From the NCBI RefSeq assembly GCF_003351045.1, contig NZ_QQZY01000009.1:1-64000 (forward strand): a DNA stretch of 64,000 nt, read 5' to 3'. The position numbers and the translations under genes were made by a program. This DNA comes from Gaiella occulta (GTDB lineage: Bacteria; Actinomycetota; Thermoleophilia; Gaiellales; Gaiellaceae). Position 1 is the stretch's first letter. Every line of letters starts with the position of its first letter. The notes beneath the pieces were generated by a model. That model was not told where the DNA came from and did not search any database. It saw only the letters and a list, made by a program, of their open reading frames with translations. This document shows positions 1 through 64,000 of this stretch, in pieces.

Positions 1-201
1 CCCCCCCCCCGGAGGCCGGCGGTCGGTTGCCTCGTGCGGCGCGAGACGATGAAGCGGACGCGATTCGCTCATTCAGGTGATATCGGTGCGGGGAAGAGCG
101 GGCGTGTCCCCCGTTCGGGGCCGAAGCGCGAGCGTGCCGTCGCCGCAAGCGCCCGGGTCCAGCGAAAACGGGTCTACGGCTACGATCGGCGCCGAGACCC
201 G

Positions 202-1995
<1,794 letters not shown>

Positions 1996-2090
1996 CGGGC
2001 GGCGGTGGGCGGTCTTCCGATCACGCCCCACCGCGAGCAGGCGTCGGTGCCGCCGGTCGCGGGCGGCCGTGCCGTGCGGGAGCTCGAGCC

Positions 2091-3251
2091 GTGACCGCGA
2101 CGGGCGCTCCGGCGGCGGCTGTCCGGCACCTCTATCTCCACCTGCCGTTCTGCGCGCACCGCTGCGGGTACTGCGACTTCGTCACCGTCGTCGGGCGCGC
2201 GCAGGAGCACGGTCCCTACGTCGATGCCCTCCTCGTCGAGCTCGAGCGCGAGCGTCACGTGCTCTCGTCTCCACTGGAGACGGTCTTCCTCGGCGGCGGT
2301 ACCCCGACGTTCACGCACCTGGACGCCCTGCGCCGTGTGCTGGAGGCGCTGCCGGCTGCCGGCGAGGTGACGGTCGAAGCCAACCCCGAGACCGTCACGC
2401 CCGAGCTTGCCGCGCTGCTGCGCGAGGGCGGGGTGACGCGGGTGTCGCTCGGGGCGCAGACCTTTGCGCCGCGGCTGCTCGAGGTGCTCGAGCGTGTTTC
2501 CGGACCGGACGACGTCCGGCATGCCGTGCACACTCTACGCGATGCCTGTTTCGACAACATCTCGCTCGACCTCGTCTACGGCATCCCGGGCCAGGAGCCC
2601 GCCGACCTCGATCGCGATCTCGCGGAGGCGCTCGCGCTCGCGCCCGAGCACCTCTCCTGCTACGAGCTCGAGGCGAAGCCCGGCACGCGCTTCACACACG
2701 CCTTCGGGGACGAGCTCGCGCGCCAGGCCGAGGCGATGGAGGGGTACTTCGAGCACGTCGTCGAGACGCTCACGGGGGCCGGCTACCGCTGGTACGAGAC
2801 GGCGAACTTCTGCCTCGACGGCGGGCGGGCGGGTGGGCGCGACCTCCGCGCTCGGCACAATCTCGGCATCTGGCGCGGGCGCAGCTACCTCGGCGTCGGT
2901 ATCGGGGCGGTGTCGACGCTCGCGGGCGTGCGACGGCGCAACCTGCCCTCGCTCGGGCGCTACGTCGGGGCGCTGCGGGCCGGCGAGTCGCCTCCCCGGG
3001 AGGTCGAGGAGCTCGACGCCGCGACGAAGGCGCGGGAGCGGCTCATGCTCGGGCTACGCCTCGACGAGCCGCTGCTTCGCGCGGGCCTGGAGGAGGCAAT
3101 CGACGAGCGAGCGCTCGAGCGGCTCGTCGCCGGCGGGCTCGTCGAGCGCGTCGGTGTCCGGTCCGGCACCGTGCTCGACGAGCAGGCGCTGCGGCTTACG
3201 CGGCGCGGACGGTTCCTCGGCGGCGGCGTGACGGCCGAGCTGCTCGCCTGA
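2091..3251 (+). CDS. hemW: Heme chaperone HemW (radical SAM, coproporphyrinogen oxidase-like)
   Basis: A 386-residue radical SAM protein of the HemN/HemW family. HemW inserts heme into respiratory proteins and usually lacks coproporphyrinogen dehydrogenase activity. The 4Fe-4S motif CAHRCGYC sits near residue 20, and the SAM-binding GGGTPT motif follows near residue 70. The GTG at 2091 was chosen because GGGAG lies 8 bases upstream and the start puts the radical SAM core at the usual distance from the N-terminus. The long upstream extension of the frame overlaps lepA and has no family similarity. The short N-terminus before the cysteine cluster, and the length, favour HemW over true HemN. Confidence 0.9.
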   Translation: MTATGAPAAAVRHLYLHLPFCAHRCGYCDFVTVVGRAQEHGPYVDALLVELERERHVLSSPLETVFLGGGTPTFTHLDALRRVLEALPAAGEVTVEANPETVTPELAALLREGGVTRVSLGAQTFAPRLLEVLERVSGPDDVRHAVHTLRDACFDNISLDLVYGIPGQEPADLDRDLAEALALAPEHLSCYELEAKPGTRFTHAFGDELARQAEAMEGYFEHVVETLTGAGYRWYETANFCLDGGRAGGRDLRARHNLGIWRGRSYLGVGIGAVSTLAGVRRRNLPSLGRYVGALRAGESPPREVEELDAATKARERLMLGLRLDEPLLRAGLEEAIDERALERLVAGGLVERVGVRSGTVLDEQALRLTRRGRFLGGGVTAELLA

Positions 3252-3327
3252 GCCCGAGCCGGCCGCGAACGCGACGGGTCACGAGCCGCTGCGACGGCCT
3301 CCTGCCGGGGGTACGATCGGTGGCGAG

Positions 3328-4359
3328 ATGGAGCAGATCTCCTCCCGCAAGCGCGAGATTCTGCGGCGGCTCGTCGAGGAGTACGTGGCGACCGGCCAGC
3401 CCGTCGGCTCGAAGGCGCTCGTCGAGCGCTCCGGCATCGACGTGTCCTCGTCGACCGTGCGCAACGAGCTCGCCGAGCTGGAGAGCCTCGGCCTGCTCAC
3501 GCACCCGCACACCTCCGCCGGTCGTGTGCCGACCGAGGGCGGCTACCGGCTCTACGCGGAGGAGCTCGTCGACACGCTCGACGGGCGGACCGAGACGCTG
3601 CCCTTCGAGATCGCGGAGATGCGCAACGAGCTCGAGGCGGCGCTCCGGTCGACGACCGAGACGCTCTCCCAGGCGACGCGGCTGCTCGCGCTCGTCTCGG
3701 CGCCGGCGCTGGGCTCGGCATCCGTGCGCCACGTCGATGTGCTCCAGCTCCAGCCGCGTGCCGTGATCGTCGTCGTGATCACGTCCACCGGCGGGGTCAC
3801 GAAACGGGTGTTCGAGCTCGAGGAGCCCGCCGACCCCGGCCTCGTCGAATGGGCGCGCACGTATCTGGAGGAGCAGGTGATCGGCCTCGCCCTCGGCTCG
3901 AGCACGCTGCGCCGCCGGCTCGAGGAGCCCGCGCTGCCGTGGCGCGAGCGCTCGTTCCTCGCGCGGCTGCGGCCGGCGTTCGTCGATGCGGTCGCCGACG
4001 ACGGGCCCCAGCTGTTCGTCGGCGGTGCCGCCGGCCTGCTCGGAGACGCGCGCGGGGCCGAGCTCGATGCCTGTCAGCGTCTGCTCGACGTCCTCGAGCG
4101 GCGCGCGGCGGTGCTCGCACTGCTCTCCGATGCTCTCGATCCGCGCCGCACCGTCGTGCGCGTCGGCCCCGAGGTCGACGGCGGGCAGCTGCACGACGTC
4201 TCCTATGTCGGCGCCACCTATGGGCTCGCAAGCCGCTCGCTGGGATCGGTTGCGCTGCTCGGCCCCCTGCGCATGGACTACGAGAAGGCGATCCGCACGG
4301 TGCGTGCCGCGGCGTTCGAGCTGTCGCGGCTCGTCGAGGACGTGTACGAGGGAGTCTGA
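3328..4359 (+). CDS. hrcA: Heat-inducible transcription repressor HrcA
   Basis: A 343-residue HrcA-family repressor, which normally binds CIRCE operators upstream of groE/dnaK genes. The N-terminal winged-helix region is clear ([22 protein letters not shown], then [18 protein letters not shown] and the [15 protein letters not shown] signature). The C-terminal GAF-like regulatory domain ends in [30 protein letters not shown], diagnostic of HrcA. dnaJ follows 22 bases later, the classic hrcA-dnaJ pairing. A TACGAT -10 hexamer lies at 3312-3317, 10 bases before the ATG. I see no CIRCE inverted repeat (TTAGCACTC-N9-GAGTGCTAA) upstream, so autoregulation through CIRCE is not supported by this sequence. 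Confidence 0.96.
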
Positions 4360-4381
4360 TCCCGCCGCTACCCTCGAGGCG

Positions 4382-5509
4382 ATGGCAACCGCAGAGCGCG
4401 ACTACTACGAGATCCTCGGCGTCGAGCGTGGGGCGAGCGACGGCGAGATCAAGAAGGCGTTTCGCAGGCTCGCCCGCGAGCTCCATCCCGACGTCTCCGA
4501 GGCTCCCGATGCCGAGGAGCGCTTCCGCGAGGCGGCCGAGGCGTACGAGGTGCTGTCCGACCCCGAGCGCCGCGCCACCTACGACCGCTTCGGGCGCGAG
4601 GGCCTGCGCGGCCGCGGCTTCACGCCGGGCGATTTCGACCTCGGCAGCCTCTCGGACATCTTCGGGGCCTTCTTCGGCGAGGCGTTCTTCGGCCAGGGGA
4701 GGCAGGCGAGCCGGGCGCGGCCCGGCCGTGGAGCCGATGTCGCGGCGGTGGCGGAGATCGCTCTCGCCGACGCGTTCGCCGGCTCCCGCGTGACGGTATC
4801 CGTCCGCGTCGCGCGCACGTGCGCCTCCTGCGGCGGCGACGGCGCCGAGCCGGGCACGAGACCGGTCACGTGCTCGACCTGCGGAGGCGCCGGTCGCGTG
4901 CAGCAGGTGTCGCAGAGCGTGTTCGGCCAGTTCGTCCGCAGCGCCGCCTGCCCTCGCTGCGACGGGGACGGGCGCATCGTCGAGTCGCCGTGCGCGGCGT
5001 GCGACGGCGCCGGGCGCATCCTCGAGGACCGCTCCCTCGACGTCGACGTGCCGGCCGGCATCGCCGACGGCCAGCGCATCCGGCTTCGTGGGGAGGGGCA
5101 TGCCGGCTCTCTGGGCGGACCTCCGGGCGACCTGTTCGTACAGGTGCACGTCCGGCCGCAGCCCGGGATCGAGCGGGACGGCGACGATCTGCACGCGGCC
5201 GCCGAGCTGACGATGACCCAGGCTGCGCTCGGCGCCCTCGTCACCGTCCCCGGGCCCGAGGGCGAGATCGAGCTCGAGCTGCCCGCCGGCACGCAGCCCG
5301 GCTCCGTGCACGTCCTCGAGGGGCGGGGCATGCCCTCGCTCCACGGCGGCAGGCGCGGCGACATGCACGTGCACGTACGCGTGCGCGTGCCCCGCGTGCT
5401 GACGCCCGCGCAGCGCGAGCTCGTCGAGCAGCTCGACGCGTCGCTCGGCGAGGGTGCCTACCACGCCGACGACGGGTTCTTCGGGCGCCTCAGGAACGTC
5501 TTCCGCTGA
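4382..5509 (+). CDS. dnaJ: Chaperone protein DnaJ
   Basis: A 375-residue type I DnaJ co-chaperone that stimulates DnaK ATPase. The J domain (residues 1-70) carries the HPD motif (LHPDVSE). A glycine-rich linker follows, then four zinc-finger repeats ([32 protein letters not shown]) and the C-terminal substrate-binding domain. The start at 4382 matches the MA[10 protein letters not shown] consensus; the open frame reaches further upstream but overlaps hrcA. TACCCT at 4369-4374 lies 7 bases before the ATG, so it may have its own leaderless promoter in addition to read-through from hrcA. Confidence 0.96.
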
Positions 5510-5511
5510 GC

Positions 5512-6297
5512 GTGTGCGTGCGAGTGGCGGTGCGGGTGGCGGCGGCCGACGTCGAATGCGCGCGCGCGCTCGCCCTCGAGCTCGTCCCGGGCGGCCTCGA
5601 GGAGCGCGCCGCCGGCGGCGAGATCGAGCTCGGCCTCTACGTCGACGAAGGCGACGTCGGCCGGATCCGTGAGTCCTTCCCGGCGGCACGCGTCGAGCGC
5701 GTCGAGCCTGGCTGGGAGGATGCGTGGCGCGCGTTCCACCGCCCCGTCCGCGTCGGAGGGATCTGGATCGGGCCGCCCTGGGATCATCTCCCCGACGGCG
5801 AGCCGGCCGTCGTGATCGATCCGGGTCGCGCCTTCGGTACCGGCGCCCATGCGACGACCCGGCTCTGCGTCGAGCTGCTGGCGATCGCGCCGCGAGGCTC
5901 GCTGCTCGACGTGGGCTGCGGCTCCGGGGTGCTGGCGATCGCAGGGGCGCGTCTCGGCTACGGGCCCCTGCTCGCCGTCGACGACGATCCCGTTGCCGTC
6001 GAGGTGACGCGCGCGAACGCCGAGTCGAACGGCGTCGTCGTCGAGACGCGTGTGATCGACGCCCTGTCCGGGCCGCTGCCGCGGGTGGACGTCGCCGTCG
6101 CGAACATCCTGCTCGGCCCCGTCGAGCACGTGCTGTCCCGGGTCGACGCCGGATACGTGATCACGTCCGGCTACCTCGCCGGCGAGCGGCCCGCCGCGCC
6201 CGGGTGGACGTGGGTCGAGGGCCGGGAGGTGGACGGCTGGGCCGCCGACCTGCTCGTCCGTGCCGGCGGCCGCGATGCCCGCGGGGGCTGCGGGTAG
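5512..6297 (+). CDS. prmA: Ribosomal protein L11 methyltransferase (PrmA) family
   Basis: A 261-residue class I SAM-dependent methyltransferase. The SAM site reads LLDVGCGSGVLAIAGARLG, preceded by the PrmA hallmark DPGRAFGTGAHATT, and the catalytic-region motif VANILLGPV is present. PrmA trimethylates ribosomal protein L11. The GTG at 5512, two bases after the dnaJ stop, is the first start consistent with the family N-terminus; GTG codons a few positions later are also possible. The frame stays open far upstream, but that part is antisense-like shadow of dnaJ. The hrcA-dnaJ-prmA order is common in Gram-positive genomes. Confidence 0.85.
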   Translation: MCVRVAVRVAAADVECARALALELVPGGLEERAAGGEIELGLYVDEGDVGRIRESFPAARVERVEPGWEDAWRAFHRPVRVGGIWIGPPWDHLPDGEPAVVIDPGRAFGTGAHATTRLCVELLAIAPRGSLLDVGCGSGVLAIAGARLGYGPLLAVDDDPVAVEVTRANAESNGVVVETRVIDALSGPLPRVDVAVANILLGPVEHVLSRVDAGYVITSGYLAGERPAAPGWTWVEGREVDGWAADLLVRAGGRDARGGCG

Positions 6298-6399
6298 GCG
6301 CTCCGCTCCTTCGCGAGGGAGAGCGGAGGCCCGCCCGCGGGCGCTCGCCGAGCTCGGAGCGCCGGACCTCGGCCGCGAGCGTCTAATCTCAGAGGCCCG

Positions 6400-7596
6400 A
6401 TGGCGACGTTCTCTGCTCAGTTCCTCGGCTGCAAGGTCTCGTTCGCCGATCAGCAGGCGATCCGCGAACGGCTGCTCGGCGACGGCCATGTCGAGGTCGA
6501 CGGCCACGGTGACGTCGCCGTCGTCAACACGTGCTGCGTCACGCGCGAGGCGGTCGCGAAGTCGCGCCAGGCCGCCCACCGTGCCGCCCGCACCCACCGC
6601 AGGGTGTATGTCACCGGCTGCGCCGCGAATCTCGCCGTCGACGCCTTCGCCGGCCTGCCCGACAACGTCACCGTCGTGGCGGGTCGGAGCGAGGAGATCC
6701 CGGCGGCGGTCGCCGGCGACGTCGGCGCGATCGCCTGCGTCCAGGCCGAGCATCGCCTCGAGCGGGTGCGCGCGTTCGTGAAGATCCAGGACGGCTGCTC
6801 GTTCTCGTGCGCGTTCTGCGTCATCCCGCTCGTCCGCGGCGGAACGCGCAGCCGTACGGCGCAGGCGGTGCTCGGGGAGATCCGCCGTCGCGTCGAGCAG
6901 GGCCACAAGGAGATCGTGCTGACCGGCGTCAACCTCGGCTGCTTCCGCGACCGCGGGGCCGGTTACACGCTCGCCCGTCTCGTCCGTGAGGCGGGCGCGA
7001 TCGCCGGGGTCGAGCGCCTGCGCCTCTCGTCGATCGAGATCAACCACGTCGACGGCGATCTCGTCGCCGCGCTGCGCGAGACGCCCACCGTGTCCCGGCA
7101 CCTGCACGTTCCGCTCCAGTCCGGCGACGACGCGGTGCTCGCGGCGATGGGACGCCGCTACCGGGTCGCGTCGTATCTTGCGAAGCTGGAGCCGCTCGGC
7201 GACTTCAACCTCACGACCGACGTGATCGTCGGCTTCCCGGCCGAGGACGAGCGGGCGTTCGCGAACACCCTCGACGCCGTCGAGCGCGCGGGCATCACCA
7301 AGGTGCACGTGTTCCCGTACTCGCCGCGCCCGGGAACGAAGACGGCCGCGTACGACCCTGTCCCGGCCGCCGTCAAGCGCGAACGCGGCGCCCGCTTGCG
7401 GGCCGCCTCGGGAGCCGCCTGCCGTGCCCGCTGGGAGCGCCGTGTCGGCAGCGAGGACATCGTGCTCGTCGACCGGCCCGGCCGCGGCTACGCGGACGAC
7501 TACACCCCCTGGCTGCTCGACGCGCCCGTCGGCGCGCTCGTGCGCGCACGGGCGACAGGGGTCTGCGAGGAGGGGGTGCTTGCCGTTGCCGCCTGA
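6400..7596 (+). CDS. mtaB: tRNA t6A37 methylthiotransferase (MtaB-like radical SAM)
   Basis: A 398-residue methylthiotransferase of the MiaB/MtaB/RimO family. The N-terminal UPF0004 domain has LGCKVS, NTCCVT and TGCAA cysteines for the auxiliary cluster. The radical SAM cluster CSFSCAFC is near residue 133, and HVPLQSGDD and VIVGFPAE motifs follow. The MtaB-type LGCKVS (rather than GCQMN) points to 2-methylthio-t6A formation. This fits the t6A synthesis genes at the far end of the window. A TAATCT -10 hexamer at 6384-6389 lies 10 bases before the ATG. The downstream HIT gene overlaps its 3' end. Confidence 0.88.
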   Translation: MATFSAQFLGCKVSFADQQAIRERLLGDGHVEVDGHGDVAVVNTCCVTREAVAKSRQAAHRAARTHRRVYVTGCAANLAVDAFAGLPDNVTVVAGRSEEIPAAVAGDVGAIACVQAEHRLERVRAFVKIQDGCSFSCAFCVIPLVRGGTRSRTAQAVLGEIRRRVEQGHKEIVLTGVNLGCFRDRGAGYTLARLVREAGAIAGVERLRLSSIEINHVDGDLVAALRETPTVSRHLHVPLQSGDDAVLAAMGRRYRVASYLAKLEPLGDFNLTTDVIVGFPAEDERAFANTLDAVERAGITKVHVFPYSPRPGTKTAAYDPVPAAVKRERGARLRAASGAACRARWERRVGSEDIVLVDRPGRGYADDYTPWLLDAPVGALVRARATGVCEEGVLAVAA

Positions 7597-7918
7597 CGAC
7601 TGCCTCTTCTGCAGGATCGTCGCCGCGGGCGACCATGTGCACGCGGCGGACGGCTTCGTCGCCGTCCGCGACATCGCGCCCGCCGCCGACACGCACCTGC
7701 TCGTCCTGCCCGAACGGCACGTCGACACCTTCCGCGACGTTGCCGCGTTTTCCGACGAGGAAGCCGGCCGCATGCTCCGCTTCATCGCCGAGACCGCCGC
7801 ACGCGCCGGTCTCACCGACTACCGTGTGGTCGTCAACGTCGGACCGGGCGGGGGCCAGACCGTCTTCCATCTCCACTGGCACGTGCTCGGGGGCGCCCGC
7901 CTTCCCGGGTTCCATTGA
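7580..7918 (+). CDS. HIT family nucleotide hydrolase/transferase
   Basis: A roughly 112-residue histidine-triad protein, likely hydrolysing nucleoside phosphoramidates or related adenylates. It starts with the typical DDCLFCRIV and ends with the triad HLHWHVLGG. The start is TTG: an AGGAGG at 7568-7573 lies inside the end of mtaB, 6 bases before the TTG at 7580 (a second TTG at 7586 is possible). No ATG or GTG fits in this frame between the ribosome-binding site and the conserved CLFC. Translational coupling to mtaB (17-base overlap) and to yqeY downstream is likely. Confidence 0.88.
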   Translation: MPLPPDDCLFCRIVAAGDHVHAADGFVAVRDIAPAADTHLLVLPERHVDTFRDVAAFSDEEAGRMLRFIAETAARAGLTDYRVVVNVGPGGGQTVFHLHWHVLGGARLPGFH

Positions 7919-7944
7919 CCGCCGCGCAGGAGCAGACTATCCCC

Positions 7945-8388
7945 ATGAACCTCATTCCCCGCATCGAGGAAGAGCTGAAGCAGGCACGCCTGTCGCGCGA
8001 CGACGACCGCCGCGACGCGCTCGCGCTCATCCTCTCGAGCCTGAGGTCGGCGCAGAAGGAGCTGCAGCGCCACCTCACCGAGGACGAGGAGCTGCAGGTG
8101 CTGCAGAGAGAGCGCAAGAAGCGGGTCGAGGCGTTCGAGGCATACGAGAAGGCCGGTCGCGAGGAGCAGGCCGACAGGGAGGACTTCGAGCTCGAGGTGC
8201 TCGAGGAGTTCATGCCGGACCCGCTCAGCGAGGAGGAGATCGAGGAGATCGTCGACGACGTGATCGCGGAGGTCGGCGCCACCTCGATTCGCGACCTCGG
8301 ACGCGTGATGGCGGACGTGATGCCGCAGGTGTCCGGCCGCGCGGACGGCTCGCAGGTGAGCCAGCTCGTCCGCGAGAAGCTCGCCTAG
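7945..8388 (+). CDS. GatB/YqeY domain protein
   Basis: A 147-residue YqeY-family protein, related to the tail domain of the GatB amidotransferase subunit and thought to bind tRNA; its precise role is unsettled. It is helical and charged, with KKRVEAFEAYEKAGREE and the conserved E-x-LEEFMPDPLSEEEI near the middle. The ATG at 7945 gives the usual family length (about 147-150) and has AGGAG about 11 bases upstream. An in-frame TTG at 7915 overlapping the HIT stop is a less likely start. It is the last gene of the mtaB-HIT-yqeY run. Confidence 0.9.
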   Translation: MNLIPRIEEELKQARLSRDDDRRDALALILSSLRSAQKELQRHLTEDEELQVLQRERKKRVEAFEAYEKAGREEQADREDFELEVLEEFMPDPLSEEEIEEIVDDVIAEVGATSIRDLGRVMADVMPQVSGRADGSQVSQLVREKLA

Positions 8389-8413
8389 ACCCGCCTCGAG
8401 CTTCCATGCGAGG

Positions 8414-9130
8414 CTAGCGGACGTGCCTCGCGATCGCGAGTGCCTCGGCCTTCGACACGTCGCCCTCGAGCCTGAGCGTGACACCGTCGCTCGCCCAGAT
8501 CAGCACACCGCCGCGCACGCGAACCGTGCGCTCGAGCCACGGGCCGTCCGGCGCCGCGACGCGGACGACGTGGTCGGCCCCTTCCACCCACAGCCCGCGC
8601 CGTCCGGCGACGTCCACCGGCTCGATCAGGGTCGCCGGCCCGACCGTCTTCTCGAGCAGCCCCGGCACGCCGCTCACGACCTCGGTCAGGACGATGCGCC
8701 GCTCGCAGCACCAGACCAGCGAGACGATGCCACCGCCCGCCCGGTCGAGGTAGACGGTCGCCGGAGGACGCCCGGTCGCCGTTCTCGGTAGCCGGATCCG
8801 GAACGGTACGAATCGCGAGGCCTCGTCGAGCGAAACCGGACGGCCGAACGGCACGAGCCGGGCGGCCGCCGTGGGCGGCGCCTCGTCCAGGCGCACGATC
8901 TCGACGCTCCCGACCCGGAACAGCGCCCGGAAGGCGCTGCGGGCGCCGGGGGAGAGCGCGAGACCGGCGGCGATGCCGGCTGCGATCGCGACGAGGACGA
9001 TCGCGACGCGCATCCGCCGCGCGCGGCGGGACACGGGGCGCTCGCGGCTGATCGCGGCGAGCAGCTCGGGCGTGGGGGGGAACTCGATCTCCTCGGCGAG
9101 CGCCGTGAGCGTGGCGTGCAGGTCGTTCAC
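8414..9130 (-). CDS. Single-pass membrane protein, probable anti-sigma partner of the ECF sigma factor
   Basis: A 238-residue protein that I do not recognise by family. It has a short cytoplasmic N-terminus (about 40 residues), one hydrophobic segment (IVLVAIAAGIAAGLAL, about residues 44-62), and a large extracytoplasmic beta-rich domain ending in SKAEALAIARHVR, reminiscent of DUF4367-type domains. Its GTG start overlaps the TGA of the sigma gene (GTGA arrangement), so the two are translationally coupled. This topology and linkage are those of an anti-sigma factor, but no HxxxCxxC zinc anti-sigma motif is visible, so the role is inferred from context. Confidence 0.75.
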   Translation of the reverse strand: MNDLHATLTALAEEIEFPPTPELLAAISRERPVSRRARRMRVAIVLVAIAAGIAAGLALSPGARSAFRALFRVGSVEIVRLDEAPPTAAARLVPFGRPVSLDEASRFVPFRIRLPRTATGRPPATVYLDRAGGGIVSLVWCCERRIVLTEVVSGVPGLLEKTVGPATLIEPVDVAGRRGLWVEGADHVVRVAAPDGPWLERTVRVRGGVLIWASDGVTLRLEGDVSKAEALAIARHVR

Positions 9131-9672
9131 ATCGTCTCCCGGAGCCGGTCGAGGGCGCGCGACAGCCGCGACTTGACGGTGCCGCGCCGGATGCCGAGCA
9201 CGACCGCGCTCTCTTCCTCGCTGAGGCCGAGGAAGTAGCGGCAGGCGACGACGAGCCGCTGCTCGTCTGCGAGCGCCTCGACGGCGCGCAGAACGCGGGC
9301 ACGCTCCTCGGCGGCCACGAGCACCCCCTCGGGGGACGGAGCCGCGTCCCCCGAGAGAGCCTCTGCCGCCGCCCGCAGCACGAGCGACTCGCGGCGGCCG
9401 GCCGAGCGGCGGCGGTTGCGCGCCTCGTTCGCCACGATCGCGAGCAGCCACGGGCGAAACGGCGCTTCGCGGCGGAACCGGGCGAGCGAGCGGAAGGCCT
9501 TGACGAGCCCGTCCTGCGCGGCCTCTTGCGCGTCGGCGGCGTTGCGCGTGATCAGGAATGCGGTTCGGAAGGCGATCTCCTCGTGCGGTCGGACGAGCTG
9601 TGCGAACGCGTCGGCGTCGCCCCGCTGCGCGCGCGCGACGACGTCGTGCTCTGCTGGTGGCCGGCTCGCCAC
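9127..9672 (-). CDS. RNA polymerase sigma factor, ECF (sigma-70) family
   Basis: A 181-residue ECF sigma factor. Region 2 spans about residues 8-85 (RGDADAFAQLV, EAAQDGLVKAFRSLARFR, PFRPWLLAIVANEARNRRR). Region 4 spans about 115-175 (LADEQRLVVACRYFLGLSEEESAVVLGIRRGTVKSRLSRALDRLRE). There is no room for region 3, as expected for ECF factors. The GTG at 9672 is preferred because it sits about 9 bases below a GGTGTAG element at 9681-9687, close to the predicted transcription start. A GTG at 9681 overlaps that element. It should be autoregulated from the mirrored promoter at 9681-9707. Confidence 0.9.
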   Translation of the reverse strand: MASRPPAEHDVVARAQRGDADAFAQLVRPHEEIAFRTAFLITRNAADAQEAAQDGLVKAFRSLARFRREAPFRPWLLAIVANEARNRRRSAGRRESLVLRAAAEALSGDAAPSPEGVLVAAEERARVLRAVEALADEQRLVVACRYFLGLSEEESAVVLGIRRGTVKSRLSRALDRLRETM

Positions 9673-9680
9673 ACCACCCA

Positions 9681-9707
9681 CTACACCGGCGCGGGCCGCC
9701 GGGTTCC
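9681..9707 (-). promoter_or_regulatory. Predicted ECF-type promoter of the sigma gene
   Basis: Read on the minus strand, GGAACC (9707-9702) is followed by 14 bases and then GGTGTAG (9687-9681). GGAAC is the classic ECF -35 core. The identical element with identical 14-base spacing occurs in the opposite orientation at 9721-9747. Confidence 0.65.
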
Positions 9708-9720
9708 CTCGCGGTCGAGG

Positions 9721-9747
9721 GGAACCGCGCAGCCACCGGCGGTGTAG
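9721..9747 (+). promoter_or_regulatory. Predicted ECF-type promoter of the divergent exported-protein gene
   Basis: GGAACC (9721-9726), 14 bases, then GGTGTAG (9741-9747) on the plus strand, matching exactly the element driving the sigma gene. The ATG at 9776 follows with a GAGAGAGGAG ribosome-binding site at 9761-9770. Confidence 0.65.
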
Positions 9748-9775
9748 ACGAGGCGACCCACGAGAGAGGAGTCGA

Positions 9776-10408
9776 ATGATGGCACGCTCGCTCACGCTCG
9801 CAGTCCTGGCCCTCACGGCCGCGCTCCTCGCCCTGCCCGCCGTCGCCGCGGCGAAGGGGCCGAGCGCGGCCCGCATCGAGGGCCCGGGGCTCGCCTCGCC
9901 GCTCGTTCTCACCGGTTTCGGCGAGGACGGCACGGGGCCGCTCGGAGCCCTCACGATCGAGGGCGGATTCTTCGCAACCACGTTCGGACAGGTGCCGGAC
10001 GCGCGCCTCCCGGGCAGGCCGGCGGGCGACCTCGGGCCCCGCTACAGCGTCGACTACACCGTGCCCGCCGGCGAGTCCGAGCCCGGCCACGTCGCGCAGG
10101 ACCTGTACCCGTACGCCGCGGGAGGGCCCGTTCTCTACCTCGCGCCGGGGCAGCGGATGTTCGCCGGCGGCGAGACCGTGGGCGGATGGATCCGCGGCTC
10201 GGAGACGCTGCGTGCCGCTCTCGTCACGGCCGGCTTGCCCGCGAGCGCGCCGGGCGTGGGCTCGAGCCCCCGGCTCGACGAGCCGCTCCTCGTCGGCGGC
10301 GGCCTCGTCGCGCTGCTCGCGCTCGCAGGGGTGCTCGCGGTGGTCGCACGCCGACGTGGGCGTCAGCAGGCGGGATCCGACGCGCGGCGGGAGGCGACCT
10401 CCGCGTAG
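9776..10408 (+). CDS. Exported, C-terminally membrane-anchored protein of unknown function (ECF regulon member)
   Basis: A 210-residue protein with an N-terminal Sec-type signal (residues 1-26, ending LPAVAAAKG) and a hydrophobic C-terminal segment (GGGLVALLALAGVLAVVA, about 178-196) followed by Arg-rich residues. The bulk should therefore lie outside the membrane, anchored at the C-terminus. I recognise no family. There is a strong ribosome-binding site (AGAGAGGAG) 5-6 bases before the ATG at 9776. It is divergent from the sigma factor and carries the same GGAACC-N14-GGTGTAG promoter, so it is probably a direct target of that sigma factor, perhaps part of the envelope signal it monitors. Confidence 0.8.
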   Translation: MMARSLTLAVLALTAALLALPAVAAAKGPSAARIEGPGLASPLVLTGFGEDGTGPLGALTIEGGFFATTFGQVPDARLPGRPAGDLGPRYSVDYTVPAGESEPGHVAQDLYPYAAGGPVLYLAPGQRMFAGGETVGGWIRGSETLRAALVTAGLPASAPGVGSSPRLDEPLLVGGGLVALLALAGVLAVVARRRGRQQAGSDARREATSA

Positions 10409-10423
10409 CCGGCCTCGAACGGA

Positions 10424-10439
10424 CTCCCCCATTGGGGAG
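10424..10439. terminator. Short hairpin between convergent genes
   Basis: CTCCCC, a 4-base loop, then GGGGAG: a perfect 6-bp stem between the convergent stops at 10408 and 10460. No T-run follows on either side, so termination is only a suggestion. Confidence 0.3.
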
Positions 10440-10459
10440 CGAGGCTCCCTCTTGGAACG

Positions 10460-10903
10460 CTATCGGCTCGGCGGTGACGGGTGTGGGCCGTCTTCGTGCC
10501 GTCTCTGTGTCGTGCGCGCGCAGCCGGCGACGGGGCGGGCGGCCGTGGCGCCACAGTCCTCGAGCCGGGCGAGCCGCGACAGGGTGCGCCGGTGGTGGGC
10601 GACGAGCCGGTAGCAGCGGTCGGCGAGCCCCGGCAGCCGCTCGGCCGCGGCTGCGAGAACGGCTGCGTGCGGGAGCTGTCGCAACAGCGGCGGCAGTGCG
10701 GCGCCGCCCGAGCGCCTGCGCCCGCGGTCGTCGACGACGTGCACGGACGCCGCCCGCTCGGCCGGCGAGAGATCGCGCAGGAGCACGGCGCCCAGCTCCG
10801 AGTCGATCGGAACGACCGAGACCCCGGTCCGGGTCGCGACATGGCCGGCAAGCCGGACGCAGATGCCACAGCCGCCGTCGTAGAGGACGGTGAGGGCGCC
10901 CAT
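10460..10903 (-). CDS. DCC-family (DUF393) thiol-disulfide oxidoreductase-like protein
   Basis: A 147-residue protein with the DUF393 signature VLYDGGCGICVRLA (a CxxC that could be redox active) at residues 5-18, followed by the typical VVPID, HVVDDRG and YRLVAHHR segments. The family is thioredoxin-like; substrates are unknown. The ATG at 10903 is preferred over the ATG at 10924 because a TACGGT hexamer (minus strand, 10915-10910) sits 6 bases upstream, the leaderless spacing seen across this window. It is divergent from phoH. Confidence 0.82.
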   Translation of the reverse strand: MGALTVLYDGGCGICVRLAGHVATRTGVSVVPIDSELGAVLLRDLSPAERAASVHVVDDRGRRRSGGAALPPLLRQLPHAAVLAAAAERLPGLADRCYRLVAHHRRTLSRLARLEDCGATAARPVAGCARTTQRRHEDGPHPSPPSR

Positions 10904-10909
10904 GCGGAC

Positions 10910-10933
10910 ACCGTAGCGGCCCATCCCTACACT
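10910..10933. promoter_or_regulatory. Divergent -10 pair between the DCC gene and phoH
   Basis: Minus-strand TACGGT (10915-10910) lies 6 bases before the ATG at 10903. Plus-strand TACACT (10928-10933) lies 7 bases before the GTG at 10941. No Shine-Dalgarno fits in either gap. Confidence 0.6.
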
Positions 10934-10940
10934 GAGACCG

Positions 10941-11896
<956 letters not shown>

Positions 11897-11900
<4 letters not shown>

Positions 11901-12283
11901 TCGACGTCGAGGTCGACAATCGCAGCGGCGTCGCGGTCGACGCGGCCGCCGCCGTCGCGCTCGCCCGCCGTGTGCTCGCCGAGGAGGGGATCGAGCAGGC
12001 GGAGCTCGGCATCGCGTTCGTCGGCCCTGACGAGATCCGCGCCCTGAAGGCCGAGCATCTCGGTGTCGACGAGGCGACCGACGTCCTCTCGTTCCCGATC
12101 GACGGCCGCGACGAGCTGCCCGAAGGCGTGCCGCGGGCGCTCGGCGACGTCGTCGTCTGCCCGCAGGTCGTGGGCGACGAATGGCGCTGGCCGCTCGTGC
12201 ACGGTCTTCTCCACCTGCTCGGCTACGGCCACGGCAGGGAGATGGAGTCGCGCGAGCGCGCGCTGCTCGGGATGACGGCATGA
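11897..12283 (+). CDS. ybeY: Endoribonuclease YbeY (rRNA maturation)
   Basis: A 128-residue zinc-dependent endoribonuclease involved in 16S rRNA 3'-end maturation and ribosome quality control. The catalytic zinc motif is intact: HGLLHLLGYGH (H-x3-H-x5-H) near residue 105. The upstream conserved block TDVLSFPID is also present. Start GTG 11897 overlaps the phoH stop (GTGA). Its own TGA overlaps the ATG of the next gene (ATGA), indicating translational coupling through the operon. Confidence 0.93.
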
Positions 12284-13011
12284 GCCCGGTCCCGGGGCGC
12301 CGGCCGCCGTCGATCCTCGAGAGCTTCAACGTCGCCTTCGAGGGCATCATCCACGTGCTGCGCACGCAGCGGAACATGCGGATCCACTTCGTGATCGCGG
12401 TCGCCGTGCTGATCGCCGCGCTCGCCGTCGACGTGTCGAAGATCGAGCTGATCGTGCTGCTGCTCTCGATCGCGTTCGTGCTCATCGCCGAGATGATCAA
12501 CACCGCCGTGGAAGCCGCCGTCGACATCGCGTCGACGTCGTTCGACCCGATGGCGAAGCTCGCCAAGGACATCGCCGCCGGCGCGGTGCTGATCGCCTCG
12601 GTCAACGCGCTCGCCGTCGGCTACCTCGTCTTCTCCGGCCAGGTCGCCGACCGCAGCAACAACTTCCTCGACCGGCTCTCGAAGACACCCGCCGAGCTCA
12701 CGCTCGTGGCGCTCGTGATCGTGATCGTGCTCGTCATCTCGATGAAGGCGCTCTCCGGCCGCGGCACGCCGTTGCGCGGCGGCTGGCCGTCCGGCCACTC
12801 CGCCGTCGCGTTCGCCGGCTGGATGGCGATCACCCTCACCCTCCAGAGCTCCGAGCACCGCTTCCTCGTCTCGTCGCTCGCGTTCATCCTCGCATTCCTC
12901 GTCGCCCAGACCCGCATCGAGTCGGGCGTCCATTCCACGCTCGAGGTGCTCACCGGCGGTACGCTCGGCGCCATCGTGTCGCTCGTCATCTTCCAGGTGT
13001 TCTCCGCATGA
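12280..13011 (+). CDS. Fusion of DgkA-type lipid kinase and PAP2 phosphatase domains
   Basis: A 243-residue membrane protein. Residues about 10-125 match diacylglycerol/undecaprenol kinase (DgkA): R-rich start, three membrane helices and the active-site signature AEMINTAVEAAVD. Residues about 145-240 match a PAP2-type phosphatase: PSGHSAVAFAGW (second motif) and RIESGVHSTLEVLTGG (third motif, with the catalytic His). The first PAP2 motif is less clear. Kinase and phosphatase for lipid-phosphate substrates thus lie on one chain, plausibly for undecaprenol/undecaprenyl pyrophosphate recycling. DgkA next to ybeY and era is common; the added phosphatase domain is notable. Start overlaps ybeY (ATGA). 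Confidence 0.88.
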   Translation: MSPVPGRRPPSILESFNVAFEGIIHVLRTQRNMRIHFVIAVAVLIAALAVDVSKIELIVLLLSIAFVLIAEMINTAVEAAVDIASTSFDPMAKLAKDIAAGAVLIASVNALAVGYLVFSGQVADRSNNFLDRLSKTPAELTLVALVIVIVLVISMKALSGRGTPLRGGWPSGHSAVAFAGWMAITLTLQSSEHRFLVSSLAFILAFLVAQTRIESGVHSTLEVLTGGTLGAIVSLVIFQVFSA

Positions 13012-13382
13012 GCGACGACGAGCTGCTCGCCCGCGCCGACGCGATCGCTGCGCGCGCCTACGCGCCGTACTCCCGCTTCCACGTCGGCTGCGCCGTGCTC
13101 ACACGCGGCGGCCGCGTCGTCGAGGGCGTCAACGTCGAGAACGCCGCCTACCCGCTCGGGGTCTGCGCCGAGCGGACGGCGCTCTCGCGCGCCGTCGTCG
13201 AGGGCTTCCGCCCCGGCGACTTCACGGTCGCGGCGATCACCGCGTCACCGTGCGGCGGCTGCCGGCAGTGGCTCGCCGAGATGGGCGTCGAGCGGGTCGT
13301 CTTCCGCAACGGCGGCCGCGTCGTGCGCATGACCGTCGACGAGCTGCTGCCGGAGCGGTTCGACGCGGGTGAGCCGGCGTGA
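13008..13382 (+). CDS. cdd: Cytidine deaminase
   Basis: A 124-residue zinc-dependent cytidine deaminase of pyrimidine salvage (cytidine to uridine). The zinc-binding and catalytic motifs are complete: CAERTALSRAV (Cys and catalytic Glu) and PCGGCRQWL (two Cys). The N-terminal YAPYSRFHVGCAVL and NVENAAYPLG blocks are typical. The ATG overlaps the preceding stop, and the TGA overlaps the GTG of era, so it is embedded in the operon. Confidence 0.95.
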   Translation: MSDDELLARADAIAARAYAPYSRFHVGCAVLTRGGRVVEGVNVENAAYPLGVCAERTALSRAVVEGFRPGDFTVAAITASPCGGCRQWLAEMGVERVVFRNGGRVVRMTVDELLPERFDAGEPA

Positions 13383-14239
13383 GATCGGGCTTCGTCGCGG
13401 TTGCCGGGCGGCCGAACGTGGGCAAGTCGACGCTCGTCAACGCCCTCTGCGGCGACAAGGTCGCGATCACCTCCAGGGTGCCGAACACGACGCGGCGTCG
13501 CATCTTCGGCGTCGCGAACGGGCCCGACTGGCAGCTCGTGCTCGCCGACCTGCCCGGCTTCCAGCGGCCGATGGACGCGCTCACCGAGAAGATGCAGGAG
13601 ACGGTCGACGGCTCGTTCGAGGACGTCGACGTCGTCCTGCTCGTCGTCTCGGCACGCGACCGCATCGGCGCCGGCGACCGCTTCGTCGCGCGGCGGGTGT
13701 TCTCCCTGGGGGTGCCGGTGATCATCGCGGTGAACAAGATCGACCGTCTCAAGCACGGCCACGTCGCGTCCCAGATGAAGGCCGCGGCGACGCTCGGCGA
13801 CTTCCACGCGCTGCACCCGGTGAGCGCGCTCACGAAGGACGGGATCGGGGCATTGCGCGACGACCTCGTGCAGCTGCTGCCGGAGGGCCCGCGCTACTTC
13901 CCGCTCGAGCAGACGACCGATCTGACGACTGGGAGCCGGATCGCCGAGGTCGTGCGCGAGAAGGCGCTCCATCTGACCCGGGACGAGGTGCCGCACGCGA
14001 TCACGGTCGAGGTGGACGAGATCGGGGACAAGGTCGTGCGCGCCTTCGTGCTCGTGGAGACGGAGTCGCAGAAGGGGATCCTCGTCGGCAAGAAGGGCGC
14101 GATGATCCGCGAGATCGGCTCGCGTGCCCGGCCGGAGGTGGAGAAGCTGCTCGGCCACCCGGTCTTCCTCGAGCTCGTCGTCAAGGTGCGGCCGAAGTGG
14201 CGGCGCGACCCGAAGATGCTGGAGCGGCTCGGGCTGTAG
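13379..14239 (+). CDS. era: GTPase Era (16S rRNA binding)
   Basis: A 286-residue Era GTPase acting in 30S subunit assembly. The G-domain motifs are GRPNVGKST (P-loop), DLPGF (in place of DTPG) and NKID. The Era-specific effector NTTRRRI and the C-terminal KH domain (GILVGKKGAMIREIGSRARPEVEKLLG) follow. The GTG at 13379 overlaps the cdd stop, and the frame starts directly with RSGFVAVAGRPNVGKS, as expected. It is the last gene of the phoH operon. The 186 bases after its stop show no clear gene. Confidence 0.96.
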   Translation: MRSGFVAVAGRPNVGKSTLVNALCGDKVAITSRVPNTTRRRIFGVANGPDWQLVLADLPGFQRPMDALTEKMQETVDGSFEDVDVVLLVVSARDRIGAGDRFVARRVFSLGVPVIIAVNKIDRLKHGHVASQMKAAATLGDFHALHPVSALTKDGIGALRDDLVQLLPEGPRYFPLEQTTDLTTGSRIAEVVREKALHLTRDEVPHAITVEVDEIGDKVVRAFVLVETESQKGILVGKKGAMIREIGSRARPEVEKLLGHPVFLELVVKVRPKWRRDPKMLERLGL

Positions 14240-14425
14240 GAGCGGGGCGTGCCACGCTGGGGCGGAGGCCCCGTTCGAGTGAGAGCATGCTGGCGCAGGC
14301 GAGGTTGCCGGCTCTCGCAGCAGTCGTGTTCGCGCTCAGATGCACGGGGGTGCGACCGAGACGGTTGCAGGCCGGAGGCCTGTCCCGGACGAGACGAGCA
14401 GCGCGGGAGGCTCCTCCTCGAGGCG

Positions 14426-14960
14426 TCAGCGCGCGACGGCGAAGAGCCGCCATGCGCCCGGAATGCCTTTGAGCTGGTGTTCGCCTCTGTCCGCGAACAT
14501 GAGGCTCGAGCCGGCGACGAGATCCTCGACCGTGCTCGAGACGAGCACCTCGCCGGAAGCCGCGAGCGACGAGATGCGTGCTCCGATCGAGACCGCGATC
14601 CCGGCGATCTTGCCGTCGCTCACCTCGCACTCGCCGGTGTGGAGTCCGGCCCGGATCTCGATTCCGAGCGCCCGCAGCGCGTCGCGAATCGCGGAGGCGT
14701 CCTGGACGGCGCGGGCCGCCACGCCGAGTCGCCGAGCCGCGACGCCAGCTCGGTCGAGCCGACGATGTCCGTGAAGAGGATCGTCGCGAGCACCCGCTCC
14801 GAACCGCCGTTTCGGCTCGGGCGCGAGACGCAACCCGCGGTCGCCTCCGTCGTCGCACGGTGGGCCTCGTCGTCGACCCAGGTGTAGACGCCGCGGAGCT
14901 CCGGCAGTTCGACGACCTCGGCTCCTCCATCGAGCCGCCTGCCGCCACGAGCCCGCTCGC
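14426..14960 (-). pseudogene. Decayed class III adenylate/guanylate cyclase gene
   Basis: Minus-strand remnant read in two frames. One frame (about 14960-14710) gives RVLATILFTDIVGSTELASRLGDSAW, the start of a class III cyclase homology domain with its first metal Asp. The other frame (14833-14426) gives ARAVQDASAIRDALRALGIEIRAGLHTGE to LKGIPGAWRLFAVAR, the domain's second half. About 30-35 residues expected between them, including the second metal Asp (TGDGF-type motif), are missing, and the frame changes at the junction. A shift plus a deletion cannot give an active cyclase. Upstream LPELRGVYTW hints that the parent carried an N-terminal hydrolase-type domain. Confidence 0.75.
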
Positions 14961-14999
14961 GACCTGCGAGCGGCCCCGGCCGGGGCGCCGCGCGCAGCC

Positions 15000-15389
15000 T
15001 CAGTCCACGGACAGCAGGTCGACCACGAACACGAGCGGCTCGTGCGGCTCGATCACGCCGCCGGCGCCGCGCGCGCCGTAGGCCATGGCGGACGGGATCG
15101 TGAGCTTGCGGCGTCCACCGACCTTCATTCCCTGCACGCCCGCGTCCCAGCCCGGGATCACCTGGCCCTTGCCGAGCTTGAACTGAAACGGCCGGCCGCG
15201 GTCCCACGAGGCATCGAACTCCGCGCCCGTGGAGAACGCGACTCCGGCGTAGTGCACCGAGACCTTCTTGCCGCTGACGGCCTCGTCGCCGTCGCCGACG
15301 ACGATGTCGTCGATGCCGAGCTCGAAGGGGATGTCTCCCTCGGGCTTGTCGATCTGCGGCCGTTCGAGTGGCAAGGCGGGCTCTCTCAC
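15000..15389 (-). CDS. FKBP-type peptidyl-prolyl cis-trans isomerase
   Basis: A 129-residue single-domain FKBP rotamase that speeds proline isomerisation in protein folding. The domain covers about residues 30-129: VSVHYAGVAFSTGAEFDASW, FQFKLGKGQVIPGWDAGVQGMKVGGRRKLTIP and VFVVDLLSVD. No signal peptide is seen, so it is probably cytoplasmic. The GTG at 15389 is the likeliest start; the frame extends upstream through the neighbouring gene. It lies 11 bases downstream of the flavin/F420 oxidoreductase on the same strand and may be co-transcribed with it. Confidence 0.9.
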   Translation of the reverse strand: MREPALPLERPQIDKPEGDIPFELGIDDIVVGDGDEAVSGKKVSVHYAGVAFSTGAEFDASWDRGRPFQFKLGKGQVIPGWDAGVQGMKVGGRRKLTIPSAMAYGARGAGGVIEPHEPLVFVVDLLSVD

Positions 15390-15400
15390 GGTGCGCTGCG

Positions 15401-15793
15401 TCAGTGGACGCGCTGCACGTCGGGAGCGATCCTCAGGATCACGCGCTCCGACTGGATGTTCGCCGGGTCGTAGTCGCGTCCCAGGTACTTCCGGGCCAGC
15501 GCGTCGATGTGCGCCCGCGCCTTCGGGCCGTGGACGGTCTCGACGACGCGACCGCGCACCTCGGCGTACGAGTACGGGTCGTCCTTCACCCAGACCGTGA
15601 CCGTCACCCGCGGGTCGCGCTCGACCGCCTTGAACTTGGCGCGATGCACCTCGGTGTTGATGAGGACGTGGTCGTCGTCGGCGTCGACCCACATCACGTG
15701 CGTCATCGCGTGCCCCGAGGCGAGATGGGTCGTGAAGGCTGCGAAGTTCGCAGCCCGGGCGAGGTCGCGGATCGCGGGGTCGAGCGCTCCCAT
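15401..15793 (-). CDS. PPOX-class F420/FMN-dependent oxidoreductase
   Basis: A 130-residue split-barrel flavin-binding protein of the pyridoxamine 5'-phosphate oxidase superfamily, of the actinobacterial F420-dependent type. Typical features are AFTTHLASGHAMTHVMWVDAD near the N-terminus, VLINTEVHRAKFKAVERDPRV and VTVWVKDD-YSYAEVRGRVV. The ATG at 15793 is chosen over one at 15805 because the upstream ATG lies inside a TATGAT -10 box (15806-15801, minus strand), which is 7 bases before 15793. Cofactor preference (F420 or FMN) cannot be read from the sequence. Confidence 0.85.
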   Translation of the reverse strand: MGALDPAIRDLARAANFAAFTTHLASGHAMTHVMWVDADDDHVLINTEVHRAKFKAVERDPRVTVTVWVKDDPYSYAEVRGRVVETVHGPKARAHIDALARKYLGRDYDPANIQSERVILRIAPDVQRVH

Positions 15794-15800
15794 CGCAGCG

Positions 15801-15818
15801 ATCATACGGGGCTACACT
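15801..15818. promoter_or_regulatory. Compact divergent -10 boxes, PPOX gene and deoC
   Basis: TATGAT on the minus strand (15806-15801) and TACACT on the plus strand (15813-15818) are only 6 bases apart. They lie 7 and 6 bases before the respective ATGs (15793, 15825), so the two polymerases would compete for one site. Confidence 0.6.
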
Positions 15819-15824
15819 CAGCCG

Positions 15825-16763
15825 ATGGCGCAGGCACCTGCACTCCCGCGCGGCTTCGAGTTGCCGCTCGAGCCGCGATTGCCGCGGATCGGCGCCATCG
15901 ACGCGGTCGCGCTCGAGGCGCGGGCGGGCGAGCTCGCGAAGCGCTCGATCAAGAAGGACGCGAAGCTCGCCGCCCTCGATCTCTCGATCCGGATGATGGA
16001 CCTGACGACGCTCGAGGGCGCGGACACGCCGGGGAAGGTGGCCGCTCTCTGCTCGAAGGCGATGCGGCCCGACCCGACCGACCCGAGCATCCCGTCGGTG
16101 GCGGCCGTCTGCGTCTACCCGAACCTCGTCGCGGTGGCGAAGGAGCGCCTCGCCGGCTCCGCCGTCAAGGTCGCGTCGGTTGCCACGGCGTTCCCGTCGG
16201 GCCAGTCTCCCCTCGCCGTCAAGCTCGCCGACGTCTCCGCCGCCGTCGAGCTGGGCGCGGACGAGATCGACATGGTGATCGACCGCGGCGCGTTCCTCTC
16301 GGGCCGCTACGCCAAGGTGTTCGACGAGATCGTCGAGGTCAAGGCCGCCTGTGGCGAGGCGCACCTGAAGGTGATCCTCGAGACCGGGGAGCTCGGCAGC
16401 TACGACAACGTCCGGCGCGCGTCGCTGCTCGCGATGGCCGCCGGCGCCGACTTCATCAAGACCTCGACCGGCAAGGTGGCCCCGGCCGCGACCCTTCCCG
16501 TCACGCTCTGCATGCTCGAGGCGATCCGCGACGTCCACGACGAGACCGGGCGTATCGTCGGCATGAAGCCCGCGGGCGGCATCCGCAGCGCCAGGCAGGC
16601 GATCCAGTACCTCTGCGTGCTCAACGAGACGCTCGGCTCCGCGTGGATGACGCCCGCGCTCTTCCGCTTCGGCGCCTCCTCGCTGCTGAACGACGTGCTC
16701 ATGCAGATCCGCAAGCAGCGAACGGGCGCCTACCAGTCCGGCGACTACTTCACGATCGACTGA
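15825..16763 (+). CDS. deoC: Deoxyribose-phosphate aldolase
   Basis: A 312-residue class I aldolase cleaving 2-deoxyribose 5-phosphate to glyceraldehyde 3-phosphate and acetaldehyde. The Schiff-base lysine is K212 in FIKTSTGK and the second active-site lysine is K248 in GMKPAGGIRS; AVCVYPNLV and EIDMVID are also conserved. The N-terminal extension makes it longer than the E. coli enzyme, as in other high-GC members. It is followed with a TGATG overlap by an aldehyde dehydrogenase, which could oxidise the acetaldehyde released. TACACT lies 6 bases before the ATG. Confidence 0.95.
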   Translation: MAQAPALPRGFELPLEPRLPRIGAIDAVALEARAGELAKRSIKKDAKLAALDLSIRMMDLTTLEGADTPGKVAALCSKAMRPDPTDPSIPSVAAVCVYPNLVAVAKERLAGSAVKVASVATAFPSGQSPLAVKLADVSAAVELGADEIDMVIDRGAFLSGRYAKVFDEIVEVKAACGEAHLKVILETGELGSYDNVRRASLLAMAAGADFIKTSTGKVAPAATLPVTLCMLEAIRDVHDETGRIVGMKPAGGIRSARQAIQYLCVLNETLGSAWMTPALFRFGASSLLNDVLMQIRKQRTGAYQSGDYFTID

Positions 16764-18244
16764 TGAGCGACGTCGAGAAGAGCGAGCGCACCGCCGTGCC
16801 CGCGCCGTTCCAGTGGGAGTACGCGCCCGCGCCCGAGGCGCGCGACGCCGTCTCGCTGCGGGAGCGCTACGGCCTCTTCATCGGCGGGGAGCATGTCGAG
16901 CCCCGGTCGGGCTCGTTCTTCCCGACCATCTCGCCGTCGACAGAGGAGCAGCTCGCCGAGGTCGCGCAGGCGGGGGCGGAGGACGTCGACCTCGCCGTCG
17001 CCGCAGCGCGCGCGGCGTTCGAGGACGGCTGGTCGTCGCTTGCGCCCTGCGGGCGCGCCAAGTACCTGTTCCGCATCGCGCGCATCCTGCAGGAGCGCGC
17101 GCGCGAGCTCGCGGTCGCCGAGTCCCTCGACGGCGGCAAGCCGATCAAGGAGTCGCGCGACGTCGACGTGCCGCTCGCCGCCGCGCACTTCTTCTACTAC
17201 GCGGGCTGGGCCGACAAGCTCGAGTACGCGTTCCCGAACCGGACGCCGCGGCCGCTCGGGGTCGCCGCCCAGATCATCCCGTGGAACTTCCCGCTCCTGA
17301 TGCTCGCCTGGAAGATCGCTCCGGCGCTCGCGTGCGGCAACACCGTGGTGCTCAAGCCGGCCGAGACGACGCCGCTGACCGCGCTCATCTTCACCGACAT
17401 CTGCCGGCAGGCGGAGCTGCCACCCGGGGTCGTCAACATCGTCACCGGCGACGGCTCGACCGGCGCGCACATGGTCGGGCACCCGGGCGTCGACAAGGTC
17501 GCGTTCACGGGCTCCACCGACGTCGGCAAGGCGATCCAGCGCAAGCTCGCCGGCAGCGGCACGAAGCTCACGCTCGAGCTCGGCGGCAAGGCCGCCAACA
17601 TCGTCTTCGACGACTGCGCGCTCGACCAGGCGGTGGAGGGGATCGTCAACGGCATCTACTTCAACCAGGGCCACGTCTGCTGCGCCGGCTCGCGGCTGCT
17701 CGTGCAGGAGTCGATCGCCGAGCCGCTCGTCGCGAAGCTGAAGCGCCGGCTCGAGACGCTGCGACTCGGAGACCCGCTCGACAAGAACACCGACATCGGT
17801 GCCATCAACTCGAAGGCGCAGCTCGAGAAGATCCGCGCGCTCGTCGCGAGCGGGGAGGAGGAGGGGGCCGAGATCTACCAGCCGCCGTGCGTGCTGCCCG
17901 AGAAGGGCTACTGGTTCGCGCCGACCGTGTTCACGAACGTGGCGCAGAGCTACCGCATCGCCCAGGAGGAGATCTTCGGGCCGGTGCTGTCGGTGATGAC
18001 GTTCCGCACACCGGAGGAGGCGCTCGAGAAGGCGAACAACACGCCCTACGGCCTCTCCGCGGGCATCTGGACGGAGAAGGGCTCGCGCATCCTCTGGATG
18101 GCGCAGCGGCTGCGGGCGGGCGTCGTGTGGGCGAACACCTTCAACCGCTTCGACCCGGCCTCGCCGTTCGGGGGCTACAAGGAGTCCGGCTTCGGCCGCG
18201 AGGGCGGCCGCCACGGGCTCGAGGCGTACCTGAGGTTCGAGTGA
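16763..18244 (+). CDS. Aldehyde dehydrogenase (NAD(P)+), full length
   Basis: A 493-residue ALDH with all key parts: PWNFPLLM (oxyanion-region Asn), the cofactor segment FTGSTDVGK, general base Glu272 in LELGGK, nucleophile Cys306 in NQGHVCCAGS, and EIFGPVLSV. It should oxidise an aldehyde to its acid. Being translationally linked to deoC, acetaldehyde is the natural candidate substrate (inference). The first 30 residues are family-unrelated and may be disordered. The stop overlaps the GTG of a half-length paralog, forming a three-gene deoC-aldH-aldH unit. Confidence 0.94.
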   Translation: MSDVEKSERTAVPAPFQWEYAPAPEARDAVSLRERYGLFIGGEHVEPRSGSFFPTISPSTEEQLAEVAQAGAEDVDLAVAAARAAFEDGWSSLAPCGRAKYLFRIARILQERARELAVAESLDGGKPIKESRDVDVPLAAAHFFYYAGWADKLEYAFPNRTPRPLGVAAQIIPWNFPLLMLAWKIAPALACGNTVVLKPAETTPLTALIFTDICRQAELPPGVVNIVTGDGSTGAHMVGHPGVDKVAFTGSTDVGKAIQRKLAGSGTKLTLELGGKAANIVFDDCALDQAVEGIVNGIYFNQGHVCCAGSRLLVQESIAEPLVAKLKRRLETLRLGDPLDKNTDIGAINSKAQLEKIRALVASGEEEGAEIYQPPCVLPEKGYWFAPTVFTNVAQSYRIAQEEIFGPVLSVMTFRTPEEALEKANNTPYGLSAGIWTEKGSRILWMAQRLRAGVVWANTFNRFDPASPFGGYKESGFGREGGRHGLEAYLRFE

Positions 18245-19041
18245 GCGGCCGGCTGCCCGTGCGCAAGACGTACAAGCTGTTCATCGGCGGCGCGTTCCCG
18301 CGCTCGGAGTCCGGCCGCAGCTACGAGGCAGCGGGGCGGAACGTCGCCCGCGCCTCGCGCAAGGACGCGCGCGACGCGGTCAGGGCCGCGCGCGACGCGT
18401 TTCCGAAGTGGGCCTCTGCGACTGCCTACAACCGCGGCCAGGTGCTGTACCGGCTCGCCGAGATGATGGAGGCGCGGGCCGGCGACCTCGCCGCCGTGTG
18501 CTCCGGCCGCGACGAGGTCGAGGCGGCGATCGACCGCGTCGTCTGGTACGCCGGCTGGGCCGACAAGCTGCCGCAGGTGCTCGGCGGCGCGAACCCGGTG
18601 GCGGGCCCGTACTTCAACTTCACCGTGCCCGAGCCGACCGGTGTCGTCGCGATCGTCGCCCCCGACGAGCCGGCGCTGCTCGGACTCGTCTCGCGCCTCG
18701 CGCCGGGAATCGTGGGCGGCAACGCCGTCGTCGCGGTTGCGTCGGAGACGCACCCCGTCGCCGCGATCGAGCTGGCCGAGGCGATCGCCACCTCCGACCT
18801 GCCGGGCGGCGTCGTCAACGTCCTCACCGGCTTGCGCGCCGAGCTCGCGCCGGTGCTCGCCGCCCACATGGACGTGAACGCGATCGACCTCAGCGGCGCA
18901 GACGGCGACACGGCCGAGCTCGAGCGCCTCGCCGCGGGCAACGTCAAGCGTGTCGTCCACGGCGTCGTCGACGGCCAGAGCCCGTGGGAGATCCAGGCGT
19001 TCCTCGAGCTGAAGACCGTCTGGCATCCGGTCGGCGCCTAG
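18241..19041 (+). CDS. Half-length aldehyde dehydrogenase-like protein without catalytic domain
   Basis: A 266-residue ALDH-fold protein. It covers the N-terminal and cofactor-binding part (YKLFIGGAFPRSESGRSYE, YAGWADKLPQVLGG, PTGVVAIVAPDEPALLGLV, GGVVNVLTG) but ends where the catalytic domain should begin. There is no ELGGK Glu and no catalytic Cys, and the substrate loop PWNFP reads as APDEP. The reading frame is clean, with high GC at third positions, and starts at a GTG overlapping the upstream ALDH stop, so it looks maintained rather than decayed. It could be a structural or regulatory partner of the full-length enzyme (inference). Confidence 0.85.
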   Translation: MSGRLPVRKTYKLFIGGAFPRSESGRSYEAAGRNVARASRKDARDAVRAARDAFPKWASATAYNRGQVLYRLAEMMEARAGDLAAVCSGRDEVEAAIDRVVWYAGWADKLPQVLGGANPVAGPYFNFTVPEPTGVVAIVAPDEPALLGLVSRLAPGIVGGNAVVAVASETHPVAAIELAEAIATSDLPGGVVNVLTGLRAELAPVLAAHMDVNAIDLSGADGDTAELERLAAGNVKRVVHGVVDGQSPWEIQAFLELKTVWHPVGA

Positions 19042-19079
19042 CCTGCCGGCGGCGTCCGCGCCGAGTAGCATCCCCGGCA

Positions 19080-19652
19080 GTGACTGGTGCGCGACGGTTC
19101 AGCCAGGCGATCGCGGAGGGCGACGGCATCTCCGTGCTCGTCGAGGTCGGCGATGCCGACGGTGCCCGTGCCGCCGCCGCTCAGGGCGCCGAGGGGCTCG
19201 TCGTGCGCGGCCGCGCCGACGGAGTGCGCGAGGTCAGCGACCTTCCACTGCTCGTGTTCGGCGGCGTCGAGCAGGCCGGCGACGCGGACGCCCTCGTGCT
19301 CGACGTGGAGATGCTCGGCGACCGCATCGCCGAGGTCGTCGACGAAGCCCACGCGCTCGGGCTCGAATGCGTGCTGCGCGTCCGCGACGAGGACGAGCTC
19401 GAGGAGGTGCTCGAGCTCGTCGATCCCGAGATCCTGCTGCTCTCGGCCGAGGACGCGGACGACGGCCAGGATCACCTCGACCGCCTGCTCGAGCTCCTCC
19501 CGGACGTGCCGGCCGGCAAGCTCGCGATCGCCGAGCTCGCAGGCGCGAATCGCGACGAGGTGCTCGAGCTCGAGCGTGCCGGCGTCGACGCCGTCATCGT
19601 CGCAGGGCACGATGTCGGGCCACTCGTGGGTGACGCGCCTCCTGAGGTATAG
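19080..19652 (+). CDS. Indole-3-glycerol-phosphate synthase-like TIM-barrel protein
   Basis: A 190-residue acidic protein resembling the second half of a TrpC-type barrel: ISVLVEVGDADGARAAAAQGAEGLVVRG, ECVLRVRDEDELEEVLELVDPEILLLSAED and ERAGVDAVIVAG. It is shorter than true synthases (about 250-265), and the catalytic LRKDF-type lysine motif is not visible, so enzymatic function as TrpC is doubtful. The GTG start at 19080 lies 8 bases after TAGCAT (19066-19071). Its 3' end overlaps the next gene by 23-41 bases. Confidence 0.65.
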   Translation: MTGARRFSQAIAEGDGISVLVEVGDADGARAAAAQGAEGLVVRGRADGVREVSDLPLLVFGGVEQAGDADALVLDVEMLGDRIAEVVDEAHALGLECVLRVRDEDELEEVLELVDPEILLLSAEDADDGQDHLDRLLELLPDVPAGKLAIAELAGANRDEVLELERAGVDAVIVAGHDVGPLVGDAPPEV

Positions 19653-21012
19653 AGCGGGGATCGCCCTCGCGGCGATCCTGCTGCTCGCGTTCGCCCTGCG
19701 CGTCGTCGGCAGCCGCTACGGGCTCCCGTACCCGCTCCTGAACCCGGACGAGGGAAACATCGTGCCGCGGGCCTGGCGGATGGGACACGGGCACCTCGAC
19801 CCCGGCTGGTACGACTACCCGTCGCTCCTGATGGGGCTGCTCGCGCCCGCGCAGGCCCTCTTCGCGGCCCCGTCCTACGGCGCGGCCCGCGCTGTCGCCG
19901 TGCTCGCCGGCGTCGCAGGAGTCGGAGCGACGTGGTGGCTCGGCCGCCGGTCGTACGGCACGGGCGCCGCTCTCGTGGGGGCCGCCGCGGTGGCGGTCTC
20001 GACGACCCACGTGGCGTACTCGCGCGTCGCGGTCACGGACGTCCTGCTCACGCTCGCCGTGACCGTCGCGCTCGCGCTCGCCGTCGCGGGACGGCTCGAG
20101 TGGGCGGGGCTCGCGGTCGGTCTCGCCGCGTCGGCCAAGTACCCGGGCGTGGTCGCGGCCGCCCCCGTCGTCGTCGCAGGCTGGCGCAGATGGCGTGCGC
20201 TCGCTCGTGCGGCACTGCTCGCGGCCGCGGGCTTCGCCCTCACGAGCCCGTTCGTGCTGCTGCACGCGGGGGCCGCGTGGGACGACCTCAGCCGCGTGCA
20301 GCGGCTTGCGCGCGACGGTTGGCTCGGGTTCGAGAACGACCCGGCGACGCCGCTCGCGTTCCTCGAGCGCACCTGGTCGGCGCTCGGCCCGGTGCTCGTG
20401 CTGAGCGCGATCGCTATCGGCGCCGCCGTCGTGCGCAGGCGCCGGGCGGACGCGATCCTGCTGTCGTTCGTCGCCGCCTACGCGCTGTACCTCCTGCCGC
20501 TCGAGGCCCATTTCGACCGCTACGTCGTGCCGCTCGTGCCGGTGCTCGCCGTGCTCGCCGGGAGCATGCGGACGGCTGTTCCCGTCGCCCTGGCGCTGCT
20601 CGTCGTACCGCTCGCCTGGTCGGTCGGCGACGCGCGCACGCTGACGCGGACCGACACGCGCCTGCGCGCCGACGCCTGGATCGCGGCGCACGTGCCGCCC
20701 GCAGCCCGGATCGCCGCCGACCCGTCGACGCTTCCGCTCGCCGGGCGCGACGTCGTGCGGCTCTCCCTCCCGGGTCCGGGTCGCCCGCCCGATCCTCGGC
20801 GGGATGTCGCGGTGCTGCGGCGCGCCGGCGTGCGCTGGGTGCTGCTCTCGGGCGCCGTCAGCGACCGTGTGCTCGCCGCTCCCGACCGCTATCCGCGCGA
20901 GGCCGCCTTCTACGAGAGCCTGGGGCACGGGAGCCGGCCGGCGTTCGCGCTCTCGCCCGCCGCCCCGGGGCTGGCCGGTCCGTGGGTGCGCATCTACCGG
21001 CTCGCCGGGTAG
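19612..21012 (+). CDS. GT39-type membrane glycosyltransferase (PMT/ArnT-like)
   Basis: A polytopic membrane protein of about 466 residues. It begins with a transmembrane helix (GIALAAILLLAFALRVVG), then the luminal acidic motif LNPDEG near residue 45, and some nine to ten further hydrophobic segments up to about residue 345. A soluble C-terminal domain follows (DAWIAAHVPPAARIAADPSTLPL). This is the architecture of lipid-phosphosugar-dependent glycosyltransferases acting outside the membrane. The substrate is unknown. ATG 19612 and GTG 19630 are both possible starts, and both overlap the upstream gene. Confidence 0.82.
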   Translation: MSGHSWVTRLLRYRAGIALAAILLLAFALRVVGSRYGLPYPLLNPDEGNIVPRAWRMGHGHLDPGWYDYPSLLMGLLAPAQALFAAPSYGAARAVAVLAGVAGVGATWWLGRRSYGTGAALVGAAAVAVSTTHVAYSRVAVTDVLLTLAVTVALALAVAGRLEWAGLAVGLAASAKYPGVVAAAPVVVAGWRRWRALARAALLAAAGFALTSPFVLLHAGAAWDDLSRVQRLARDGWLGFENDPATPLAFLERTWSALGPVLVLSAIAIGAAVVRRRRADAILLSFVAAYALYLLPLEAHFDRYVVPLVPVLAVLAGSMRTAVPVALALLVVPLAWSVGDARTLTRTDTRLRADAWIAAHVPPAARIAADPSTLPLAGRDVVRLSLPGPGRPPDPRRDVAVLRRAGVRWVLLSGAVSDRVLAAPDRYPREAAFYESLGHGSRPAFALSPAAPGLAGPWVRIYRLAG

Positions 21013-21035
21013 CCTCGCGGGCTACCCCGTCGTGG

Positions 21036-22067
21036 TCATCCGAAGAACGTCTCGGCGACGTCGATCAGCGAAGCCGGCACGCCGCGGATCTCGGCGCACG
21101 CCTCCGCGATCGGCACCGGCACGATCTCGGCGCCCCGCAGCGCCGCCATCGTCCCGAACCGGCCCTCGAGCGCGAAGTCGGCCGCGGCCACCCCGAGCCG
21201 GCTTGCGAGCACGCGATCGAAGGCGGTGGGCGTGCCGCCACGCTGCAGGTGGCCGAGCACCGTCACGCGCGTCTCGAAGCCGGTCAGCCGCTCGAGCTCG
21301 GGTGCGAGACGGTAGGCGACGCCGCCCAGCCGCTCGAAGCCGAACTGGTCGGTCTCGCGGCGGACGTCTCCTCCTGCCCGCGGCAGATCGATGCCCTCGG
21401 CGACGACGACGACGGAGTAGCGCCGTCCCTCACGATGCCGGGCGCGAAGCGTGTCCGCGATCTGCCGCAGGTCGAGCTGCCGCTCGGGCACGAGGATCGC
21501 GTCGGCGCCTGCCGCGATGCCGGCGTACGTCGCGATCCACCCTTTCGTGCGCCCCATCACCTCGACGACCATGATCCGGTTGTGCGCCTCGGCCGTCGTC
21601 GTGAGCCGGTCGAGCGCGTCCGTGACGATCTGCACCGCGGTGTCGAAGCCGAACGTCATGTCGGTGGCCGCGATGTCGTTGTCGATCGTCTTCGGCACGC
21701 CGACCACGGCGAGGCCCTCCTCGCCGAGTCGCAGCGCGCTGCGCAGCGTGCCGTCGCCGCCGATGACGACGACCGCGTCGATGCCGTTCTTCTCGACGGT
21801 GCGGCGGATGCTCGCGTAGCCGTCGCCGTGCACGTACGGGTCGCGCCGGGAGGTGCCGAGGATCGTGCCGCCGCGCTGCAGGATGCCGCGGACGTCGTCG
21901 CGGCGCAGCGGCGCGAGCTTGCCGTCCATCAGGCCCTCCCAGCCGTCGCGGATGCCGAGCACCTCGGCGCCGCGGCGTTCCGCGCGGGCGACGACGCCGC
22001 GGATCACCGCGTTCAGTCCCGGGCAGTCGCCGCCGGCGGTGAGGACGCCGATCACCACGCGCGACAT
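21036..22067 (-). CDS. 6-phosphofructokinase, group III (ATP-type signature)
   Basis: A 343-residue phosphofructokinase. The fold signatures are GVLTAGGDCPGLNAVIRG, VVVIGGDGTLRSA and VPKTIDNDI. Residue 106 in GGDG-T is Gly, typical of ATP use, while residue 126 is Lys (PKTIDND), typical of the mixed actinobacterial group III, in which both ATP- and PPi-dependent members exist. It phosphorylates fructose 6-phosphate in glycolysis. It is 34 bases downstream of a second, PPi-type paralog on the same strand. The start ATG at 22067 begins directly with the beta-strand SRVVIGVLTAGGD. Confidence 0.9.
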   Translation of the reverse strand: MSRVVIGVLTAGGDCPGLNAVIRGVVARAERRGAEVLGIRDGWEGLMDGKLAPLRRDDVRGILQRGGTILGTSRRDPYVHGDGYASIRRTVEKNGIDAVVVIGGDGTLRSALRLGEEGLAVVGVPKTIDNDIAATDMTFGFDTAVQIVTDALDRLTTTAEAHNRIMVVEVMGRTKGWIATYAGIAAGADAILVPERQLDLRQIADTLRARHREGRRYSVVVVAEGIDLPRAGGDVRRETDQFGFERLGGVAYRLAPELERLTGFETRVTVLGHLQRGGTPTAFDRVLASRLGVAAADFALEGRFGTMAALRGAEIVPVPIAEACAEIRGVPASLIDVAETFFG

Positions 22068-22101
22068 CCTAGGCGGCGCACGGCGGCGGGCTGCAGGAGC
22101 C

Positions 22102-23250
22102 TCAGTACAGGAACATCGGCTTGCCGGCGACGTGCCGCACCTTGGGGCGGTAGTGCTCGACGTCGTAGAGCTCGTCGACGTCGACCCGCTTCACCCCCTC
22201 GCGGGTGGCCGAGATCGGCACGGCGGTGTACGTGCCGCTGCGCAGAGCCACCATCCGGCCCGAGGCGCCTTCGAGGGCGAGATCGGCGGCCATCACGGCG
22301 TAGTTCGTGGCGACCATCAGGTCGAGCGAGTCGGGGCTCCCCGAGCGCATCAGGTAGCCGAGCTCCTGCACGATCATCTCCTCGCCCGTGCGCTCGTTCA
22401 AGAGCGCCGCCGTCTGCTCGCCGATGCCGCCCAGCTTGCGGTGCCCGTAGGCATCCTCCTCGCCCGACAGGATCATCTCGCCGCCGGCGATCGTGGCCCC
22501 TTCCGACACCGTCAGCATGGCGTAGTTCGACGGGTTCGCACGCTTGTCCGCGACGAGCAGCTCGCCGAGCCGGTCGACGTCGAACGGCACCTCGGAGATG
22601 ATCGCCCGGTCGACGCCCGCGAGGTAGGCGGTGACGAGCGACGTCTCGCCGCTGTAGCGGCCGAACAGCTCGACGACGGCGATGCGCTCGTGCGAGCCGG
22701 TGGACGTGCGCAGGTTGTTGATGAAGTGGACGCCGCGGGTGATCGCCGTCGAGAAGCCGATGCAGTAGTCGGTGCCGTGGACGTCGTTGTCCATCGTCTT
22801 CGGGATCGCCACGACCGGGACGCCCTCGTCGTGCATGCGCAGCGCGTACGACAGCGTGTCGTCGCCGCCGATCGGGATCAGCACGTCGATCCCGAGCGAC
22901 TCGACGACGCGCAGGACGTGGTCGGTGAAGTCGAACGGCCCGTCGCCCTGAGCACGGTGGGCGAGGTGGGCGGGAACCTCCTTCGGCCGCACTCTGCTCG
23001 GATTCGTGCGCGACGTGTGGAGGAAGGTACCGCCGCTGCGGTCGATCGTGCGCACCGCGGCCGGGTCGAGGCGCAGGAACCGCTTCGCGGCCGACGCGGG
23101 ATCGTCGGGGTCGTGCTCGAGCAGCGCCGCCCACCCGCGGCGGAGGCCGATGACCTCGTGGCCCTCGTGCGCGACGCGGTTGACGACCGCCTTGATGCAG
23201 GGGTTCAGCCCCGGCACGTCGCCGCCGCCCGTCAGGATCCCGATGCGCAC
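22102..23250 (-). CDS. Pyrophosphate-type phosphofructokinase
   Basis: A 382-residue phosphofructokinase with Asp131 in GGDDTL and Lys151 in PKTMDND, the pair that blocks ATP and specifies pyrophosphate in this superfamily. The GTG at 23250 is used: GGGAGG (plus-strand cctccc at 23258-23263) lies 7 bases upstream, and the protein then begins [16 protein letters not shown] as expected. An upstream in-frame TTG at 23286 would overlap a TAGTCT -10 box (23291-23286, minus strand), so it is unlikely. The PPi reaction is reversible and could serve both glycolysis and gluconeogenesis. It lies immediately upstream of the ATP-type paralog. Confidence 0.9.
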
Positions 23251-23411
23251 GTTGCCGCCTCCCGTCGCTCGTTTGTTCAGAGGCAAGACTAATTGCTCGA
23301 GCTCGAGCCGGCCGAAGGGGTGTCTCCCGTGAGCCTCCTCGCGGGGAAGGCGGCCCAGCTGCCGCGACGGAGCACGAGCTCCAAGGGGCCGCCGCTGCTC
23401 GAGGCGACGGA

Positions 23412-23417
23412 TACGAT
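23412..23417 (+). promoter_or_regulatory. -10 box of tRNA-Leu
   Basis: TACGAT, 8 bases before the first base of the mature tRNA, so the transcript may start at or near the mature 5' end. Confidence 0.45.
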
Positions 23418-23425
23418 CCCGGTGG

Positions 23426-23509
23426 GCCGAAGTGGCGGAACTGGCAGACGCGCCGGACTCAAAATCCGGTTCCCCTCGGGGAGTGTGGGTTCGATTCCCA
23501 CCTTCGGCA
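23426..23509 (+). tRNA. tRNA-Leu (anticodon CAA)
   Basis: A type II tRNA. The acceptor stem GCCGAAG (23426-23432) pairs with CTTCGGC (23502-23508), followed by discriminator A. The anticodon arm is CCGGA-CTCAAAA-TCCGG, giving anticodon CAA, which reads UUG. The long variable arm (around CCCCTCGGGG) and T-arm GTGGGTTCGATTCCCAC are typical of tRNA-Leu. CCA is not encoded. It lies alone between pfp and the liv cluster. Confidence 0.96.
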
Positions 23510-23608
23510 TCCTCCGCGATCGCGCAGCGGGCGGCCGCCGGCGGCGCGGCCCCGCAACCGTCCCGACGCGGTCGTCCTGTCGCCTCTTGGCAGAGATCGG
23601 CGGCGAGG

Positions 23609-23636
23609 TTGAACTCCGCAGGGATTGTCCTAGACT
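23609..23636 (+). promoter_or_regulatory. Sigma-70-type promoter of livJ
   Basis: TTGAAC (23609-23614), a 16-base spacer, then TAGACT (23631-23636). This predicts a leader of about 75 bases before the TTG start, unlike the leaderless genes nearby. The 100 bases between the tRNA and this promoter show nothing recognisable. Confidence 0.6.
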
Positions 23637-23718
23637 TGCGCCACGCAACGGAGGGGCCGCGCCCGGTCGGCTTCGACCCGGGTAGGTCGGTCGGTCAACC
23701 ACGGAGGAGGAGGAGAGC

Positions 23719-25062
23719 TTGACGGTCAAGAAGAAAGGCTTGTTCCTCGTCGGTTTGCTCGTCGCAGTCGCCGCGTTCATCGCGGCGGGATGCGGCGGCG
23801 GCGGCGGGGGCGGCGCCCCTGAGGCGCTCCCGTCGTCGTCCTGCACGGCGATCGAGTACGAGGGCGACGGCAATCCGGACTACATCGTCGCGTCCGATTT
23901 CCCGCTGCAGGGGTCGTCGCGGACGCAGACCGTCCAGATCAACGACGCGATCCGCTTCGAGCTGAAACAGCGCTCGTTCAAGGCGGGCAAGTACAAGATC
24001 GGCTTCCAGGCGTGCGACGACGCCACCGCGCAGGCGGGCAAGTGGGACTCGGGCAAGGCGAGCCAGAACGCGAACGCCTACGCCGCGAACGACAAGGTGA
24101 TCGGCGTGATCGGCACGTTCAACTCGGGCGCCGCAGCGATCGAGATCCCCGTGCTGAACCAGGCACCGAACGGCGGTATCGCGATGATCTCGCCGGCCAA
24201 CACGTACGTCTGCCTGACACAGGGCGGCCCCGGCTGCGACAAGACGGAGCCGGACAAGTACTACCCGTCGGGGACGCGCAACTACGCCCGCGTCGTCGCC
24301 AACGACGCCTACCAGGGCGCGGCAGTCGCCGAGTTCGCCCAGTCGAAGGGGATCAAGAAGGTCTACGTCCTCAACGACAAGGAGGCGTACGGCCTCGGCG
24401 TGGCGACGAACTTCCGCAACGCCGCCACGTCCCTCGGCATCGAGATCGCCGGCTTCGAGGCCTGGGATCCGAAGGCCTCCTCGTACGAGGCGCTGTTCAA
24501 GAAGATCCAGGGCACCGGTGCCGACGCCGTCTTCCTCGGCGGTCTCATCGACGAGAACGGCGCCCAGGTGATCAAGGACAAGGTGGCGGTGCTCGGCCCG
24601 AACGACGGCAAGGTGAAGCTGTTCGCGCCCGACGGCTTCACGACGCAGCAGACGATCGACGAGGCCGGACCGGCGGCGAAGGGCATGTTCATGTCCGTCG
24701 CCGGCGTGCCGATTGACAAGTTCGCCGGGCCCGCGAAGGAGTTCGCGCAGAAGTTCGAGGCCGACTACCTGAAGGGCAAGCCGATCGACCCCTACGCCAT
24801 CTACGGAGCCCAGGCGGCGCAGGTGCTCTTCGACGCGATCGCGAACTCGGACGGCTCCCGTGGCGACGTGATCAAGCAGATGTTCGCCACCCAGGTGACG
24901 GACGGGCTGCTCGGCTCGTTCAAGTTCAACGCGAACGGCGACCCTCAGGACGCGTCAGGCGCCGTCGTCGGATTCACGATCTACGTCGCGACCGACAAGC
25001 TGACCACGGAGACGACGATCTCTCCGAAGCCGGAGGTCGTCACGGCAGCCGCGGGCGGCTAG
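23719..25062 (+). CDS. livJ: ABC transporter substrate-binding lipoprotein (branched-chain amino acid type)
   Basis: A 447-residue periplasmic-binding-fold type I protein (LivJ/Peripla_BP_6-like). It is a lipoprotein: the lipobox IAAGC puts the lipid-modified cysteine at residue 25, followed by a flexible poly-Gly stretch. Motifs include IGVIGTFNSGAAAIEIPVLNQA, GGIAMISPANTY and KKVYVLNDKEAYGLGV. The start is TTG at 23719, with a very strong GGAGGAGGAGGAG ribosome-binding region just upstream. It is followed by a terminator and then livHMGF. Family members bind Leu/Ile/Val, amides, urea or aromatic acids, so the ligand is not certain. Confidence 0.92.
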   Translation: MTVKKKGLFLVGLLVAVAAFIAAGCGGGGGGGAPEALPSSSCTAIEYEGDGNPDYIVASDFPLQGSSRTQTVQINDAIRFELKQRSFKAGKYKIGFQACDDATAQAGKWDSGKASQNANAYAANDKVIGVIGTFNSGAAAIEIPVLNQAPNGGIAMISPANTYVCLTQGGPGCDKTEPDKYYPSGTRNYARVVANDAYQGAAVAEFAQSKGIKKVYVLNDKEAYGLGVATNFRNAATSLGIEIAGFEAWDPKASSYEALFKKIQGTGADAVFLGGLIDENGAQVIKDKVAVLGPNDGKVKLFAPDGFTTQQTIDEAGPAAKGMFMSVAGVPIDKFAGPAKEFAQKFEADYLKGKPIDPYAIYGAQAAQVLFDAIANSDGSRGDVIKQMFATQVTDGLLGSFKFNANGDPQDASGAVVGFTIYVATDKLTTETTISPKPEVVTAAAGG

Positions 25063-25085
25063 CAGGACCCGCACTGGAAGCGCTC

Positions 25086-25128
25086 GAACAGCGGCGGGAG
25101 GGGATTGCCCTCCCGCCGCTGTTCTTCT
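25086..25128 (+). terminator. Strong intrinsic terminator/attenuator between livJ and livH
   Basis: A perfect 17-bp GC-rich stem (25086-25102 with 25108-25124), 5-base loop, followed by TTCT. It probably raises livJ expression over the permease genes. It ends directly at the livH -10 box. Confidence 0.85.
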
Positions 25129-25133
25129 AGAGT
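25128..25133 (+). promoter_or_regulatory. -10 box of livH
   Basis: TAGAGT, 9 bases before the ATG at 25143 and abutting the terminator stem, so the stem occupies the -35 zone. Confidence 0.5.
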
Positions 25134-25142
25134 CGCCGGGCC

Positions 25143-26177
25143 ATGGACAAGGCACGCACATCTCCACGACGGCTGAGCGTCCCCGACACGATCGGTCTTG
25201 CGTTCGTCGCGCTCCTGCTGGTATGGCTCGCGATCAACTTCGTGAAGGGCCCGCAGGAGTTCGTCAACGTGGCCCTGATCGGCCTCACCAACGGTGCCAT
25301 CTACGGGCTCGTCGCGCTCGGGTACACGCTCGTCTACGGCATCCTGCAGCTGATCAACTTCGCCCACGGCGACGTGTTCGCGCTCGCGGGCCTCGTCGCG
25401 AGCAGCGTCATCGTCAGCGTGCTCGGCCTCGACACGGGGTCGAGCATCGTCGTCATCGTCGGCGGCCTGCTCGTCACCCTCGTCCTGATCATGTCGGGCT
25501 TCGCGCTCTTCAACGCGTCGATCGAGCGCATCGCCTACCGGCCGCTCCGCAACGCCCCCCGGCTCGCCCCGCTGATCACGGCGATCGGGATGTCGTTCAT
25601 CGTCCAGAACATCTCGCTCGCCTTCTACGGGGTCGACTACCAGACCGTGCCGAACTTCATCTCGCGCTCACCCGTGTTCGAGGTCGGCAGCGTCTCGTAC
25701 TCCTGGAACAAGCTCACCGTCCTCATCATCGTCGTGCCGCTGCTCGTGCTGCTGACGTGGTTCGTGACCTCGACCAGGCAGGGCAAGGCGATGCGCGCCG
25801 TCGCCCAGGACACCGAGGCCTCGGCGATGATGGGCATCGACGTCAACCGCACGATCGGCGTCACGTTCATGATCGCGGGGGCCCTTGCCGGCGGAGCGGG
25901 CATCGTCTACCTGCTCCAGTTCAACATGCGCTACGACACCGGCTTCCAGCTCGGGCTGATCGCGTTCACGGCGGCGGTGCTCGGCGGCATCGGCAACCTC
26001 GCCGGCGCCGTCCTCGGCGCGCTCACGATCGGGTTCATCGAAGCGTTCAACGAGGGCCTGACGTGGAACGCGCCGGGCAGCGACTGGACGCGCACGATCG
26101 TGTTCGCGATCCTGATCCTGATCCTCGTCTTCCGCCCGGAGGGTCTCCTCGGCGAGCGGACGCCGGAGGGTGCGTGA
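25143..26177 (+). CDS. livH: Branched-chain amino acid ABC transporter permease LivH
   Basis: A 344-residue integral membrane permease with eight or so hydrophobic helices. Family blocks are GLTNGAIYGLVALGYTLVYGILQLINFAHGD near residue 50 and the cytoplasmic EAA-like loop AVAQDTEASAMMGID near residue 215. Residues 1-15 are cytoplasmic and basic. The ATG at 25143 follows TAGAGT by 9 bases. livM begins within the stop codon region (GTG overlapping TGA). Confidence 0.94.
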   Translation: MDKARTSPRRLSVPDTIGLAFVALLLVWLAINFVKGPQEFVNVALIGLTNGAIYGLVALGYTLVYGILQLINFAHGDVFALAGLVASSVIVSVLGLDTGSSIVVIVGGLLVTLVLIMSGFALFNASIERIAYRPLRNAPRLAPLITAIGMSFIVQNISLAFYGVDYQTVPNFISRSPVFEVGSVSYSWNKLTVLIIVVPLLVLLTWFVTSTRQGKAMRAVAQDTEASAMMGIDVNRTIGVTFMIAGALAGGAGIVYLLQFNMRYDTGFQLGLIAFTAAVLGGIGNLAGAVLGALTIGFIEAFNEGLTWNAPGSDWTRTIVFAILILILVFRPEGLLGERTPEGA

Positions 26178-27403
26178 GCAGCGTCGCCGAGCGGATGAGG
26201 GCCGTGGCGGCCGAGCGGCGGCGCGACCTCGGCATCGTCGCCGCGCTGATCGTGCTGGCGCTGCTCTACCCGACCGTCGTCGGCTCGCTGCAGTCGCTGC
26301 CGCTCGTCGGCGACTTCGTCCCCAGCGTCGACTCGATGGTGAACATGGTCGTGTTCACGACGATGGCCGTCGGCCTCAACATCGTCGTCGGCTACGCCGG
26401 CCTGCTCGACCTCGGCTACGTGGCGTTCTACGCCGCCGGCGCCTACACGGCCGGCTGGCTCGCCTCGTCGCAGTTCTCCCAGCTCGACGCGCACCTGGGC
26501 GACGTCGGCTTCTCGACGGGGACGCCCGGCATCCATGTCTCCATGTGGCTCGTCCTCGTGATCGCCGGCATCTTCACGACCGTCGTCGGCATCGCGATCG
26601 GCCTGCCGACGCTTCGCCTGCGCGGAGACTACCTCGCGATCATGACGCTCGGCTTCGGCGAGATCATCCCCCAGTTCGTCCGCAACGGCGACTCGATCGG
26701 CGGCTTCAACCTCACGAACGGCACCTTCGGCATCAGCCCGATCGACTCGCTCGGCTTCGGCGGCATCGGCGACGCGATCGGCCTGCCGGACAGCTTCCGC
26801 CAGTCGGCCGAGCGCTCGCAGTGGTTCTTCTGGACGGCCGTGGCGATCCTGCTCGTGACCGTCTTCTGCAGCGTGCGCCTGCGGGACTCGAGGCTCGGCC
26901 GCGCCTGGGTCGCGATCCGCGAGGACGAGACGGCGGCCGGGGCGATGGGCATACCGCTGATGCGCACGAAGACGTGGGCGTACGCGCTCGGCGCGTTCTT
27001 CGGCGGCGTCGCGGGCGCCTTCTACGCGAGCTTCAAGGCGGGGGCGTTCCCCGCGGACTTCTTCTTCAACATCTCCGTCTTCCTGCTCACGATGGTGATC
27101 CTCGGCGGCATGGGGAGCGTCTGGGGCGTCATCCTCGGCGGCATGGTGCTCGGCTACCTCAACGTCGAAGGGCTCGCCACGATCGGCTCGAAGATCCAGG
27201 ACGCGGGCGTCAACTTCGACCCGACCAAGTACCAGTTCGGGATCTACGGCGTGATCATCGTGCTGATGATGCTCTTCCGGCCGGCCGGGCTCATTCCGGA
27301 GCGGCGGCACAAGATCGAGCTGATCGAGGGCGTGCACGACACCCCGTTCTACGACGTGCAGCGCGAGGGGACCCTGACCGACCGCGACGCGAGCGATGAC
27401 TGA
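26174..27403 (+). CDS. livM: Branched-chain amino acid ABC transporter permease LivM
   Basis: A 409-residue permease, partner of LivH, with the family blocks NIVVGYAGLLDLGYVAFYAAGAYT, LPTLRLRGDYLAIMTLGFGEI and the coupling loop WVAIREDETAAGAMGI. The GTG at 26174 overlaps the livH stop and has GGAGGG 6-8 bases upstream. A short soluble tail (after LMMLFRPAGLIPERR) extends the C-terminus. livG starts 8 bases before its stop. Confidence 0.94.
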   Translation: MSSVAERMRAVAAERRRDLGIVAALIVLALLYPTVVGSLQSLPLVGDFVPSVDSMVNMVVFTTMAVGLNIVVGYAGLLDLGYVAFYAAGAYTAGWLASSQFSQLDAHLGDVGFSTGTPGIHVSMWLVLVIAGIFTTVVGIAIGLPTLRLRGDYLAIMTLGFGEIIPQFVRNGDSIGGFNLTNGTFGISPIDSLGFGGIGDAIGLPDSFRQSAERSQWFFWTAVAILLVTVFCSVRLRDSRLGRAWVAIREDETAAGAMGIPLMRTKTWAYALGAFFGGVAGAFYASFKAGAFPADFFFNISVFLLTMVILGGMGSVWGVILGGMVLGYLNVEGLATIGSKIQDAGVNFDPTKYQFGIYGVIIVLMMLFRPAGLIPERRHKIELIEGVHDTPFYDVQREGTLTDRDASDD

Positions 27404-28181
27404 CAGCTCCGGCGATCTCCTCGTCGCGACGAGGGTGCGGAAGGAGTTCGGCGGCCTCGTCGCGTCGAACGACATCGACTTCGCGATCCCCCGCGGCTCG
27501 ATCGTGTCGCTGATCGGCCCGAACGGCGCCGGCAAGACGACGTTCTTCAACCAGATCACGGGCGTCTACCAGCCCACCTCCGGCTCGATCGTCTTCGACG
27601 GCGTCGAGGTCGTGGGCAAGCCGCCGCACGCGATCGTCGAGCTCGGCATCGGCCGCACGTTCCAGAACATCCGTCTCTTCGCGCAGATGACCGCCATCGA
27701 GAACGTCCTCGTGGGCATGCATTGCCGGCTGTCGAGCGGCATCATCGGCTCGATCGTGCGCACGCCGAAGGTGCGCCGGGAGGAGGCGGCGGCGCACGAG
27801 CGGGCGCGGGAGCTGCTCGTCTACTGCGGACTGCCGCGCCGGCACGAGCAGCAGGCGGGCTCGCTCCCCTACGGCGACCAGCGGCGCCTCGAGGTCGCCC
27901 GAGCGCTCGCGACCGGGCCGAAGCTGCTCTTGCTCGACGAGCCGACCGCCGGCATGAACCCGCAGGAGACCGCCGACTTCATCGCCTTCGTCCACCGCGT
28001 GCGCGACGAGAAGGGCCTCACGGTGCTGCTGATCGAACACGACATGAAGGTCGTGATGGGCGTCTCCGAGCGCTGCACCGTGCTCGACTACGGGGAGAAG
28101 ATCGCAGAGGGGACGCCCGCCGAGATCCAGGCCAACGAGCGTGTGATCGAGGCGTATCTCGGAAAGGGGGCCACCGGATGA
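27396..28181 (+). CDS. livG: Branched-chain amino acid ABC transporter ATPase LivG
   Basis: A 261-residue ABC ATPase. Walker A is GPNGAGKTTF near residue 38, the Q-loop region is GIGRTFQNIRLF, the signature sequence is degenerate (SLPYGDQRRLEVARAL, typical of LivG), Walker B is LLLLDEPTAGMN, and the switch His is in LIEHDM. It pairs with LivF to power the importer. The ATG lies within the end of livM, and its TGA overlaps the livF ATG. Confidence 0.95.
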   Translation: MTDSSGDLLVATRVRKEFGGLVASNDIDFAIPRGSIVSLIGPNGAGKTTFFNQITGVYQPTSGSIVFDGVEVVGKPPHAIVELGIGRTFQNIRLFAQMTAIENVLVGMHCRLSSGIIGSIVRTPKVRREEAAAHERARELLVYCGLPRRHEQQAGSLPYGDQRRLEVARALATGPKLLLLDEPTAGMNPQETADFIAFVHRVRDEKGLTVLLIEHDMKVVMGVSERCTVLDYGEKIAEGTPAEIQANERVIEAYLGKGATG

Positions 28182-28918
28182 GCACGCATGCGTCCGCGAC
28201 GGCGGCGCCCGTGCTCGAGCTGCGCGACGTGCACACGTACTACGGCGCGATTCACGCGCTGAAGGGCGTCTCGCTGCGGGTCGGCCAGGGCGAGATCGTG
28301 ACGCTGATCGGGGCGAACGGCGCCGGCAAGTCGACGACGCTGCGCTCGATCAACGGGCTCAACAGGCCGCGGCAGGGCACGATCGCCTTCCACGGCAAGG
28401 ACATCACGAGCGCGAGCCCCCACGAGATCGTCAAGGGCGGTATCGCCCAGAGTCCCGAGGGCCGCCGCCTGTTCCCGCGCATGACCGTCACGGAGAACCT
28501 CGAGATGGGAGCCTTCCAGCGCTCGGACCGCGAGAATTTCAAGGAGGACATGGAGCGCGTGTTCGAGCTGTTCCCGCGCCTCCACGAGCGGCGCAGCCAG
28601 AAGGCCGGGACGCTGTCGGGCGGTGAGCAGCAGATGTGCGCGATCGGCCGCGCCCTGATGGCCCGCCCGAAGCTGCTCTTGCTCGACGAGCCGTCGATGG
28701 GACTCGCTCCGATCTTCGTGGAGAAGATCTTCGAGATCGTGGTCGAGATCAACGAGCAGGGCACGTCCGTGCTCCTCGTCGAGCAGAACGCGCTGATGGC
28801 GCTCGACGTCGCACACCGCGGCTACGTGATGGAGACGGGCGTGATCGCGCTCGAGGGCAGCGGCGTGGAGTTGAAGTCGAACGAGCGCGTGCAGAAGGCC
28901 TATCTCGGCATCGACTGA
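28178..28918 (+). CDS. livF: Branched-chain amino acid ABC transporter ATPase LivF
   Basis: A 246-residue ABC ATPase. Walker A is GANGAGKST, the Q-loop GIAQSPEGRRLFPRMTVTENL is diagnostic of LivF, the signature is TLSGGEQQMCAIGRAL, and Walker B is LLLLDEPSMGLAP. The ATG overlaps the livG stop (ATGA). Its last codons overlap the 3' end of the convergent LarA-like gene by 19 bases, so the two transcripts are antisense there. Confidence 0.95.
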   Translation: MSTHASATAAPVLELRDVHTYYGAIHALKGVSLRVGQGEIVTLIGANGAGKSTTLRSINGLNRPRQGTIAFHGKDITSASPHEIVKGGIAQSPEGRRLFPRMTVTENLEMGAFQRSDRENFKEDMERVFELFPRLHERRSQKAGTLSGGEQQMCAIGRALMARPKLLLLDEPSMGLAPIFVEKIFEIVVEINEQGTSVLLVEQNALMALDVAHRGYVMETGVIALEGSGVELKSNERVQKAYLGID

Positions 28919-30435
28919 CGCTCGCCGTCGGCGAGGGCTGCGGCGAGCAGCGGCGCATAGGGCGGGGCGAGCAGCACCCCGACGCGGTGGTCGCCGCCGG
29001 CGACGCCGCGCGCCATCTGCAGCGCCGTCGTCGCGTTGTGGCTCGGCACGAGGCCGAGCGCGCGGGCGGCGGCGGCGTCCCGGCAGCCGGCGGCGATCAC
29101 CCGGCCCGCGCGCGCGAGCGCCGGCGCGCACGTCTCCCAGTCCGCGTAGGGCAGGAGCGGGTGCGGGGCGCGGCCGCCGCGATACGCCGACAGACCGCGG
29201 TGATCGCGTGCGGCGGCGGCTTCGAGCCCGGCGATGCGCTCCGGATCCCGGTTCTCGCGCAGCTCGTTGAACAGGGCGCGGTGGGGTGCCTGTGGGCCGC
29301 TTTCGAACGTCCGCGCGAAGTCGTGCAGGAGCACGATCGTGCCTCCCTCGGCGAGCGGGGGCGCGTCGCGCCACAGCCTCAGCGCCAGGCCGAGGCCGAC
29401 GGCCGCCGCCGTGATCGGGTTGAGCGGCTCGCGCGGCTGCCGCGGCCCCTTCCACGGGAGCGGCACGACGAGCGTGTCGAGCGGCTCGGGTAGCGGCGTT
29501 CCCCGTACCGCGACTCCGCGCAGGAGCGCCTCGGCGTGCGCGACGGACGGGGGCCCGGCAAGCGCGCTGACGGCGCCGATCTGGCGCGAGAGCCCCTGCA
29601 GGAGGTGCCGGCGGACGCCTCCGGGCAGCGCGTTGAGAAGAAGCCGGGCGGGAGAGAGCCGCAGCGCGTGGAGCGTGGGAAGTGACCACGGGTAGCCGCG
29701 GTAGCGCCCCGTCAGCCGTGGATGGTCGAGCACGAGGGAGACGCCGACGACGGGGGTGTGCTGCGCGAGCGCGGACTCGACGGCGGCGCCCAGGCGGCTC
29801 GCGGGCGAGGCGGAGGGCTGCAGCAGTGAAGGCGAGGGCCGCGCTGCACGGACGACGTCCGCCGAGCAGGCGGCGAGGAGCGTGCAGGCGCCGCCGCGAT
29901 CGGTTGTCTCCGCCGCCGTCACGGTGACGACGAGGTCGGTGTCGACGAGCGCGGGGTGGACGCGGAGCTCGCCGGCGCCCGTCGCGCCCAGTGAGCGCAG
30001 CTCGTCGCCGGCGCAGTCGTGGACGACGACCGTTCCCCGGTAGGCGCGCGCGCGGGCCGGGTGGAGAAGGCGCTCGAGATCCCGGCGTCCGGCGCGGCGC
30101 TCCAGGCCGCCCGCCACGAGAAGCGTGTGCCGTGCGCGGGGCATGCCGAGGCGGTCGAGCTCGTCGATGACCGCCGCGAGCGCATCCTGACGAGGGTCGG
30201 CGGCCGCGCCGGGAAGCGGGAGAGTGGGCAGCTCGACGACGATCGTGGCGCGGCCGCCGCGCGTGACGAGGTCGGCGAGCGGAGGGCCGGAGAGCGGGTA
30301 GCGCAGCGCCTCGGCGACGGCGTCGCCGACGTCGGCGAGCGCGCCGAGCGGAGGAGGGGGCGCGAGCAGATGCGCACCGTCGTCGACGGCGACGAGCTGC
30401 ACGCGTGAGCCGGTGAGCAGCGGGATCTTCCGCAT
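28900..30435 (-). CDS. LarA-like (DUF2088, nickel-dependent lactate racemase family) protein
   Basis: A 511-residue protein with a LarA-type N-terminal domain: ATIVVELPTLPLPG, then DALAAVIDELDRLGMPRARHTLLVAGGLERRAG, VVVHDCAGDELRSLG and VDTDLVVTVTAAETTDRGGACTLLAACSAD. The C-terminal half is more divergent. The SDxTR-type motif and GFSGG motif of characterised lactate racemase are replaced, so racemase activity is doubtful; related proteins act on other hydroxy acids. The start at 30435 is a choice between this ATG and a GTG at 30456. No LarB/C/E maturation genes are in view. It is divergent from polA. Confidence 0.6.
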   Translation of the reverse strand: MRKIPLLTGSRVQLVAVDDGAHLLAPPPPLGALADVGDAVAEALRYPLSGPPLADLVTRGGRATIVVELPTLPLPGAAADPRQDALAAVIDELDRLGMPRARHTLLVAGGLERRAGRRDLERLLHPARARAYRGTVVVHDCAGDELRSLGATGAGELRVHPALVDTDLVVTVTAAETTDRGGACTLLAACSADVVRAARPSPSLLQPSASPASRLGAAVESALAQHTPVVGVSLVLDHPRLTGRYRGYPWSLPTLHALRLSPARLLLNALPGGVRRHLLQGLSRQIGAVSALAGPPSVAHAEALLRGVAVRGTPLPEPLDTLVVPLPWKGPRQPREPLNPITAAAVGLGLALRLWRDAPPLAEGGTIVLLHDFARTFESGPQAPHRALFNELRENRDPERIAGLEAAAARDHRGLSAYRGGRAPHPLLPYADWETCAPALARAGRVIAAGCRDAAAARALGLVPSHNATTALQMARGVAGGDHRVGVLLAPPYAPLLAAALADGERQSMPR

Positions 30436-30514
30436 GCCGCCATCCAAGCAGCGCACGGCCGGGCGCGCCGGGCGCCCCTTGCCGTCCCGCTGCGTCGTGC
30501 GCCTTGCGCGCGCA

Positions 30515-30520
30515 TAGACT
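30515..30520 (+). promoter_or_regulatory. -10 box of polA
   Basis: TAGACT, 7 bases before the ATG at 30528, with no room for a ribosome-binding site. Confidence 0.55.
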
Positions 30521-30527
30521 CGACGCC

Positions 30528-33104
30528 ATGGCGCCGAAGACGGTGACGGGAGCGGAGCTCGAGCTCGACGACGGGCCGGCCCGCGAGGCCGAGCTGTTCC
30601 TCGTCGACGGCAACAACCTCGCCTACCGGGCCTTCTTCGCGCTCCCCGAGGAGCTGGCGACGAGCGACGGGATGCCGACGAACGCGCTGCTCGGCTTCGG
30701 CAACATGCTCTTCAAGCTGCTGTCGGACTACCGCCCGCGGGGTGTCGCGGTCGCGTGGGATACGCGCCCGACCCACCGCGTCGAGATCTCCGAGACGTAC
30801 AAGGAGGGCCGGAAGCCGATGCCGGACCTCCTGCGCGAGCAGTTCCCCTACTTCCGTCCCATCGTGGAGGCGTTCGGCTACCGCAACCTCGAGTTCGAGG
30901 GCTGGGAGGCGGACGACGTGATCGCGACGATCGCGACCCGTGCCGACGAGGCCGCCATCAGGACGTGCGTCGTCTCCACCGACCGGGATGCGTTCCAGCT
31001 CTGCTCGCGCAACGTCTGCCTGATGATGACGCCGCGGGGCGTCTCCGACGTCCACGTCTACACGCCCGAGCGCGTCGAGCTCCGCTACGGCGTGCGACCC
31101 GACCAGGTGCCCGACTTCATCGGCCTCAAGGGCGACAGCTCCGACAACATCCCCGGCATCCCGGGCATCGGCGACAAGACCGCCGGCCAGCTGATCGCGC
31201 AGTATGGCTCGCTCGAGGAGGTGATCGCGCACGCCGACGAGCTCTCGCCCGCGCGCGCGAAGGCCGTGCGCGACCACGCCGACCAGGCGCGCGCGTCGAA
31301 GCTGCTCGCGACGATGCGCCGCGATCTCCCCCTCGACGTCGATCCCGCCGCCCTCGTCGCCGGCGCGCCCGACCGCTCGCAGCTGAAGGAGATGTTCCGC
31401 CGCTTCGAGTTCCGGGCGCTCCTCAACCGCGTCGACGAGCTCGACGCCGCCGTGCCGGCGGCCGCGCAGCCGAGGCCCGGGGGCCAGGCCGTGCCGTGGA
31501 GCGAGGGCGAGCTCGGGCAGGCTCGCGGGCGCGTCGGCGTCGCGCTCGAGGGCGGCCGCATCGCGGTCGCGAGCGAGGCCGGGGTCGTCGTCTTCGACTG
31601 GGACCCGGCGCGGGCGCCGCAGCTGCGCGACGCCGAGATCGTCGGCCACGACGTGAAGGCGCTGCACCTGCCGTTCGCTCCCGCCGACGACACGATGATC
31701 GCCGCCTACCTGATCGAGCCCGGCCGCTCGGCCTACCTCCTCGACGACCTTGCCGCCGAGTACGGCGTCGAGCTCGTGCCGGAACCTGCCGCCGAGGAGG
31801 AGACGGCGGCGCTCGTCCGCCACGCCGAGGCGACGCGACGGCTTGCCGGGCCGATGCGCGAGCGGCTCGTCGAGCGCGGCTCGCTGCAGCTGTACGAGAA
31901 GGTCGAGCTGCCTCTGACCACGGTGCTGTCGGCGATGGAGGAGGCCGGCGTCAAGATCGACACGTACCGCATGGGGGAGATCACGGCGCGACTCGCCGAC
32001 CGCGTCGAGGAGCTGGAAGCGCGGGCGGCCGAGCTCGCGGGCGAGGAGTTCGTGCTCGGGTCGACGCAGCAGGTGGCCAGGATCCTGTTCGACAAGCTCG
32101 GCCTCGCGCCCGGGCGGAAGGGCAAGACCGGGTACTCGACCGACAGCCGCGTGCTGCGCGGCCTCCGTGGCGAGCACGAGATCGTCGCGGTGATCGAGGA
32201 GTGGCGTGAGTACTCGAAGCTGCTCAACACCTACCTGGGGCCGCTGCCGTCGCTCATCTCCGAGCGCGACGGGCGGCTGCACACGACGTTCAACCAGACG
32301 GTCGCCGCGACCGGCCGGCTGTCGACGTCGAACCCGAACCTGCAGGCGATCCCGGTGCGCACCGGCATCGGCCGCCAGATCCGCTCGGCGTTCGTCGCCG
32401 AGGAGGGGCACCGCCTCGTCTCTGCCGACTACAGCCAGGTCGAGCTGCGCATCCTCGCGCACGTCTCCGGCGAGCCGGCGCTGCGGGAGGCGTTCGCGCG
32501 CGGCGAGGACATCCACACGGCGACGGCGGCCGAGGTGCTCGGCAAGGATCCCGCGACGCTCACGCGCTCCGAGCGCGACATCGCCAAGATGGTCAACTTC
32601 GGGATCATCTACGGGATCTCGTCGTTCGGCCTGTCCGAGAACCTCGAGATCCCGCGCGAGCACGCGCAGGCGTACATCGACACCTATCTCGCGCGCTTCC
32701 CGCGTGTGCAGGAGTTCATCGCACGGACGATCGCGCAGGCCGCGGCCGACGGCTACGTGACGACGCTGCTCGGGCGGCGCCGTCCCATCCCCGAGCTGCG
32801 CGCGTCGAACCGGCAGACGCGCGCGCTCGGCGAGCGCCTCGCCGTCAACACCGTCATGCAGGGAAGCGCCGCCGACGTGATCAAGGTGGCGATGATCCGC
32901 GTCCACGACCGCCTGCGCGCGGAAGGCCGTGGCGCGCGCCTCGTGCTGCAGGTGCACGACGAGCTGCTGCTCGAGGTGCCCGACACCGAGGTGAGCGCCG
33001 TCAAGGAGCTCGTGCTGCGCGAGATGGTCGGCGCCCACCCGCTCGACCCGCCGCTCGCGGTCGACGTCGGCGCCGGCGACAACTGGGCCGATGCCAAGAA
33101 CTAG
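30528..33104 (+). CDS. polA: DNA polymerase I
   Basis: An 858-residue family A polymerase for repair and Okazaki fragment maturation. The 5'-3' exonuclease domain (about 1-290) has LFLVDGNNLAYRAFFA, EGWEADDVIATIA and GLKGDSSDNIPGIPGIGDKTA. The middle 3'-5' exonuclease-like domain (about 310-430) is shrunken: the DxE motif that should open it reads ALEGGRIAV. Proofreading is therefore probably lost, as in Thermus. The polymerase motifs are intact: DYSQVELRILAH (A), KMVNFGIIYGIS (B) and QVHDELLLEVP (C). The in-frame start 24 bases upstream (TTG at 30504) would precede the -10 box, so the ATG at 30528 is used. Confidence 0.95.
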   Translation: MAPKTVTGAELELDDGPAREAELFLVDGNNLAYRAFFALPEELATSDGMPTNALLGFGNMLFKLLSDYRPRGVAVAWDTRPTHRVEISETYKEGRKPMPDLLREQFPYFRPIVEAFGYRNLEFEGWEADDVIATIATRADEAAIRTCVVSTDRDAFQLCSRNVCLMMTPRGVSDVHVYTPERVELRYGVRPDQVPDFIGLKGDSSDNIPGIPGIGDKTAGQLIAQYGSLEEVIAHADELSPARAKAVRDHADQARASKLLATMRRDLPLDVDPAALVAGAPDRSQLKEMFRRFEFRALLNRVDELDAAVPAAAQPRPGGQAVPWSEGELGQARGRVGVALEGGRIAVASEAGVVVFDWDPARAPQLRDAEIVGHDVKALHLPFAPADDTMIAAYLIEPGRSAYLLDDLAAEYGVELVPEPAAEEETAALVRHAEATRRLAGPMRERLVERGSLQLYEKVELPLTTVLSAMEEAGVKIDTYRMGEITARLADRVEELEARAAELAGEEFVLGSTQQVARILFDKLGLAPGRKGKTGYSTDSRVLRGLRGEHEIVAVIEEWREYSKLLNTYLGPLPSLISERDGRLHTTFNQTVAATGRLSTSNPNLQAIPVRTGIGRQIRSAFVAEEGHRLVSADYSQVELRILAHVSGEPALREAFARGEDIHTATAAEVLGKDPATLTRSERDIAKMVNFGIIYGISSFGLSENLEIPREHAQAYIDTYLARFPRVQEFIARTIAQAAADGYVTTLLGRRRPIPELRASNRQTRALGERLAVNTVMQGSAADVIKVAMIRVHDRLRAEGRGARLVLQVHDELLLEVPDTEVSAVKELVLREMVGAHPLDPPLAVDVGAGDNWADAKN

Positions 33105-33126
33105 CGATTTCGCGCAGCGAAATCGC
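33104..33126 (+). repeat. Perfect hairpin between polA and rpsA
   Basis: GCGATTTCGC (33104-33113), 3-base loop, GCGAAATCGC (33117-33126), starting at the last base of the polA stop codon. It is followed not by a T-run but by the TATACT -10 box at 33130. It may be a terminator-like stem, or an operator over the rpsA -35 region. Confidence 0.55.
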
Positions 33127-33129
33127 CGC

Positions 33130-33135
33130 TATACT
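33130..33135 (+). promoter_or_regulatory. -10 box of rpsA
   Basis: TATACT, 11 bases before the ATG at 33147. The hairpin at 33104-33126 covers the expected -35 position. Confidence 0.5.
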
Positions 33136-33146
33136 CCCCGCTCGCA

Positions 33147-34595
33147 ATGGCCAACGACACTATCGAGAGCCCCATGTCCTCCATCGAGACACCCGTCCTC
33201 GAAGACGGCGTCTGGATCACCGGCCCCGACGGGGAGCTGATCCCGGACTACGACGCGACCTTCCCCACGATCAACGAGGGCGAGGTGGTACACGGGACCG
33301 TCGTGCGCGTCGACAAGGACGAGGTGCTCGTCGACATCGGCTACAAGTCGGAGGGCGTGATCCCGGTCTCCGAGCTCTCGATCCGCCGCTCCGTCAACCC
33401 GCTCGACGAGGTGTCGGTGGGCGAGGAGATCGACGCGCTCGTGATGACGAAGGAGGATGCCGAGGGGCGTCTCATCCTGTCGAAGAAGCGCGCCCGCTTC
33501 GAGCTCGCCTGGAAGGCGATCGAGACGGCGGCCGAGAGCGGCGAGGCGGTCACGGGCAAGGTGATCGAGGTCGTCAAGGGCGGCCTCATCCTCGATCTCG
33601 GCGTCCGCGGCTTCCTGCCGGCCTCGCTCGTGGACATCCGCCGCGTCCAGGACCTGGACGAGTTCCTCGGCAAGGAGCTCCGCTGCAAGGTGATCGAGCT
33701 CAACCGCTCGCGCAACAACGTCGTGCTCTCGCGTCGCGCCGTCCTCGAGGACGAGCGCAAGGAGATGCGCCAGGCGATCCTCGACCGGCTCAACCCCGGC
33801 GACGTGGTCGACGGCCAGATCTCCAACATCGTCGACTTCGGCGCGTTCGTCGACCTCGACGGGATGGACGGCCTCATACACATCTCGGAGCTCTCGTGGA
33901 GCCATGTCAACCATCCGTCCGAGATCCTCGAGATCGGCCAGACCGTCAAGGTCAAGGTGCTCGACATCGACCGCGAGCGCCAGCGCATCTCGCTCGGCCT
34001 CAAGCAGACGCAGTCGGATCCGTGGCAGCAGGTGCTCGAGCACTACAGCGAGAACGACGTCGTCGAGGGGCGCGTCACGAAGGTCGTCACCTTCGGCGCG
34101 TTCGTCGAGATCCTGCCCGGCGTCGAAGGCCTCGTGCACATCTCCGAGCTGGCCCAGCACCACGTCGAGAACCCGCGCGAGGTCGTCTCGCAGGGCGATC
34201 CCGTCAACGTGCTCATCCTCGAGATCGACGGCGACCGCCGCCGCCTCTCGCTCTCGCTGAAACGGGTCGAGGAGGGCGCCGAGCCGCTGCCGCGCGCCGA
34301 CGGCGGCGAGTCGGTGCACCTGACCCCGAACCTCCGGCTCTCCGAGGAGGCGTTCCCCACGAGCGGCGCCGTGACGGGCGATGACGCGGTCGCGCTGGCC
34401 GGGGCCGGTGAGGCGGAGATCGCCGAGGGCGCGGTCGCCGTCGTGAGCGACGCTCCCGCCGCGGCGGACGAGGCGGGCGCCGCGGAAGGGGACGCAGCCG
34501 CGATCGAGGCGCCGGCAACCACCGCAGCGGCCGCCGACGAGCCGGTCGCCGACGAGCCGGTCGCCGACCCCGACACGGCCGACGAGCCCGCCTAG
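33147..34595 (+). CDS. rpsA: 30S ribosomal protein S1
   Basis: A 482-residue S1 with four S1/OB RNA-binding repeats at about residues 45-115, 130-200, 217-285 and 302-372 (for example DVVDGQISNIVDFGAFVDLDGMDGLIHISELSW). Four repeats rather than six is the usual high-GC Gram-positive form. The tail (about 375-482) is low-complexity, Ala/Glu/Asp-rich and probably disordered, with a repeated ADEPV element. S1 helps load structured mRNAs with Shine-Dalgarno leaders, which is of interest given how many genes here appear leaderless. Confidence 0.94.
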   Translation: MANDTIESPMSSIETPVLEDGVWITGPDGELIPDYDATFPTINEGEVVHGTVVRVDKDEVLVDIGYKSEGVIPVSELSIRRSVNPLDEVSVGEEIDALVMTKEDAEGRLILSKKRARFELAWKAIETAAESGEAVTGKVIEVVKGGLILDLGVRGFLPASLVDIRRVQDLDEFLGKELRCKVIELNRSRNNVVLSRRAVLEDERKEMRQAILDRLNPGDVVDGQISNIVDFGAFVDLDGMDGLIHISELSWSHVNHPSEILEIGQTVKVKVLDIDRERQRISLGLKQTQSDPWQQVLEHYSENDVVEGRVTKVVTFGAFVEILPGVEGLVHISELAQHHVENPREVVSQGDPVNVLILEIDGDRRRLSLSLKRVEEGAEPLPRADGGESVHLTPNLRLSEEAFPTSGAVTGDDAVALAGAGEAEIAEGAVAVVSDAPAAADEAGAAEGDAAAIEAPATTAAAADEPVADEPVADPDTADEPA

Positions 34596-34599
34596 CGCC

Positions 34600-35196
34600 T
34601 TGTCCCGCCCGGTCGCGGTCGCGATCACGGGCGGCATCGGCGCGGGCAAGAGCTCCGCGCTCGCCGCCTTCCGCGCCCACGGCGCGGCGACGGTCTCGAG
34701 CGACGAGATCGTGCACCATCTGCTCGCGCGGGACGACGACGTCAAGACCGCGCTCGTCCGGCGCCTCGGCGAGTCGATCCTCGGCGAGGACGGGCGCCCG
34801 GACCGCGCGCGCATCGCGCGGGTGGTGTTCGACGACGCCGAGGCGCTCGCGTTCCTCGAAGCGCTCCTGCACCCGCTCGTCTCGCGCGAGTACCTGCAGT
34901 GGCGGGAGCAGCTCGCCACGGTCGAGCCGGCCCCGAAGGTGTGCGTCACCGAGGTGCCGCTGCTGTACGAGTCGGGCGGCGAGGCGCGCTTCGACAAGGT
35001 CGTCGTGATCACCGCGCCGCGCAAGCTGCGGGAGCAGCGCCGGCACGCGCCGCTCGACAACAGGGACGCACGCCTGATCGACGATCGCGAGAAGGTCAAG
35101 CGGGCCGACTTCCACTACGTCAACACCGGCACGTTCGAGGATCTCGACGCCTTCGTCGCGGGCGTCATGGCGGAGTTGACGAACGACGACCCGTGA
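34600..35196 (+). CDS. coaE: Dephospho-CoA kinase
   Basis: A 198-residue P-loop kinase for the last step of coenzyme A synthesis (dephospho-CoA + ATP). It has Walker A GGIGAGKSS near residue 11, SSDEIVHHLL (in place of the DAD motif region), VTEVPLLYES and the lid region around EQRRHAPLDNRDAR. The start is TTG at 34600, four bases after the rpsA stop; no ATG or GTG precedes the P-loop in this frame. It is likely co-transcribed with rpsA, and its stop overlaps the GTG of the next gene. Confidence 0.9.
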   Translation: MSRPVAVAITGGIGAGKSSALAAFRAHGAATVSSDEIVHHLLARDDDVKTALVRRLGESILGEDGRPDRARIARVVFDDAEALAFLEALLHPLVSREYLQWREQLATVEPAPKVCVTEVPLLYESGGEARFDKVVVITAPRKLREQRRHAPLDNRDARLIDDREKVKRADFHYVNTGTFEDLDAFVAGVMAELTNDDP

Positions 35197-35741
35197 GGCG
35201 CCTGCTCGTCGTCGCCGCCGTCACGGCCGCCCTCGGCGGCATGGCGCTCGTCGCTCTGCGCTCCGAGCCGGAGCTCATACAGCGGCTCCGCTACCCGCTG
35301 CGCTACGAGCAGATCGTGCGCACCCATTCGCGCAACTACGACCTCGACCCGTCGCTGCTCGCCGCCGTCATCTACACGGAGAGCAAGTTCGACGCGGGCG
35401 CGACGTCGGGGGCCGGCGCGATCGGCCTCATGCAGCTGCTTCCCGGCACCGCGCAGGGCATCGCGCTCCGCACCGGCGGCAAGCACTTCACGGTCGAGGA
35501 TCTCTACGTCCCGGAGATCAACGTGCGCTACGGCTCGTGGTACCTGCGCACCCTGCTGAGGCGCTACGGCGACGAGCGCACGGCCCTTGCCGCCTACCAC
35601 GCGGGCCAGGGGAACGTCGACCGCTGGCGCCGCCGCGGGCTCGACATCCAGTTCCCCGAGACCAGGGACTATGTCGCCAAGGTCGAGCGCGTCAAGAAGG
35701 TGTACGCGTCCGCCTACGCCGCCGAGCTGGGGGTGCGATAG
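35193..35741 (+). CDS. Membrane-anchored lytic transglycosylase (SLT domain)
   Basis: A 182-residue exported lysozyme-like protein. An N-terminal hydrophobic anchor (LLVVAAVTAALGGMALVAL) is followed by an SLT domain: LLAAVIYTESKFDAGATSGAGAIGLMQLLPGTA with catalytic Glu in YTES, then YGSWYLRTLLRRYGDERTALAAYHAGQGNV. It should cleave glycan strands of peptidoglycan. The GTG at 35193 overlaps the coaE stop. The short length means one catalytic domain with no added wall-binding repeats. Confidence 0.93.
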   Translation: MRRLLVVAAVTAALGGMALVALRSEPELIQRLRYPLRYEQIVRTHSRNYDLDPSLLAAVIYTESKFDAGATSGAGAIGLMQLLPGTAQGIALRTGGKHFTVEDLYVPEINVRYGSWYLRTLLRRYGDERTALAAYHAGQGNVDRWRRRGLDIQFPETRDYVAKVERVKKVYASAYAAELGVR

Positions 35742-35895
35742 CGCTGCCGGCGAGCGCGACGAGCACGCCGGGCGCGAGCGTGTCGAAACCGAGCGCGCGC
35801 TGCGCCACGATGCCGTCGAACACCGTGCCCGTGAAGCGCCCGATCGTCTCGGGCCCCCCGGCGCCGGTCGTGGCAGGCGCTCGCTGCGGCTCGTG
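35742..35895 (-). pseudogene. Possible remnant of a regulator C-terminus downstream of the first DMFase-like gene
   Basis: Read on the minus strand in frame directly after the TGA at 35896-35898, this interval gives a start-less stretch (GPETIGRFTGTVFDGIVAQ, then RALGFDTLAPGVLVALAGS) with coding-like third-position GC. It resembles the C-terminal helix of TetR-type regulators. There is no start codon of its own and no N-terminal DNA-binding domain nearby. It is either a relic or chance. Confidence 0.3.
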
Positions 35896-37551
35896 TCAGG
35901 CAGGTGCCCGCGGCGCGTCCTCGAGCATGTGGCGCCAGAGGTTGTCGAGCATCCGCCTGACCGGCCAGAAGGTCGCCGAGCCGCCGAAGTCGAGCGCTCC
36001 CGCGGAGAACACGCGCGCCCCGGCCGCCGTCTCGTAGTAGGTCATCTCGGCATTCAGCCCCGGCCCGAACAGGCTCGGGATCAGGGCCAGCACCTTCGTG
36101 CCGGGCGGCGAGTCGGGCGTCGTCATGTCGATCTCGATGCCGTAGCCGCCGACCGTATCGCCGAGCGTCGACCCGTTGGCGAGGCCGGTGCCCTCGAACA
36201 GCCAGGGGGCCGCCTCCGCCGCGACGACGGAGAACGGCCCCTGCTTGCCGCCGCCGTCGTTGGCGCGGTACTGCACGCCGCACAGCCGTGCCTCGGGCCG
36301 GCCGAGATCGCGCCAGAGCTTCACCCGGCGCATGAGGTCGCCCTGCTTCTCGACCTTCCAGAAGAAGTTGTTCGCCGACAGGAAGATCAGCCGGCCGCCG
36401 AGATCGCGGAAGCGCTCGACGACGTCGTATGCGTGCTCGCTGACGTACTCGCTGTGACCGGGGAAGACGACGAGGTCGTAGAGGCGCCGCAGGTCGTCGC
36501 CGGACGCGAACGCCTCGAGGTCGTCGTCGGCGAGCATGTCCGGCCTGCGATCCGTCCACTGCAGCCACTTCAGGTAGCCGAGGTCGTAGCGCTTGTAGCG
36601 CGGCGGCACGCCCCGGTCGCGGTAGGGGCGCGTGAGGTCGACCGCGGGGCTGCCGCCTGCGTACCACGTGTCGCCCCAGCCGTCCCCGTCTCGGTCGTAG
36701 AGGTTGTAGGCCTGCCACGTGTTCGTGGGCAGGACGACCGCCTCGCGGGTCGCGCCGAGCGTCTTCGGGCGCAGGACGAACGGCGCGAAGCCGACGCGGC
36801 CGTCGTCGGCCTGCAGCCGGGCGGCGTAGAGCCCGCTCGCCCAGCCCTCGCCGCCCTGGACCGTGATCGTCACCGGGCCCGAGCGCTTGCCCGCCCAGTC
36901 GAGGCGGGCGGGATCTCCCATCGGGACGCCCGTCATCTCGTCGCCGCGATCGGTGCTCACCGCCTCCGCGCCGCAGTGCAGGAACGTGAGCATCAGCGCG
37001 GGAGCGTCGGCGAAGATCGTCAGCGCCATCGGCTCGCCGGGGCTGTACGAGCGCCGTGCGAACGCGGCCTCGACGCCCAGCACGCGCACGACCGGCGCGC
37101 GTTGCCGGTCGGCCGACAGCGGGCGCCGCCCGCCGAGCACCTTCCGTGCGCGTCCGGACTCCTCGATCGTGAGGCGCATCACGTACGAGCCGACCGGCGT
37201 TCCCGCAGTCGGCGTCCACGTCAGCCGGTGTGCGCCGGCGCCGAGGACGGCCTCCTGCTGCCAGGCCACGGCGCTCGAGCGCAGCGCCGTCCGCACCGCC
37301 TCGAGCCGGACGGTGGCGCGTCTGCGCAGCCGGAACGCGACGGCGACGGTGCCGCCTCCCTCGCTGCCCGGCGCGACCGTGGCGAACAGCTCACGGTCGC
37401 CGGCGTAGCGCCGGCCCAGGTTGCGGACCGAGAGCCGCTGCAGGGACGGGGCCAGCGCGCGGGCGCCGAGCGCCGCGCGCGGCGCGAGCGCGACGCCCAC
37501 GAGCGCGGCTGCGACGCCGCCGAGCAGGCCGCGGCGGGTCGTGGCAGGCAC
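35896..37551 (-). CDS. Exported N,N-dimethylformamidase large-subunit-like protein (copy 1, Tat-type signal)
   Basis: A 551-residue protein. Its N-terminus TTRRGLLGGVAAALVGVAL looks like a twin-arginine signal. Two beta-sandwich-like segments (about 40-250) are followed by the domain that resembles the DMFase large-subunit C-terminus (about 265-545): LPTNTWQAYN, DGDGWGDTWY, GHSEYVSEHAYDVV, SANNFFWKVE, GVQYRAND and MTYYETAAGARVFSAGALDFGG. In the known enzyme an iron site uses Tyr, Tyr and Glu, and Tyr of NTWQAYN and Glu of HSEY are plausible equivalents (inference). The substrate is unknown. GTG start 37551 follows TACAGT (37563-37558, minus strand) by 6 bases. A close paralog lies directly upstream. 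Confidence 0.72.
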   Translation of the reverse strand: MPATTRRGLLGGVAAALVGVALAPRAALGARALAPSLQRLSVRNLGRRYAGDRELFATVAPGSEGGGTVAVAFRLRRRATVRLEAVRTALRSSAVAWQQEAVLGAGAHRLTWTPTAGTPVGSYVMRLTIEESGRARKVLGGRRPLSADRQRAPVVRVLGVEAAFARRSYSPGEPMALTIFADAPALMLTFLHCGAEAVSTDRGDEMTGVPMGDPARLDWAGKRSGPVTITVQGGEGWASGLYAARLQADDGRVGFAPFVLRPKTLGATREAVVLPTNTWQAYNLYDRDGDGWGDTWYAGGSPAVDLTRPYRDRGVPPRYKRYDLGYLKWLQWTDRRPDMLADDDLEAFASGDDLRRLYDLVVFPGHSEYVSEHAYDVVERFRDLGGRLIFLSANNFFWKVEKQGDLMRRVKLWRDLGRPEARLCGVQYRANDGGGKQGPFSVVAAEAAPWLFEGTGLANGSTLGDTVGGYGIEIDMTTPDSPPGTKVLALIPSLFGPGLNAEMTYYETAAGARVFSAGALDFGGSATFWPVRRMLDNLWRHMLEDAPRAPA

Positions 37552-37579
37552 GGGGGAACTGTATCCCGGACGCAGGGGC

Positions 37580-39469
37580 CTACGGGGCGCTGAGCCTGTT
37601 CCAGAGGTTGTCGAGCATGCGCGAGACCGACGGCAGCAGCGCCGTTCCGCCGAAGTCGATCGTGCCGGCGGCGAACACTCTTGCTCCCGCCGGCGTCTCG
37701 TAGTAGGTCATCTGCGCGGTGAAGCCGGGGCCGTAGAGATCCCGGATCTCGGCCAGGACGATCGTGCCGGGCGGGCTGGCCGCTGTCGTCGCGTCGATCT
37801 CGATCCCGTAGCCGCCGAGCTCCTCTCCGAAGGTGGAACCCGTCGCCAGGCCCGTGCCCTGGAACAGCCACGGCGCAGCCTCGGCGCCGCGGACGACGTA
37901 CGGCCGCTGCATCCTGCCGTCGTCGTTGGCGCGGTACTGGACGCCGATCAGCGCCGACTCGGGGCGGCCGAGGTCACGCCACCTGCGAACGCGCCGCAGC
38001 ACGCCCCCGGAGCGTCGCACCTGCCAGAAGAAGTTGTTCGCCGACAGGAACATGAGGTTGCCGCCGAGATCGCGGTAGCGCTGCACGACGTCGACCTCCT
38101 TCGGCGTCACGTACTCGGTGTGGCCGCCGAAGACGACGAGGTCGTAGAGGCGGGCGAGCGTGTCGCCGCTGTCGAGCACCTCGAGATCCGTCTCGGTCAG
38201 GTAGTCGGGCTGCTTGCCGCGCTGGGCGAGCCAGCGCAGGAAGCCGAGGTCGTATTTGCGGTACTGAGGCGGCACGCCGCGGCGCAGGAACGCGCGGCCG
38301 AGGCGGACGGTGCTCTGCGCTCCCTTCGCATACCACGTGTCGCCCCAGCCGTTGCCGTCCTCGTCGCGGAAGTTGTACGCCTGCCACGTGTTGGTCGGGA
38401 TGACCACCGCGACGCGCGTCGACCCGAGCTGGGCGGGGCGGACGACGAAGGGCGCGAAGCCGATGCGACCATCGGGCGCCGTCAGCCTGGCGAAGTAGAC
38501 GCCCGACGCCCACGGCCCGATCGGGACGGGCAGGGTCGTCGGGCCGTCGAGGCTCGACCACGGCAGGGTCACCGGGTCGCCGAGCGGGACGCCGTTCATG
38601 AACGTGTCGTCGTAGGTCGGCACGTCCTCGGGCCCGGCGCGGAAGAGCTGGAGGTCGAGCGAGGGCGCGTCGGTCTCGACGCGCAGCATCGCCGTCTCTC
38701 CGGGCGCGTAGCTCTCGCGCGTGAAGCCGGCGTCGACGCCGAGCACGCGCACGACGGGCGATGCCGGCCGCCGTCCGGTCTCGGCGTTCGTGGCACCGTA
38801 GGCGCGCCGGTTGCCTGCCTCGTCGACCACGTCGAGCAGCACGAGGTACGTCCTCGGCGGCGTGCCCGGCGGCGGGAACCAGGTGAACGCGTGCCGGCCG
38901 GGCCCGAGCGTGGCCGTCTTCTCGTACACGGTCGTGGGCGAGCTGAGCGTGCGCGTGACGCGGAAGCGCACCGTTGCGCGCTCGCCGAGCGTGAAGCCCA
39001 CCTTGGCGGCGTCGCGCAGGCGGTCGCCGTTCGGCGAGATCGTGGTGAGGAGCGCGCCGTCTCCGTGGAACGGGCGTGCCGAGCGCGTGTACGCGCGCAG
39101 GCGGCGGAGCTGCGGCGCAACCGTGTCGACCCGCAGCGGCCGGGCGGCGAGCACGCGCCCCGTGCCGGGCTCGACGACCTCGATCTCGTAGCGCCCGTCG
39201 CCGAGGCGGGAGCCGTTCAGCCTCCCGTGCCAGCGCAGCGAGAGGAAGCGGCGGGGCTGCGGCGCCGCGAGCCACCCGAGTGGTCGTCCGCGCTGGACGA
39301 GTCGCACGCCGACGCGCAGCGGCCGCTCGAGCGTCACCTCGACCCGGACGCTTCGGGCCCCCCGCGGCGAGAAGGCCTCCTTCGAGAGCGAGAGCGTATC
39401 TGCGCCGGCGGCGGCGGGCGCCGCCGGGAGCAGCGCGACGGCGAGGAGGAGAAGGAGGAGACGGCCCAT
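37580..39469 (-). CDS. Exported N,N-dimethylformamidase large-subunit-like protein (copy 2, Sec-type signal)
   Basis: A 629-residue paralog of the neighbouring 551-residue protein. The signal is Sec-like (GRLLLLLLAVALLPAAPAAAGA) rather than twin-arginine. An additional FlgD-Ig-like segment (ISPNGDRLRDAAKVGFTLGE, about 140-220) precedes the shared region. The catalytic-like domain repeats every landmark: IPTNTWQAYN, DEDGNGWGDTWY, GGHTEYVTPKEVDVV, SANNFFWQVR, GVQYRANDDG and MTYYETPAGARVFAAGTIDFGG. The ATG at 39469 lies 9 bases after TACGAT (39484-39479, minus strand). No DMFase small-subunit gene is next to it. Confidence 0.72.
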   Translation of the reverse strand: MGRLLLLLLAVALLPAAPAAAGADTLSLSKEAFSPRGARSVRVEVTLERPLRVGVRLVQRGRPLGWLAAPQPRRFLSLRWHGRLNGSRLGDGRYEIEVVEPGTGRVLAARPLRVDTVAPQLRRLRAYTRSARPFHGDGALLTTISPNGDRLRDAAKVGFTLGERATVRFRVTRTLSSPTTVYEKTATLGPGRHAFTWFPPPGTPPRTYLVLLDVVDEAGNRRAYGATNAETGRRPASPVVRVLGVDAGFTRESYAPGETAMLRVETDAPSLDLQLFRAGPEDVPTYDDTFMNGVPLGDPVTLPWSSLDGPTTLPVPIGPWASGVYFARLTAPDGRIGFAPFVVRPAQLGSTRVAVVIPTNTWQAYNFRDEDGNGWGDTWYAKGAQSTVRLGRAFLRRGVPPQYRKYDLGFLRWLAQRGKQPDYLTETDLEVLDSGDTLARLYDLVVFGGHTEYVTPKEVDVVQRYRDLGGNLMFLSANNFFWQVRRSGGVLRRVRRWRDLGRPESALIGVQYRANDDGRMQRPYVVRGAEAAPWLFQGTGLATGSTFGEELGGYGIEIDATTAASPPGTIVLAEIRDLYGPGFTAQMTYYETPAGARVFAAGTIDFGGTALLPSVSRMLDNLWNRLSAP

Positions 39470-39478
39470 CAGCGCGGC

Positions 39479-39509
39479 ATCGTAGACGCCGCGCCGGGGC
39501 GGCTAGGCT
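39479..39509. promoter_or_regulatory. Divergent -10 boxes, DMFase-like copy 2 and uvrB
   Basis: Minus-strand TACGAT (39484-39479) precedes the ATG at 39469 by 9 bases. Plus-strand TAGGCT (39504-39509) precedes the GTG at 39516 by 6. No LexA-type CGAAC-N4-GTTCG site is present here. Confidence 0.5.
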
Positions 39510-39515
39510 TCGTCG

Positions 39516-41519
<2,004 letters not shown>

Positions 41520-41550
41520 ACCTTTACAGCAGATCTTCTACCAGCACGCC

Positions 41551-41861
41551 ATGGCACTGAACATCAAGAGGCGCTGAACATCAAGAGGCACTGAACATCA
41601 AGAATCCCGAGGCCGAGCACCTGGCGGCCGGGTGGCGCAGATGGCCGGGGAGTCGAAGACCACGGCGATCACCGTTGCCCTACGGGAGCGACGCGACCGT
41701 CGTCGTGCACGAGAGACCCAGGAGGAGCGGGCGGCAAGGACCCGCAGGGTCTTCGAGGGGGAGAGATCTGGCCACTCGTGCCGGAGAGCGAGCGCGGCCG
41801 GCCGCCGCGTACGAAGGCGGAGCGCGAGGAGATTCTCGGCATCGGTCCGGACGGCTGGTGA
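41551..41861 (+). pseudogene. Broken VapB-type antitoxin gene
   Basis: Three frames together spell a Rv0623-like VapB antitoxin: ALNIKNPEAEHLAA, then VAQMAGESKTTAITVALRERRDRRRA, then EIWPLVPESERGRPPRTKAE with EREEILGIGPDGW and a TGA. The first frame is broken by three tandem copies of a 17-base unit covering the start of the gene (41554-41604), which brings a stop after eight codons. A one-base loss follows near LAA/VAQ (about 41630), and another shift near 41760. The final TGA still overlaps the GTG of the toxin remnant (GTGA), preserving the ancestral operon. Confidence 0.8.
41554..41604 (+). repeat. Three tandem 17-bp repeats
   Basis: Units at 41554-41570, 41571-41587 and 41588-41604 follow the pattern gcRctgaacatcaagaR, differing only at the third and last bases. 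Seventeen is not a multiple of three, so each copy shifts the frame of the antitoxin start. Confidence 0.95.
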
Positions 41862-42028
41862 TCGTCGACTCGTCGGCGCTGATCGCGGTCGTCAGCTACG
41901 GCAAGGGGCGGCATGCGGCCGGGCTGAGCCTCGGCGACTGCCTCACCTACGCGATCGCGAAGGTCGCCGATGATCCACTCCTCTGCCTCGGAGACGACTT
42001 CGCGCAGACCGACCTCGAGCTCGCGTAG
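41858..42028 (+). pseudogene. Internally deleted VapC (PIN) toxin gene
   Basis: A 56-residue open frame beginning at GTG 41858: VIVDSSALIAV is the first strand of a PIN-domain RNase with its first Asp. It jumps straight to [20 protein letters not shown] and [16 protein letters not shown], the C-terminal acidic motifs. A normal VapC has about 130 residues, so around 70 are missing from the middle, including the conserved Glu. The loss of both toxin core and antitoxin frame indicates a dead module. Confidence 0.8.
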
Positions 42029-42119
42029 GCGAGAGCGCGCTCGCCCGCCCGAGGAGGGGCGAGACAGACGGCGGCCGGCCTCGTCCCATGTGCAGGAACG
42101 TCAAGCAGCGCCGAGCGGT

Positions 42120-42330
42120 CTCGACGAGCCGGCCCCGCGGGAGCTCGACGTCCTCCGCCTCGTTGCCCGCGGCCACTCCAACGCCGGGATCGCCGCCGAG
42201 CTGTTCGTCGAGTCGTCGGCCGTCAAGTCCCTTGTCGCGCGCATCCTCGCGAAGCTCGGTCTCCGCGAGCGCGTCCAGGCCGTCGTCGCCGCGTACGAGA
42301 CAGGGCTCGTCGCCGCCGGAGCTCCGTGGG
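42120..42330 (+). pseudogene. C-terminal remnant of a LuxR/NarL-type response regulator
   Basis: An open stretch with a GerE/LuxR helix-turn-helix: [60 protein letters not shown]. It corresponds to the last 65-70 residues of a NarL-type regulator. No receiver domain precedes it, no start codon or stop frames it properly, and [12 protein letters not shown] departs from the usual SEATVKTHVAR. The 90 bases between this and the VapC remnant hold nothing recognisable. Confidence 0.7.
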
Positions 42331-42335
42331 ATCGA

Positions 42336-43829
42336 CTACCGGCTCGCGCCTGCCCCGTACTTCTCCCGCAGGTAGCGCAGGTACGGCTCCGGGTCGAGCG
42401 GCCCGCCCACCACGCGCTCGAGCGTCTCCTTCGGGGTCAGCTTGCGGCCGAGCGCGTAGAGGTTCTCCCGCAGCCAGGCGCCGAGGGCCGAGAAGTCGCC
42501 CTGCTCGAACTGCTCCTCGAGGCCCGGGAGCGCGGCGCGCGCCGCCTCCCAGATCTGCACGCTCATCACGTTGCCGAGCTGGTAGGTCGGGAAGTAGCCG
42601 AATGCGCCGCCCGACCAGTGCACGTCCTGCAGCACCCCGAGGCGATCCTCCGGGACGGCGAGCCCCAGGTACTCCTCGAAGCGGGCGTTCCACGCCTCCG
42701 GCAGATCGGCGCTCGAGAGCGTGCCCGCGAGCAGCTCCTGCTCGAGCTCGAAGCGGAGGATGATGTGCATGCCGTAGGTGACCTCGTCGGCGTCGACACG
42801 GATGAACGACGGGCTCACGCGGTTGACGGCGCGGTAGCAGGCCTCGAGCGGCATGTCGCCGAGCACCCCCGGGAAGGCGGCCTGCAGGCGCGGGTGGAAC
42901 CAGCGCCAGAACGGCAGCGAGCGCCCAACGACGTTCTCCCACAGCCGGCTCTGCGACTCGTGCAGGCCCGACGAGCAGCCGGACGCGAGCGGCGTGCGCT
43001 CGAGCTCCGGGCTGATGCCGCGCTCGTAGAGGCCGTGCCCGATCTCGTGCAGGCAGGTGAACAGCGACTCGAGGTCGCCCTCGTCGTAGCGGGCCGTGAC
43101 CCGGATGTCGCTGATCGCGAAGCTCGTGCAGAACGGGTGCACGCTCGAGTCGAGCCGGAACGAGGACGGCTCGAATCCGAGCGCGGTCATGGCCTCGAGC
43201 CCCAGCGCGCGCTGTGCCTCCACGGGGTACGGCCCCGGCGGCAGAGGGTCGACGGCGCTGTCCCGCAGCGCCGCGATGAGAGGGACGAGCTCCTCCTTGA
43301 GGCGGTCGAAGACGGCGCGCACCTCGGCCGTGGTCGTGCCCGGCTCGAAATCGTCGAGCAGGATGTCGTACGGGTCCGCCGCCGGCTCGAAGCACTCGAC
43401 GTACGCGTGCTTCAACGCGAGGTGGCGGTCGAGCCAGGGCCGGAACGCCGCGTAGTCGCCGGCGGCACGCGCCGCGGCCCATGCCTCCATGCCCTCCGAG
43501 GACGCCTTCGCCATCTCCGCCGCGAGGTCGGCGGGGACGCGGCGCGCCTTCTCCCAGTCCGTGCGCGTGACGCGGACGAGGCAGGCGTCGTCGGCGTCGT
43601 GGGGGAGCGACTGCTCGAGCGGGCGCAGCTCCTCGAGCAGCTCGCCGATGCGGCCGTCGACGAAGCGCTCGTGTGCGACGCGCTGCAACGTCGCCAGCCG
43701 CTCGGCGCGGACGGCGGCCCCCGCCGGCGGCATCAGCACCATCTGATCCCAGTCGAGCACGGCGGCAGCCGAGCGGAGGTCGTCCACCTCTGCCAGCCGC
43801 CGCTTCAGCTCGGCGAGCTTCGCGTCCAC
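42336..43829 (-). CDS. M32-family metallocarboxypeptidase (Taq-type)
   Basis: A 497-residue zinc carboxypeptidase of family M32. The zinc-binding HExxH is H261-E-I-G-H265 ([11 protein letters not shown]), with the further ligand Glu in [12 protein letters not shown] about 30 residues on. Other family blocks are [40 protein letters not shown] and the C-terminal [11 protein letters not shown]. It should trim C-terminal residues from cytoplasmic peptides. The GTG start at 43829 has AGGAGGAG 6 bases upstream. Confidence 0.94.
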
Positions 43830-43907
43830 GCGCTCCTCCTCGTCTCGTCCGCTCCCGGCGCTCGCGGGGAGACTATCCGGGACGTCCCCGGCGCCGCGCC
43901 GTCGCTG

Positions 43908-44708
43908 TCAGCCGCGGGGGAACGTCCGCGTCGCGGTCCGCACGAAGGCGCCGCCGTCCCAGACATGCGTCTCGACCGCGAGCTCGCGTGCCGTCCAGCG
44001 GACGACGTGCAGGCCCTGCGCCTCGCCCGTCCGCCGCGGGCGTGGCCGACCGAGTCCCGGCGCCGTCGCGAGCACGACCGACCTGCCGCGAGGGGCGTCC
44101 ACCGCCTCGAACTCGTGGCGCTCGACGACCGAGCTCTGGTGGATGTGCCCGCCCACGATCAGCTCCGCGCCGCTCGCGGCGAGCGCGGAGAGCGCCGCGT
44201 CGCGGCGCTTCAGCGGGAGCTTGCGCGCGGCGCGCCACGGCGCCCCGGCGAGGTGGTGGTGCAGCACGACGACCCGCAGCGCGCCGGCGTCCGCGGCGGC
44301 GAACGCCTCCGCGGCCCTGCCGGGCCCGTCGCCTGGCAGGCGGCCTCCCTGGTGCCGCCACGGGCGCACCGAGTTGAGCCCGCAGGCGACGATTCCCGGC
44401 GCCGTGACGACGGGCTGCACGCTCCCGAACACCTCCTCGAACGCGCGCCACGGGCGCGTGACGCGGCCGGGCAGCGTGTACGGGATGTCGTGGTTGCCGG
44501 GCACGGCGAGCACCGGTGCCGGCAGGCGGTCGAGCAGCGCCTTCGCACGCCGCAGCTCCTGCACGCGGCCGCGGTTGGAGAGATCGCCGCTCGCGATCGC
44601 GAGCACCGGGGCGAGATCGTGACACAGTGCCACGAGCGCGTCGTCGAGCGCCGACGTCTCGCGGACGCCTCGGTGCAGGTCGGAGAAGTGGATCGCGCAA
44701 CCGGTCAC
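43908..44708 (-). CDS. Calcineurin-like metallophosphoesterase
   Basis: A 266-residue dimetal phosphoesterase. The ordered motifs are FSDLHRG (D-x-H), SGDLSNRG (GD), PGNHDIPY (GNHD), LHHHLAG (H) and GGHIHQSS (GHxH), a complete active site. The substrate (cyclic nucleotide, nucleic acid or other phosphoester) cannot be read. The GTG at 44708 is preceded at 11 bases by TATAGC (44725-44720, minus strand), overlapping the -10 box of the divergent small membrane protein. Confidence 0.9.
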
Positions 44709-44719
44709 GGCCGCATGAG

Positions 44720-44729
44720 GCTATACACT
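44720..44729. promoter_or_regulatory. Overlapping divergent -10 boxes
   Basis: Minus-strand TATAGC (44725-44720, for the phosphoesterase) and plus-strand TACACT (44724-44729, for the small protein at 44736) share two bases. Both polymerases cannot occupy the site together. Confidence 0.5.
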
Positions 44730-44735
44730 CGCGGT

Positions 44736-44978
44736 ATGTCCGAGCAGTCGCCGGAGATCTTCGACGACCTCTACCTGGGCCTCCAGGCGGGCGGCGCGCT
44801 GCGCAAGCAGCGGCGCGGCGAGGAGCTGACCGACGAGGAGCGGGAGGCGCTCGGCCGCTGGCAGCAGATGTCGATGTGGCGCAAGGTCATCGCCGTCGGC
44901 GCGTTCGCCGTCGGCACCTTCGGGCTCGGCTTCACGCTCGGCGGCCTCATCTTCGCCCGCCGCCGCGCCAAAGCCTGA
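44736..44978 (+). CDS. Small single-pass membrane protein, unknown function
   Basis: An 80-residue protein. The first 48 residues are polar and charged ([33 protein letters not shown]), followed by one transmembrane helix ([23 protein letters not shown]) and an Arg/Lys-rich end (ARRRAKA). The N-terminus is probably cytoplasmic or amphipathic. I recognise no family. The ATG follows TACACT by 6 bases. It is divergent from the phosphoesterase and precedes uvrA by 82 bases. Confidence 0.75.
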
Positions 44979-45016
44979 CCCGGGGCCTGACCCCGGGCGC
45001 CGACAAGGCGCTCTGG

Positions 45017-45030
45017 CGAACACTTGTTCG
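45017..45030. promoter_or_regulatory. LexA (SOS) box of uvrA
   Basis: CGAAC-ACTT-GTTCG, a perfect inverted repeat matching the Gram-positive/actinobacterial LexA operator. It overlaps the TTGTTC -35 hexamer (45024-45029), so LexA binding would block uvrA transcription until DNA damage. Confidence 0.85.
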
Positions 45031-45052
45031 ATCAGGATCGCCGCGCTAGACT
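45024..45052 (+). promoter_or_regulatory. Sigma-70 promoter of uvrA
   Basis: TTGTTC (45024-45029), 17-base spacer, TAGACT (45047-45052). The ATG at 45061 is 8 bases after the -10 box. Confidence 0.75.
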
Positions 45053-45060
45053 CGCTCGCG

Positions 45061-47898
45061 ATGCCCGTCGAAGAGCTCGTCGTCCACGGCGCCCGCGAGC
45101 ACAACCTCAAGGACGTCACCGTGCGCCTGCCGCGCAACGCGCTCATCTGCATCACGGGACTCTCCGGCTCGGGCAAGTCGTCGCTCGCCTTCGACACGAT
45201 CTACGCGGAGGGCCAGCGGCGCTACGTCGAGTCGCTCTCCGCCTACGCGCGCCAGTTCCTGCAGATGATGGAGAAGCCGGACGTCGACTCGATCGACGGG
45301 CTCTCGCCGGCGATCTCGATCGACCAGAAGACGACGTCGCGCAACCCGCGCTCGACCGTCGGCACCGTGACCGAGATCTACGACTATCTGCGCCTGCTCT
45401 ACGCCCGGGTCGGGCGGCCCCACTGCCCTGTCTGCGGGCGGCCGATCGCCGGCCAGAGCCTCGACCAGATCGTCGAGCAGATCCTCGCGCTGCCGGAGGG
45501 GACGCGCTTCACCGTCAACGCCCCGATCGTGCGCGACCGCAAGGGCGAGTTCCGCGACGTGCTCGAGGAGCTGCGCCGCGACGGATTCACGCGCGTCAAG
45601 GTCGACGGCGAGCAGCGGCTGCTCGAGGAGGAGATCGTCCTCGACAAGAAGTTCAAGCACGCGATCGAGGTCGTCGTCGACCGGCTCGTGATGAAGCCGG
45701 ATCTGCGCCAGCGGCTGACCCAGTCGGTGGAGACGGCGACGGCGCTCGCCGAGGGCCTCGTCGCCGTCGACGTGATCGACGGCGACAGCCTCCTCTTCTC
45801 CGAGAACTTCGCCTGTCCCGAGCACGGCGTCTCGCTGCCCGAGCTCGAGCCGCGCATCTTCTCGTTCAACGCGCCGCACGGCGCCTGCCCGCGCTGCACC
45901 GGCCTCGGCGCCCAGCTCGAGATCGACCCGGACATGCTCGTGCCCGACACGTCCGTCTCGATCGCCGACGGGGCGCTCGTGCCGTGGTCGGTCGGCAGCT
46001 CGAGCTTCTACGAGGGCGTCATCCAGGCGATCGCCGAACGCTACGAGATCGACATCGACCTGCCGTGGCGCGACCTCGGCGAGGAGCAGCAGAACCGGTT
46101 CCTGCACGGCACCGGCGGCGACCGCATCCTCGTGCAGTACCGCAACCGCATGGGCCGCAAGCGCCAGTACGCGATGGCCTTCGAGGGCATCGTCCGCAAC
46201 CTCGAGCGGCGCTATCGCGAGACCGACTCCGCGCAGCAGCGCGAGCGCATCGAGGAGTACATGAGCTTCCGGCCGTGTCCCGACTGCGGCGGCGCGCGCC
46301 TCAAGCCGGCGGTGCTCGCGGTCACCGTCGGCGGCCGCTCGATCCACGAGTTCACCCGTCTCTCGGTGGAGGGGGCGCTGCGCTTCCTCGGCGAGCTCGA
46401 GCTGACGCCCACCGAGGAGCTGATCGGCCGCCGCATCGTGAAGGAGATTCGCGAGCGGCTCACCTTCCTCTCCGACGTCGGCGTCGGCTACCTGCAGCTC
46501 GACCGCGCCGCGAAGACGCTGTCGGGCGGCGAGGCGCAGCGGCTGCGGCTCGCGACGCAGATCGGCTCCCAGCTCGTCGGCGTGCTCTACATCCTCGACG
46601 AGCCGTCGATCGGCCTGCACCAGCGCGACAACGACCGCCTCATCGCCACGCTCGAGCGGCTCAAGGCGCTCGGCAACACGGTGCTCGTCGTCGAGCACGA
46701 CGAGCAGATGATGCGCACCGCCGACTGGATCGTCGACATGGGCCCCGGCGCCGGCGAGCACGGCGGCCACGTCGTGGCCGAGGGAACGGCGCAGGACGTG
46801 ATGCAGACGGCGGGCTCCGTCACCGGCGAGTTCCTGTCGGGCAGGCGGCGCATCGCCGTTCCGCCGCGGCGCGAGGACGACCGCGGGGTGTTCACCGTGC
46901 GCGGCGCCGCCCAGCACAACCTCAAGGGGATCGACGTCGAGTTCCCCGTCGGCAAGTTCGTCTGCGTCACCGGCGTGTCCGGCTCCGGCAAGTCGACGCT
47001 CGTGAACGAGATCGTCTACAAGGCGCTCGCCAACCGGCTCAACAAGATGCGCGTGAAGCCCGGGGAGCACGACGACGTCGAGGGCATCGAGGTGTTCGAC
47101 AAGGTCATCGACATCGACCAGACGCCGATCGGCCGCACGCCGCGCTCGAACCCCGCCACCTACACCGACCTGTTCACGCACGTGCGCGAGCTCTACTCGC
47201 TGACGCCGGAGGCCAAGGTGCGCGGCTACAAGCCGGGGCGCTTCTCCTTCAACGTGCGCGGCGGGCGCTGCGAGACGTGCAAGGGCGACGGGCAGATCAA
47301 GATCGAGATGCACTTCCTGCCCGACGTCTACGTTCCCTGCGAGACCTGCCACGGCAGGCGCTACAACAAGGAGACGCTCGAGGTGCGCTTCAAGGGCAAG
47401 TCGATCGCGGACGTGCTCGAGATGTCCGTCGAGGAGGCGCTCGCGTTCTTCGCGAGGATCCCGAAGATCCGGCGGCGCCTGCAGACGCTGCACGACGTCG
47501 GGCTCGACTACATCCGCCTCGGCCAGCCGGCGACGACGCTGTCGGGCGGTGAGGCGCAGCGGGTGAAGCTCGCCTCCGAGCTGTCGAAGGTGGCGACGGG
47601 GCGGACGCTCTACATCCTCGACGAGCCGACGACGGGCCTGCATTTCGCCGACATCGAGAAGCTGCTGGAGGTCTTGCAGCGGCTCGTCGACAGCGGTAAC
47701 ACGGTGCTCGTGATCGAGCACAACCTGGACGTGATCAAGCAGGCCGACTGGGTGGTCGACCTGGGGCCGGAGGGCGGGGAGGAGGGAGGCGAGCTGATCG
47801 CCGCCGGCACGCCGGAAGAGGTGGCCGCGGTCGAGGGCTCCTACACGGGGCGGTTTCTCCGCAACGTGCTCGCGCAACCCGCCGCTGCGGCCGCCTGA
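45061..47898 (+). CDS. uvrA: Excinuclease ABC subunit A
   Basis: A 945-residue UvrA, the dimeric damage-recognition ATPase of nucleotide excision repair. There are two ABC modules: Walker [14 protein letters not shown] near residue 31 and [13 protein letters not shown] near 640. Signatures are [13 protein letters not shown] and [13 protein letters not shown], and Walker B regions [10 protein letters not shown] and [10 protein letters not shown]. Zinc modules are visible at [19 protein letters not shown] and CETCKGDG...CETCHGRRY. Length is normal. LexA control is supported by the operator over its promoter. Confidence 0.98.
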
Positions 47899-47946
47899 CG
47901 GGGCGCCAGGGCCGGCGGGGCGGTATCCCTCGATGTGGCATATGTG

Positions 47947-47964
47947 ATGGTATTCTTCTACCAT
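47947..47964. promoter_or_regulatory. Probable autoregulatory operator of the AbrB/VapC pair
   Basis: ATGGTA (47947-47952), 6 bases, TACCAT (47959-47964). The repeat covers a TATTCT -10 hexamer (47951-47956) and reaches the ATG at 47963. Another TACCAT follows at 47971-47976. Confidence 0.6.
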
Positions 47965-48211
47965 GAGAACTACCATCGACAAGGCGGGGCGGATCGTGGT
48001 GCCCAAGGCGCTCCGCGACGAGCTCGGTTTGCAGGCCGGGCAGGAGCTCGAGATCTCCGCCGTAGACGGGCGACTCGAGATCGAGACGCCTCCAACGCAC
48101 ATGTGGCTCGAACGCGGGGCTGACGGTCACCTGGTCGCAGCCACCGACCGCGAGATGCCCGTGCTCACAGCGGAGCGTGTCCGTGAGGTGCTCGAGCAGG
48201 TGCGGCGCTGA
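47963..48211 (+). CDS. AbrB/SpoVT-domain antitoxin
   Basis: An 82-residue antitoxin with an N-terminal swapped-hairpin DNA-binding domain: MRTTIDKAGRIVVPKALRDE, LGLQAGQELEISAVDGRLEI. The rest (from PPTHMWLERG) should bind and neutralise the toxin encoded next. The ATG at 47963 is only 6 bases after TATTCT, giving a leaderless message, and lies inside the inverted repeat ATGGTA-N6-TACCAT, so the protein likely represses itself. Its stop overlaps the toxin start (CTGA). Confidence 0.88.
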   Translation: MRTTIDKAGRIVVPKALRDELGLQAGQELEISAVDGRLEIETPPTHMWLERGADGHLVAATDREMPVLTAERVREVLEQVRR

Positions 48212-48612
48212 AGGCGGCGGATTCCAGCGTCGGCATCGCTGCGTTCGCGCCGTGGCACGAGCATCACGCTCGAGCCCGGCGGGCGCTCCGCGGGCGCCCG
48301 GCGATCGTCTCTCACGCCGCGTTCGAGGCGTATTCGGTTCTGACCCGCCTGCCTCCCCCGGAGCGAGCAGGCGCCCATGAGGTTCGAGTGTTTCTCGAAG
48401 ACTGGTTCGCCGACCGCTGGCTCGGGTTGACCGCGGCCGCCCAGCGCCTGGCCCTCGCACGCCTCGAGGAGCTCGGGGTGTCCGGCGGTCGGACCTACGA
48501 CGGCCTGATCGCGATCACGGCAGCGTCGAACGACGCCACGCTCGTCACACTCGACCGCCGGGCGCTGCCGACCTACCTGCTGGTTGGCGCGGACGTCGAG
48601 CTCGTCGCGTAG
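48208..48612 (+). CDS. VapC-type PIN-domain ribonuclease toxin, apparent CTG start
   Basis: A 134-residue PIN-domain toxin. All acidic residues are present: Asp in KAADSSVGIAAFA, Glu in HAAFEAYSVLTRL, and Asps in TYDGLIAITAAS and LVTLDRRA. Homologues of this type commonly begin with KAADSS, and here the codon before that Lys is CTG at 48208, overlapping the antitoxin TGA. An in-frame TGA at 48184 rules out an earlier start, and the next ordinary start (GTG 48388) would delete the first half including the first Asp. So it initiates at CTG by coupling, or is a start-codon mutant. Its last 40 bases overlap the convergent cyclase gene. Confidence 0.78.
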   Translation: MKAADSSVGIAAFAPWHEHHARARRALRGRPAIVSHAAFEAYSVLTRLPPPERAGAHEVRVFLEDWFADRWLGLTAAAQRLALARLEELGVSGGRTYDGLIAITAASNDATLVTLDRRALPTYLLVGADVELVA

Positions 48613-51600
48613 AGCGCCTCGAGACGCTCGACGCGCTCGAGCTTCGGCGGCACGCGCAGGCGCGCGAACGTCTCGTGCGCCTCGGCGACGAGCGGCGCCG
48701 CTTCGTCCATGCGACCCTGCGCGGCGAGCCATTCCGCCTGCTCCAGCAGCGCGCTCGCGACCCAGAACGGCTCCTCGATTTCGCGCAGCGCGATGACCGC
48801 CGCCTCGTACGGCGGCTCGTCCTCCTCGCGCAGCGCCGCCACACGTGCCTGCTGCAGCTTGCAGCGCGCCTCCAGGGATGCGGTCGCGTCGATTGGAGCG
48901 GCGCGTGCGAGCTCGAGGATCTCGACCATCGAATCGGTCGAGCCCATCGCCTGCGCCGCTTCGCAGCCGATCTCGGTCATCACCTCTACCCCGACCGGGT
49001 GGCTGACGAACTCGGCGTCACGAAGGGCGGCCGTGCACTCGGCGAGCGCGTCGGCCGATCTGTCCTCGGCCAGCGCAAGTAGCGCTCTCGCCCAGACGCC
49101 GACCTCGCGGGCCTGGATGTTCGCCATCCTGCGCCATGTCGCGAGCTCGCGGGTCAGCTCGATCACGCGCTCGCGCTCTCCTCGGGCGAGCGCGATCGTG
49201 GCGAGGTCGAGCGCCATGGACGCGTGCACCGGATCGGGGGCGATCGACCCGTCCTCGGGCATCTCGGCAGCGGCTCGTTCGGCATCGTCCCAGCGGCCCG
49301 ACACGAGGTACCCGCTGACCAGGTTGGTCGTCAGGCTCCGCTCCCAGAGCCGGTCGCCCCGGCGTCGTGCCAGCGCGATGCCTTGCTCGATGACCCGTTC
49401 GGCCTCGGCTCGGCGCCCCGACAGGGCGAGCAAGTAGCTGAGGTTCATGCACGCTCGCAACGCCCCGCGCTCGGCGCCCGACTCCTCCGCCAGCACGAGC
49501 GCCTGCCGCATCAGGCCGAGGCTCTCGTTGGGGCGGCGCTGGAGCAGGAGACCCTTGTTGATCAGCGCCTCGACGACGACGTCGTCGAGGCGCAGCCGCT
49601 CGCTCAGCTCGAGAGCGCGCTCGACGTGCGGCATCGCCTCGTCGGGGCGCACCTCGAAGAAGAGGAACCGCGCGAGCTGCGCCGAGACGGTCGCGATAGC
49701 GGCCTGGTCGCCTTCCGCCTCGTGAGCCTCGAGCGCTCTCTCGAGCCTGGCCACAGCCTCCTCGCCACGGCCCGTGAAGAAGAGCACCTCCCCGAGCCGA
49801 ACCTGCGCCGCGGCGGCCTCGGCTCGCAGGTCGACGGCGCCGAGGATCTCGATCGCCTCCTCGAGCAGCGGCAGCGCCTCCTCGACGCGACCGCCCATCA
49901 CTGCGAGCTCGCCGGCACGCGCGAGCGAACGGCCTCGCTCCGTCTGCTCGCCGGCGAGGTCGGCGGCCCGCTCGAACGCGCGCTGCGCCTCGAGGGATGC
50001 GGCCAGCGACGCCGCGCGGTCGGCCGCTCGCGTGAACCAGCGCCGTGCCTCCGCGCGTACCTCGTCGCGGTCGTCCGCGTCCGGGTCGGCCTCGTGTGCG
50101 TCGAGGTAGTGCGAGGCGATCACCTCGGCGATCTCGTCCGGGTCGATGCCGGCGTCGCCGGAGAGGAATCGCGCCGCGGCCAGGTGCCGCCGGCGACGAT
50201 CGCGCCGCGCGATCGTCTCGTAGGTGACGCGCTGCACGAGCGCCTGCAGGAAGCCGAGCTGCCCGCGCTCGGGCGAGAACGGGTCCGTCTCGACAGCGAG
50301 CAGCTCCTTGCGCACGAGGCTTGCCACGAGCTGCTCCACCTCCTCCTCGCCGAGCCCGGAGAGCGTCGCCAGGCCGCGTTCGCTGAACGTCTTGCCCAGC
50401 ACGGACGCGTCCTGCAGCAGCCGGCGCTCCGGTTCGCTCACGGCGTCGAGCCGGGAGGCGATCAGCGCGTGCAGGGTCTCGGGCACCTCCAGCGTCGTCA
50501 TGTCCCCGGCGATCACCACCTCGTCGCCCGCCTGCTCGAGCAGCCCACGGTCGCGAAGCATCCGCACCGTCTCGACCGCGTACAGCGGGACCCCGTCGGC
50601 CGCGTCGCGCAGGCGCCTGCGGACGTCGTCGGGCAGCCCCGGGACAAGCCCGGTCAGGAGCTCGTCCATCGCCTCGTCGACAAGTGGCTCGAGTGGCAGC
50701 GTGGTTGCGCTGCGCGTCGTCCCCGGGAAGCCCGGATGGCGGTCCGCCAGCTCGGGACGTGCGAGCGCGAGAACGAAGATGGGGTGATGCCTACCCCAGT
50801 CGAGCAGGTACTCGACGAAGGCGATCAGACCCTCGTCGGCCCAGTGGATGTCCTCGAACACCATCACCAGCGGCCCCTGCTCGGCCAGGCGCTCGAAGAA
50901 GCGCCGCCAGGCGGAGAAGAGATCCTCGCGGTCCGGGGCGCTCCGCTCGGCGAGCCCGATCAGATGGAGCAGCCTCGGCTCGATCCAGGCGCGCTCCTCG
51001 GGGTTCTCGACGTGTGCCTCGAGCGTCGCCCGCAGCTTGGCCGTGGCACTCGCGGCGTCCTCCTCCTCGAGGATCTTCGCGCGGCTGCGCACCATCTCCC
51101 CCAGCGCCCAGTAGGCGACGCCGTCGCCGTAGGAGAGACACCGCCCGCGGTGCCACCAGACGTCTGTCGCGAGGCCGTCGACGTACTTCTCGAACTCCCA
51201 CGACAGCCTGGATTTCCCGATGCCCGCGACGCCGAGCACGGAGACCAGTCGCGAGCGCCGCTCGTCGGCACTCGTGTGGAAGAGATCCTTGACGAGCCGG
51301 AGCTCCGACGCGCGGCCGACGAACGGGGCCTCGAGGCCCACCGACCGTCTCTCTCCGCGACGCTGCGCCGCCACCCGCAGCGGCCGCCAGAGGTGAAGCG
51401 GCTCCGCCTTTCCCCTGAGCCGATGCTCACCCGCGTCGGCATACGCGATCGCTGCCTGCGACGCACGTCGTGTGGGATCGCCGACGAGCACCGTTCCCGG
51501 CTCCGCCGCACCCTGGATGCGCGAGGCGGTGTTGACCAGGTCGCCGGTGACCATGCCCTGCGTCTCCGTCGCGATCGCGACGGCCGCCTCACCGGTCTGG

Positions 51601-52109
51601 ACGCCGGCCCGCAGCCGGAGCTCGTCGACGCCGCTGTCGCCGGCCAGGGCCTCGACGGCGTCGACGAGGTCGAGCGCGGCGCGCACCGCTCGCTCCGCGT
51701 CGTCCTCCCTCGCCACCGGGGCGCCCCAGAGCGCCATCACGGCGTCGCCGATGAACTTCTCGACGGTGCCGCCGTAGCGCTCGATCACGGTGCGCGCCGT
51801 CTCGAAGTACCGCGACTGGAGCTCGCGTACGTCCTCGAAGTCGCGCCCCTCGGAGAGCGCGGTGTAGCCGACGAGGTCGGCGAACAGGACGGAGACGAGC
51901 CGGCGCTCCGCGATGGGAGCGGCGGCCTTCGGCCCGGATCCCGACGACGCTGCCAGCGACGTGCCGCACTCGCCGCAGAACTTCACGCCCGCGGCGTTCG
52001 CCGTGCCGCACGATGGGCAGGCACGGGCGAGCGCGCCTCCGCACTCGCCGCAGAACTTGCGGCCCCCTTCGTTGTCCGCGCCGCAGGCGGCGCACGTGAC
52101 GTCCGGCAC
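48573..52109 (-). CDS. Zinc-ribbon/class III nucleotide cyclase/AAA ATPase/TPR regulatory protein
   Basis: A 1178-residue multidomain protein. Residues about 1-50 form two zinc ribbons (CAACGADNEGGRKFCGECG, CPSCGTANAAGVKFCGECG). About 65-250 is a class III cyclase domain with both metal Asps (FADLVGYTAL, KFIGDAVMALWG) and GDLVNTASRIQ. About 275-640 is an AAA/STAND-like ATPase (VLGVAGIGKSRLSWEFEKY, MVFEDIHWADEG). The remainder is TPR-rich helical repeats. The GTG at 52109 puts the first zinc cysteine at residue 6 and follows GAGACT (52121-52116, minus strand) by 6 bases. It likely makes cAMP in response to a ligand or partner; the signal is unknown. Its 3' end overlaps vapC by 40 bases. Confidence 0.9.
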   Translation of the reverse strand: MPDVTCAACGADNEGGRKFCGECGGALARACPSCGTANAAGVKFCGECGTSLAASSGSGPKAAAPIAERRLVSVLFADLVGYTALSEGRDFEDVRELQSRYFETARTVIERYGGTVEKFIGDAVMALWGAPVAREDDAERAVRAALDLVDAVEALAGDSGVDELRLRAGVQTGEAAVAIATETQGMVTGDLVNTASRIQGAAEPGTVLVGDPTRRASQAAIAYADAGEHRLRGKAEPLHLWRPLRVAAQRRGERRSVGLEAPFVGRASELRLVKDLFHTSADERRSRLVSVLGVAGIGKSRLSWEFEKYVDGLATDVWWHRGRCLSYGDGVAYWALGEMVRSRAKILEEEDAASATAKLRATLEAHVENPEERAWIEPRLLHLIGLAERSAPDREDLFSAWRRFFERLAEQGPLVMVFEDIHWADEGLIAFVEYLLDWGRHHPIFVLALARPELADRHPGFPGTTRSATTLPLEPLVDEAMDELLTGLVPGLPDDVRRRLRDAADGVPLYAVETVRMLRDRGLLEQAGDEVVIAGDMTTLEVPETLHALIASRLDAVSEPERRLLQDASVLGKTFSERGLATLSGLGEEEVEQLVASLVRKELLAVETDPFSPERGQLGFLQALVQRVTYETIARRDRRRRHLAAARFLSGDAGIDPDEIAEVIASHYLDAHEADPDADDRDEVRAEARRWFTRAADRAASLAASLEAQRAFERAADLAGEQTERGRSLARAGELAVMGGRVEEALPLLEEAIEILGAVDLRAEAAAAQVRLGEVLFFTGRGEEAVARLERALEAHEAEGDQAAIATVSAQLARFLFFEVRPDEAMPHVERALELSERLRLDDVVVEALINKGLLLQRRPNESLGLMRQALVLAEESGAERGALRACMNLSYLLALSGRRAEAERVIEQGIALARRRGDRLWERSLTTNLVSGYLVSGRWDDAERAAAEMPEDGSIAPDPVHASMALDLATIALARGERERVIELTRELATWRRMANIQAREVGVWARALLALAEDRSADALAECTAALRDAEFVSHPVGVEVMTEIGCEAAQAMGSTDSMVEILELARAAPIDATASLEARCKLQQARVAALREEDEPPYEAAVIALREIEEPFWVASALLEQAEWLAAQGRMDEAAPLVAEAHETFARLRVPPKLERVERLEALYATSSTSAPTSR

Positions 52110-52115
52110 GTCGCA

Positions 52116-52163
52116 AGTCTCGCACGGCGAAGGAACGCGCGGAAGTGCCCTGCGAGCTACGCT
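52116..52163. promoter_or_regulatory. Divergent -10 boxes, cyclase/AAA gene and Yip1-like gene
   Basis: Minus-strand GAGACT (52121-52116) precedes the GTG at 52109 by 6 bases. Plus-strand TACGCT (52158-52163) precedes the GTG at 52170 by 6 bases. Confidence 0.45.
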
Positions 52164-52169
52164 CGTCGT

Positions 52170-52862
52170 GTGAGCGAGCAGCCAGCGAAGCCCGGTGCGG
52201 TCGCCGACCGTGAGGCGTTGCTCGGATCGGACGAGGCGCAGGCGGCCGTGCGCGCCTGGTGGCGGCGGGTGCCGCGGGTGCTGACGCGCCCTGCCGAGGT
52301 CTTCGCCGCTCTGCGCGAGGACGACGACGTCGACGTGCAGGCACGCTCGGAGCCGATCCTGGCGATCGTCGTCGTCGCGGGCATGGCCGGGATCATCCTC
52401 ACGCCGGCGTGGGCCGTCCAGCTCGACGATGCGTCGATCGACGGGCTCGTGCTGGCGGTCGTGACGTTCATCGGCGGCCTGCTCTACGGCTTCGGCGGCT
52501 ACTTCCTGCTCGGCCTCGCCGTCTGGCTCGGGGCGCGTGGCATGGGGGTCGACGCCCCCGCGCGGCGCGCCCGCCACGTGCTCGCGTTCGCCTGCGTACC
52601 GCTCGCGCTCTCGCTCGCCGTCACGCTCCCGGTCGCTCTCGTCGCGTTCGGCTCCGACTTCTTCCGCTCCGGTGGGAGCGACGCCGGCTCGGGGCACGCG
52701 CTCGTGGTCGCGATCGGGCTCGCGTTCGCGGCCTGGAGCCTCGCCCTGCTCGCGACCGGCCTGCGCGTGACGTACCGCCTCGCCTGGCAAGGCGTGGTCG
52801 GAACGGTGGCACTCGCCGGCGTGCTCGTAGCGGCGTTCGCCGTGCTGCCGACCGTGCTCTGA
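52170..52862 (+). CDS. Yip1-like multi-pass membrane protein
   Basis: A 230-residue membrane protein. The first 55 residues are soluble (AWWRRVPRVLTRPAEVFAAL is typical of Yip1/DUF1282 proteins). Five hydrophobic segments follow: ILAIVVVAGMAGIILTP, GLVLAVVTFIGGLLYGFGGYF, VLAFACVPLALSLAVTLPVAL, ALVVAIGLAFAAWSLALLAT and VVGTVALAGVLVAAFAV. The function in bacteria is unknown. GTG 52170 is preceded at 6 bases by TACGCT and there is no ribosome-binding site. Confidence 0.8.
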   Translation: MSEQPAKPGAVADREALLGSDEAQAAVRAWWRRVPRVLTRPAEVFAALREDDDVDVQARSEPILAIVVVAGMAGIILTPAWAVQLDDASIDGLVLAVVTFIGGLLYGFGGYFLLGLAVWLGARGMGVDAPARRARHVLAFACVPLALSLAVTLPVALVAFGSDFFRSGGSDAGSGHALVVAIGLAFAAWSLALLATGLRVTYRLAWQGVVGTVALAGVLVAAFAVLPTVL

Positions 52863-53017
52863 GCGCGCGGCGCCGCAAGCGCGGCTGCCGGCCTGGATCC
52901 CTCCCGCGAGTGATCCAGAGCCCCCGGGTGGGGGAGGGAGCGGGACGACGAGAGCGGCGAGTCTACGGGCACTGGGGCCGGCACTGCGGACCGGCGACAA
53001 CGGGGAGGCGTACGTCG

Positions 53018-55141
53018 ATGGCGGCACATCTCGACGGCCGGACAGGCCGCATACGGAATGCTCCGGCAGCGGGCCTCGCGCCCGCCACGGCCGGTACGCG
53101 CGGCACGTGGAGGGCTCGCGTCGTGGCGGCCTCGCCACGTCTCCTGTCCGCGACGGCGGCCGCCGCTGCGATCGGCGTCGCGCTCGCCGCGGTCGAGCTC
53201 GTCCGTGCGCAGCGACCCGCGGCCGTCCTGCTCCTGCTGCCGCTGCTCCCGTGCGCGGCGGCCGTCCGGGCGCAGACCTCCGAGCACCGACGCCTGCACC
53301 GCCTGCGGCTCCTCTACGAGGCGATCCGCCGCGCCCACCACGCGCCCGGCCGGAACGCCGGCGTGCTGGAGCTGCTCGCGGCGCCGCGCGCGCTCACCGG
53401 CGCCGACGCGGCCTGGCTCGTGCTGCTGCCGCGGCGACGCAGCGCGGCGCTTCTCGTTGCCGCGGTCGGGCGCGACGGCACCTCTCCGCTCGCGCCCCGC
53501 ACGCTGAGGAAGGATCGCGAGACGGCGGTGCTCGCCGAGGCGCGGGCGGCGTCGGCCCGCTCTCTGTGCGTGGACGACCGGGGCGACCCCCTGCACGGGC
53601 TCCTGTCTGACCTCGGCCTGCAGCGTGCGGTCTCGGTGCCGCTCCGCGGCGAGTCCGGGGTCATCGGGCTCGTGCTCGTCGGCGACCGCCCGGGCGGCAG
53701 CGGCAGGTTCGGCGTCGAAGAGGTGCAGCTGCTCGAGGCGTTCGCCGGCCATGCCGCCGTGATGCTCGAGAACGACCGGCTCGAGCAGTCGGTCAACGAC
53801 CTCAGCGCCCTCAAGGAGGAGCTCCACCGGCAGGCGTACCACGACGCCCTCACCGGCCTTCCCAACCGCGCGCTGTTCTCGGAGCGCGTCGCATCGTCCC
53901 TGCGGCAGGACGGTGGCGGCGTTCCGGCCGTCCTCTTCTTCGACCTCGACGACTTCAAGACGATCAACGACAGCCTCGGTCACCATGCCGGCGACGAGCT
54001 GCTCGTCGCCGTGGCGGGGCGCTTGCGCAGCGCCGTACGGGCGGGCGACCTGCCGGCGCGCCTCGGCGGAGACGAGTTCGCCGTGCTCGCCCGCCACGCG
54101 GTCGACGGCGACGCCGAAGGCGTCGCCGAACGCCTCGTCGCCGCTCTCGAAGCGCCGTTCACGATCGCCGGCCGCGAGATGTCGGTGCACGCGAGCGTCG
54201 GGATCGCGTTCGGCGCTCCCGGCGTCACGAGCGCCGACGAGCTGCTGCGCAACGCGGACGTCGCGATGTACAGCGCCAAGCACGGCGGCAAGCGGCGCCA
54301 CGCCACCTACCAGCCGCAGATGCACACACGCGTGCGCCGCCGCCAGGAGCTCGCGACGGCCCTCGAGCGCGCCGCCGGACGCGGCGAGATCGCGGTCCAC
54401 TACCAGCCGATCGTCGACCTCGCGAGCGGCCGCACCGTCGCGGTCGAGGCGCTCGCACGGTGGGACAGGCCGGACCACGGCATGCTCGCGCCCGACGTCT
54501 TCATCCCGCTCGCGGAGGAGATCGGGCTCATGGCCGAGATCGGCAGGGTCGTGCTCCGCGAGGCATGCTCGAGGGTCGCATCCTGGCGCCGCACGTTTCC
54601 GGGCATGGAGGACCTGCGTCTCGGCGTCAACCTGGCGCCGAGCGAGATCGGCGGCCGGGCGCTCGTCGAGGACGTCGCCTCGGTGCTCGCCGAGACGGGC
54701 CTTCCGCCCGACCGGCTCATGCTCGAGATCACCGAGAGCGGCGTCATGGGCAACCCCGGCGAGGCGCTCGCGGTCATGGTCGGGCTGCGCGACCTCGGCG
54801 TCTCGCTGGCGCTGGACGACTTCGGCACCGGGCACTCGTCCCTCGCCCACCTGCGGGAGTTCCCGATCGACACGCTCAAGATCGCCCGCGAGTTCGCCAC
54901 CGGGCTGCCCGACAGCGCCGTCGACACCGCGTTCGTCGAGACGATCGTGCGGCTCGGCCGCTCGCTCGGGCTCGACGTCGTCGCCGAGGGCATCGAGTCG
55001 GCCCGTCAGGCCGATGCCGTCACGGCCCTCGGCTGCGCGTTCGCGCAGGGCTTCTACTTCGGAGAGCCCCTCGCCCCGCTCGGCCTCACGTTCGCGTTCG
55101 GCTCGGGCTCCGCGACCGGCGCCGCGCTGCAGGTGGCCTGA
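53018..55141 (+). CDS. GAF-GGDEF-EAL cyclic di-GMP turnover protein
   Basis: A 707-residue protein with two N-terminal hydrophobic segments (about 33-75) and a GAF-like sensory region (about 90-255). The GGDEF domain (about 265-430) has DALTGLPNRALFSER and intact LGGDEFAV. The EAL domain (about 440-700) has intact AVEALARW, ITESGVM, LALDDFGTGHSS and VVAEGIES. Both synthesis and hydrolysis of c-di-GMP are possible. The ATG at 53018 has GGGGAGG 9 bases upstream. The 155-base leader is GC-rich, and no c-di-GMP riboswitch consensus was seen in it. Confidence 0.92.
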   Translation: MAAHLDGRTGRIRNAPAAGLAPATAGTRGTWRARVVAASPRLLSATAAAAAIGVALAAVELVRAQRPAAVLLLLPLLPCAAAVRAQTSEHRRLHRLRLLYEAIRRAHHAPGRNAGVLELLAAPRALTGADAAWLVLLPRRRSAALLVAAVGRDGTSPLAPRTLRKDRETAVLAEARAASARSLCVDDRGDPLHGLLSDLGLQRAVSVPLRGESGVIGLVLVGDRPGGSGRFGVEEVQLLEAFAGHAAVMLENDRLEQSVNDLSALKEELHRQAYHDALTGLPNRALFSERVASSLRQDGGGVPAVLFFDLDDFKTINDSLGHHAGDELLVAVAGRLRSAVRAGDLPARLGGDEFAVLARHAVDGDAEGVAERLVAALEAPFTIAGREMSVHASVGIAFGAPGVTSADELLRNADVAMYSAKHGGKRRHATYQPQMHTRVRRRQELATALERAAGRGEIAVHYQPIVDLASGRTVAVEALARWDRPDHGMLAPDVFIPLAEEIGLMAEIGRVVLREACSRVASWRRTFPGMEDLRLGVNLAPSEIGGRALVEDVASVLAETGLPPDRLMLEITESGVMGNPGEALAVMVGLRDLGVSLALDDFGTGHSSLAHLREFPIDTLKIAREFATGLPDSAVDTAFVETIVRLGRSLGLDVVAEGIESARQADAVTALGCAFAQGFYFGEPLAPLGLTFAFGSGSATGAALQVA

Positions 55142-55147
55142 CCCGGG

Positions 55148-56059
55148 CTAGTCCTCGATGCCGGCGCGGGCATGCCGCCGGACGGACTTCTCGAAGAGGG
55201 CGAGCTCCTCCTGCGGCATCGCATACGTGTGCACATCCTCGGGGAAGCGGCGTTCGCGGACGTCGGCGACGTACGCGGAGACGGCACGGGTGATGTCCCG
55301 CGCGAGAGCGGCGTACTGCTTCACGAACCGTGGCGCGTGGCCCTCGTAGAGGCCGAGCAGGTCGTGCCACACGAGCACCTGGCCGTCGGTGCCGGCGCCG
55401 GCGCCGATCCCGATCGTGGGGATCCCGAGCAGCTCGGTGACGCGCGCCGCAACCGGCGACGGCACTGCTTCGAGCACGAGCGAGAAGCACCCCGCGGCCT
55501 CGAGCGCGAGCGCGTCCTCGACGAGCTGCCGCGCCTTCTCGGCCGTGCGTCCCTGCGCCTTGAAGCCGCCGAGCGCCGTCGCCGACTGGGGCGTCAGGCC
55601 GACGTGCCCCATGACGGGAACCCCGGCGCCGACGATCGCGTGCACGCGCGAGAGCATCGTGCCGGCGCCCTCGAGCTTGACCGCATCCGCTCCCGCGTCC
55701 TTGACGAAGCGGATCGCGTTCGTGACTGCGAGCTCGTCGGACACCTGGAACGAGCCGAACGGCATGTCGGCGACGACGAGCGGCCGGCGCGCGCCGCGCG
55801 TCACCGCGCGCGTCAGCACCAGCATCTCCTCCATCGTCGCCGGCACCGTCGAGTCGTGCCCGAGCACCGTCATCGCGGCCGAGTCGCCGACGAGGATGAC
55901 GTCCGCGCCCGCGGCGTCCGCCAGCCGCCCGGAGGGGGCGTCGTACGCCGTGATCATCGCGATCGGCGAGCCGCTCGCCTTCATCGCGGCGAGGTCGGTG
56001 ATCGGGAGCTTGCCGGGCGCCGGGGCGCCGTGGCCGGGCGTGCGGGGACGGGTGCTCAT
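55148..56059 (-). CDS. panB: 3-methyl-2-oxobutanoate hydroxymethyltransferase
   Basis: A 303-residue ketopantoate hydroxymethyltransferase, first committed step of pantothenate synthesis (alpha-ketoisovalerate + methylene-THF). Conserved blocks are AMITAYDAPSGRLAD, ILVGDSAAMTVLGHDST, VKLEGA, GHVGLTPQS and TIGIGAGAGTDGQVLVWHDLLGL. The ATG overlaps the panC stop (ATGA). It is last in the DUF2520-panC-panB operon. The 3' end is 7 bases from the convergent GGDEF-EAL stop. Confidence 0.96.
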   Translation of the reverse strand: MSTRPRTPGHGAPAPGKLPITDLAAMKASGSPIAMITAYDAPSGRLADAAGADVILVGDSAAMTVLGHDSTVPATMEEMLVLTRAVTRGARRPLVVADMPFGSFQVSDELAVTNAIRFVKDAGADAVKLEGAGTMLSRVHAIVGAGVPVMGHVGLTPQSATALGGFKAQGRTAEKARQLVEDALALEAAGCFSLVLEAVPSPVAARVTELLGIPTIGIGAGAGTDGQVLVWHDLLGLYEGHAPRFVKQYAALARDITRAVSAYVADVRERRFPEDVHTYAMPQEELALFEKSVRRHARAGIED

Positions 56060-56823
56060 CGTTCCTCCTCGAGGGGGACGTTGTCGATCAGGCGGGTATG
56101 GCCGACGCGGACGGCGGCGGCGAGGACGGGCGGGTCGAACGGCGCGACGGCGACGTAGTCGACGTCCAGCCCCGCGAGCAGCGCGCGGGCGCGCTCGGGG
56201 TCGCGCGTCGCGAGGGCGCGGGGGAGGGCGAGGGCACGCTCGCGCTCGACGGGGGAGAGGCGCGCGTTGCGCGACGAGAGAGCGAGCCCGTCGGCGTCAC
56301 GTACCGTCGGCAGCACCCGCAGCTCGAGCTCGAGCGCGAGGTCGGCGATCATGCGCCGCAGCACGGCCACCTGCTGGGCGTCCTTCTGGCCGAAGTAGGC
56401 GACGTCGGGGCGGACGATCGTGAACAGCTTCAGGCACACGGTGGCGACGCCGCGGAAGTGGCCGGGGCGATGCTCGCCCTCGAGCACCGAGCCGAGCTCC
56501 TCGACCTCGACCCAGGTCTGGAAGCCGGGCGGGTACATCTCGTCCACGGACGGCGCGAAGACGAGGTCGACCTCCGCCTCGGCGGCGGCCGCGAGGTCGC
56601 GCTCCTCGTCGCGCGGGTAGCCGTTCAGATCGGTGGCCTCTCCGAACTGGGTCGGGTTGACGAACAGGCTCATCACCACCGTCGCGCACTCGGAGCGCGC
56701 GGCGCGCAGCAGCGACAGGTGCCCCTCGTGGAGGGCGCCCATCGTCGCGACGAGCGCGACGGCGCCGTCGCGGCGCGACTCGAGCGCGGCGCGCACCTCG
56801 CCGATCGTCCTGCAGACCCTCAT
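56056..56823 (-). CDS. panC: Pantothenate synthetase
   Basis: A 255-residue pantoate-beta-alanine ligase. The nucleotide site is TMGALHEGHLSL (HxGH), with VNPTQFG, the FGQKDAQQVAVLRRM block, and the KMSKS-like end SSRNARLS. It condenses pantoate, beta-alanine and ATP. The ATG at 56823 overlaps the upstream gene's stop, and its own stop overlaps panB. It is slightly shorter at the C-terminus than the E. coli enzyme. Confidence 0.95.
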   Translation of the reverse strand: MRVCRTIGEVRAALESRRDGAVALVATMGALHEGHLSLLRAARSECATVVMSLFVNPTQFGEATDLNGYPRDEERDLAAAAEAEVDLVFAPSVDEMYPPGFQTWVEVEELGSVLEGEHRPGHFRGVATVCLKLFTIVRPDVAYFGQKDAQQVAVLRRMIADLALELELRVLPTVRDADGLALSSRNARLSPVERERALALPRALATRDPERARALLAGLDVDYVAVAPFDPPVLAAAVRVGHTRLIDNVPLEEER

Positions 56824-57485
56824 GTGACCGCCGCCGTCGCATCGGCGAGCGTCCGGTACATCTGCTCGAGCTCCGGGCGCTCCACCCTGATCGCCTCGAG
56901 GTGCCGCTCGACCGTCTCCCAGTCGCCGCGCTGGATCGGCCCGGTCAGCTCGAAGCCGTTCTCGACGGTGCGTGCCATCAGCGGGTCGAGCGCCTGCGGC
57001 GGCGCCCCGGCGGCCTCGAGCAGCGAACCGGCGGCCCGGCGCAGGGTGACGAGGTAGTTGGAGGCGATCGCGGCGCCGGCGTGGTAGACCGCGCGCCGAT
57101 CGTCGCGCAGCGCGAACGGCCGCAGGCCGAGGGTCTCGGCGAGCCAGCCGCCGGCGGCGGCGGCCTCGTCCGTCTCGGCCGTGACCGCCGCCCACGCGCC
57201 GTCGAGCTGCTCCGGCCCCCGCCAGCGCACGAACGTCTGCAGCGGATGCACGCCGAAGCGGCGCGCGTGCGGGGCGAGAGCCGCAAGCGGCGTGGCGCCG
57301 CTGACGTGGGCCACCCACGGGCCCGGCTCGATACCCGCCGCGACCTCGGCGATCGCGCGGTCGGGGACGCAGAGGAGCACGAGCTCGGGCGCGTCGACGG
57401 CCAGCCGGACGCCGCGTTCCGCGAGGCGCGCGGACACCGCCGAGCCGACGCGGCCGCAGCCGATCACGTGGATGCCGTCGATCAT
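56820..57485 (-). CDS. Rossmann-fold DUF2520 protein, candidate ketopantoate reductase
   Basis: A 221-residue NAD(P)-binding protein: IHVIGCGRVGSAVSARLAERG at the N-terminus, VLLCVPDRAIAEVA, HVSGATPLAAL, then a helical C-terminal DUF2520 part (VYHAGAAIASNYLVTL). It sits first in an operon with panC and panB, which supply every other step to pantothenate; no panE is in view. This makes it a good candidate for the missing ketopantoate reductase (inference). A TACACT -10 box (57531-57526, minus strand) and GGAG upstream of the ATG suggest the operon promoter with a leader of about 30 bases. Confidence 0.8.
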   Translation of the reverse strand: MIDGIHVIGCGRVGSAVSARLAERGVRLAVDAPELVLLCVPDRAIAEVAAGIEPGPWVAHVSGATPLAALAPHARRFGVHPLQTFVRWRGPEQLDGAWAAVTAETDEAAAAGGWLAETLGLRPFALRDDRRAVYHAGAAIASNYLVTLRRAAGSLLEAAGAPPQALDPLMARTVENGFELTGPIQRGDWETVERHLEAIRVERPELEQMYRTLADATAAVT

Positions 57486-57525
57486 GTCTCAGGGCTCCAG
57501 TTCCAGGTGGATACCGGGCAGAGTG

Positions 57526-57531
57526 AGTGTA
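57526..57531 (-). promoter_or_regulatory. -10 box of the pantothenate operon
   Basis: TACACT on the minus strand, about 40 bases before the ATG at 57485, with a GGAG ribosome-binding site between. No -35 hexamer is obvious. Confidence 0.4.
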
Positions 57532-57547
57532 GCGGGCCGGGCCGCCG

Positions 57548-58162
57548 CTAGGAAGGCGGCCGCTCGGCGCTCTCGATCAGCCGTCCGATCGCCGCGAGCG
57601 CGTCGCGGTGGCGTGGATCGGGACTGCCCCCACCCGCCAGCAGCTCTGCCTCGATGCCGAGGAAGAGGTCGACCACGAGCGTCGCCACGGCGTCCGCGGG
57701 CAGCGGCAGCTCGATGCCGCGCTCCACCGTCCAGCGGGCGACCGTCTCCTCGATCAGGCGCAGCCAGCCGGCCACCGCCGTGCGCCAGCCGGCGGCGAGC
57801 TGCTCGTCGACGAGCCCCGCCGACCACAGCTCCCAGAGGATGCGGACATAGCCCGAGCGGATGTCCTCGTCCAGGTACGCGCACGCCACCCGCCAGCGTT
57901 GCGCCAGCGGCATCTCCGACGCGAACAGGGCTCGCTGGCGCCGGAGCAGGCGCGCGTTCTCCTCCGCGAGCACTGCCAGCAGCAGGCCGTCGCGGCGCCC
58001 GAAGTGATAGTGGACGAGCGACAGGTTGACGCCGGCGCGCTCCGCCACCGCCCGGGTCGAGGTGGCGGCGTAGCCGTCGGCTGCGATCACCTCGCGGGCC
58101 GCGGCGAGGATGCGGGCACGCGTGGCGGCGCCCCGGGCGACGCGCCGGTCGACGGTTGACAT
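57548..58162 (-). CDS. TetR-family transcriptional regulator
   Basis: A 204-residue repressor. The N-terminal helix-turn-helix reads TRARILAAAREVIAADGYAA, TSTRAVAERAGVNLSLVHYH, FGRRDGLLLAVL. The C-terminal ligand domain is about residues 75-200. The ATG at 58162 follows TATCGT (58174-58169, minus strand) by 6 bases. It is divergent from the hydrolase-glycosyltransferase fusion, with an inverted repeat between them, so it most likely represses that gene and itself. Confidence 0.93.
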   Translation of the reverse strand: MSTVDRRVARGAATRARILAAAREVIAADGYAATSTRAVAERAGVNLSLVHYHFGRRDGLLLAVLAEENARLLRRQRALFASEMPLAQRWRVACAYLDEDIRSGYVRILWELWSAGLVDEQLAAGWRTAVAGWLRLIEETVARWTVERGIELPLPADAVATLVVDLFLGIEAELLAGGGSPDPRHRDALAAIGRLIESAERPPS

Positions 58163-58181
58163 GGGGAAACGATAGCACTAC

Positions 58182-58203
58182 ATTGATCGGCCAACCGACC
58201 AAT
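58182..58203. promoter_or_regulatory. Probable TetR operator
   Basis: ATTGATCGG (58182-58190), 4 bases, CCGACCAAT (58195-58203): 8 of 9 positions are symmetric. It is in the only gap between the TetR gene and the divergent fusion gene. Confidence 0.7.
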
Positions 58204-58225
58204 AAACAAGGCGGTGGAAACGGGA

Positions 58226-60331
58226 ATGCGCGCGAGAGAGCCCGACGAGACGGGCGCGGTCGACCGGGACGGCGTGCCGATCGCGTGGGAGCGCTTCGGC
58301 GGCGGCAGGCGCACGGTGCTCCTGCTGCCCACCTGGCAGATCATCCATGCGCGCTGCTGGAAGATGCAGGTGCCGCATCTCGCCCGTCGCCTGCGCGTGG
58401 TCACGCACGACCCACGCGGCAACGGCCGCAGCGGCCGCCCGCCCACGGGGTACGGGCTCGAGGAGCGGGTCGCCGACTCGCTCGCGGTGATCGAGGCCAC
58501 CTGCGACGGTGCCGCTGCCCTGGTCGCGTTCTCGCAAGGGGCGAACGTCGCCGCCACGATCGCCGCACGGCGGCCCGAGCTCGTCGAGCGCCTCGTGCTG
58601 ATCGGCCCTGCGATCGGGGCGCAGAGCGCGGACGAGACGTTCTGGGACGACGATCCCGATCCCGCCGATCGCTTCAGCGCGGTGTCCTGGCGCCGCGACT
58701 ACGAGGGCTTTGCCAGGTGGTTCTTCGCGCAGGTGTTCTCGGAGCCGCACTCGACGAAGCAGATCGACGACTGCGTCGGCTGGGCGCTCGAGACGACCCC
58801 CGAGGTGCTGATCGCCGGCGAGCGCGAGTTCGACCGCTCCGGCGTGCCCGCGCTCCTGCCGCGGATCGCGTGCCCGACGCTCGTGATCCACGGCGCCGAC
58901 GACAGGATCATCCCGGCGTCGGCCGGCGAGCGGGTCGCGGAGGCGATCCCGGACGCGCAGCTCGTGCTGGTCGACGGAGGCGGCCATGCGCCACACGCAC
59001 GCGACCCGGCGCGGGTGAACGGCCTGCTCGACGCGTTCCTCGACCCCGCTCCGCCGCGCCGCCGCCGGCTGGCGCGGGCGCTCCAGCGGCACGCTCCGCG
59101 CGCGCTCTACGTCTCCAGCCCGATCGGCCTCGGCCACGCCCAGCGCGATCTTGCGATCGCGCGCGCGCTGCGCGCGCTGCGGCCCGACCTCGAGATCGCC
59201 TGGCTCGCCCAGCATCCGGTCACGCGGGTGCTCGAGGCCGCCGGCGAGACGATCCACCCGGCCTCGGCGCAGCTCGCGAACGAGTCGGCTCACATCGAGT
59301 CGCAGATGGGGGAGCACCGTCTCCACTGCTTCCAGGCGCTGCGAGAGATGGACGAGATCCTGCTCGCGAACTTCATGGTCTTCCGCGACCTCGTGCGGGA
59401 GGAGCGCTTCGACCTGTGGATCGGCGACGAGGCCTGGGAGCTCGACTACCACCTGCACGAGAACCCGGAGCTGAAGTCGGCGCCGTACGCGTTCCTCACC
59501 GACTTCGTCGGCTACCTGCCGATGGACGCCCCCGGGTCGAGGGAGGCCGCTGTCGCCGCCGACTACAACCACGAGAACATCCGGCACGTCGAGCGCTACC
59601 CCTACGTCCGCGACGCCGCCGTCTTCATCGGCTCGCCGGAGGACGTCGTCCCGCGCGCGTTCGGGCCGGGGCTGCCGTTCATGCCCGACTGGGTCCAGCG
59701 CCATTTCGACTTCTGCGGCTACGTGCTGCCGTTCGATCCGGCGGAGTACGCGGACCGCGAGCGCCTGCGGCGGGAGCTCGAGCTCGACGCCGGCCGCCCG
59801 CTGATCGTCGCCGCCGTCGGCGGATCCGGGGTCGGGGTGCACCTGTTGCGGCGCATCGCCGCCGCCTTCGAGCAGGTGCGACGCGACATCCCGGAGGCCG
59901 AGCTCCTGCTCGTGTGCGGGCCGCGCATCGATCCCGCGTCGGTCGATCCCGTCCCCGGCATGAGCGCCGTCGGGTACGTGCACGACCTCTTCCGCACGCT
60001 CGCCTGCTGCGACCTCGCCGTCGTGCAGGGCGGCCTCACGACCACGATGGAGCTCGTCGCCAACCGGCGGCCCTTCATCTCGGTGCCGCTCGCCGATCAC
60101 TTCGAGCAGAATCACCACGTCGCACACCGGCTGGCGCGCTACGGCGCGCCGGCCCCGACGCCCTACGACGAGGCGACCCCGGGGCGCCTCGCGGAGCTCA
60201 TGCGCGAGCGCCTCGCGGCGCCCGTCCGCTACCTCCCGGTCGAGACCTGCGGCGCCGCCCGGGCGGCCGCGCTGCTCGTGCCGCTGCTCGAGGAGCGCAA
60301 GGGTCTATCGACCGCTGGTCGAGGCGGTTGA
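58226..60331 (+). CDS. Fusion of alpha/beta-hydrolase and GT-B glycosyltransferase (MGT-like)
   Basis: A 701-residue two-domain protein. Residues about 1-280 form an alpha/beta-hydrolase with a full triad: Ser103 in AFSQGANVA, Asp in IHGADDRIIP and His in GGGHAPHARDP. Residues about 290-695 form a GT-B fold: VSSPIGLGHAQRDLAIARAL at the N-lobe, and LACCDLAVVQGGLTTTMELV and PLADHFEQNHHV at the donor site. The reading frame is continuous, with no sign of a join. The ATG at 58226 is preferred (GGTGG 8 bases upstream); a GTG at 58214 is possible. Divergent TetR control suggests a role in modifying or detoxifying a small molecule (inference). Confidence 0.88.
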   Translation: MRAREPDETGAVDRDGVPIAWERFGGGRRTVLLLPTWQIIHARCWKMQVPHLARRLRVVTHDPRGNGRSGRPPTGYGLEERVADSLAVIEATCDGAAALVAFSQGANVAATIAARRPELVERLVLIGPAIGAQSADETFWDDDPDPADRFSAVSWRRDYEGFARWFFAQVFSEPHSTKQIDDCVGWALETTPEVLIAGEREFDRSGVPALLPRIACPTLVIHGADDRIIPASAGERVAEAIPDAQLVLVDGGGHAPHARDPARVNGLLDAFLDPAPPRRRRLARALQRHAPRALYVSSPIGLGHAQRDLAIARALRALRPDLEIAWLAQHPVTRVLEAAGETIHPASAQLANESAHIESQMGEHRLHCFQALREMDEILLANFMVFRDLVREERFDLWIGDEAWELDYHLHENPELKSAPYAFLTDFVGYLPMDAPGSREAAVAADYNHENIRHVERYPYVRDAAVFIGSPEDVVPRAFGPGLPFMPDWVQRHFDFCGYVLPFDPAEYADRERLRRELELDAGRPLIVAAVGGSGVGVHLLRRIAAAFEQVRRDIPEAELLLVCGPRIDPASVDPVPGMSAVGYVHDLFRTLACCDLAVVQGGLTTTMELVANRRPFISVPLADHFEQNHHVAHRLARYGAPAPTPYDEATPGRLAELMRERLAAPVRYLPVETCGAARAAALLVPLLEERKGLSTAGRGG

Positions 60332-60916
60332 CGGCGCGAGCCGCGCCTGCAGCCGCGCCCGCAGCGACGGCCAGTCGTCGTCGAGGATCGCGTACCAGGC
60401 GGAGTCGCGGCTCTCGCCGCCGCGGACGAGCATGTGCTTCGCATGCACGCCCTCGAAGCGTGCGCCGAGCGCCTCGAGCGCTCCGCGCGAGCGCTCGTTG
60501 CGGGCGTCGGTCTTGAATTCGACGCGGCGGCAGCCCCAGCCCTCGAAGGCGTTCCCGAGCTGCAGCAGCTTCGCCTCGACGTTGGCGCCGGTGCCCCACG
60601 CCTCGGGTGCGAGCCACGTCCAGCCGATCTCGACGCTCCGGTGCTCGGGCCGCAACGCCAGGTAGCGCGTCGAGCCGATCGCGCGCCCCGTCATCTGCGA
60701 GACGGTCGCGAACGGGATGTCGAGGCCCGCGGCCGCACGCGCGAGGGCGTCCTCCAGCCAGGCGCGCATCCCTGCCGCGTCGGGACGTGCGACCGGCAGC
60801 CACGCCCACACGCGCTCGTCCCGCGAGGCGGCCACCAGATCGCCGAGATGATCGCGCCGCAGCGGCTCCAACCGCACGACCCGCCCCGTCAGCGTCGCTG
60901 CCCTCCACGTCTCCAC
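60305..60916 (-). CDS. GNAT-family N-acetyltransferase (RimJ/RimL type)
   Basis: A 203-residue acetyltransferase: VRLEPLRRDHLGDLVAAS at the N-terminus, IGSTRYLALRPEHRSVEIGWTW, WGTGANVEAKLLQLGNAFE (acetyl-CoA region) and FKTDARNERSRGALEALGARFEG. The substrate is unknown. The GTG at 60916 follows TACTGT (60930-60925, minus strand) by 8 bases; the open frame continues upstream but would pass through the promoter. Its 3' end overlaps the end of the hydrolase-glycosyltransferase gene by 27 bases. Confidence 0.88.
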   Translation of the reverse strand: METWRAATLTGRVVRLEPLRRDHLGDLVAASRDERVWAWLPVARPDAAGMRAWLEDALARAAAGLDIPFATVSQMTGRAIGSTRYLALRPEHRSVEIGWTWLAPEAWGTGANVEAKLLQLGNAFEGWGCRRVEFKTDARNERSRGALEALGARFEGVHAKHMLVRGGESRDSAWYAILDDDWPSLRARLQARLAPSTASTSGR

Positions 60917-60924
60917 GGGTGCCG

Positions 60925-60934
60925 ACAGTACACT
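60925..60934. promoter_or_regulatory. Overlapping divergent -10 boxes, GNAT gene and fmdB-like gene
   Basis: Minus-strand TACTGT (60930-60925) and plus-strand TACACT (60929-60934) share the two bases TA. They lie 8 and 6 bases before their start codons. The whole divergent intergenic region is 24 bases. Confidence 0.6.
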
Positions 60935-60940
60935 CACCTC

Positions 60941-61153
60941 ATGCCGATCTACGAGTACGCGTGCATGAAGTGCGAGGAGCACTTCGACGAGCTCGTCCGC
61001 AACGCCGAGCAGGTCGTGATCTGTCCCTCGTGCGGCGCCGCCGACGTGCTGAAGCAGATCTCCGCCTTCGCCGTCCACGGAGCCATGTCGAAGCCGAGCT
61101 TCGGCGGGACAGGCGGCGGCTGCTGCGGCGGATCCTGCGGCTGCGGGCACTGA
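60941..61153 (+). CDS. FmdB-family zinc-ribbon protein
   Basis: A 70-residue protein with the FmdB/CxxC zinc ribbon: MPIYEYACMKCEEHFDELV, then VICPSCGAADVLKQIS. The tail is Gly/Cys/Ser-rich (GGTGGGCCGGSCGCGH), as usual in this family and possibly a second metal site. The function is poorly known (putative regulator). The ATG follows TACACT by 6 bases, so the mRNA should be leaderless. It is too short and too Cys-rich for chance. Confidence 0.9.
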   Translation: MPIYEYACMKCEEHFDELVRNAEQVVICPSCGAADVLKQISAFAVHGAMSKPSFGGTGGGCCGGSCGCGH

Positions 61154-61212
61154 GCCTGGGCCCGGCGAGCCGCGCGGGCCGGGTGCGCCGGGCGACCGCC
61201 GGGAGGCGGGAC

Positions 61213-61218
61213 TAGAAT
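61213..61218 (+). promoter_or_regulatory. -10 box of the uracil-DNA glycosylase gene
   Basis: TAGAAT, 8 bases before the ATG at 61227; probably also drives the downstream t6A genes. Confidence 0.5.
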
Positions 61219-61226
61219 CCACGTCG

Positions 61227-61895
61227 ATGGACGACGTCGTGAGCCGCGCGTCGGCGCTTCGGGTCTCTGCGCAGGAGGCGGCCTCGTGCGAGCGCTGCGC
61301 GCTCGCCGAAGGGCGTACGCAGGTGGTCTTCGGCTCGGGCGACCCCGACGCCGACCTCTTCCTCGTCGGCGAGGCACCCGGGTTCCACGAGGATCGGAGC
61401 GGTGCCCCGCTCGTCGGGCAGGCGGGCGAGCTGCTCGACAGGCTGCTCGCCTCGATCGGGCTCGCGCGGGCGGACGTCTACCTGGCGAACGTGCTCAAGT
61501 GCCGCCCGCTGCGCAGCCGCGACCCGCTGCCGCAGGAGATCGCCTCCTGCGCGCCGCACCTGTTGCGGCAGATCGAGCTCGTGCGCCCGCGCGTCGTCGC
61601 ATCCCTCGGGAACGTCGCCACGAAGCTTCTCTCCGGCCGCGAGCTCGGCATCACCCGCGTCCACGGCCGCGCGCGGGAGCTCGTGTGCGGCGGCGAGCGC
61701 CTCGTGCTCTACCCGCTCTACCACCCCGCTGCGGCGCTCTACACGCCGGCCATGCTCCGCGAGCTCGAGCAGGACTTCGCCCGCATCCCCACGCTGCTCG
61801 GCGCCGAGGCGCCGGATGCGGCTGCGGCTCCTCCGCGAGCGCCGGCGGCCGCCGAGCCCGTGGAGGCCGAGCTCGTGCAGCTCGGCCTCTTCTGA
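61227..61895 (+). CDS. Uracil-DNA glycosylase, family 4 (4Fe-4S)
   Basis: A 222-residue iron-sulfur uracil-DNA glycosylase that starts base-excision repair of deaminated cytosine. The family 4 active site is VGEAPGFHEDRSGAPLVGQAGELLD, the cluster cysteines are in CERCAL, KCRPL and SCAPHLLRQ, and YPLYHPAAALY is motif 3. The tail (from about 190) is Ala/Pro/Glu-rich. It lies upstream of tsaE with only a 5-base gap, so DNA repair and t6A synthesis may share a transcript. Confidence 0.93.
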   Translation: MDDVVSRASALRVSAQEAASCERCALAEGRTQVVFGSGDPDADLFLVGEAPGFHEDRSGAPLVGQAGELLDRLLASIGLARADVYLANVLKCRPLRSRDPLPQEIASCAPHLLRQIELVRPRVVASLGNVATKLLSGRELGITRVHGRARELVCGGERLVLYPLYHPAAALYTPAMLRELEQDFARIPTLLGAEAPDAAAAPPRAPAAAEPVEAELVQLGLF

Positions 61896-61900
61896 GAGCC

Positions 61901-62371
61901 GTGCTCGAGCTCGAGACCGCGTCGGCCGCGGAGACGGAGGCGATCGGCGGCCGCGTCGCGCTCCGCCTCGCACCGGGCGACGTCGTGCTCGTCTGCGGCG
62001 ATCTCGGCGCCGGCAAGACGACGTTCGTGCGAGGGGCGTGCCGTGCGCTCGGCGTCGGCGAGCCGGTGACGAGCCCGACGTTCACGATCGGGCACCTCTA
62101 CGCGGGCGCCGTGCCGGTGGCGCACCTCGACCTCTTCCGCTTCGCCGGCATGAGCGCCGCGGAGTGGGGCGACGTCGAGCCGTACTTCGACGGGACGATC
62201 GCGTTCGTCGAGTGGCCCGAGGCCGGAGCCGGCACGCTGCCGGCGCCCCGGCTGACGGTGCGGCTCGAGCACGTCGCCCTCGAGCGGCGGCTCGTTCGGC
62301 TCGCCGCCTGCGATCCGGCGCTGCTACAAGGATTCGAGCGTGCGGATCCTGGCGTTCGACACGGCGACTGA
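61901..62371 (+). CDS. tsaE: tRNA t6A synthesis ATPase TsaE
   Basis: A 156-residue P-loop ATPase that assists the TsaB-TsaD complex. It has Walker A VCGDLGAGKTTFVRG, TSPTFTIGHLY, the Walker B-like HLDLFR and EWPE. The GTG at 61901 starts LELETASAAETEAIGG, matching the family. tsaB overlaps its end by 32 bases. Confidence 0.93.
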   Translation: MLELETASAAETEAIGGRVALRLAPGDVVLVCGDLGAGKTTFVRGACRALGVGEPVTSPTFTIGHLYAGAVPVAHLDLFRFAGMSAAEWGDVEPYFDGTIAFVEWPEAGAGTLPAPRLTVRLEHVALERRLVRLAACDPALLQGFERADPGVRHGD

Positions 62372-62927
62372 CGTCGCCACCAGCGCTCTCGTCGACGGTG
62401 GCTCCGTGCTCGGGGAGCGCCGCTCGCGCGCGGCCACCGTGCTCGAGGACATCGACGCGCTGCTGCGGGCCGCCGGCATGGAGCCGGCCGACGTGGACGC
62501 GATCGCCGTCGGCACCGGCCCCGGGAGCTTCACCGGCACCCGCATCGGCCTCGCCGTCGCGCGCGGCCTCGGGCTCGCGCTCGGCGTCCCCGTCGCCGGC
62601 GTCTCCACCCTGGACGCGCTGGCAGCGGGTGCGCACGGCGCCTTCCCCGTCGTCGACGCCCGGCGCGGCGAGGTGTTCGTGCCGGGGCCACGGGTCGTCT
62701 CCCCGGATGCGCTCGCGATCCCCGCGGGCACCGTTTGCGTGGGCGACGGCGCCCTCCGCTACCGCGATCTCCTCACCGCCGCGGGCGGGATCGTGCCTCC
62801 CGGCGACAGCGAGCTCCACGTTCCGCGCGCCGCAGCGCACGCGCTGCTCGCCCGTGACTTCGGCGCCGCCGACGCGGTACAGCCCGTCTACGTGCGCGTC
62901 CCCGACGCGGACGGGAGCCTCGCGTGA
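62340..62927 (+). CDS. tsaB: tRNA t6A synthesis subunit TsaB
   Basis: A 195-residue ASKHA-fold scaffold protein for TsaD: MRILAFDTATDVATSALVDG, the diagnostic VGTGPGSFTGTRIGLAVARGL, and VVDARRGEVFV. The GTG start lies inside tsaE with AAGGA about 7 bases upstream. The stop overlaps the GTG of rimI. Confidence 0.93.
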   Translation: MRILAFDTATDVATSALVDGGSVLGERRSRAATVLEDIDALLRAAGMEPADVDAIAVGTGPGSFTGTRIGLAVARGLGLALGVPVAGVSTLDALAAGAHGAFPVVDARRGEVFVPGPRVVSPDALAIPAGTVCVGDGALRYRDLLTAAGGIVPPGDSELHVPRAAAHALLARDFGAADAVQPVYVRVPDADGSLA

Positions 62928-63397
62928 GCTTTCGCCTGCGCAAGCTCGAGCTCTCGGATCTCGACGCGATCGAGCGCATCGAGAGGGCGTCGTACCCGAC
63001 GCCGTGGTCGCGCTCGATGTTCGCGAGCGAGCTGGCGAAGCCGAGCTCCCTGTCGATCGCGGCCGTCACGCCCGACGAGGGGTTGATCGGGTACCTGGTA
63101 CTCTCGCGCTACGTCGACGCCTGGCACGTGATGAACGTCGCCGTCGCGCCGTCGCATCGGCGGCTCGGCGTCGCCTCGGCGATGCTCGAGCACCTGTTCG
63201 AGGTCACCCGCGGCGACGAGCAGCGCGGCTACACGCTCGAGGTGCGCGTTTCGAACGTTCCGGCGGTGCGTCTCTACGAGCGCTTGGGCTTCGTCGCCAG
63301 GGGCATCCGACGCGGTTACTATACTGACAACAGAGAGGATGCCCTGATCATGTGGAAGGATCCCTATCCCGGCGGCGAGGAGCGCGGATCCGCGTGA
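62924..63397 (+). CDS. rimI: Ribosomal protein S18 alanine N-acetyltransferase (RimI)
   Basis: A 157-residue GNAT enzyme. It has [48 protein letters not shown] (acetyl-CoA pyrophosphate loop), and [20 protein letters not shown] followed by [18 protein letters not shown]. Its place between tsaB and tsaD is the usual one and supports RimI. Start and stop both overlap neighbours by four bases. Confidence 0.93.
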
Positions 63398-64000
63398 TCC
63401 TCGGGATCGAGACCTCCTGCGACGAGACCGCCGCCGCCCTCGTCGGCGGCGACGGGACGGTGCTGTCGTCCATCGTCGCCTCCCAGGCGTCGCTCCACGC
63501 CCGCTACGGCGGCGTCGTGCCGGAGGTCGCGTCGCGGCGCCACCTCGAGCTCATCGGCCCGGTGATTCGCGAGGCGCTCGAGACGGCCGGCGCCGGCCTC
63601 GACGATGTCGACCGCGTCGCCGTCACGCGCGGCCCGGGGCTCGTCGGCGCGCTCCTCGTCGGCCTCTCGGCCGCCAAGGCGCTCGCGTGGGCACGCCGGC
63701 TGCCCCTCGTGCCGGTCGACCACCTGCACGGCCATGTCGCGTCGCTCTACCTCGGCGACGCGCAGGTGGAGCCCCCCTTCGTGTGCCTGCTCGCGAGCGG
63801 CGGGCACACGCTCCTGCTCGACGTGGGCGAGCGGGGCTCGTTCCGCCGTCTCGGCTCGACGCTCGACGACGCCGCGGGCGAGGCGTTCGACAAGGGCGCG
63901 CGCCTGCTCGGGCTCGGCTATCCGGGCGGCGCCGAGATCGACCGTCTCGCGCGCGAGGGCGATCCGGAGGCGTACACGTTCCCGGTCGCACGGGTCGCCG
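63394..64000 (+). CDS. tsaD: tRNA t6A transferase catalytic subunit TsaD (cut by window end)
   Basis: The first 202 residues of TsaD (normally about 340). It starts at GTG overlapping the rimI stop, with [18 protein letters not shown], the [15 protein letters not shown] block, [22 protein letters not shown], and the metal-binding [10 protein letters not shown] (HxxxH) intact. [13 protein letters not shown] and [19 protein letters not shown] follow. With TsaE, TsaB and (elsewhere) TsaC it makes t6A37, the substrate of the MtaB enzyme encoded at 6.4-7.6 kb. Confidence 0.95.

Follow-up and report, generated by a model that had tools for sequence, protein, structure and literature searches.

Tandem DMFase-superfamily proteins with export-type signals in Gaiella occulta, probably stand-alone extracytoplasmic iron amidohydrolases

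Background

An iron site built from two Tyr and one Glu has a published mechanism in N,N-dimethylformamidase (DMFase) only, where a second subunit is needed: Y399, Y440 and E521 ligate Fe, H519, N547 and E657 are essential, and the large subunit is inactive without the small one (PMC7686228). Structures of the large subunit from Paracoccus are available (PDB 6lvb, 6lvd and 6lve). A further relative is N-acetyl-(R)-beta-phenylalanine acylase (PDB 8huy, 8i59 and 8i5a; known here from the PDB titles). Within the open-licence PMC literature, no article on exported DMFase-like proteins was found by title or abstract opening; plasmid homologues are already annotated under the family name, DMFA2_C.

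We analyzed a window of 64,000 nucleotides from Gaiella occulta (contig NZ_QQZY01000009.1, positions 1 to 64,000), in which a sequence-only reading had pointed out two neighbouring DMFase-like genes.

Results and discussion

The two genes lie in tandem on the minus strand, as do all features given below unless stated otherwise. The first, W2 (37580..39469), starts with ATG and encodes a Sec-type DMFA2_C protein of 629 aa; the second, W1 (35896..37551), lies 28 bp downstream, starts with GTG and encodes a Tat-type DMFA2_C protein of 551 aa. Both frames were present at the lengths and places first reported, and the proteins are paralogs with 55% identity (280/513 in pairwise alignment). All the landmark motifs listed earlier (NTWQAYN, HxEYV, SANNFFW, GVQYRAND and MTYYET) were found in both translations, while the second predicted iron Tyr, absent from that list, is the Y of DTWY in each. 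The pair is flanked on the plus strand by a gene for an SLT transglycosylase (35202..35741), the end of a polA-rpsA-coaE-slt array, and by uvrB (39516..41519), both being context outside the system.

W1 and W2 matched Pfam PF20254 (DMFA2_C) at 185.4 and 204.2 bits, respectively (curated cut-off 27 bits), and were the only matches in the 3.03-Mb genome. The Pfam domain spans residues 227-525 of W1 (35977..36873) and 312-608 of W2 (37646..38536), within a DMFase-like fold of residues 157-547 and 243-629. In phmmer searches the acylase (E 1.3e-11) preceded DMFase (E 8.9e-8), and it was also the best PDB match by Foldseek. NCBIfam gave no useful match, and a reading of the pair as a defence system was dropped since PADLOC matched neither protein.

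The AlphaFold models (pLDDT 87.9 for W1 and 88.8 for W2) superposed on DMFase 6lve at VIA Z 37.0 (2.7 A, 376 aa) and 36.7 (2.8 A, 375 aa), respectively, and on the acylase at Z 36.0, the next unrelated chains being at Z 15-17. Thus the assignment of both proteins to the DMFase superfamily was borne out by sequence family and predicted fold. The acylase shows that DMF is not the only substrate of the superfamily. The part shared with DMFase is domain I plus domain III; the pentraxin-like domain II is absent, so that 387 residues of W2 align to chain residues 4-756, and Pfam found no Laminin_G match in W1 or W2. Unlike DMFase, both proteins carry a signal peptide and extra Ig-like modules: a single N-terminal one in W1 (residues about 34-156, 37084..37452; from model secondary structure and structure search) and two beta-sandwiches in W2 (residues about 22-242, 38744..39406; from model secondary structure and Ig-like domain matches). 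The acylase, at 772-776 aa, is longer and lacks this extension.

The refuting case named earlier, a predicted structure without the iron site, did not arise at the level of fold and sequence. At the predicted iron site, alignment gave equivalents for all DMFase site residues: i) the Fe ligands Y399 and Y440 correspond to Y365 (codon 38375..38377) and Y380 (38330..38332) in W2, and to Y282 (36706..36708) and Y297 (36661..36663) in W1; ii) H519-x-E521, which joins the essential His to the Glu ligand, corresponds to H450-x-E452 (38114..38122) and H366-x-E368 (36448..36456); iii) N547 corresponds to N478 (38036..38038) and N394 (36370..36372); and iv) E657, the proposed base, corresponds to E557 (37799..37801) and E473 (36133..36135). 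All six residues were retained in W1, W2 and 64 of 69 related domains, while the other five lacked part of the site. The count and the tree omit L032, a fragment, from a set of 70 domains that includes four very divergent rows (L106, L147, L148 and L149).

This conservation bears on two alternatives. In the first, fold and metal residues would be kept for extracytoplasmic ferric-iron binding or a structural role at the surface rather than for hydrolysis. Ig-like modules, present in both models, are common in surface proteins. Moreover, two-Tyr ligation of Fe(III) resembles that of the non-enzymatic ferric-binding proteins (PMC7686228). The equivalents of His519, Asn547 and Glu657, which are catalytic but not ligands, were however kept in the same 64 of 69 domains, and we regard a purely binding or structural role as unlikely. 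In the second, W1 and W2 would be non-functional remnants. Several site residues were lost together in L105 and, in part, in L129, and in no others, but the frames of W1 and W2 are intact, their sites are complete and both copies are conserved across the bacterial family, so decay is extremely improbable.

L105 itself lacks both Tyr ligands, the His and the Asn. Compared with alignment A1, it kept 34 of 36 invariant columns, and the two at which it differed are precisely those of the Tyr ligands (chance 1/630); moreover, at 90 conserved columns it differed 14 times, and these differences include four of the six site residues (p 0.005). Both values were computed after the pattern was noticed and concern one sequence, whose draft genome is fragmented. 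Such joint loss suggests that the four positions form one jointly constrained site.

The two Tyr positions are separated by 15 residues in W1 and W2 and by 41 in DMFase, and between them lies a calcium-type loop: DEDGNGWGD in W2 (D369-D377, 38339..38365) and DRDGDGWGD in W1 (D286-D294, 36670..36696). The acylase lacks such a loop there. The Dx[DN]x[DN]GxxD pattern was strict in 62 of the 70 domains; four more had S, G or T at position 3, and four lacked the insert. In the W2 model the stretch around the loop was the least certain (residues 361-410, block pLDDT 69-77), the W1 loop being at 82-87. Position 12, usually Glu in EF-hands, is here the predicted iron-ligand Tyr (Y380 or Y297). Both loops match the Dx[DN]xDG pattern of calcium-binding loops at positions 1, 3, 5, 6 and 9 (D, D/N, D/N, G and D), and the extracytoplasmic setting of those loops (PMC3123361) agrees with that predicted for W1 and W2.

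From this pattern it is possible, if rather doubtful, that the W1/W2 clade represents a calcium-gated extracytoplasmic iron enzyme with the second Tyr at position 12 of an EF-hand-like loop. Ordering of the loop, and completion of the Fe(III) site, would then require the higher Ca2+ outside the cell, and the enzyme would be inactive in the cytoplasm by whichever route it was exported; such gating, if true, would explain the interchangeable Sec and Tat signals among relatives.

The N-termini fit the two export types proposed for them: W1 (MPATTRRGLLGGVAAALVG...) is Tat-type and W2 (MGRLLLLLLAVALLPAAPAAAGA) is Sec-type, as classed by a home-made hydropathy rule. The predicted W2 signal peptide covers residues about 1-22 (39404..39469) with the core LLLLLLAVALL, while the predicted twin-arginine signal of W1 covers residues about 1-29 (37465..37551) and contains TTRRGLLGG, which fits the [ST]RRx[FLV]L-type motif ahead of a hydrophobic stretch; the genome holds two TatC genes. 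The suggested link between the Tat signal and the export of a metalloprotein in folded form found poor support. Among the W1-clade members with readable N-termini, the twin Arg was present in three of five (W1, L092 and L093) and absent in L090 and L094. Furthermore, at least five Tat/non-Tat switches were counted on the tree among 59 labelled relatives (mean 8.6 in shuffled labels, with one of 300 shuffles as low), leaving unlabelled eight named fragments, the rows classed as 'none', two fusion halves and two type II rows. For this count the script pattern gave 12 of 69 rows as Tat; L095, L102, L105 and L130, whose RR lies in an n-region that is Sec-like or distant, were dropped by eye, and L110 was added for MRRAQFLQ, giving nine. 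These switches, and the broken signal in two W1 orthologues, make the contrast between Tat and Sec a weak argument.

A further subfamily likewise includes DMFA2_C proteins of export type. These short type II proteins from other Actinobacteria (e.g., L037, L075/L179 and L174) have export-type N-termini like W1 and W2, with RR motifs in L075/L179 and L174, and carry TWQAYN or TYQAYN followed by SLY, and HxEYW/Y; unlike W1 and W2, they space the Tyr by 10 residues without a calcium-type loop, and two type II rows fell outside the W1/W2 clade on the tree. Given these proteins and the annotated plasmid homologues, export is not peculiar to W1 and W2. At an E-value cut-off of 1e-10, profile A1 matched 45 of the 396 genomes searched across the phylum; those above 400 bits came only from the family of the window's genome (G000, G036). 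Large genomes of a single genus came next, at about 130-145 bits; their proteins showed no calcium-type loop, and no export signal in the stretch examined. When the A1-search matches were scanned by script, L084, L177 and L178 gave no motif, and in L074 it was placed wrongly.

Each gene had been thought to possess its own leaderless -10 box. Both boxes are present: TACAGT (37558..37563) lies 6 nt before the W1 GTG and would make that gene leaderless, whereas TACGAT (39479..39484) lies 9 nt before the W2 ATG, which would be near-leaderless. Of 61 family starts, 20 had TANNNT upstream with a 5-9 nt spacer (shuffled mean 1.4, maximum 7 in 500 shuffles; 0-2 in shifted controls), and three had an SD-like motif.

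No counterpart of the DMFase small subunit was recognisable in the genome: the best match to Paracoccus aminophilus DmfA1 had E 0.37 over 37 aa, and the neighbours are slt and uvrB, in agreement with the reported lack of a partner. The region of the F693 loop (F693 comes from the partner subunit in DMFase) is 15 residues long in W1 and W2 and 36 in three type I homologues, its position being found by counting along the alignment. In DMFase, the tiny substrate pocket is walled in by the parts missing here (pentraxin domain, small subunit and long F693 loop), so W1 and W2 probably act on something larger than DMF.

An open pocket, as inferred from the missing loop and subunit, could also suit an enzyme of cell-wall or glycan maturation, e.g., an exported enzyme that deacetylates peptidoglycan or exopolysaccharide or cleaves amide bonds in them; the SLT transglycosylase directly flanks the pair, and some relatives have M23-type neighbours. 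We sought uvrB in 10 genomes of the family without a DMFA2_C match and fetched seven stretches: in six of the seven the polA-rpsA-coaE-slt-uvrB array was intact (the seventh, L159, gave uvrB only), with a slt-to-uvrB gap of about 50 bp at its shortest (L156) and about 1.9 kb at its longest. Thus the pair sits in a variable slot, its adjacency to slt carries no weight, and we discarded the idea that it works together with the housekeeping genes around it. Moreover, many relatives lie at other addresses, and a role in wall or glycan maturation is distinctly unlikely. One such address is the QueA-Tgt-SecD side, where genes for 3-hydroxyacyl-CoA dehydrogenase, thiolase and aldehyde dehydrogenase also lie; others have BTAD-SIR2 and STAND-WD40 regulators. 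The survey of relatives' neighbourhoods found addresses common within clades but no consistent partner, and the genes often lacked metabolic partners; such lack of a consistent enzymatic neighbourhood would also suit the ferric-iron-binding or structural role considered above. Some neighbour ORF clusters overlapped homologues on the opposite strand, resembled antisense shadows and were left out.

Whether W1 and W2 form an extracytoplasmic heterodimer in place of the DMFase homodimer can be weighed from their distribution. The tandem arrangement, 28 bp apart in the window's genome (G000), recurs in G001 (L090), and a natural fusion (L024/L095), a single frame of 842 aa, contains two such domains, each with YYHE. 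On the other hand, W1 orthologues occur in all seven genomes of the genus and W2 orthologues in only two (contigs of G002 and G003 break beside W1), the export signals of the two proteins differ, and the fusion halves belong to clades other than those of W1 and W2. We therefore consider such a pairing improbable. In alignment A2, all single-domain rows were placed on the first half of the fusion.

Conclusions

Taken together, W1 and W2 are probably exported, stand-alone Fe(III) amidohydrolases of the DMFase superfamily with a substrate larger than DMF. Counting against this reading are the missing small subunit, without which the DMFase large subunit is inactive, the frequent location in a variable slot lacking metabolic partners, and the five of 69 domains with an incomplete site. 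The intact-looking iron and catalytic residues and the calcium-type loop suggest secreted, amide-cutting iron enzymes; the earlier interpretation stands for predicted fold, site residues, export-type N-termini and lack of a small subunit, and gives way on the Tat-metalloprotein argument. In each protein a signal peptide would be followed by Ig-like spacers (one in W1, two in W2) and a core of DMFase domains I and III, whose most likely metal centre is a mononuclear Fe(III) bound by two Tyr and one Glu. The core also keeps the His, Asn and Glu needed by DMFase, and an amide bond would most likely be hydrolysed outside the cytoplasm via Lewis-acid activation of water, candidate substrates being an N-acyl or N-acetyl compound, a peptide or a glycan.

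The W1/W2 clade appears to run a DMFase-type site extracytoplasmically, on one polypeptide whose catalytic part is smaller and whose ligand set has a calcium-type loop built in. If active, these proteins would offer a minimal, soluble model of an unusual iron hydrolase, permit testing of calcium as a switch of the iron site after export, and give a first function to widespread proteins named so far by family only.

Two tandem members of the DMFase superfamily

The sequence-only reading had proposed two paralogs of 551 and 629 residues resembling the large subunit of N,N-dimethylformamidase (DMFase), and both ORFs were recovered on the minus strand: W2 (37580-39469; 629 aa, ATG start) and, downstream after a gap of 28 bp, W1 (35896-37551; 551 aa, GTG start). 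In pairwise alignment they were 55% identical across 513 residues, and both matched Pfam PF20254 (DMFA2_C; W2, 204 bits; W1, 185 bits; cut-off 27 bits), being the only such matches in the Gaiella genome (3.03-Mb assembly, 98% complete). Among PDB sequences W2 matched the DMFase large subunit (E 8.9e-8) and, more strongly, N-acetyl-(R)-beta-phenylalanine acylase (E 1.3e-11).

AlphaFold models were built on 31-row alignments (mean pLDDT: W2, 88.8; W1, 87.9). VIA-align superposed W2 243-629 (Z 36.7, rmsd 2.8 A, 375 residues) and W1 157-547 (Z 37.0, rmsd 2.7 A, 376 residues) on DMFase 6lve; the acylase scored Z = 36.0 with either model and the chains ranked next (GH42, ThuA-like, beta-glucosyltransferase) Z 15-17 with both, while the top nine Foldseek matches of the W2 model were all DMFase or the acylase. 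The fold match covers DMFase domains I and III, whereas domain II (pentraxin) has no equivalent; N-terminal to the DMFase-like part, the models place one Ig-like module in W1 and two in W2. The stretch around the DMFase loop residue F693 spans 15 residues in W1/W2 versus 36 in three type I (DMFase-like) homologues. As had been claimed, no small-subunit partner was found: the P. aminophilus DmfA1 query gave a best match of only E 0.37 in the Gaiella genome.

Conservation of the putative iron and catalytic site

DMFase binds Fe(III) through Y399, Y440 and E521, and its activity is abolished by Y440A, E521A, H519A, N547A and E657A (PMC7686228). With the type I homologue L034 aligned full length with DMFase chains as register anchor, Y399 is the second Y in LSYLAYAN and Y440 the Y in GLSTYDGH, a register borne out by the Y440A and E521A mutant chains. 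By alignment, the six site residues correspond to Y365, Y380, H450, E452, N478 and E557 in W2 and to Y282, Y297, H366, E368, N394 and E473 in W1; both paralogs keep the Y/Y/E ligand residues of the proposed iron site and the H/N/E catalytic residues. Assignment of the second Tyr is secure because loop-free relatives (e.g. L114, GGDSWY) share the Tyr spacing of type II proteins (short DMFA2_C proteins; GGRSLY). Of 70 related domains, 67 have both Tyr, the His and the Glu, and of the 69 that are readable, 64 have the full set of six.

An instructive exception is the homologue L105 (frame from 1185, + strand), which carries D, N, S and A in place of the Y, Y, H and N of the site. At the 36 invariant columns of the subfamily alignment its mismatches are the two Tyr alone (chance 1 in 630), and its 14 differences over 90 conserved columns include four of the six site residues (p 0.005), both values being for one sequence and calculated once the pattern had been noticed. 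With the Tyr pair of the iron site, the essential His and the Asn gone but the remaining core preserved, L105 is probably a pseudoenzyme.

Export signals and promoters

The N-termini are MPATTRRGLLGG in W1 (Tat-type) and MGRLLLLLLAV in W2 (Sec-type), and the genome has two TatC genes. Tat-type N-termini were found in 9 of 69 relatives, W1 counted (hydropathy script and inspection by eye). The W1 clade occurs in all seven examined genomes of the genus; its twin Arg is present in W1, L092 and L093 and absent from L090 and L094, two N-termini being unreadable. Since it varies there, and the Tat label needs five changes among 59 labelled rows on the tree of 71, the export route is not fixed. The suggestion that the Tat signal fits export of a folded metalloprotein is weakened accordingly, and the W1 signal is weak evidence of cytoplasmic metal loading. 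In other subfamilies, the DMFA2_C proteins L174 and L075/L179 have RR motifs ahead of a hydrophobic stretch, L174 also with LAAC (a possible Tat lipoprotein).

The leaderless -10 boxes read from the two genes recur in the family: TANNNT lies 5-9 nt upstream of 20 of 61 family starts (shuffled mean 1.4), and a Shine-Dalgarno motif precedes three of the 61. Leaderless-type promoters in the family are thus real.

Pairing, neighbourhood and distribution

W1 and W2 are old paralogues, because each clusters on the tree with orthologues from other genomes and not with the other. L090 carries both orthologues side by side; those of W2 were seen in only two of the seven genomes of the genus. In a natural fusion (L024:5120-7576, = L095), a single frame of 842 aa encodes two DMFA2_C domains of the exported type, with the Tyr/Tyr/His/Glu set complete in both halves, which belong to two different clades, neither that of W1 nor of W2.

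The pair lies between slt and uvrB of a polA-rpsA-coaE-slt-uvrB array. Of seven fetched relatives that have no member of the family, six keep this array intact; the neighbours are therefore uninformative about function, and a functional link to them was rejected. Also on the minus strand are a Lar_N (lactate racemase N-terminal) protein (28900-30456), an M32 carboxypeptidase (42336-43829) and a calcineurin-like phosphoesterase (43908-44708). Near some short exported-type homologues, BTAD-SIR2 regulator and STAND-WD40 genes recur (L095, L102, L112, L114, L116, L118, L130, L132 and others), 12 members of the BTAD-SIR2 cluster being divergent and within 600 bp.

PF20254 matches of any subfamily occur in 130 of 300 genomes of the class and 30 of 61 close genomes; one (G268:C73:34762-35853) has an in-frame TAG. 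The subfamily profile matches 45 of 396 phylum genomes at 1e-10, with full-strength scores only in the window's own family.

A calcium-type loop between the proposed iron ligands

From family, predicted fold, aligned residues and missing parts, W1 and W2 are single-chain, exported-type DMFase superfamily members with seemingly intact iron and catalytic site residues. Most likely they are extracytoplasmic Fe(III) amidohydrolases acting on a substrate larger than DMF; we infer their metal, activity, substrate and export.

The two Tyr ligand positions are separated in W1/W2 by D-x-[DN]-x-[DN]-G-x-x-D-[ST]-W-Y. Of 70 domains, 62 follow this pattern strictly, another four have S, G or T at position 3, and the other four lack the insert. 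The sequence fits the Dx[DN]xDG calcium-loop pattern; such motifs are strongly biased to periplasmic, surface or secreted proteins according to PMC3123361. The surrounding model is firmer in W1 (pLDDT 82-87) than in W2 (block pLDDT 69-77, residues 361-410). Loop position 12 is the predicted second Fe-ligand Tyr in both proteins, and the point of most interest is a calcium-type loop that would itself bear an iron ligand.
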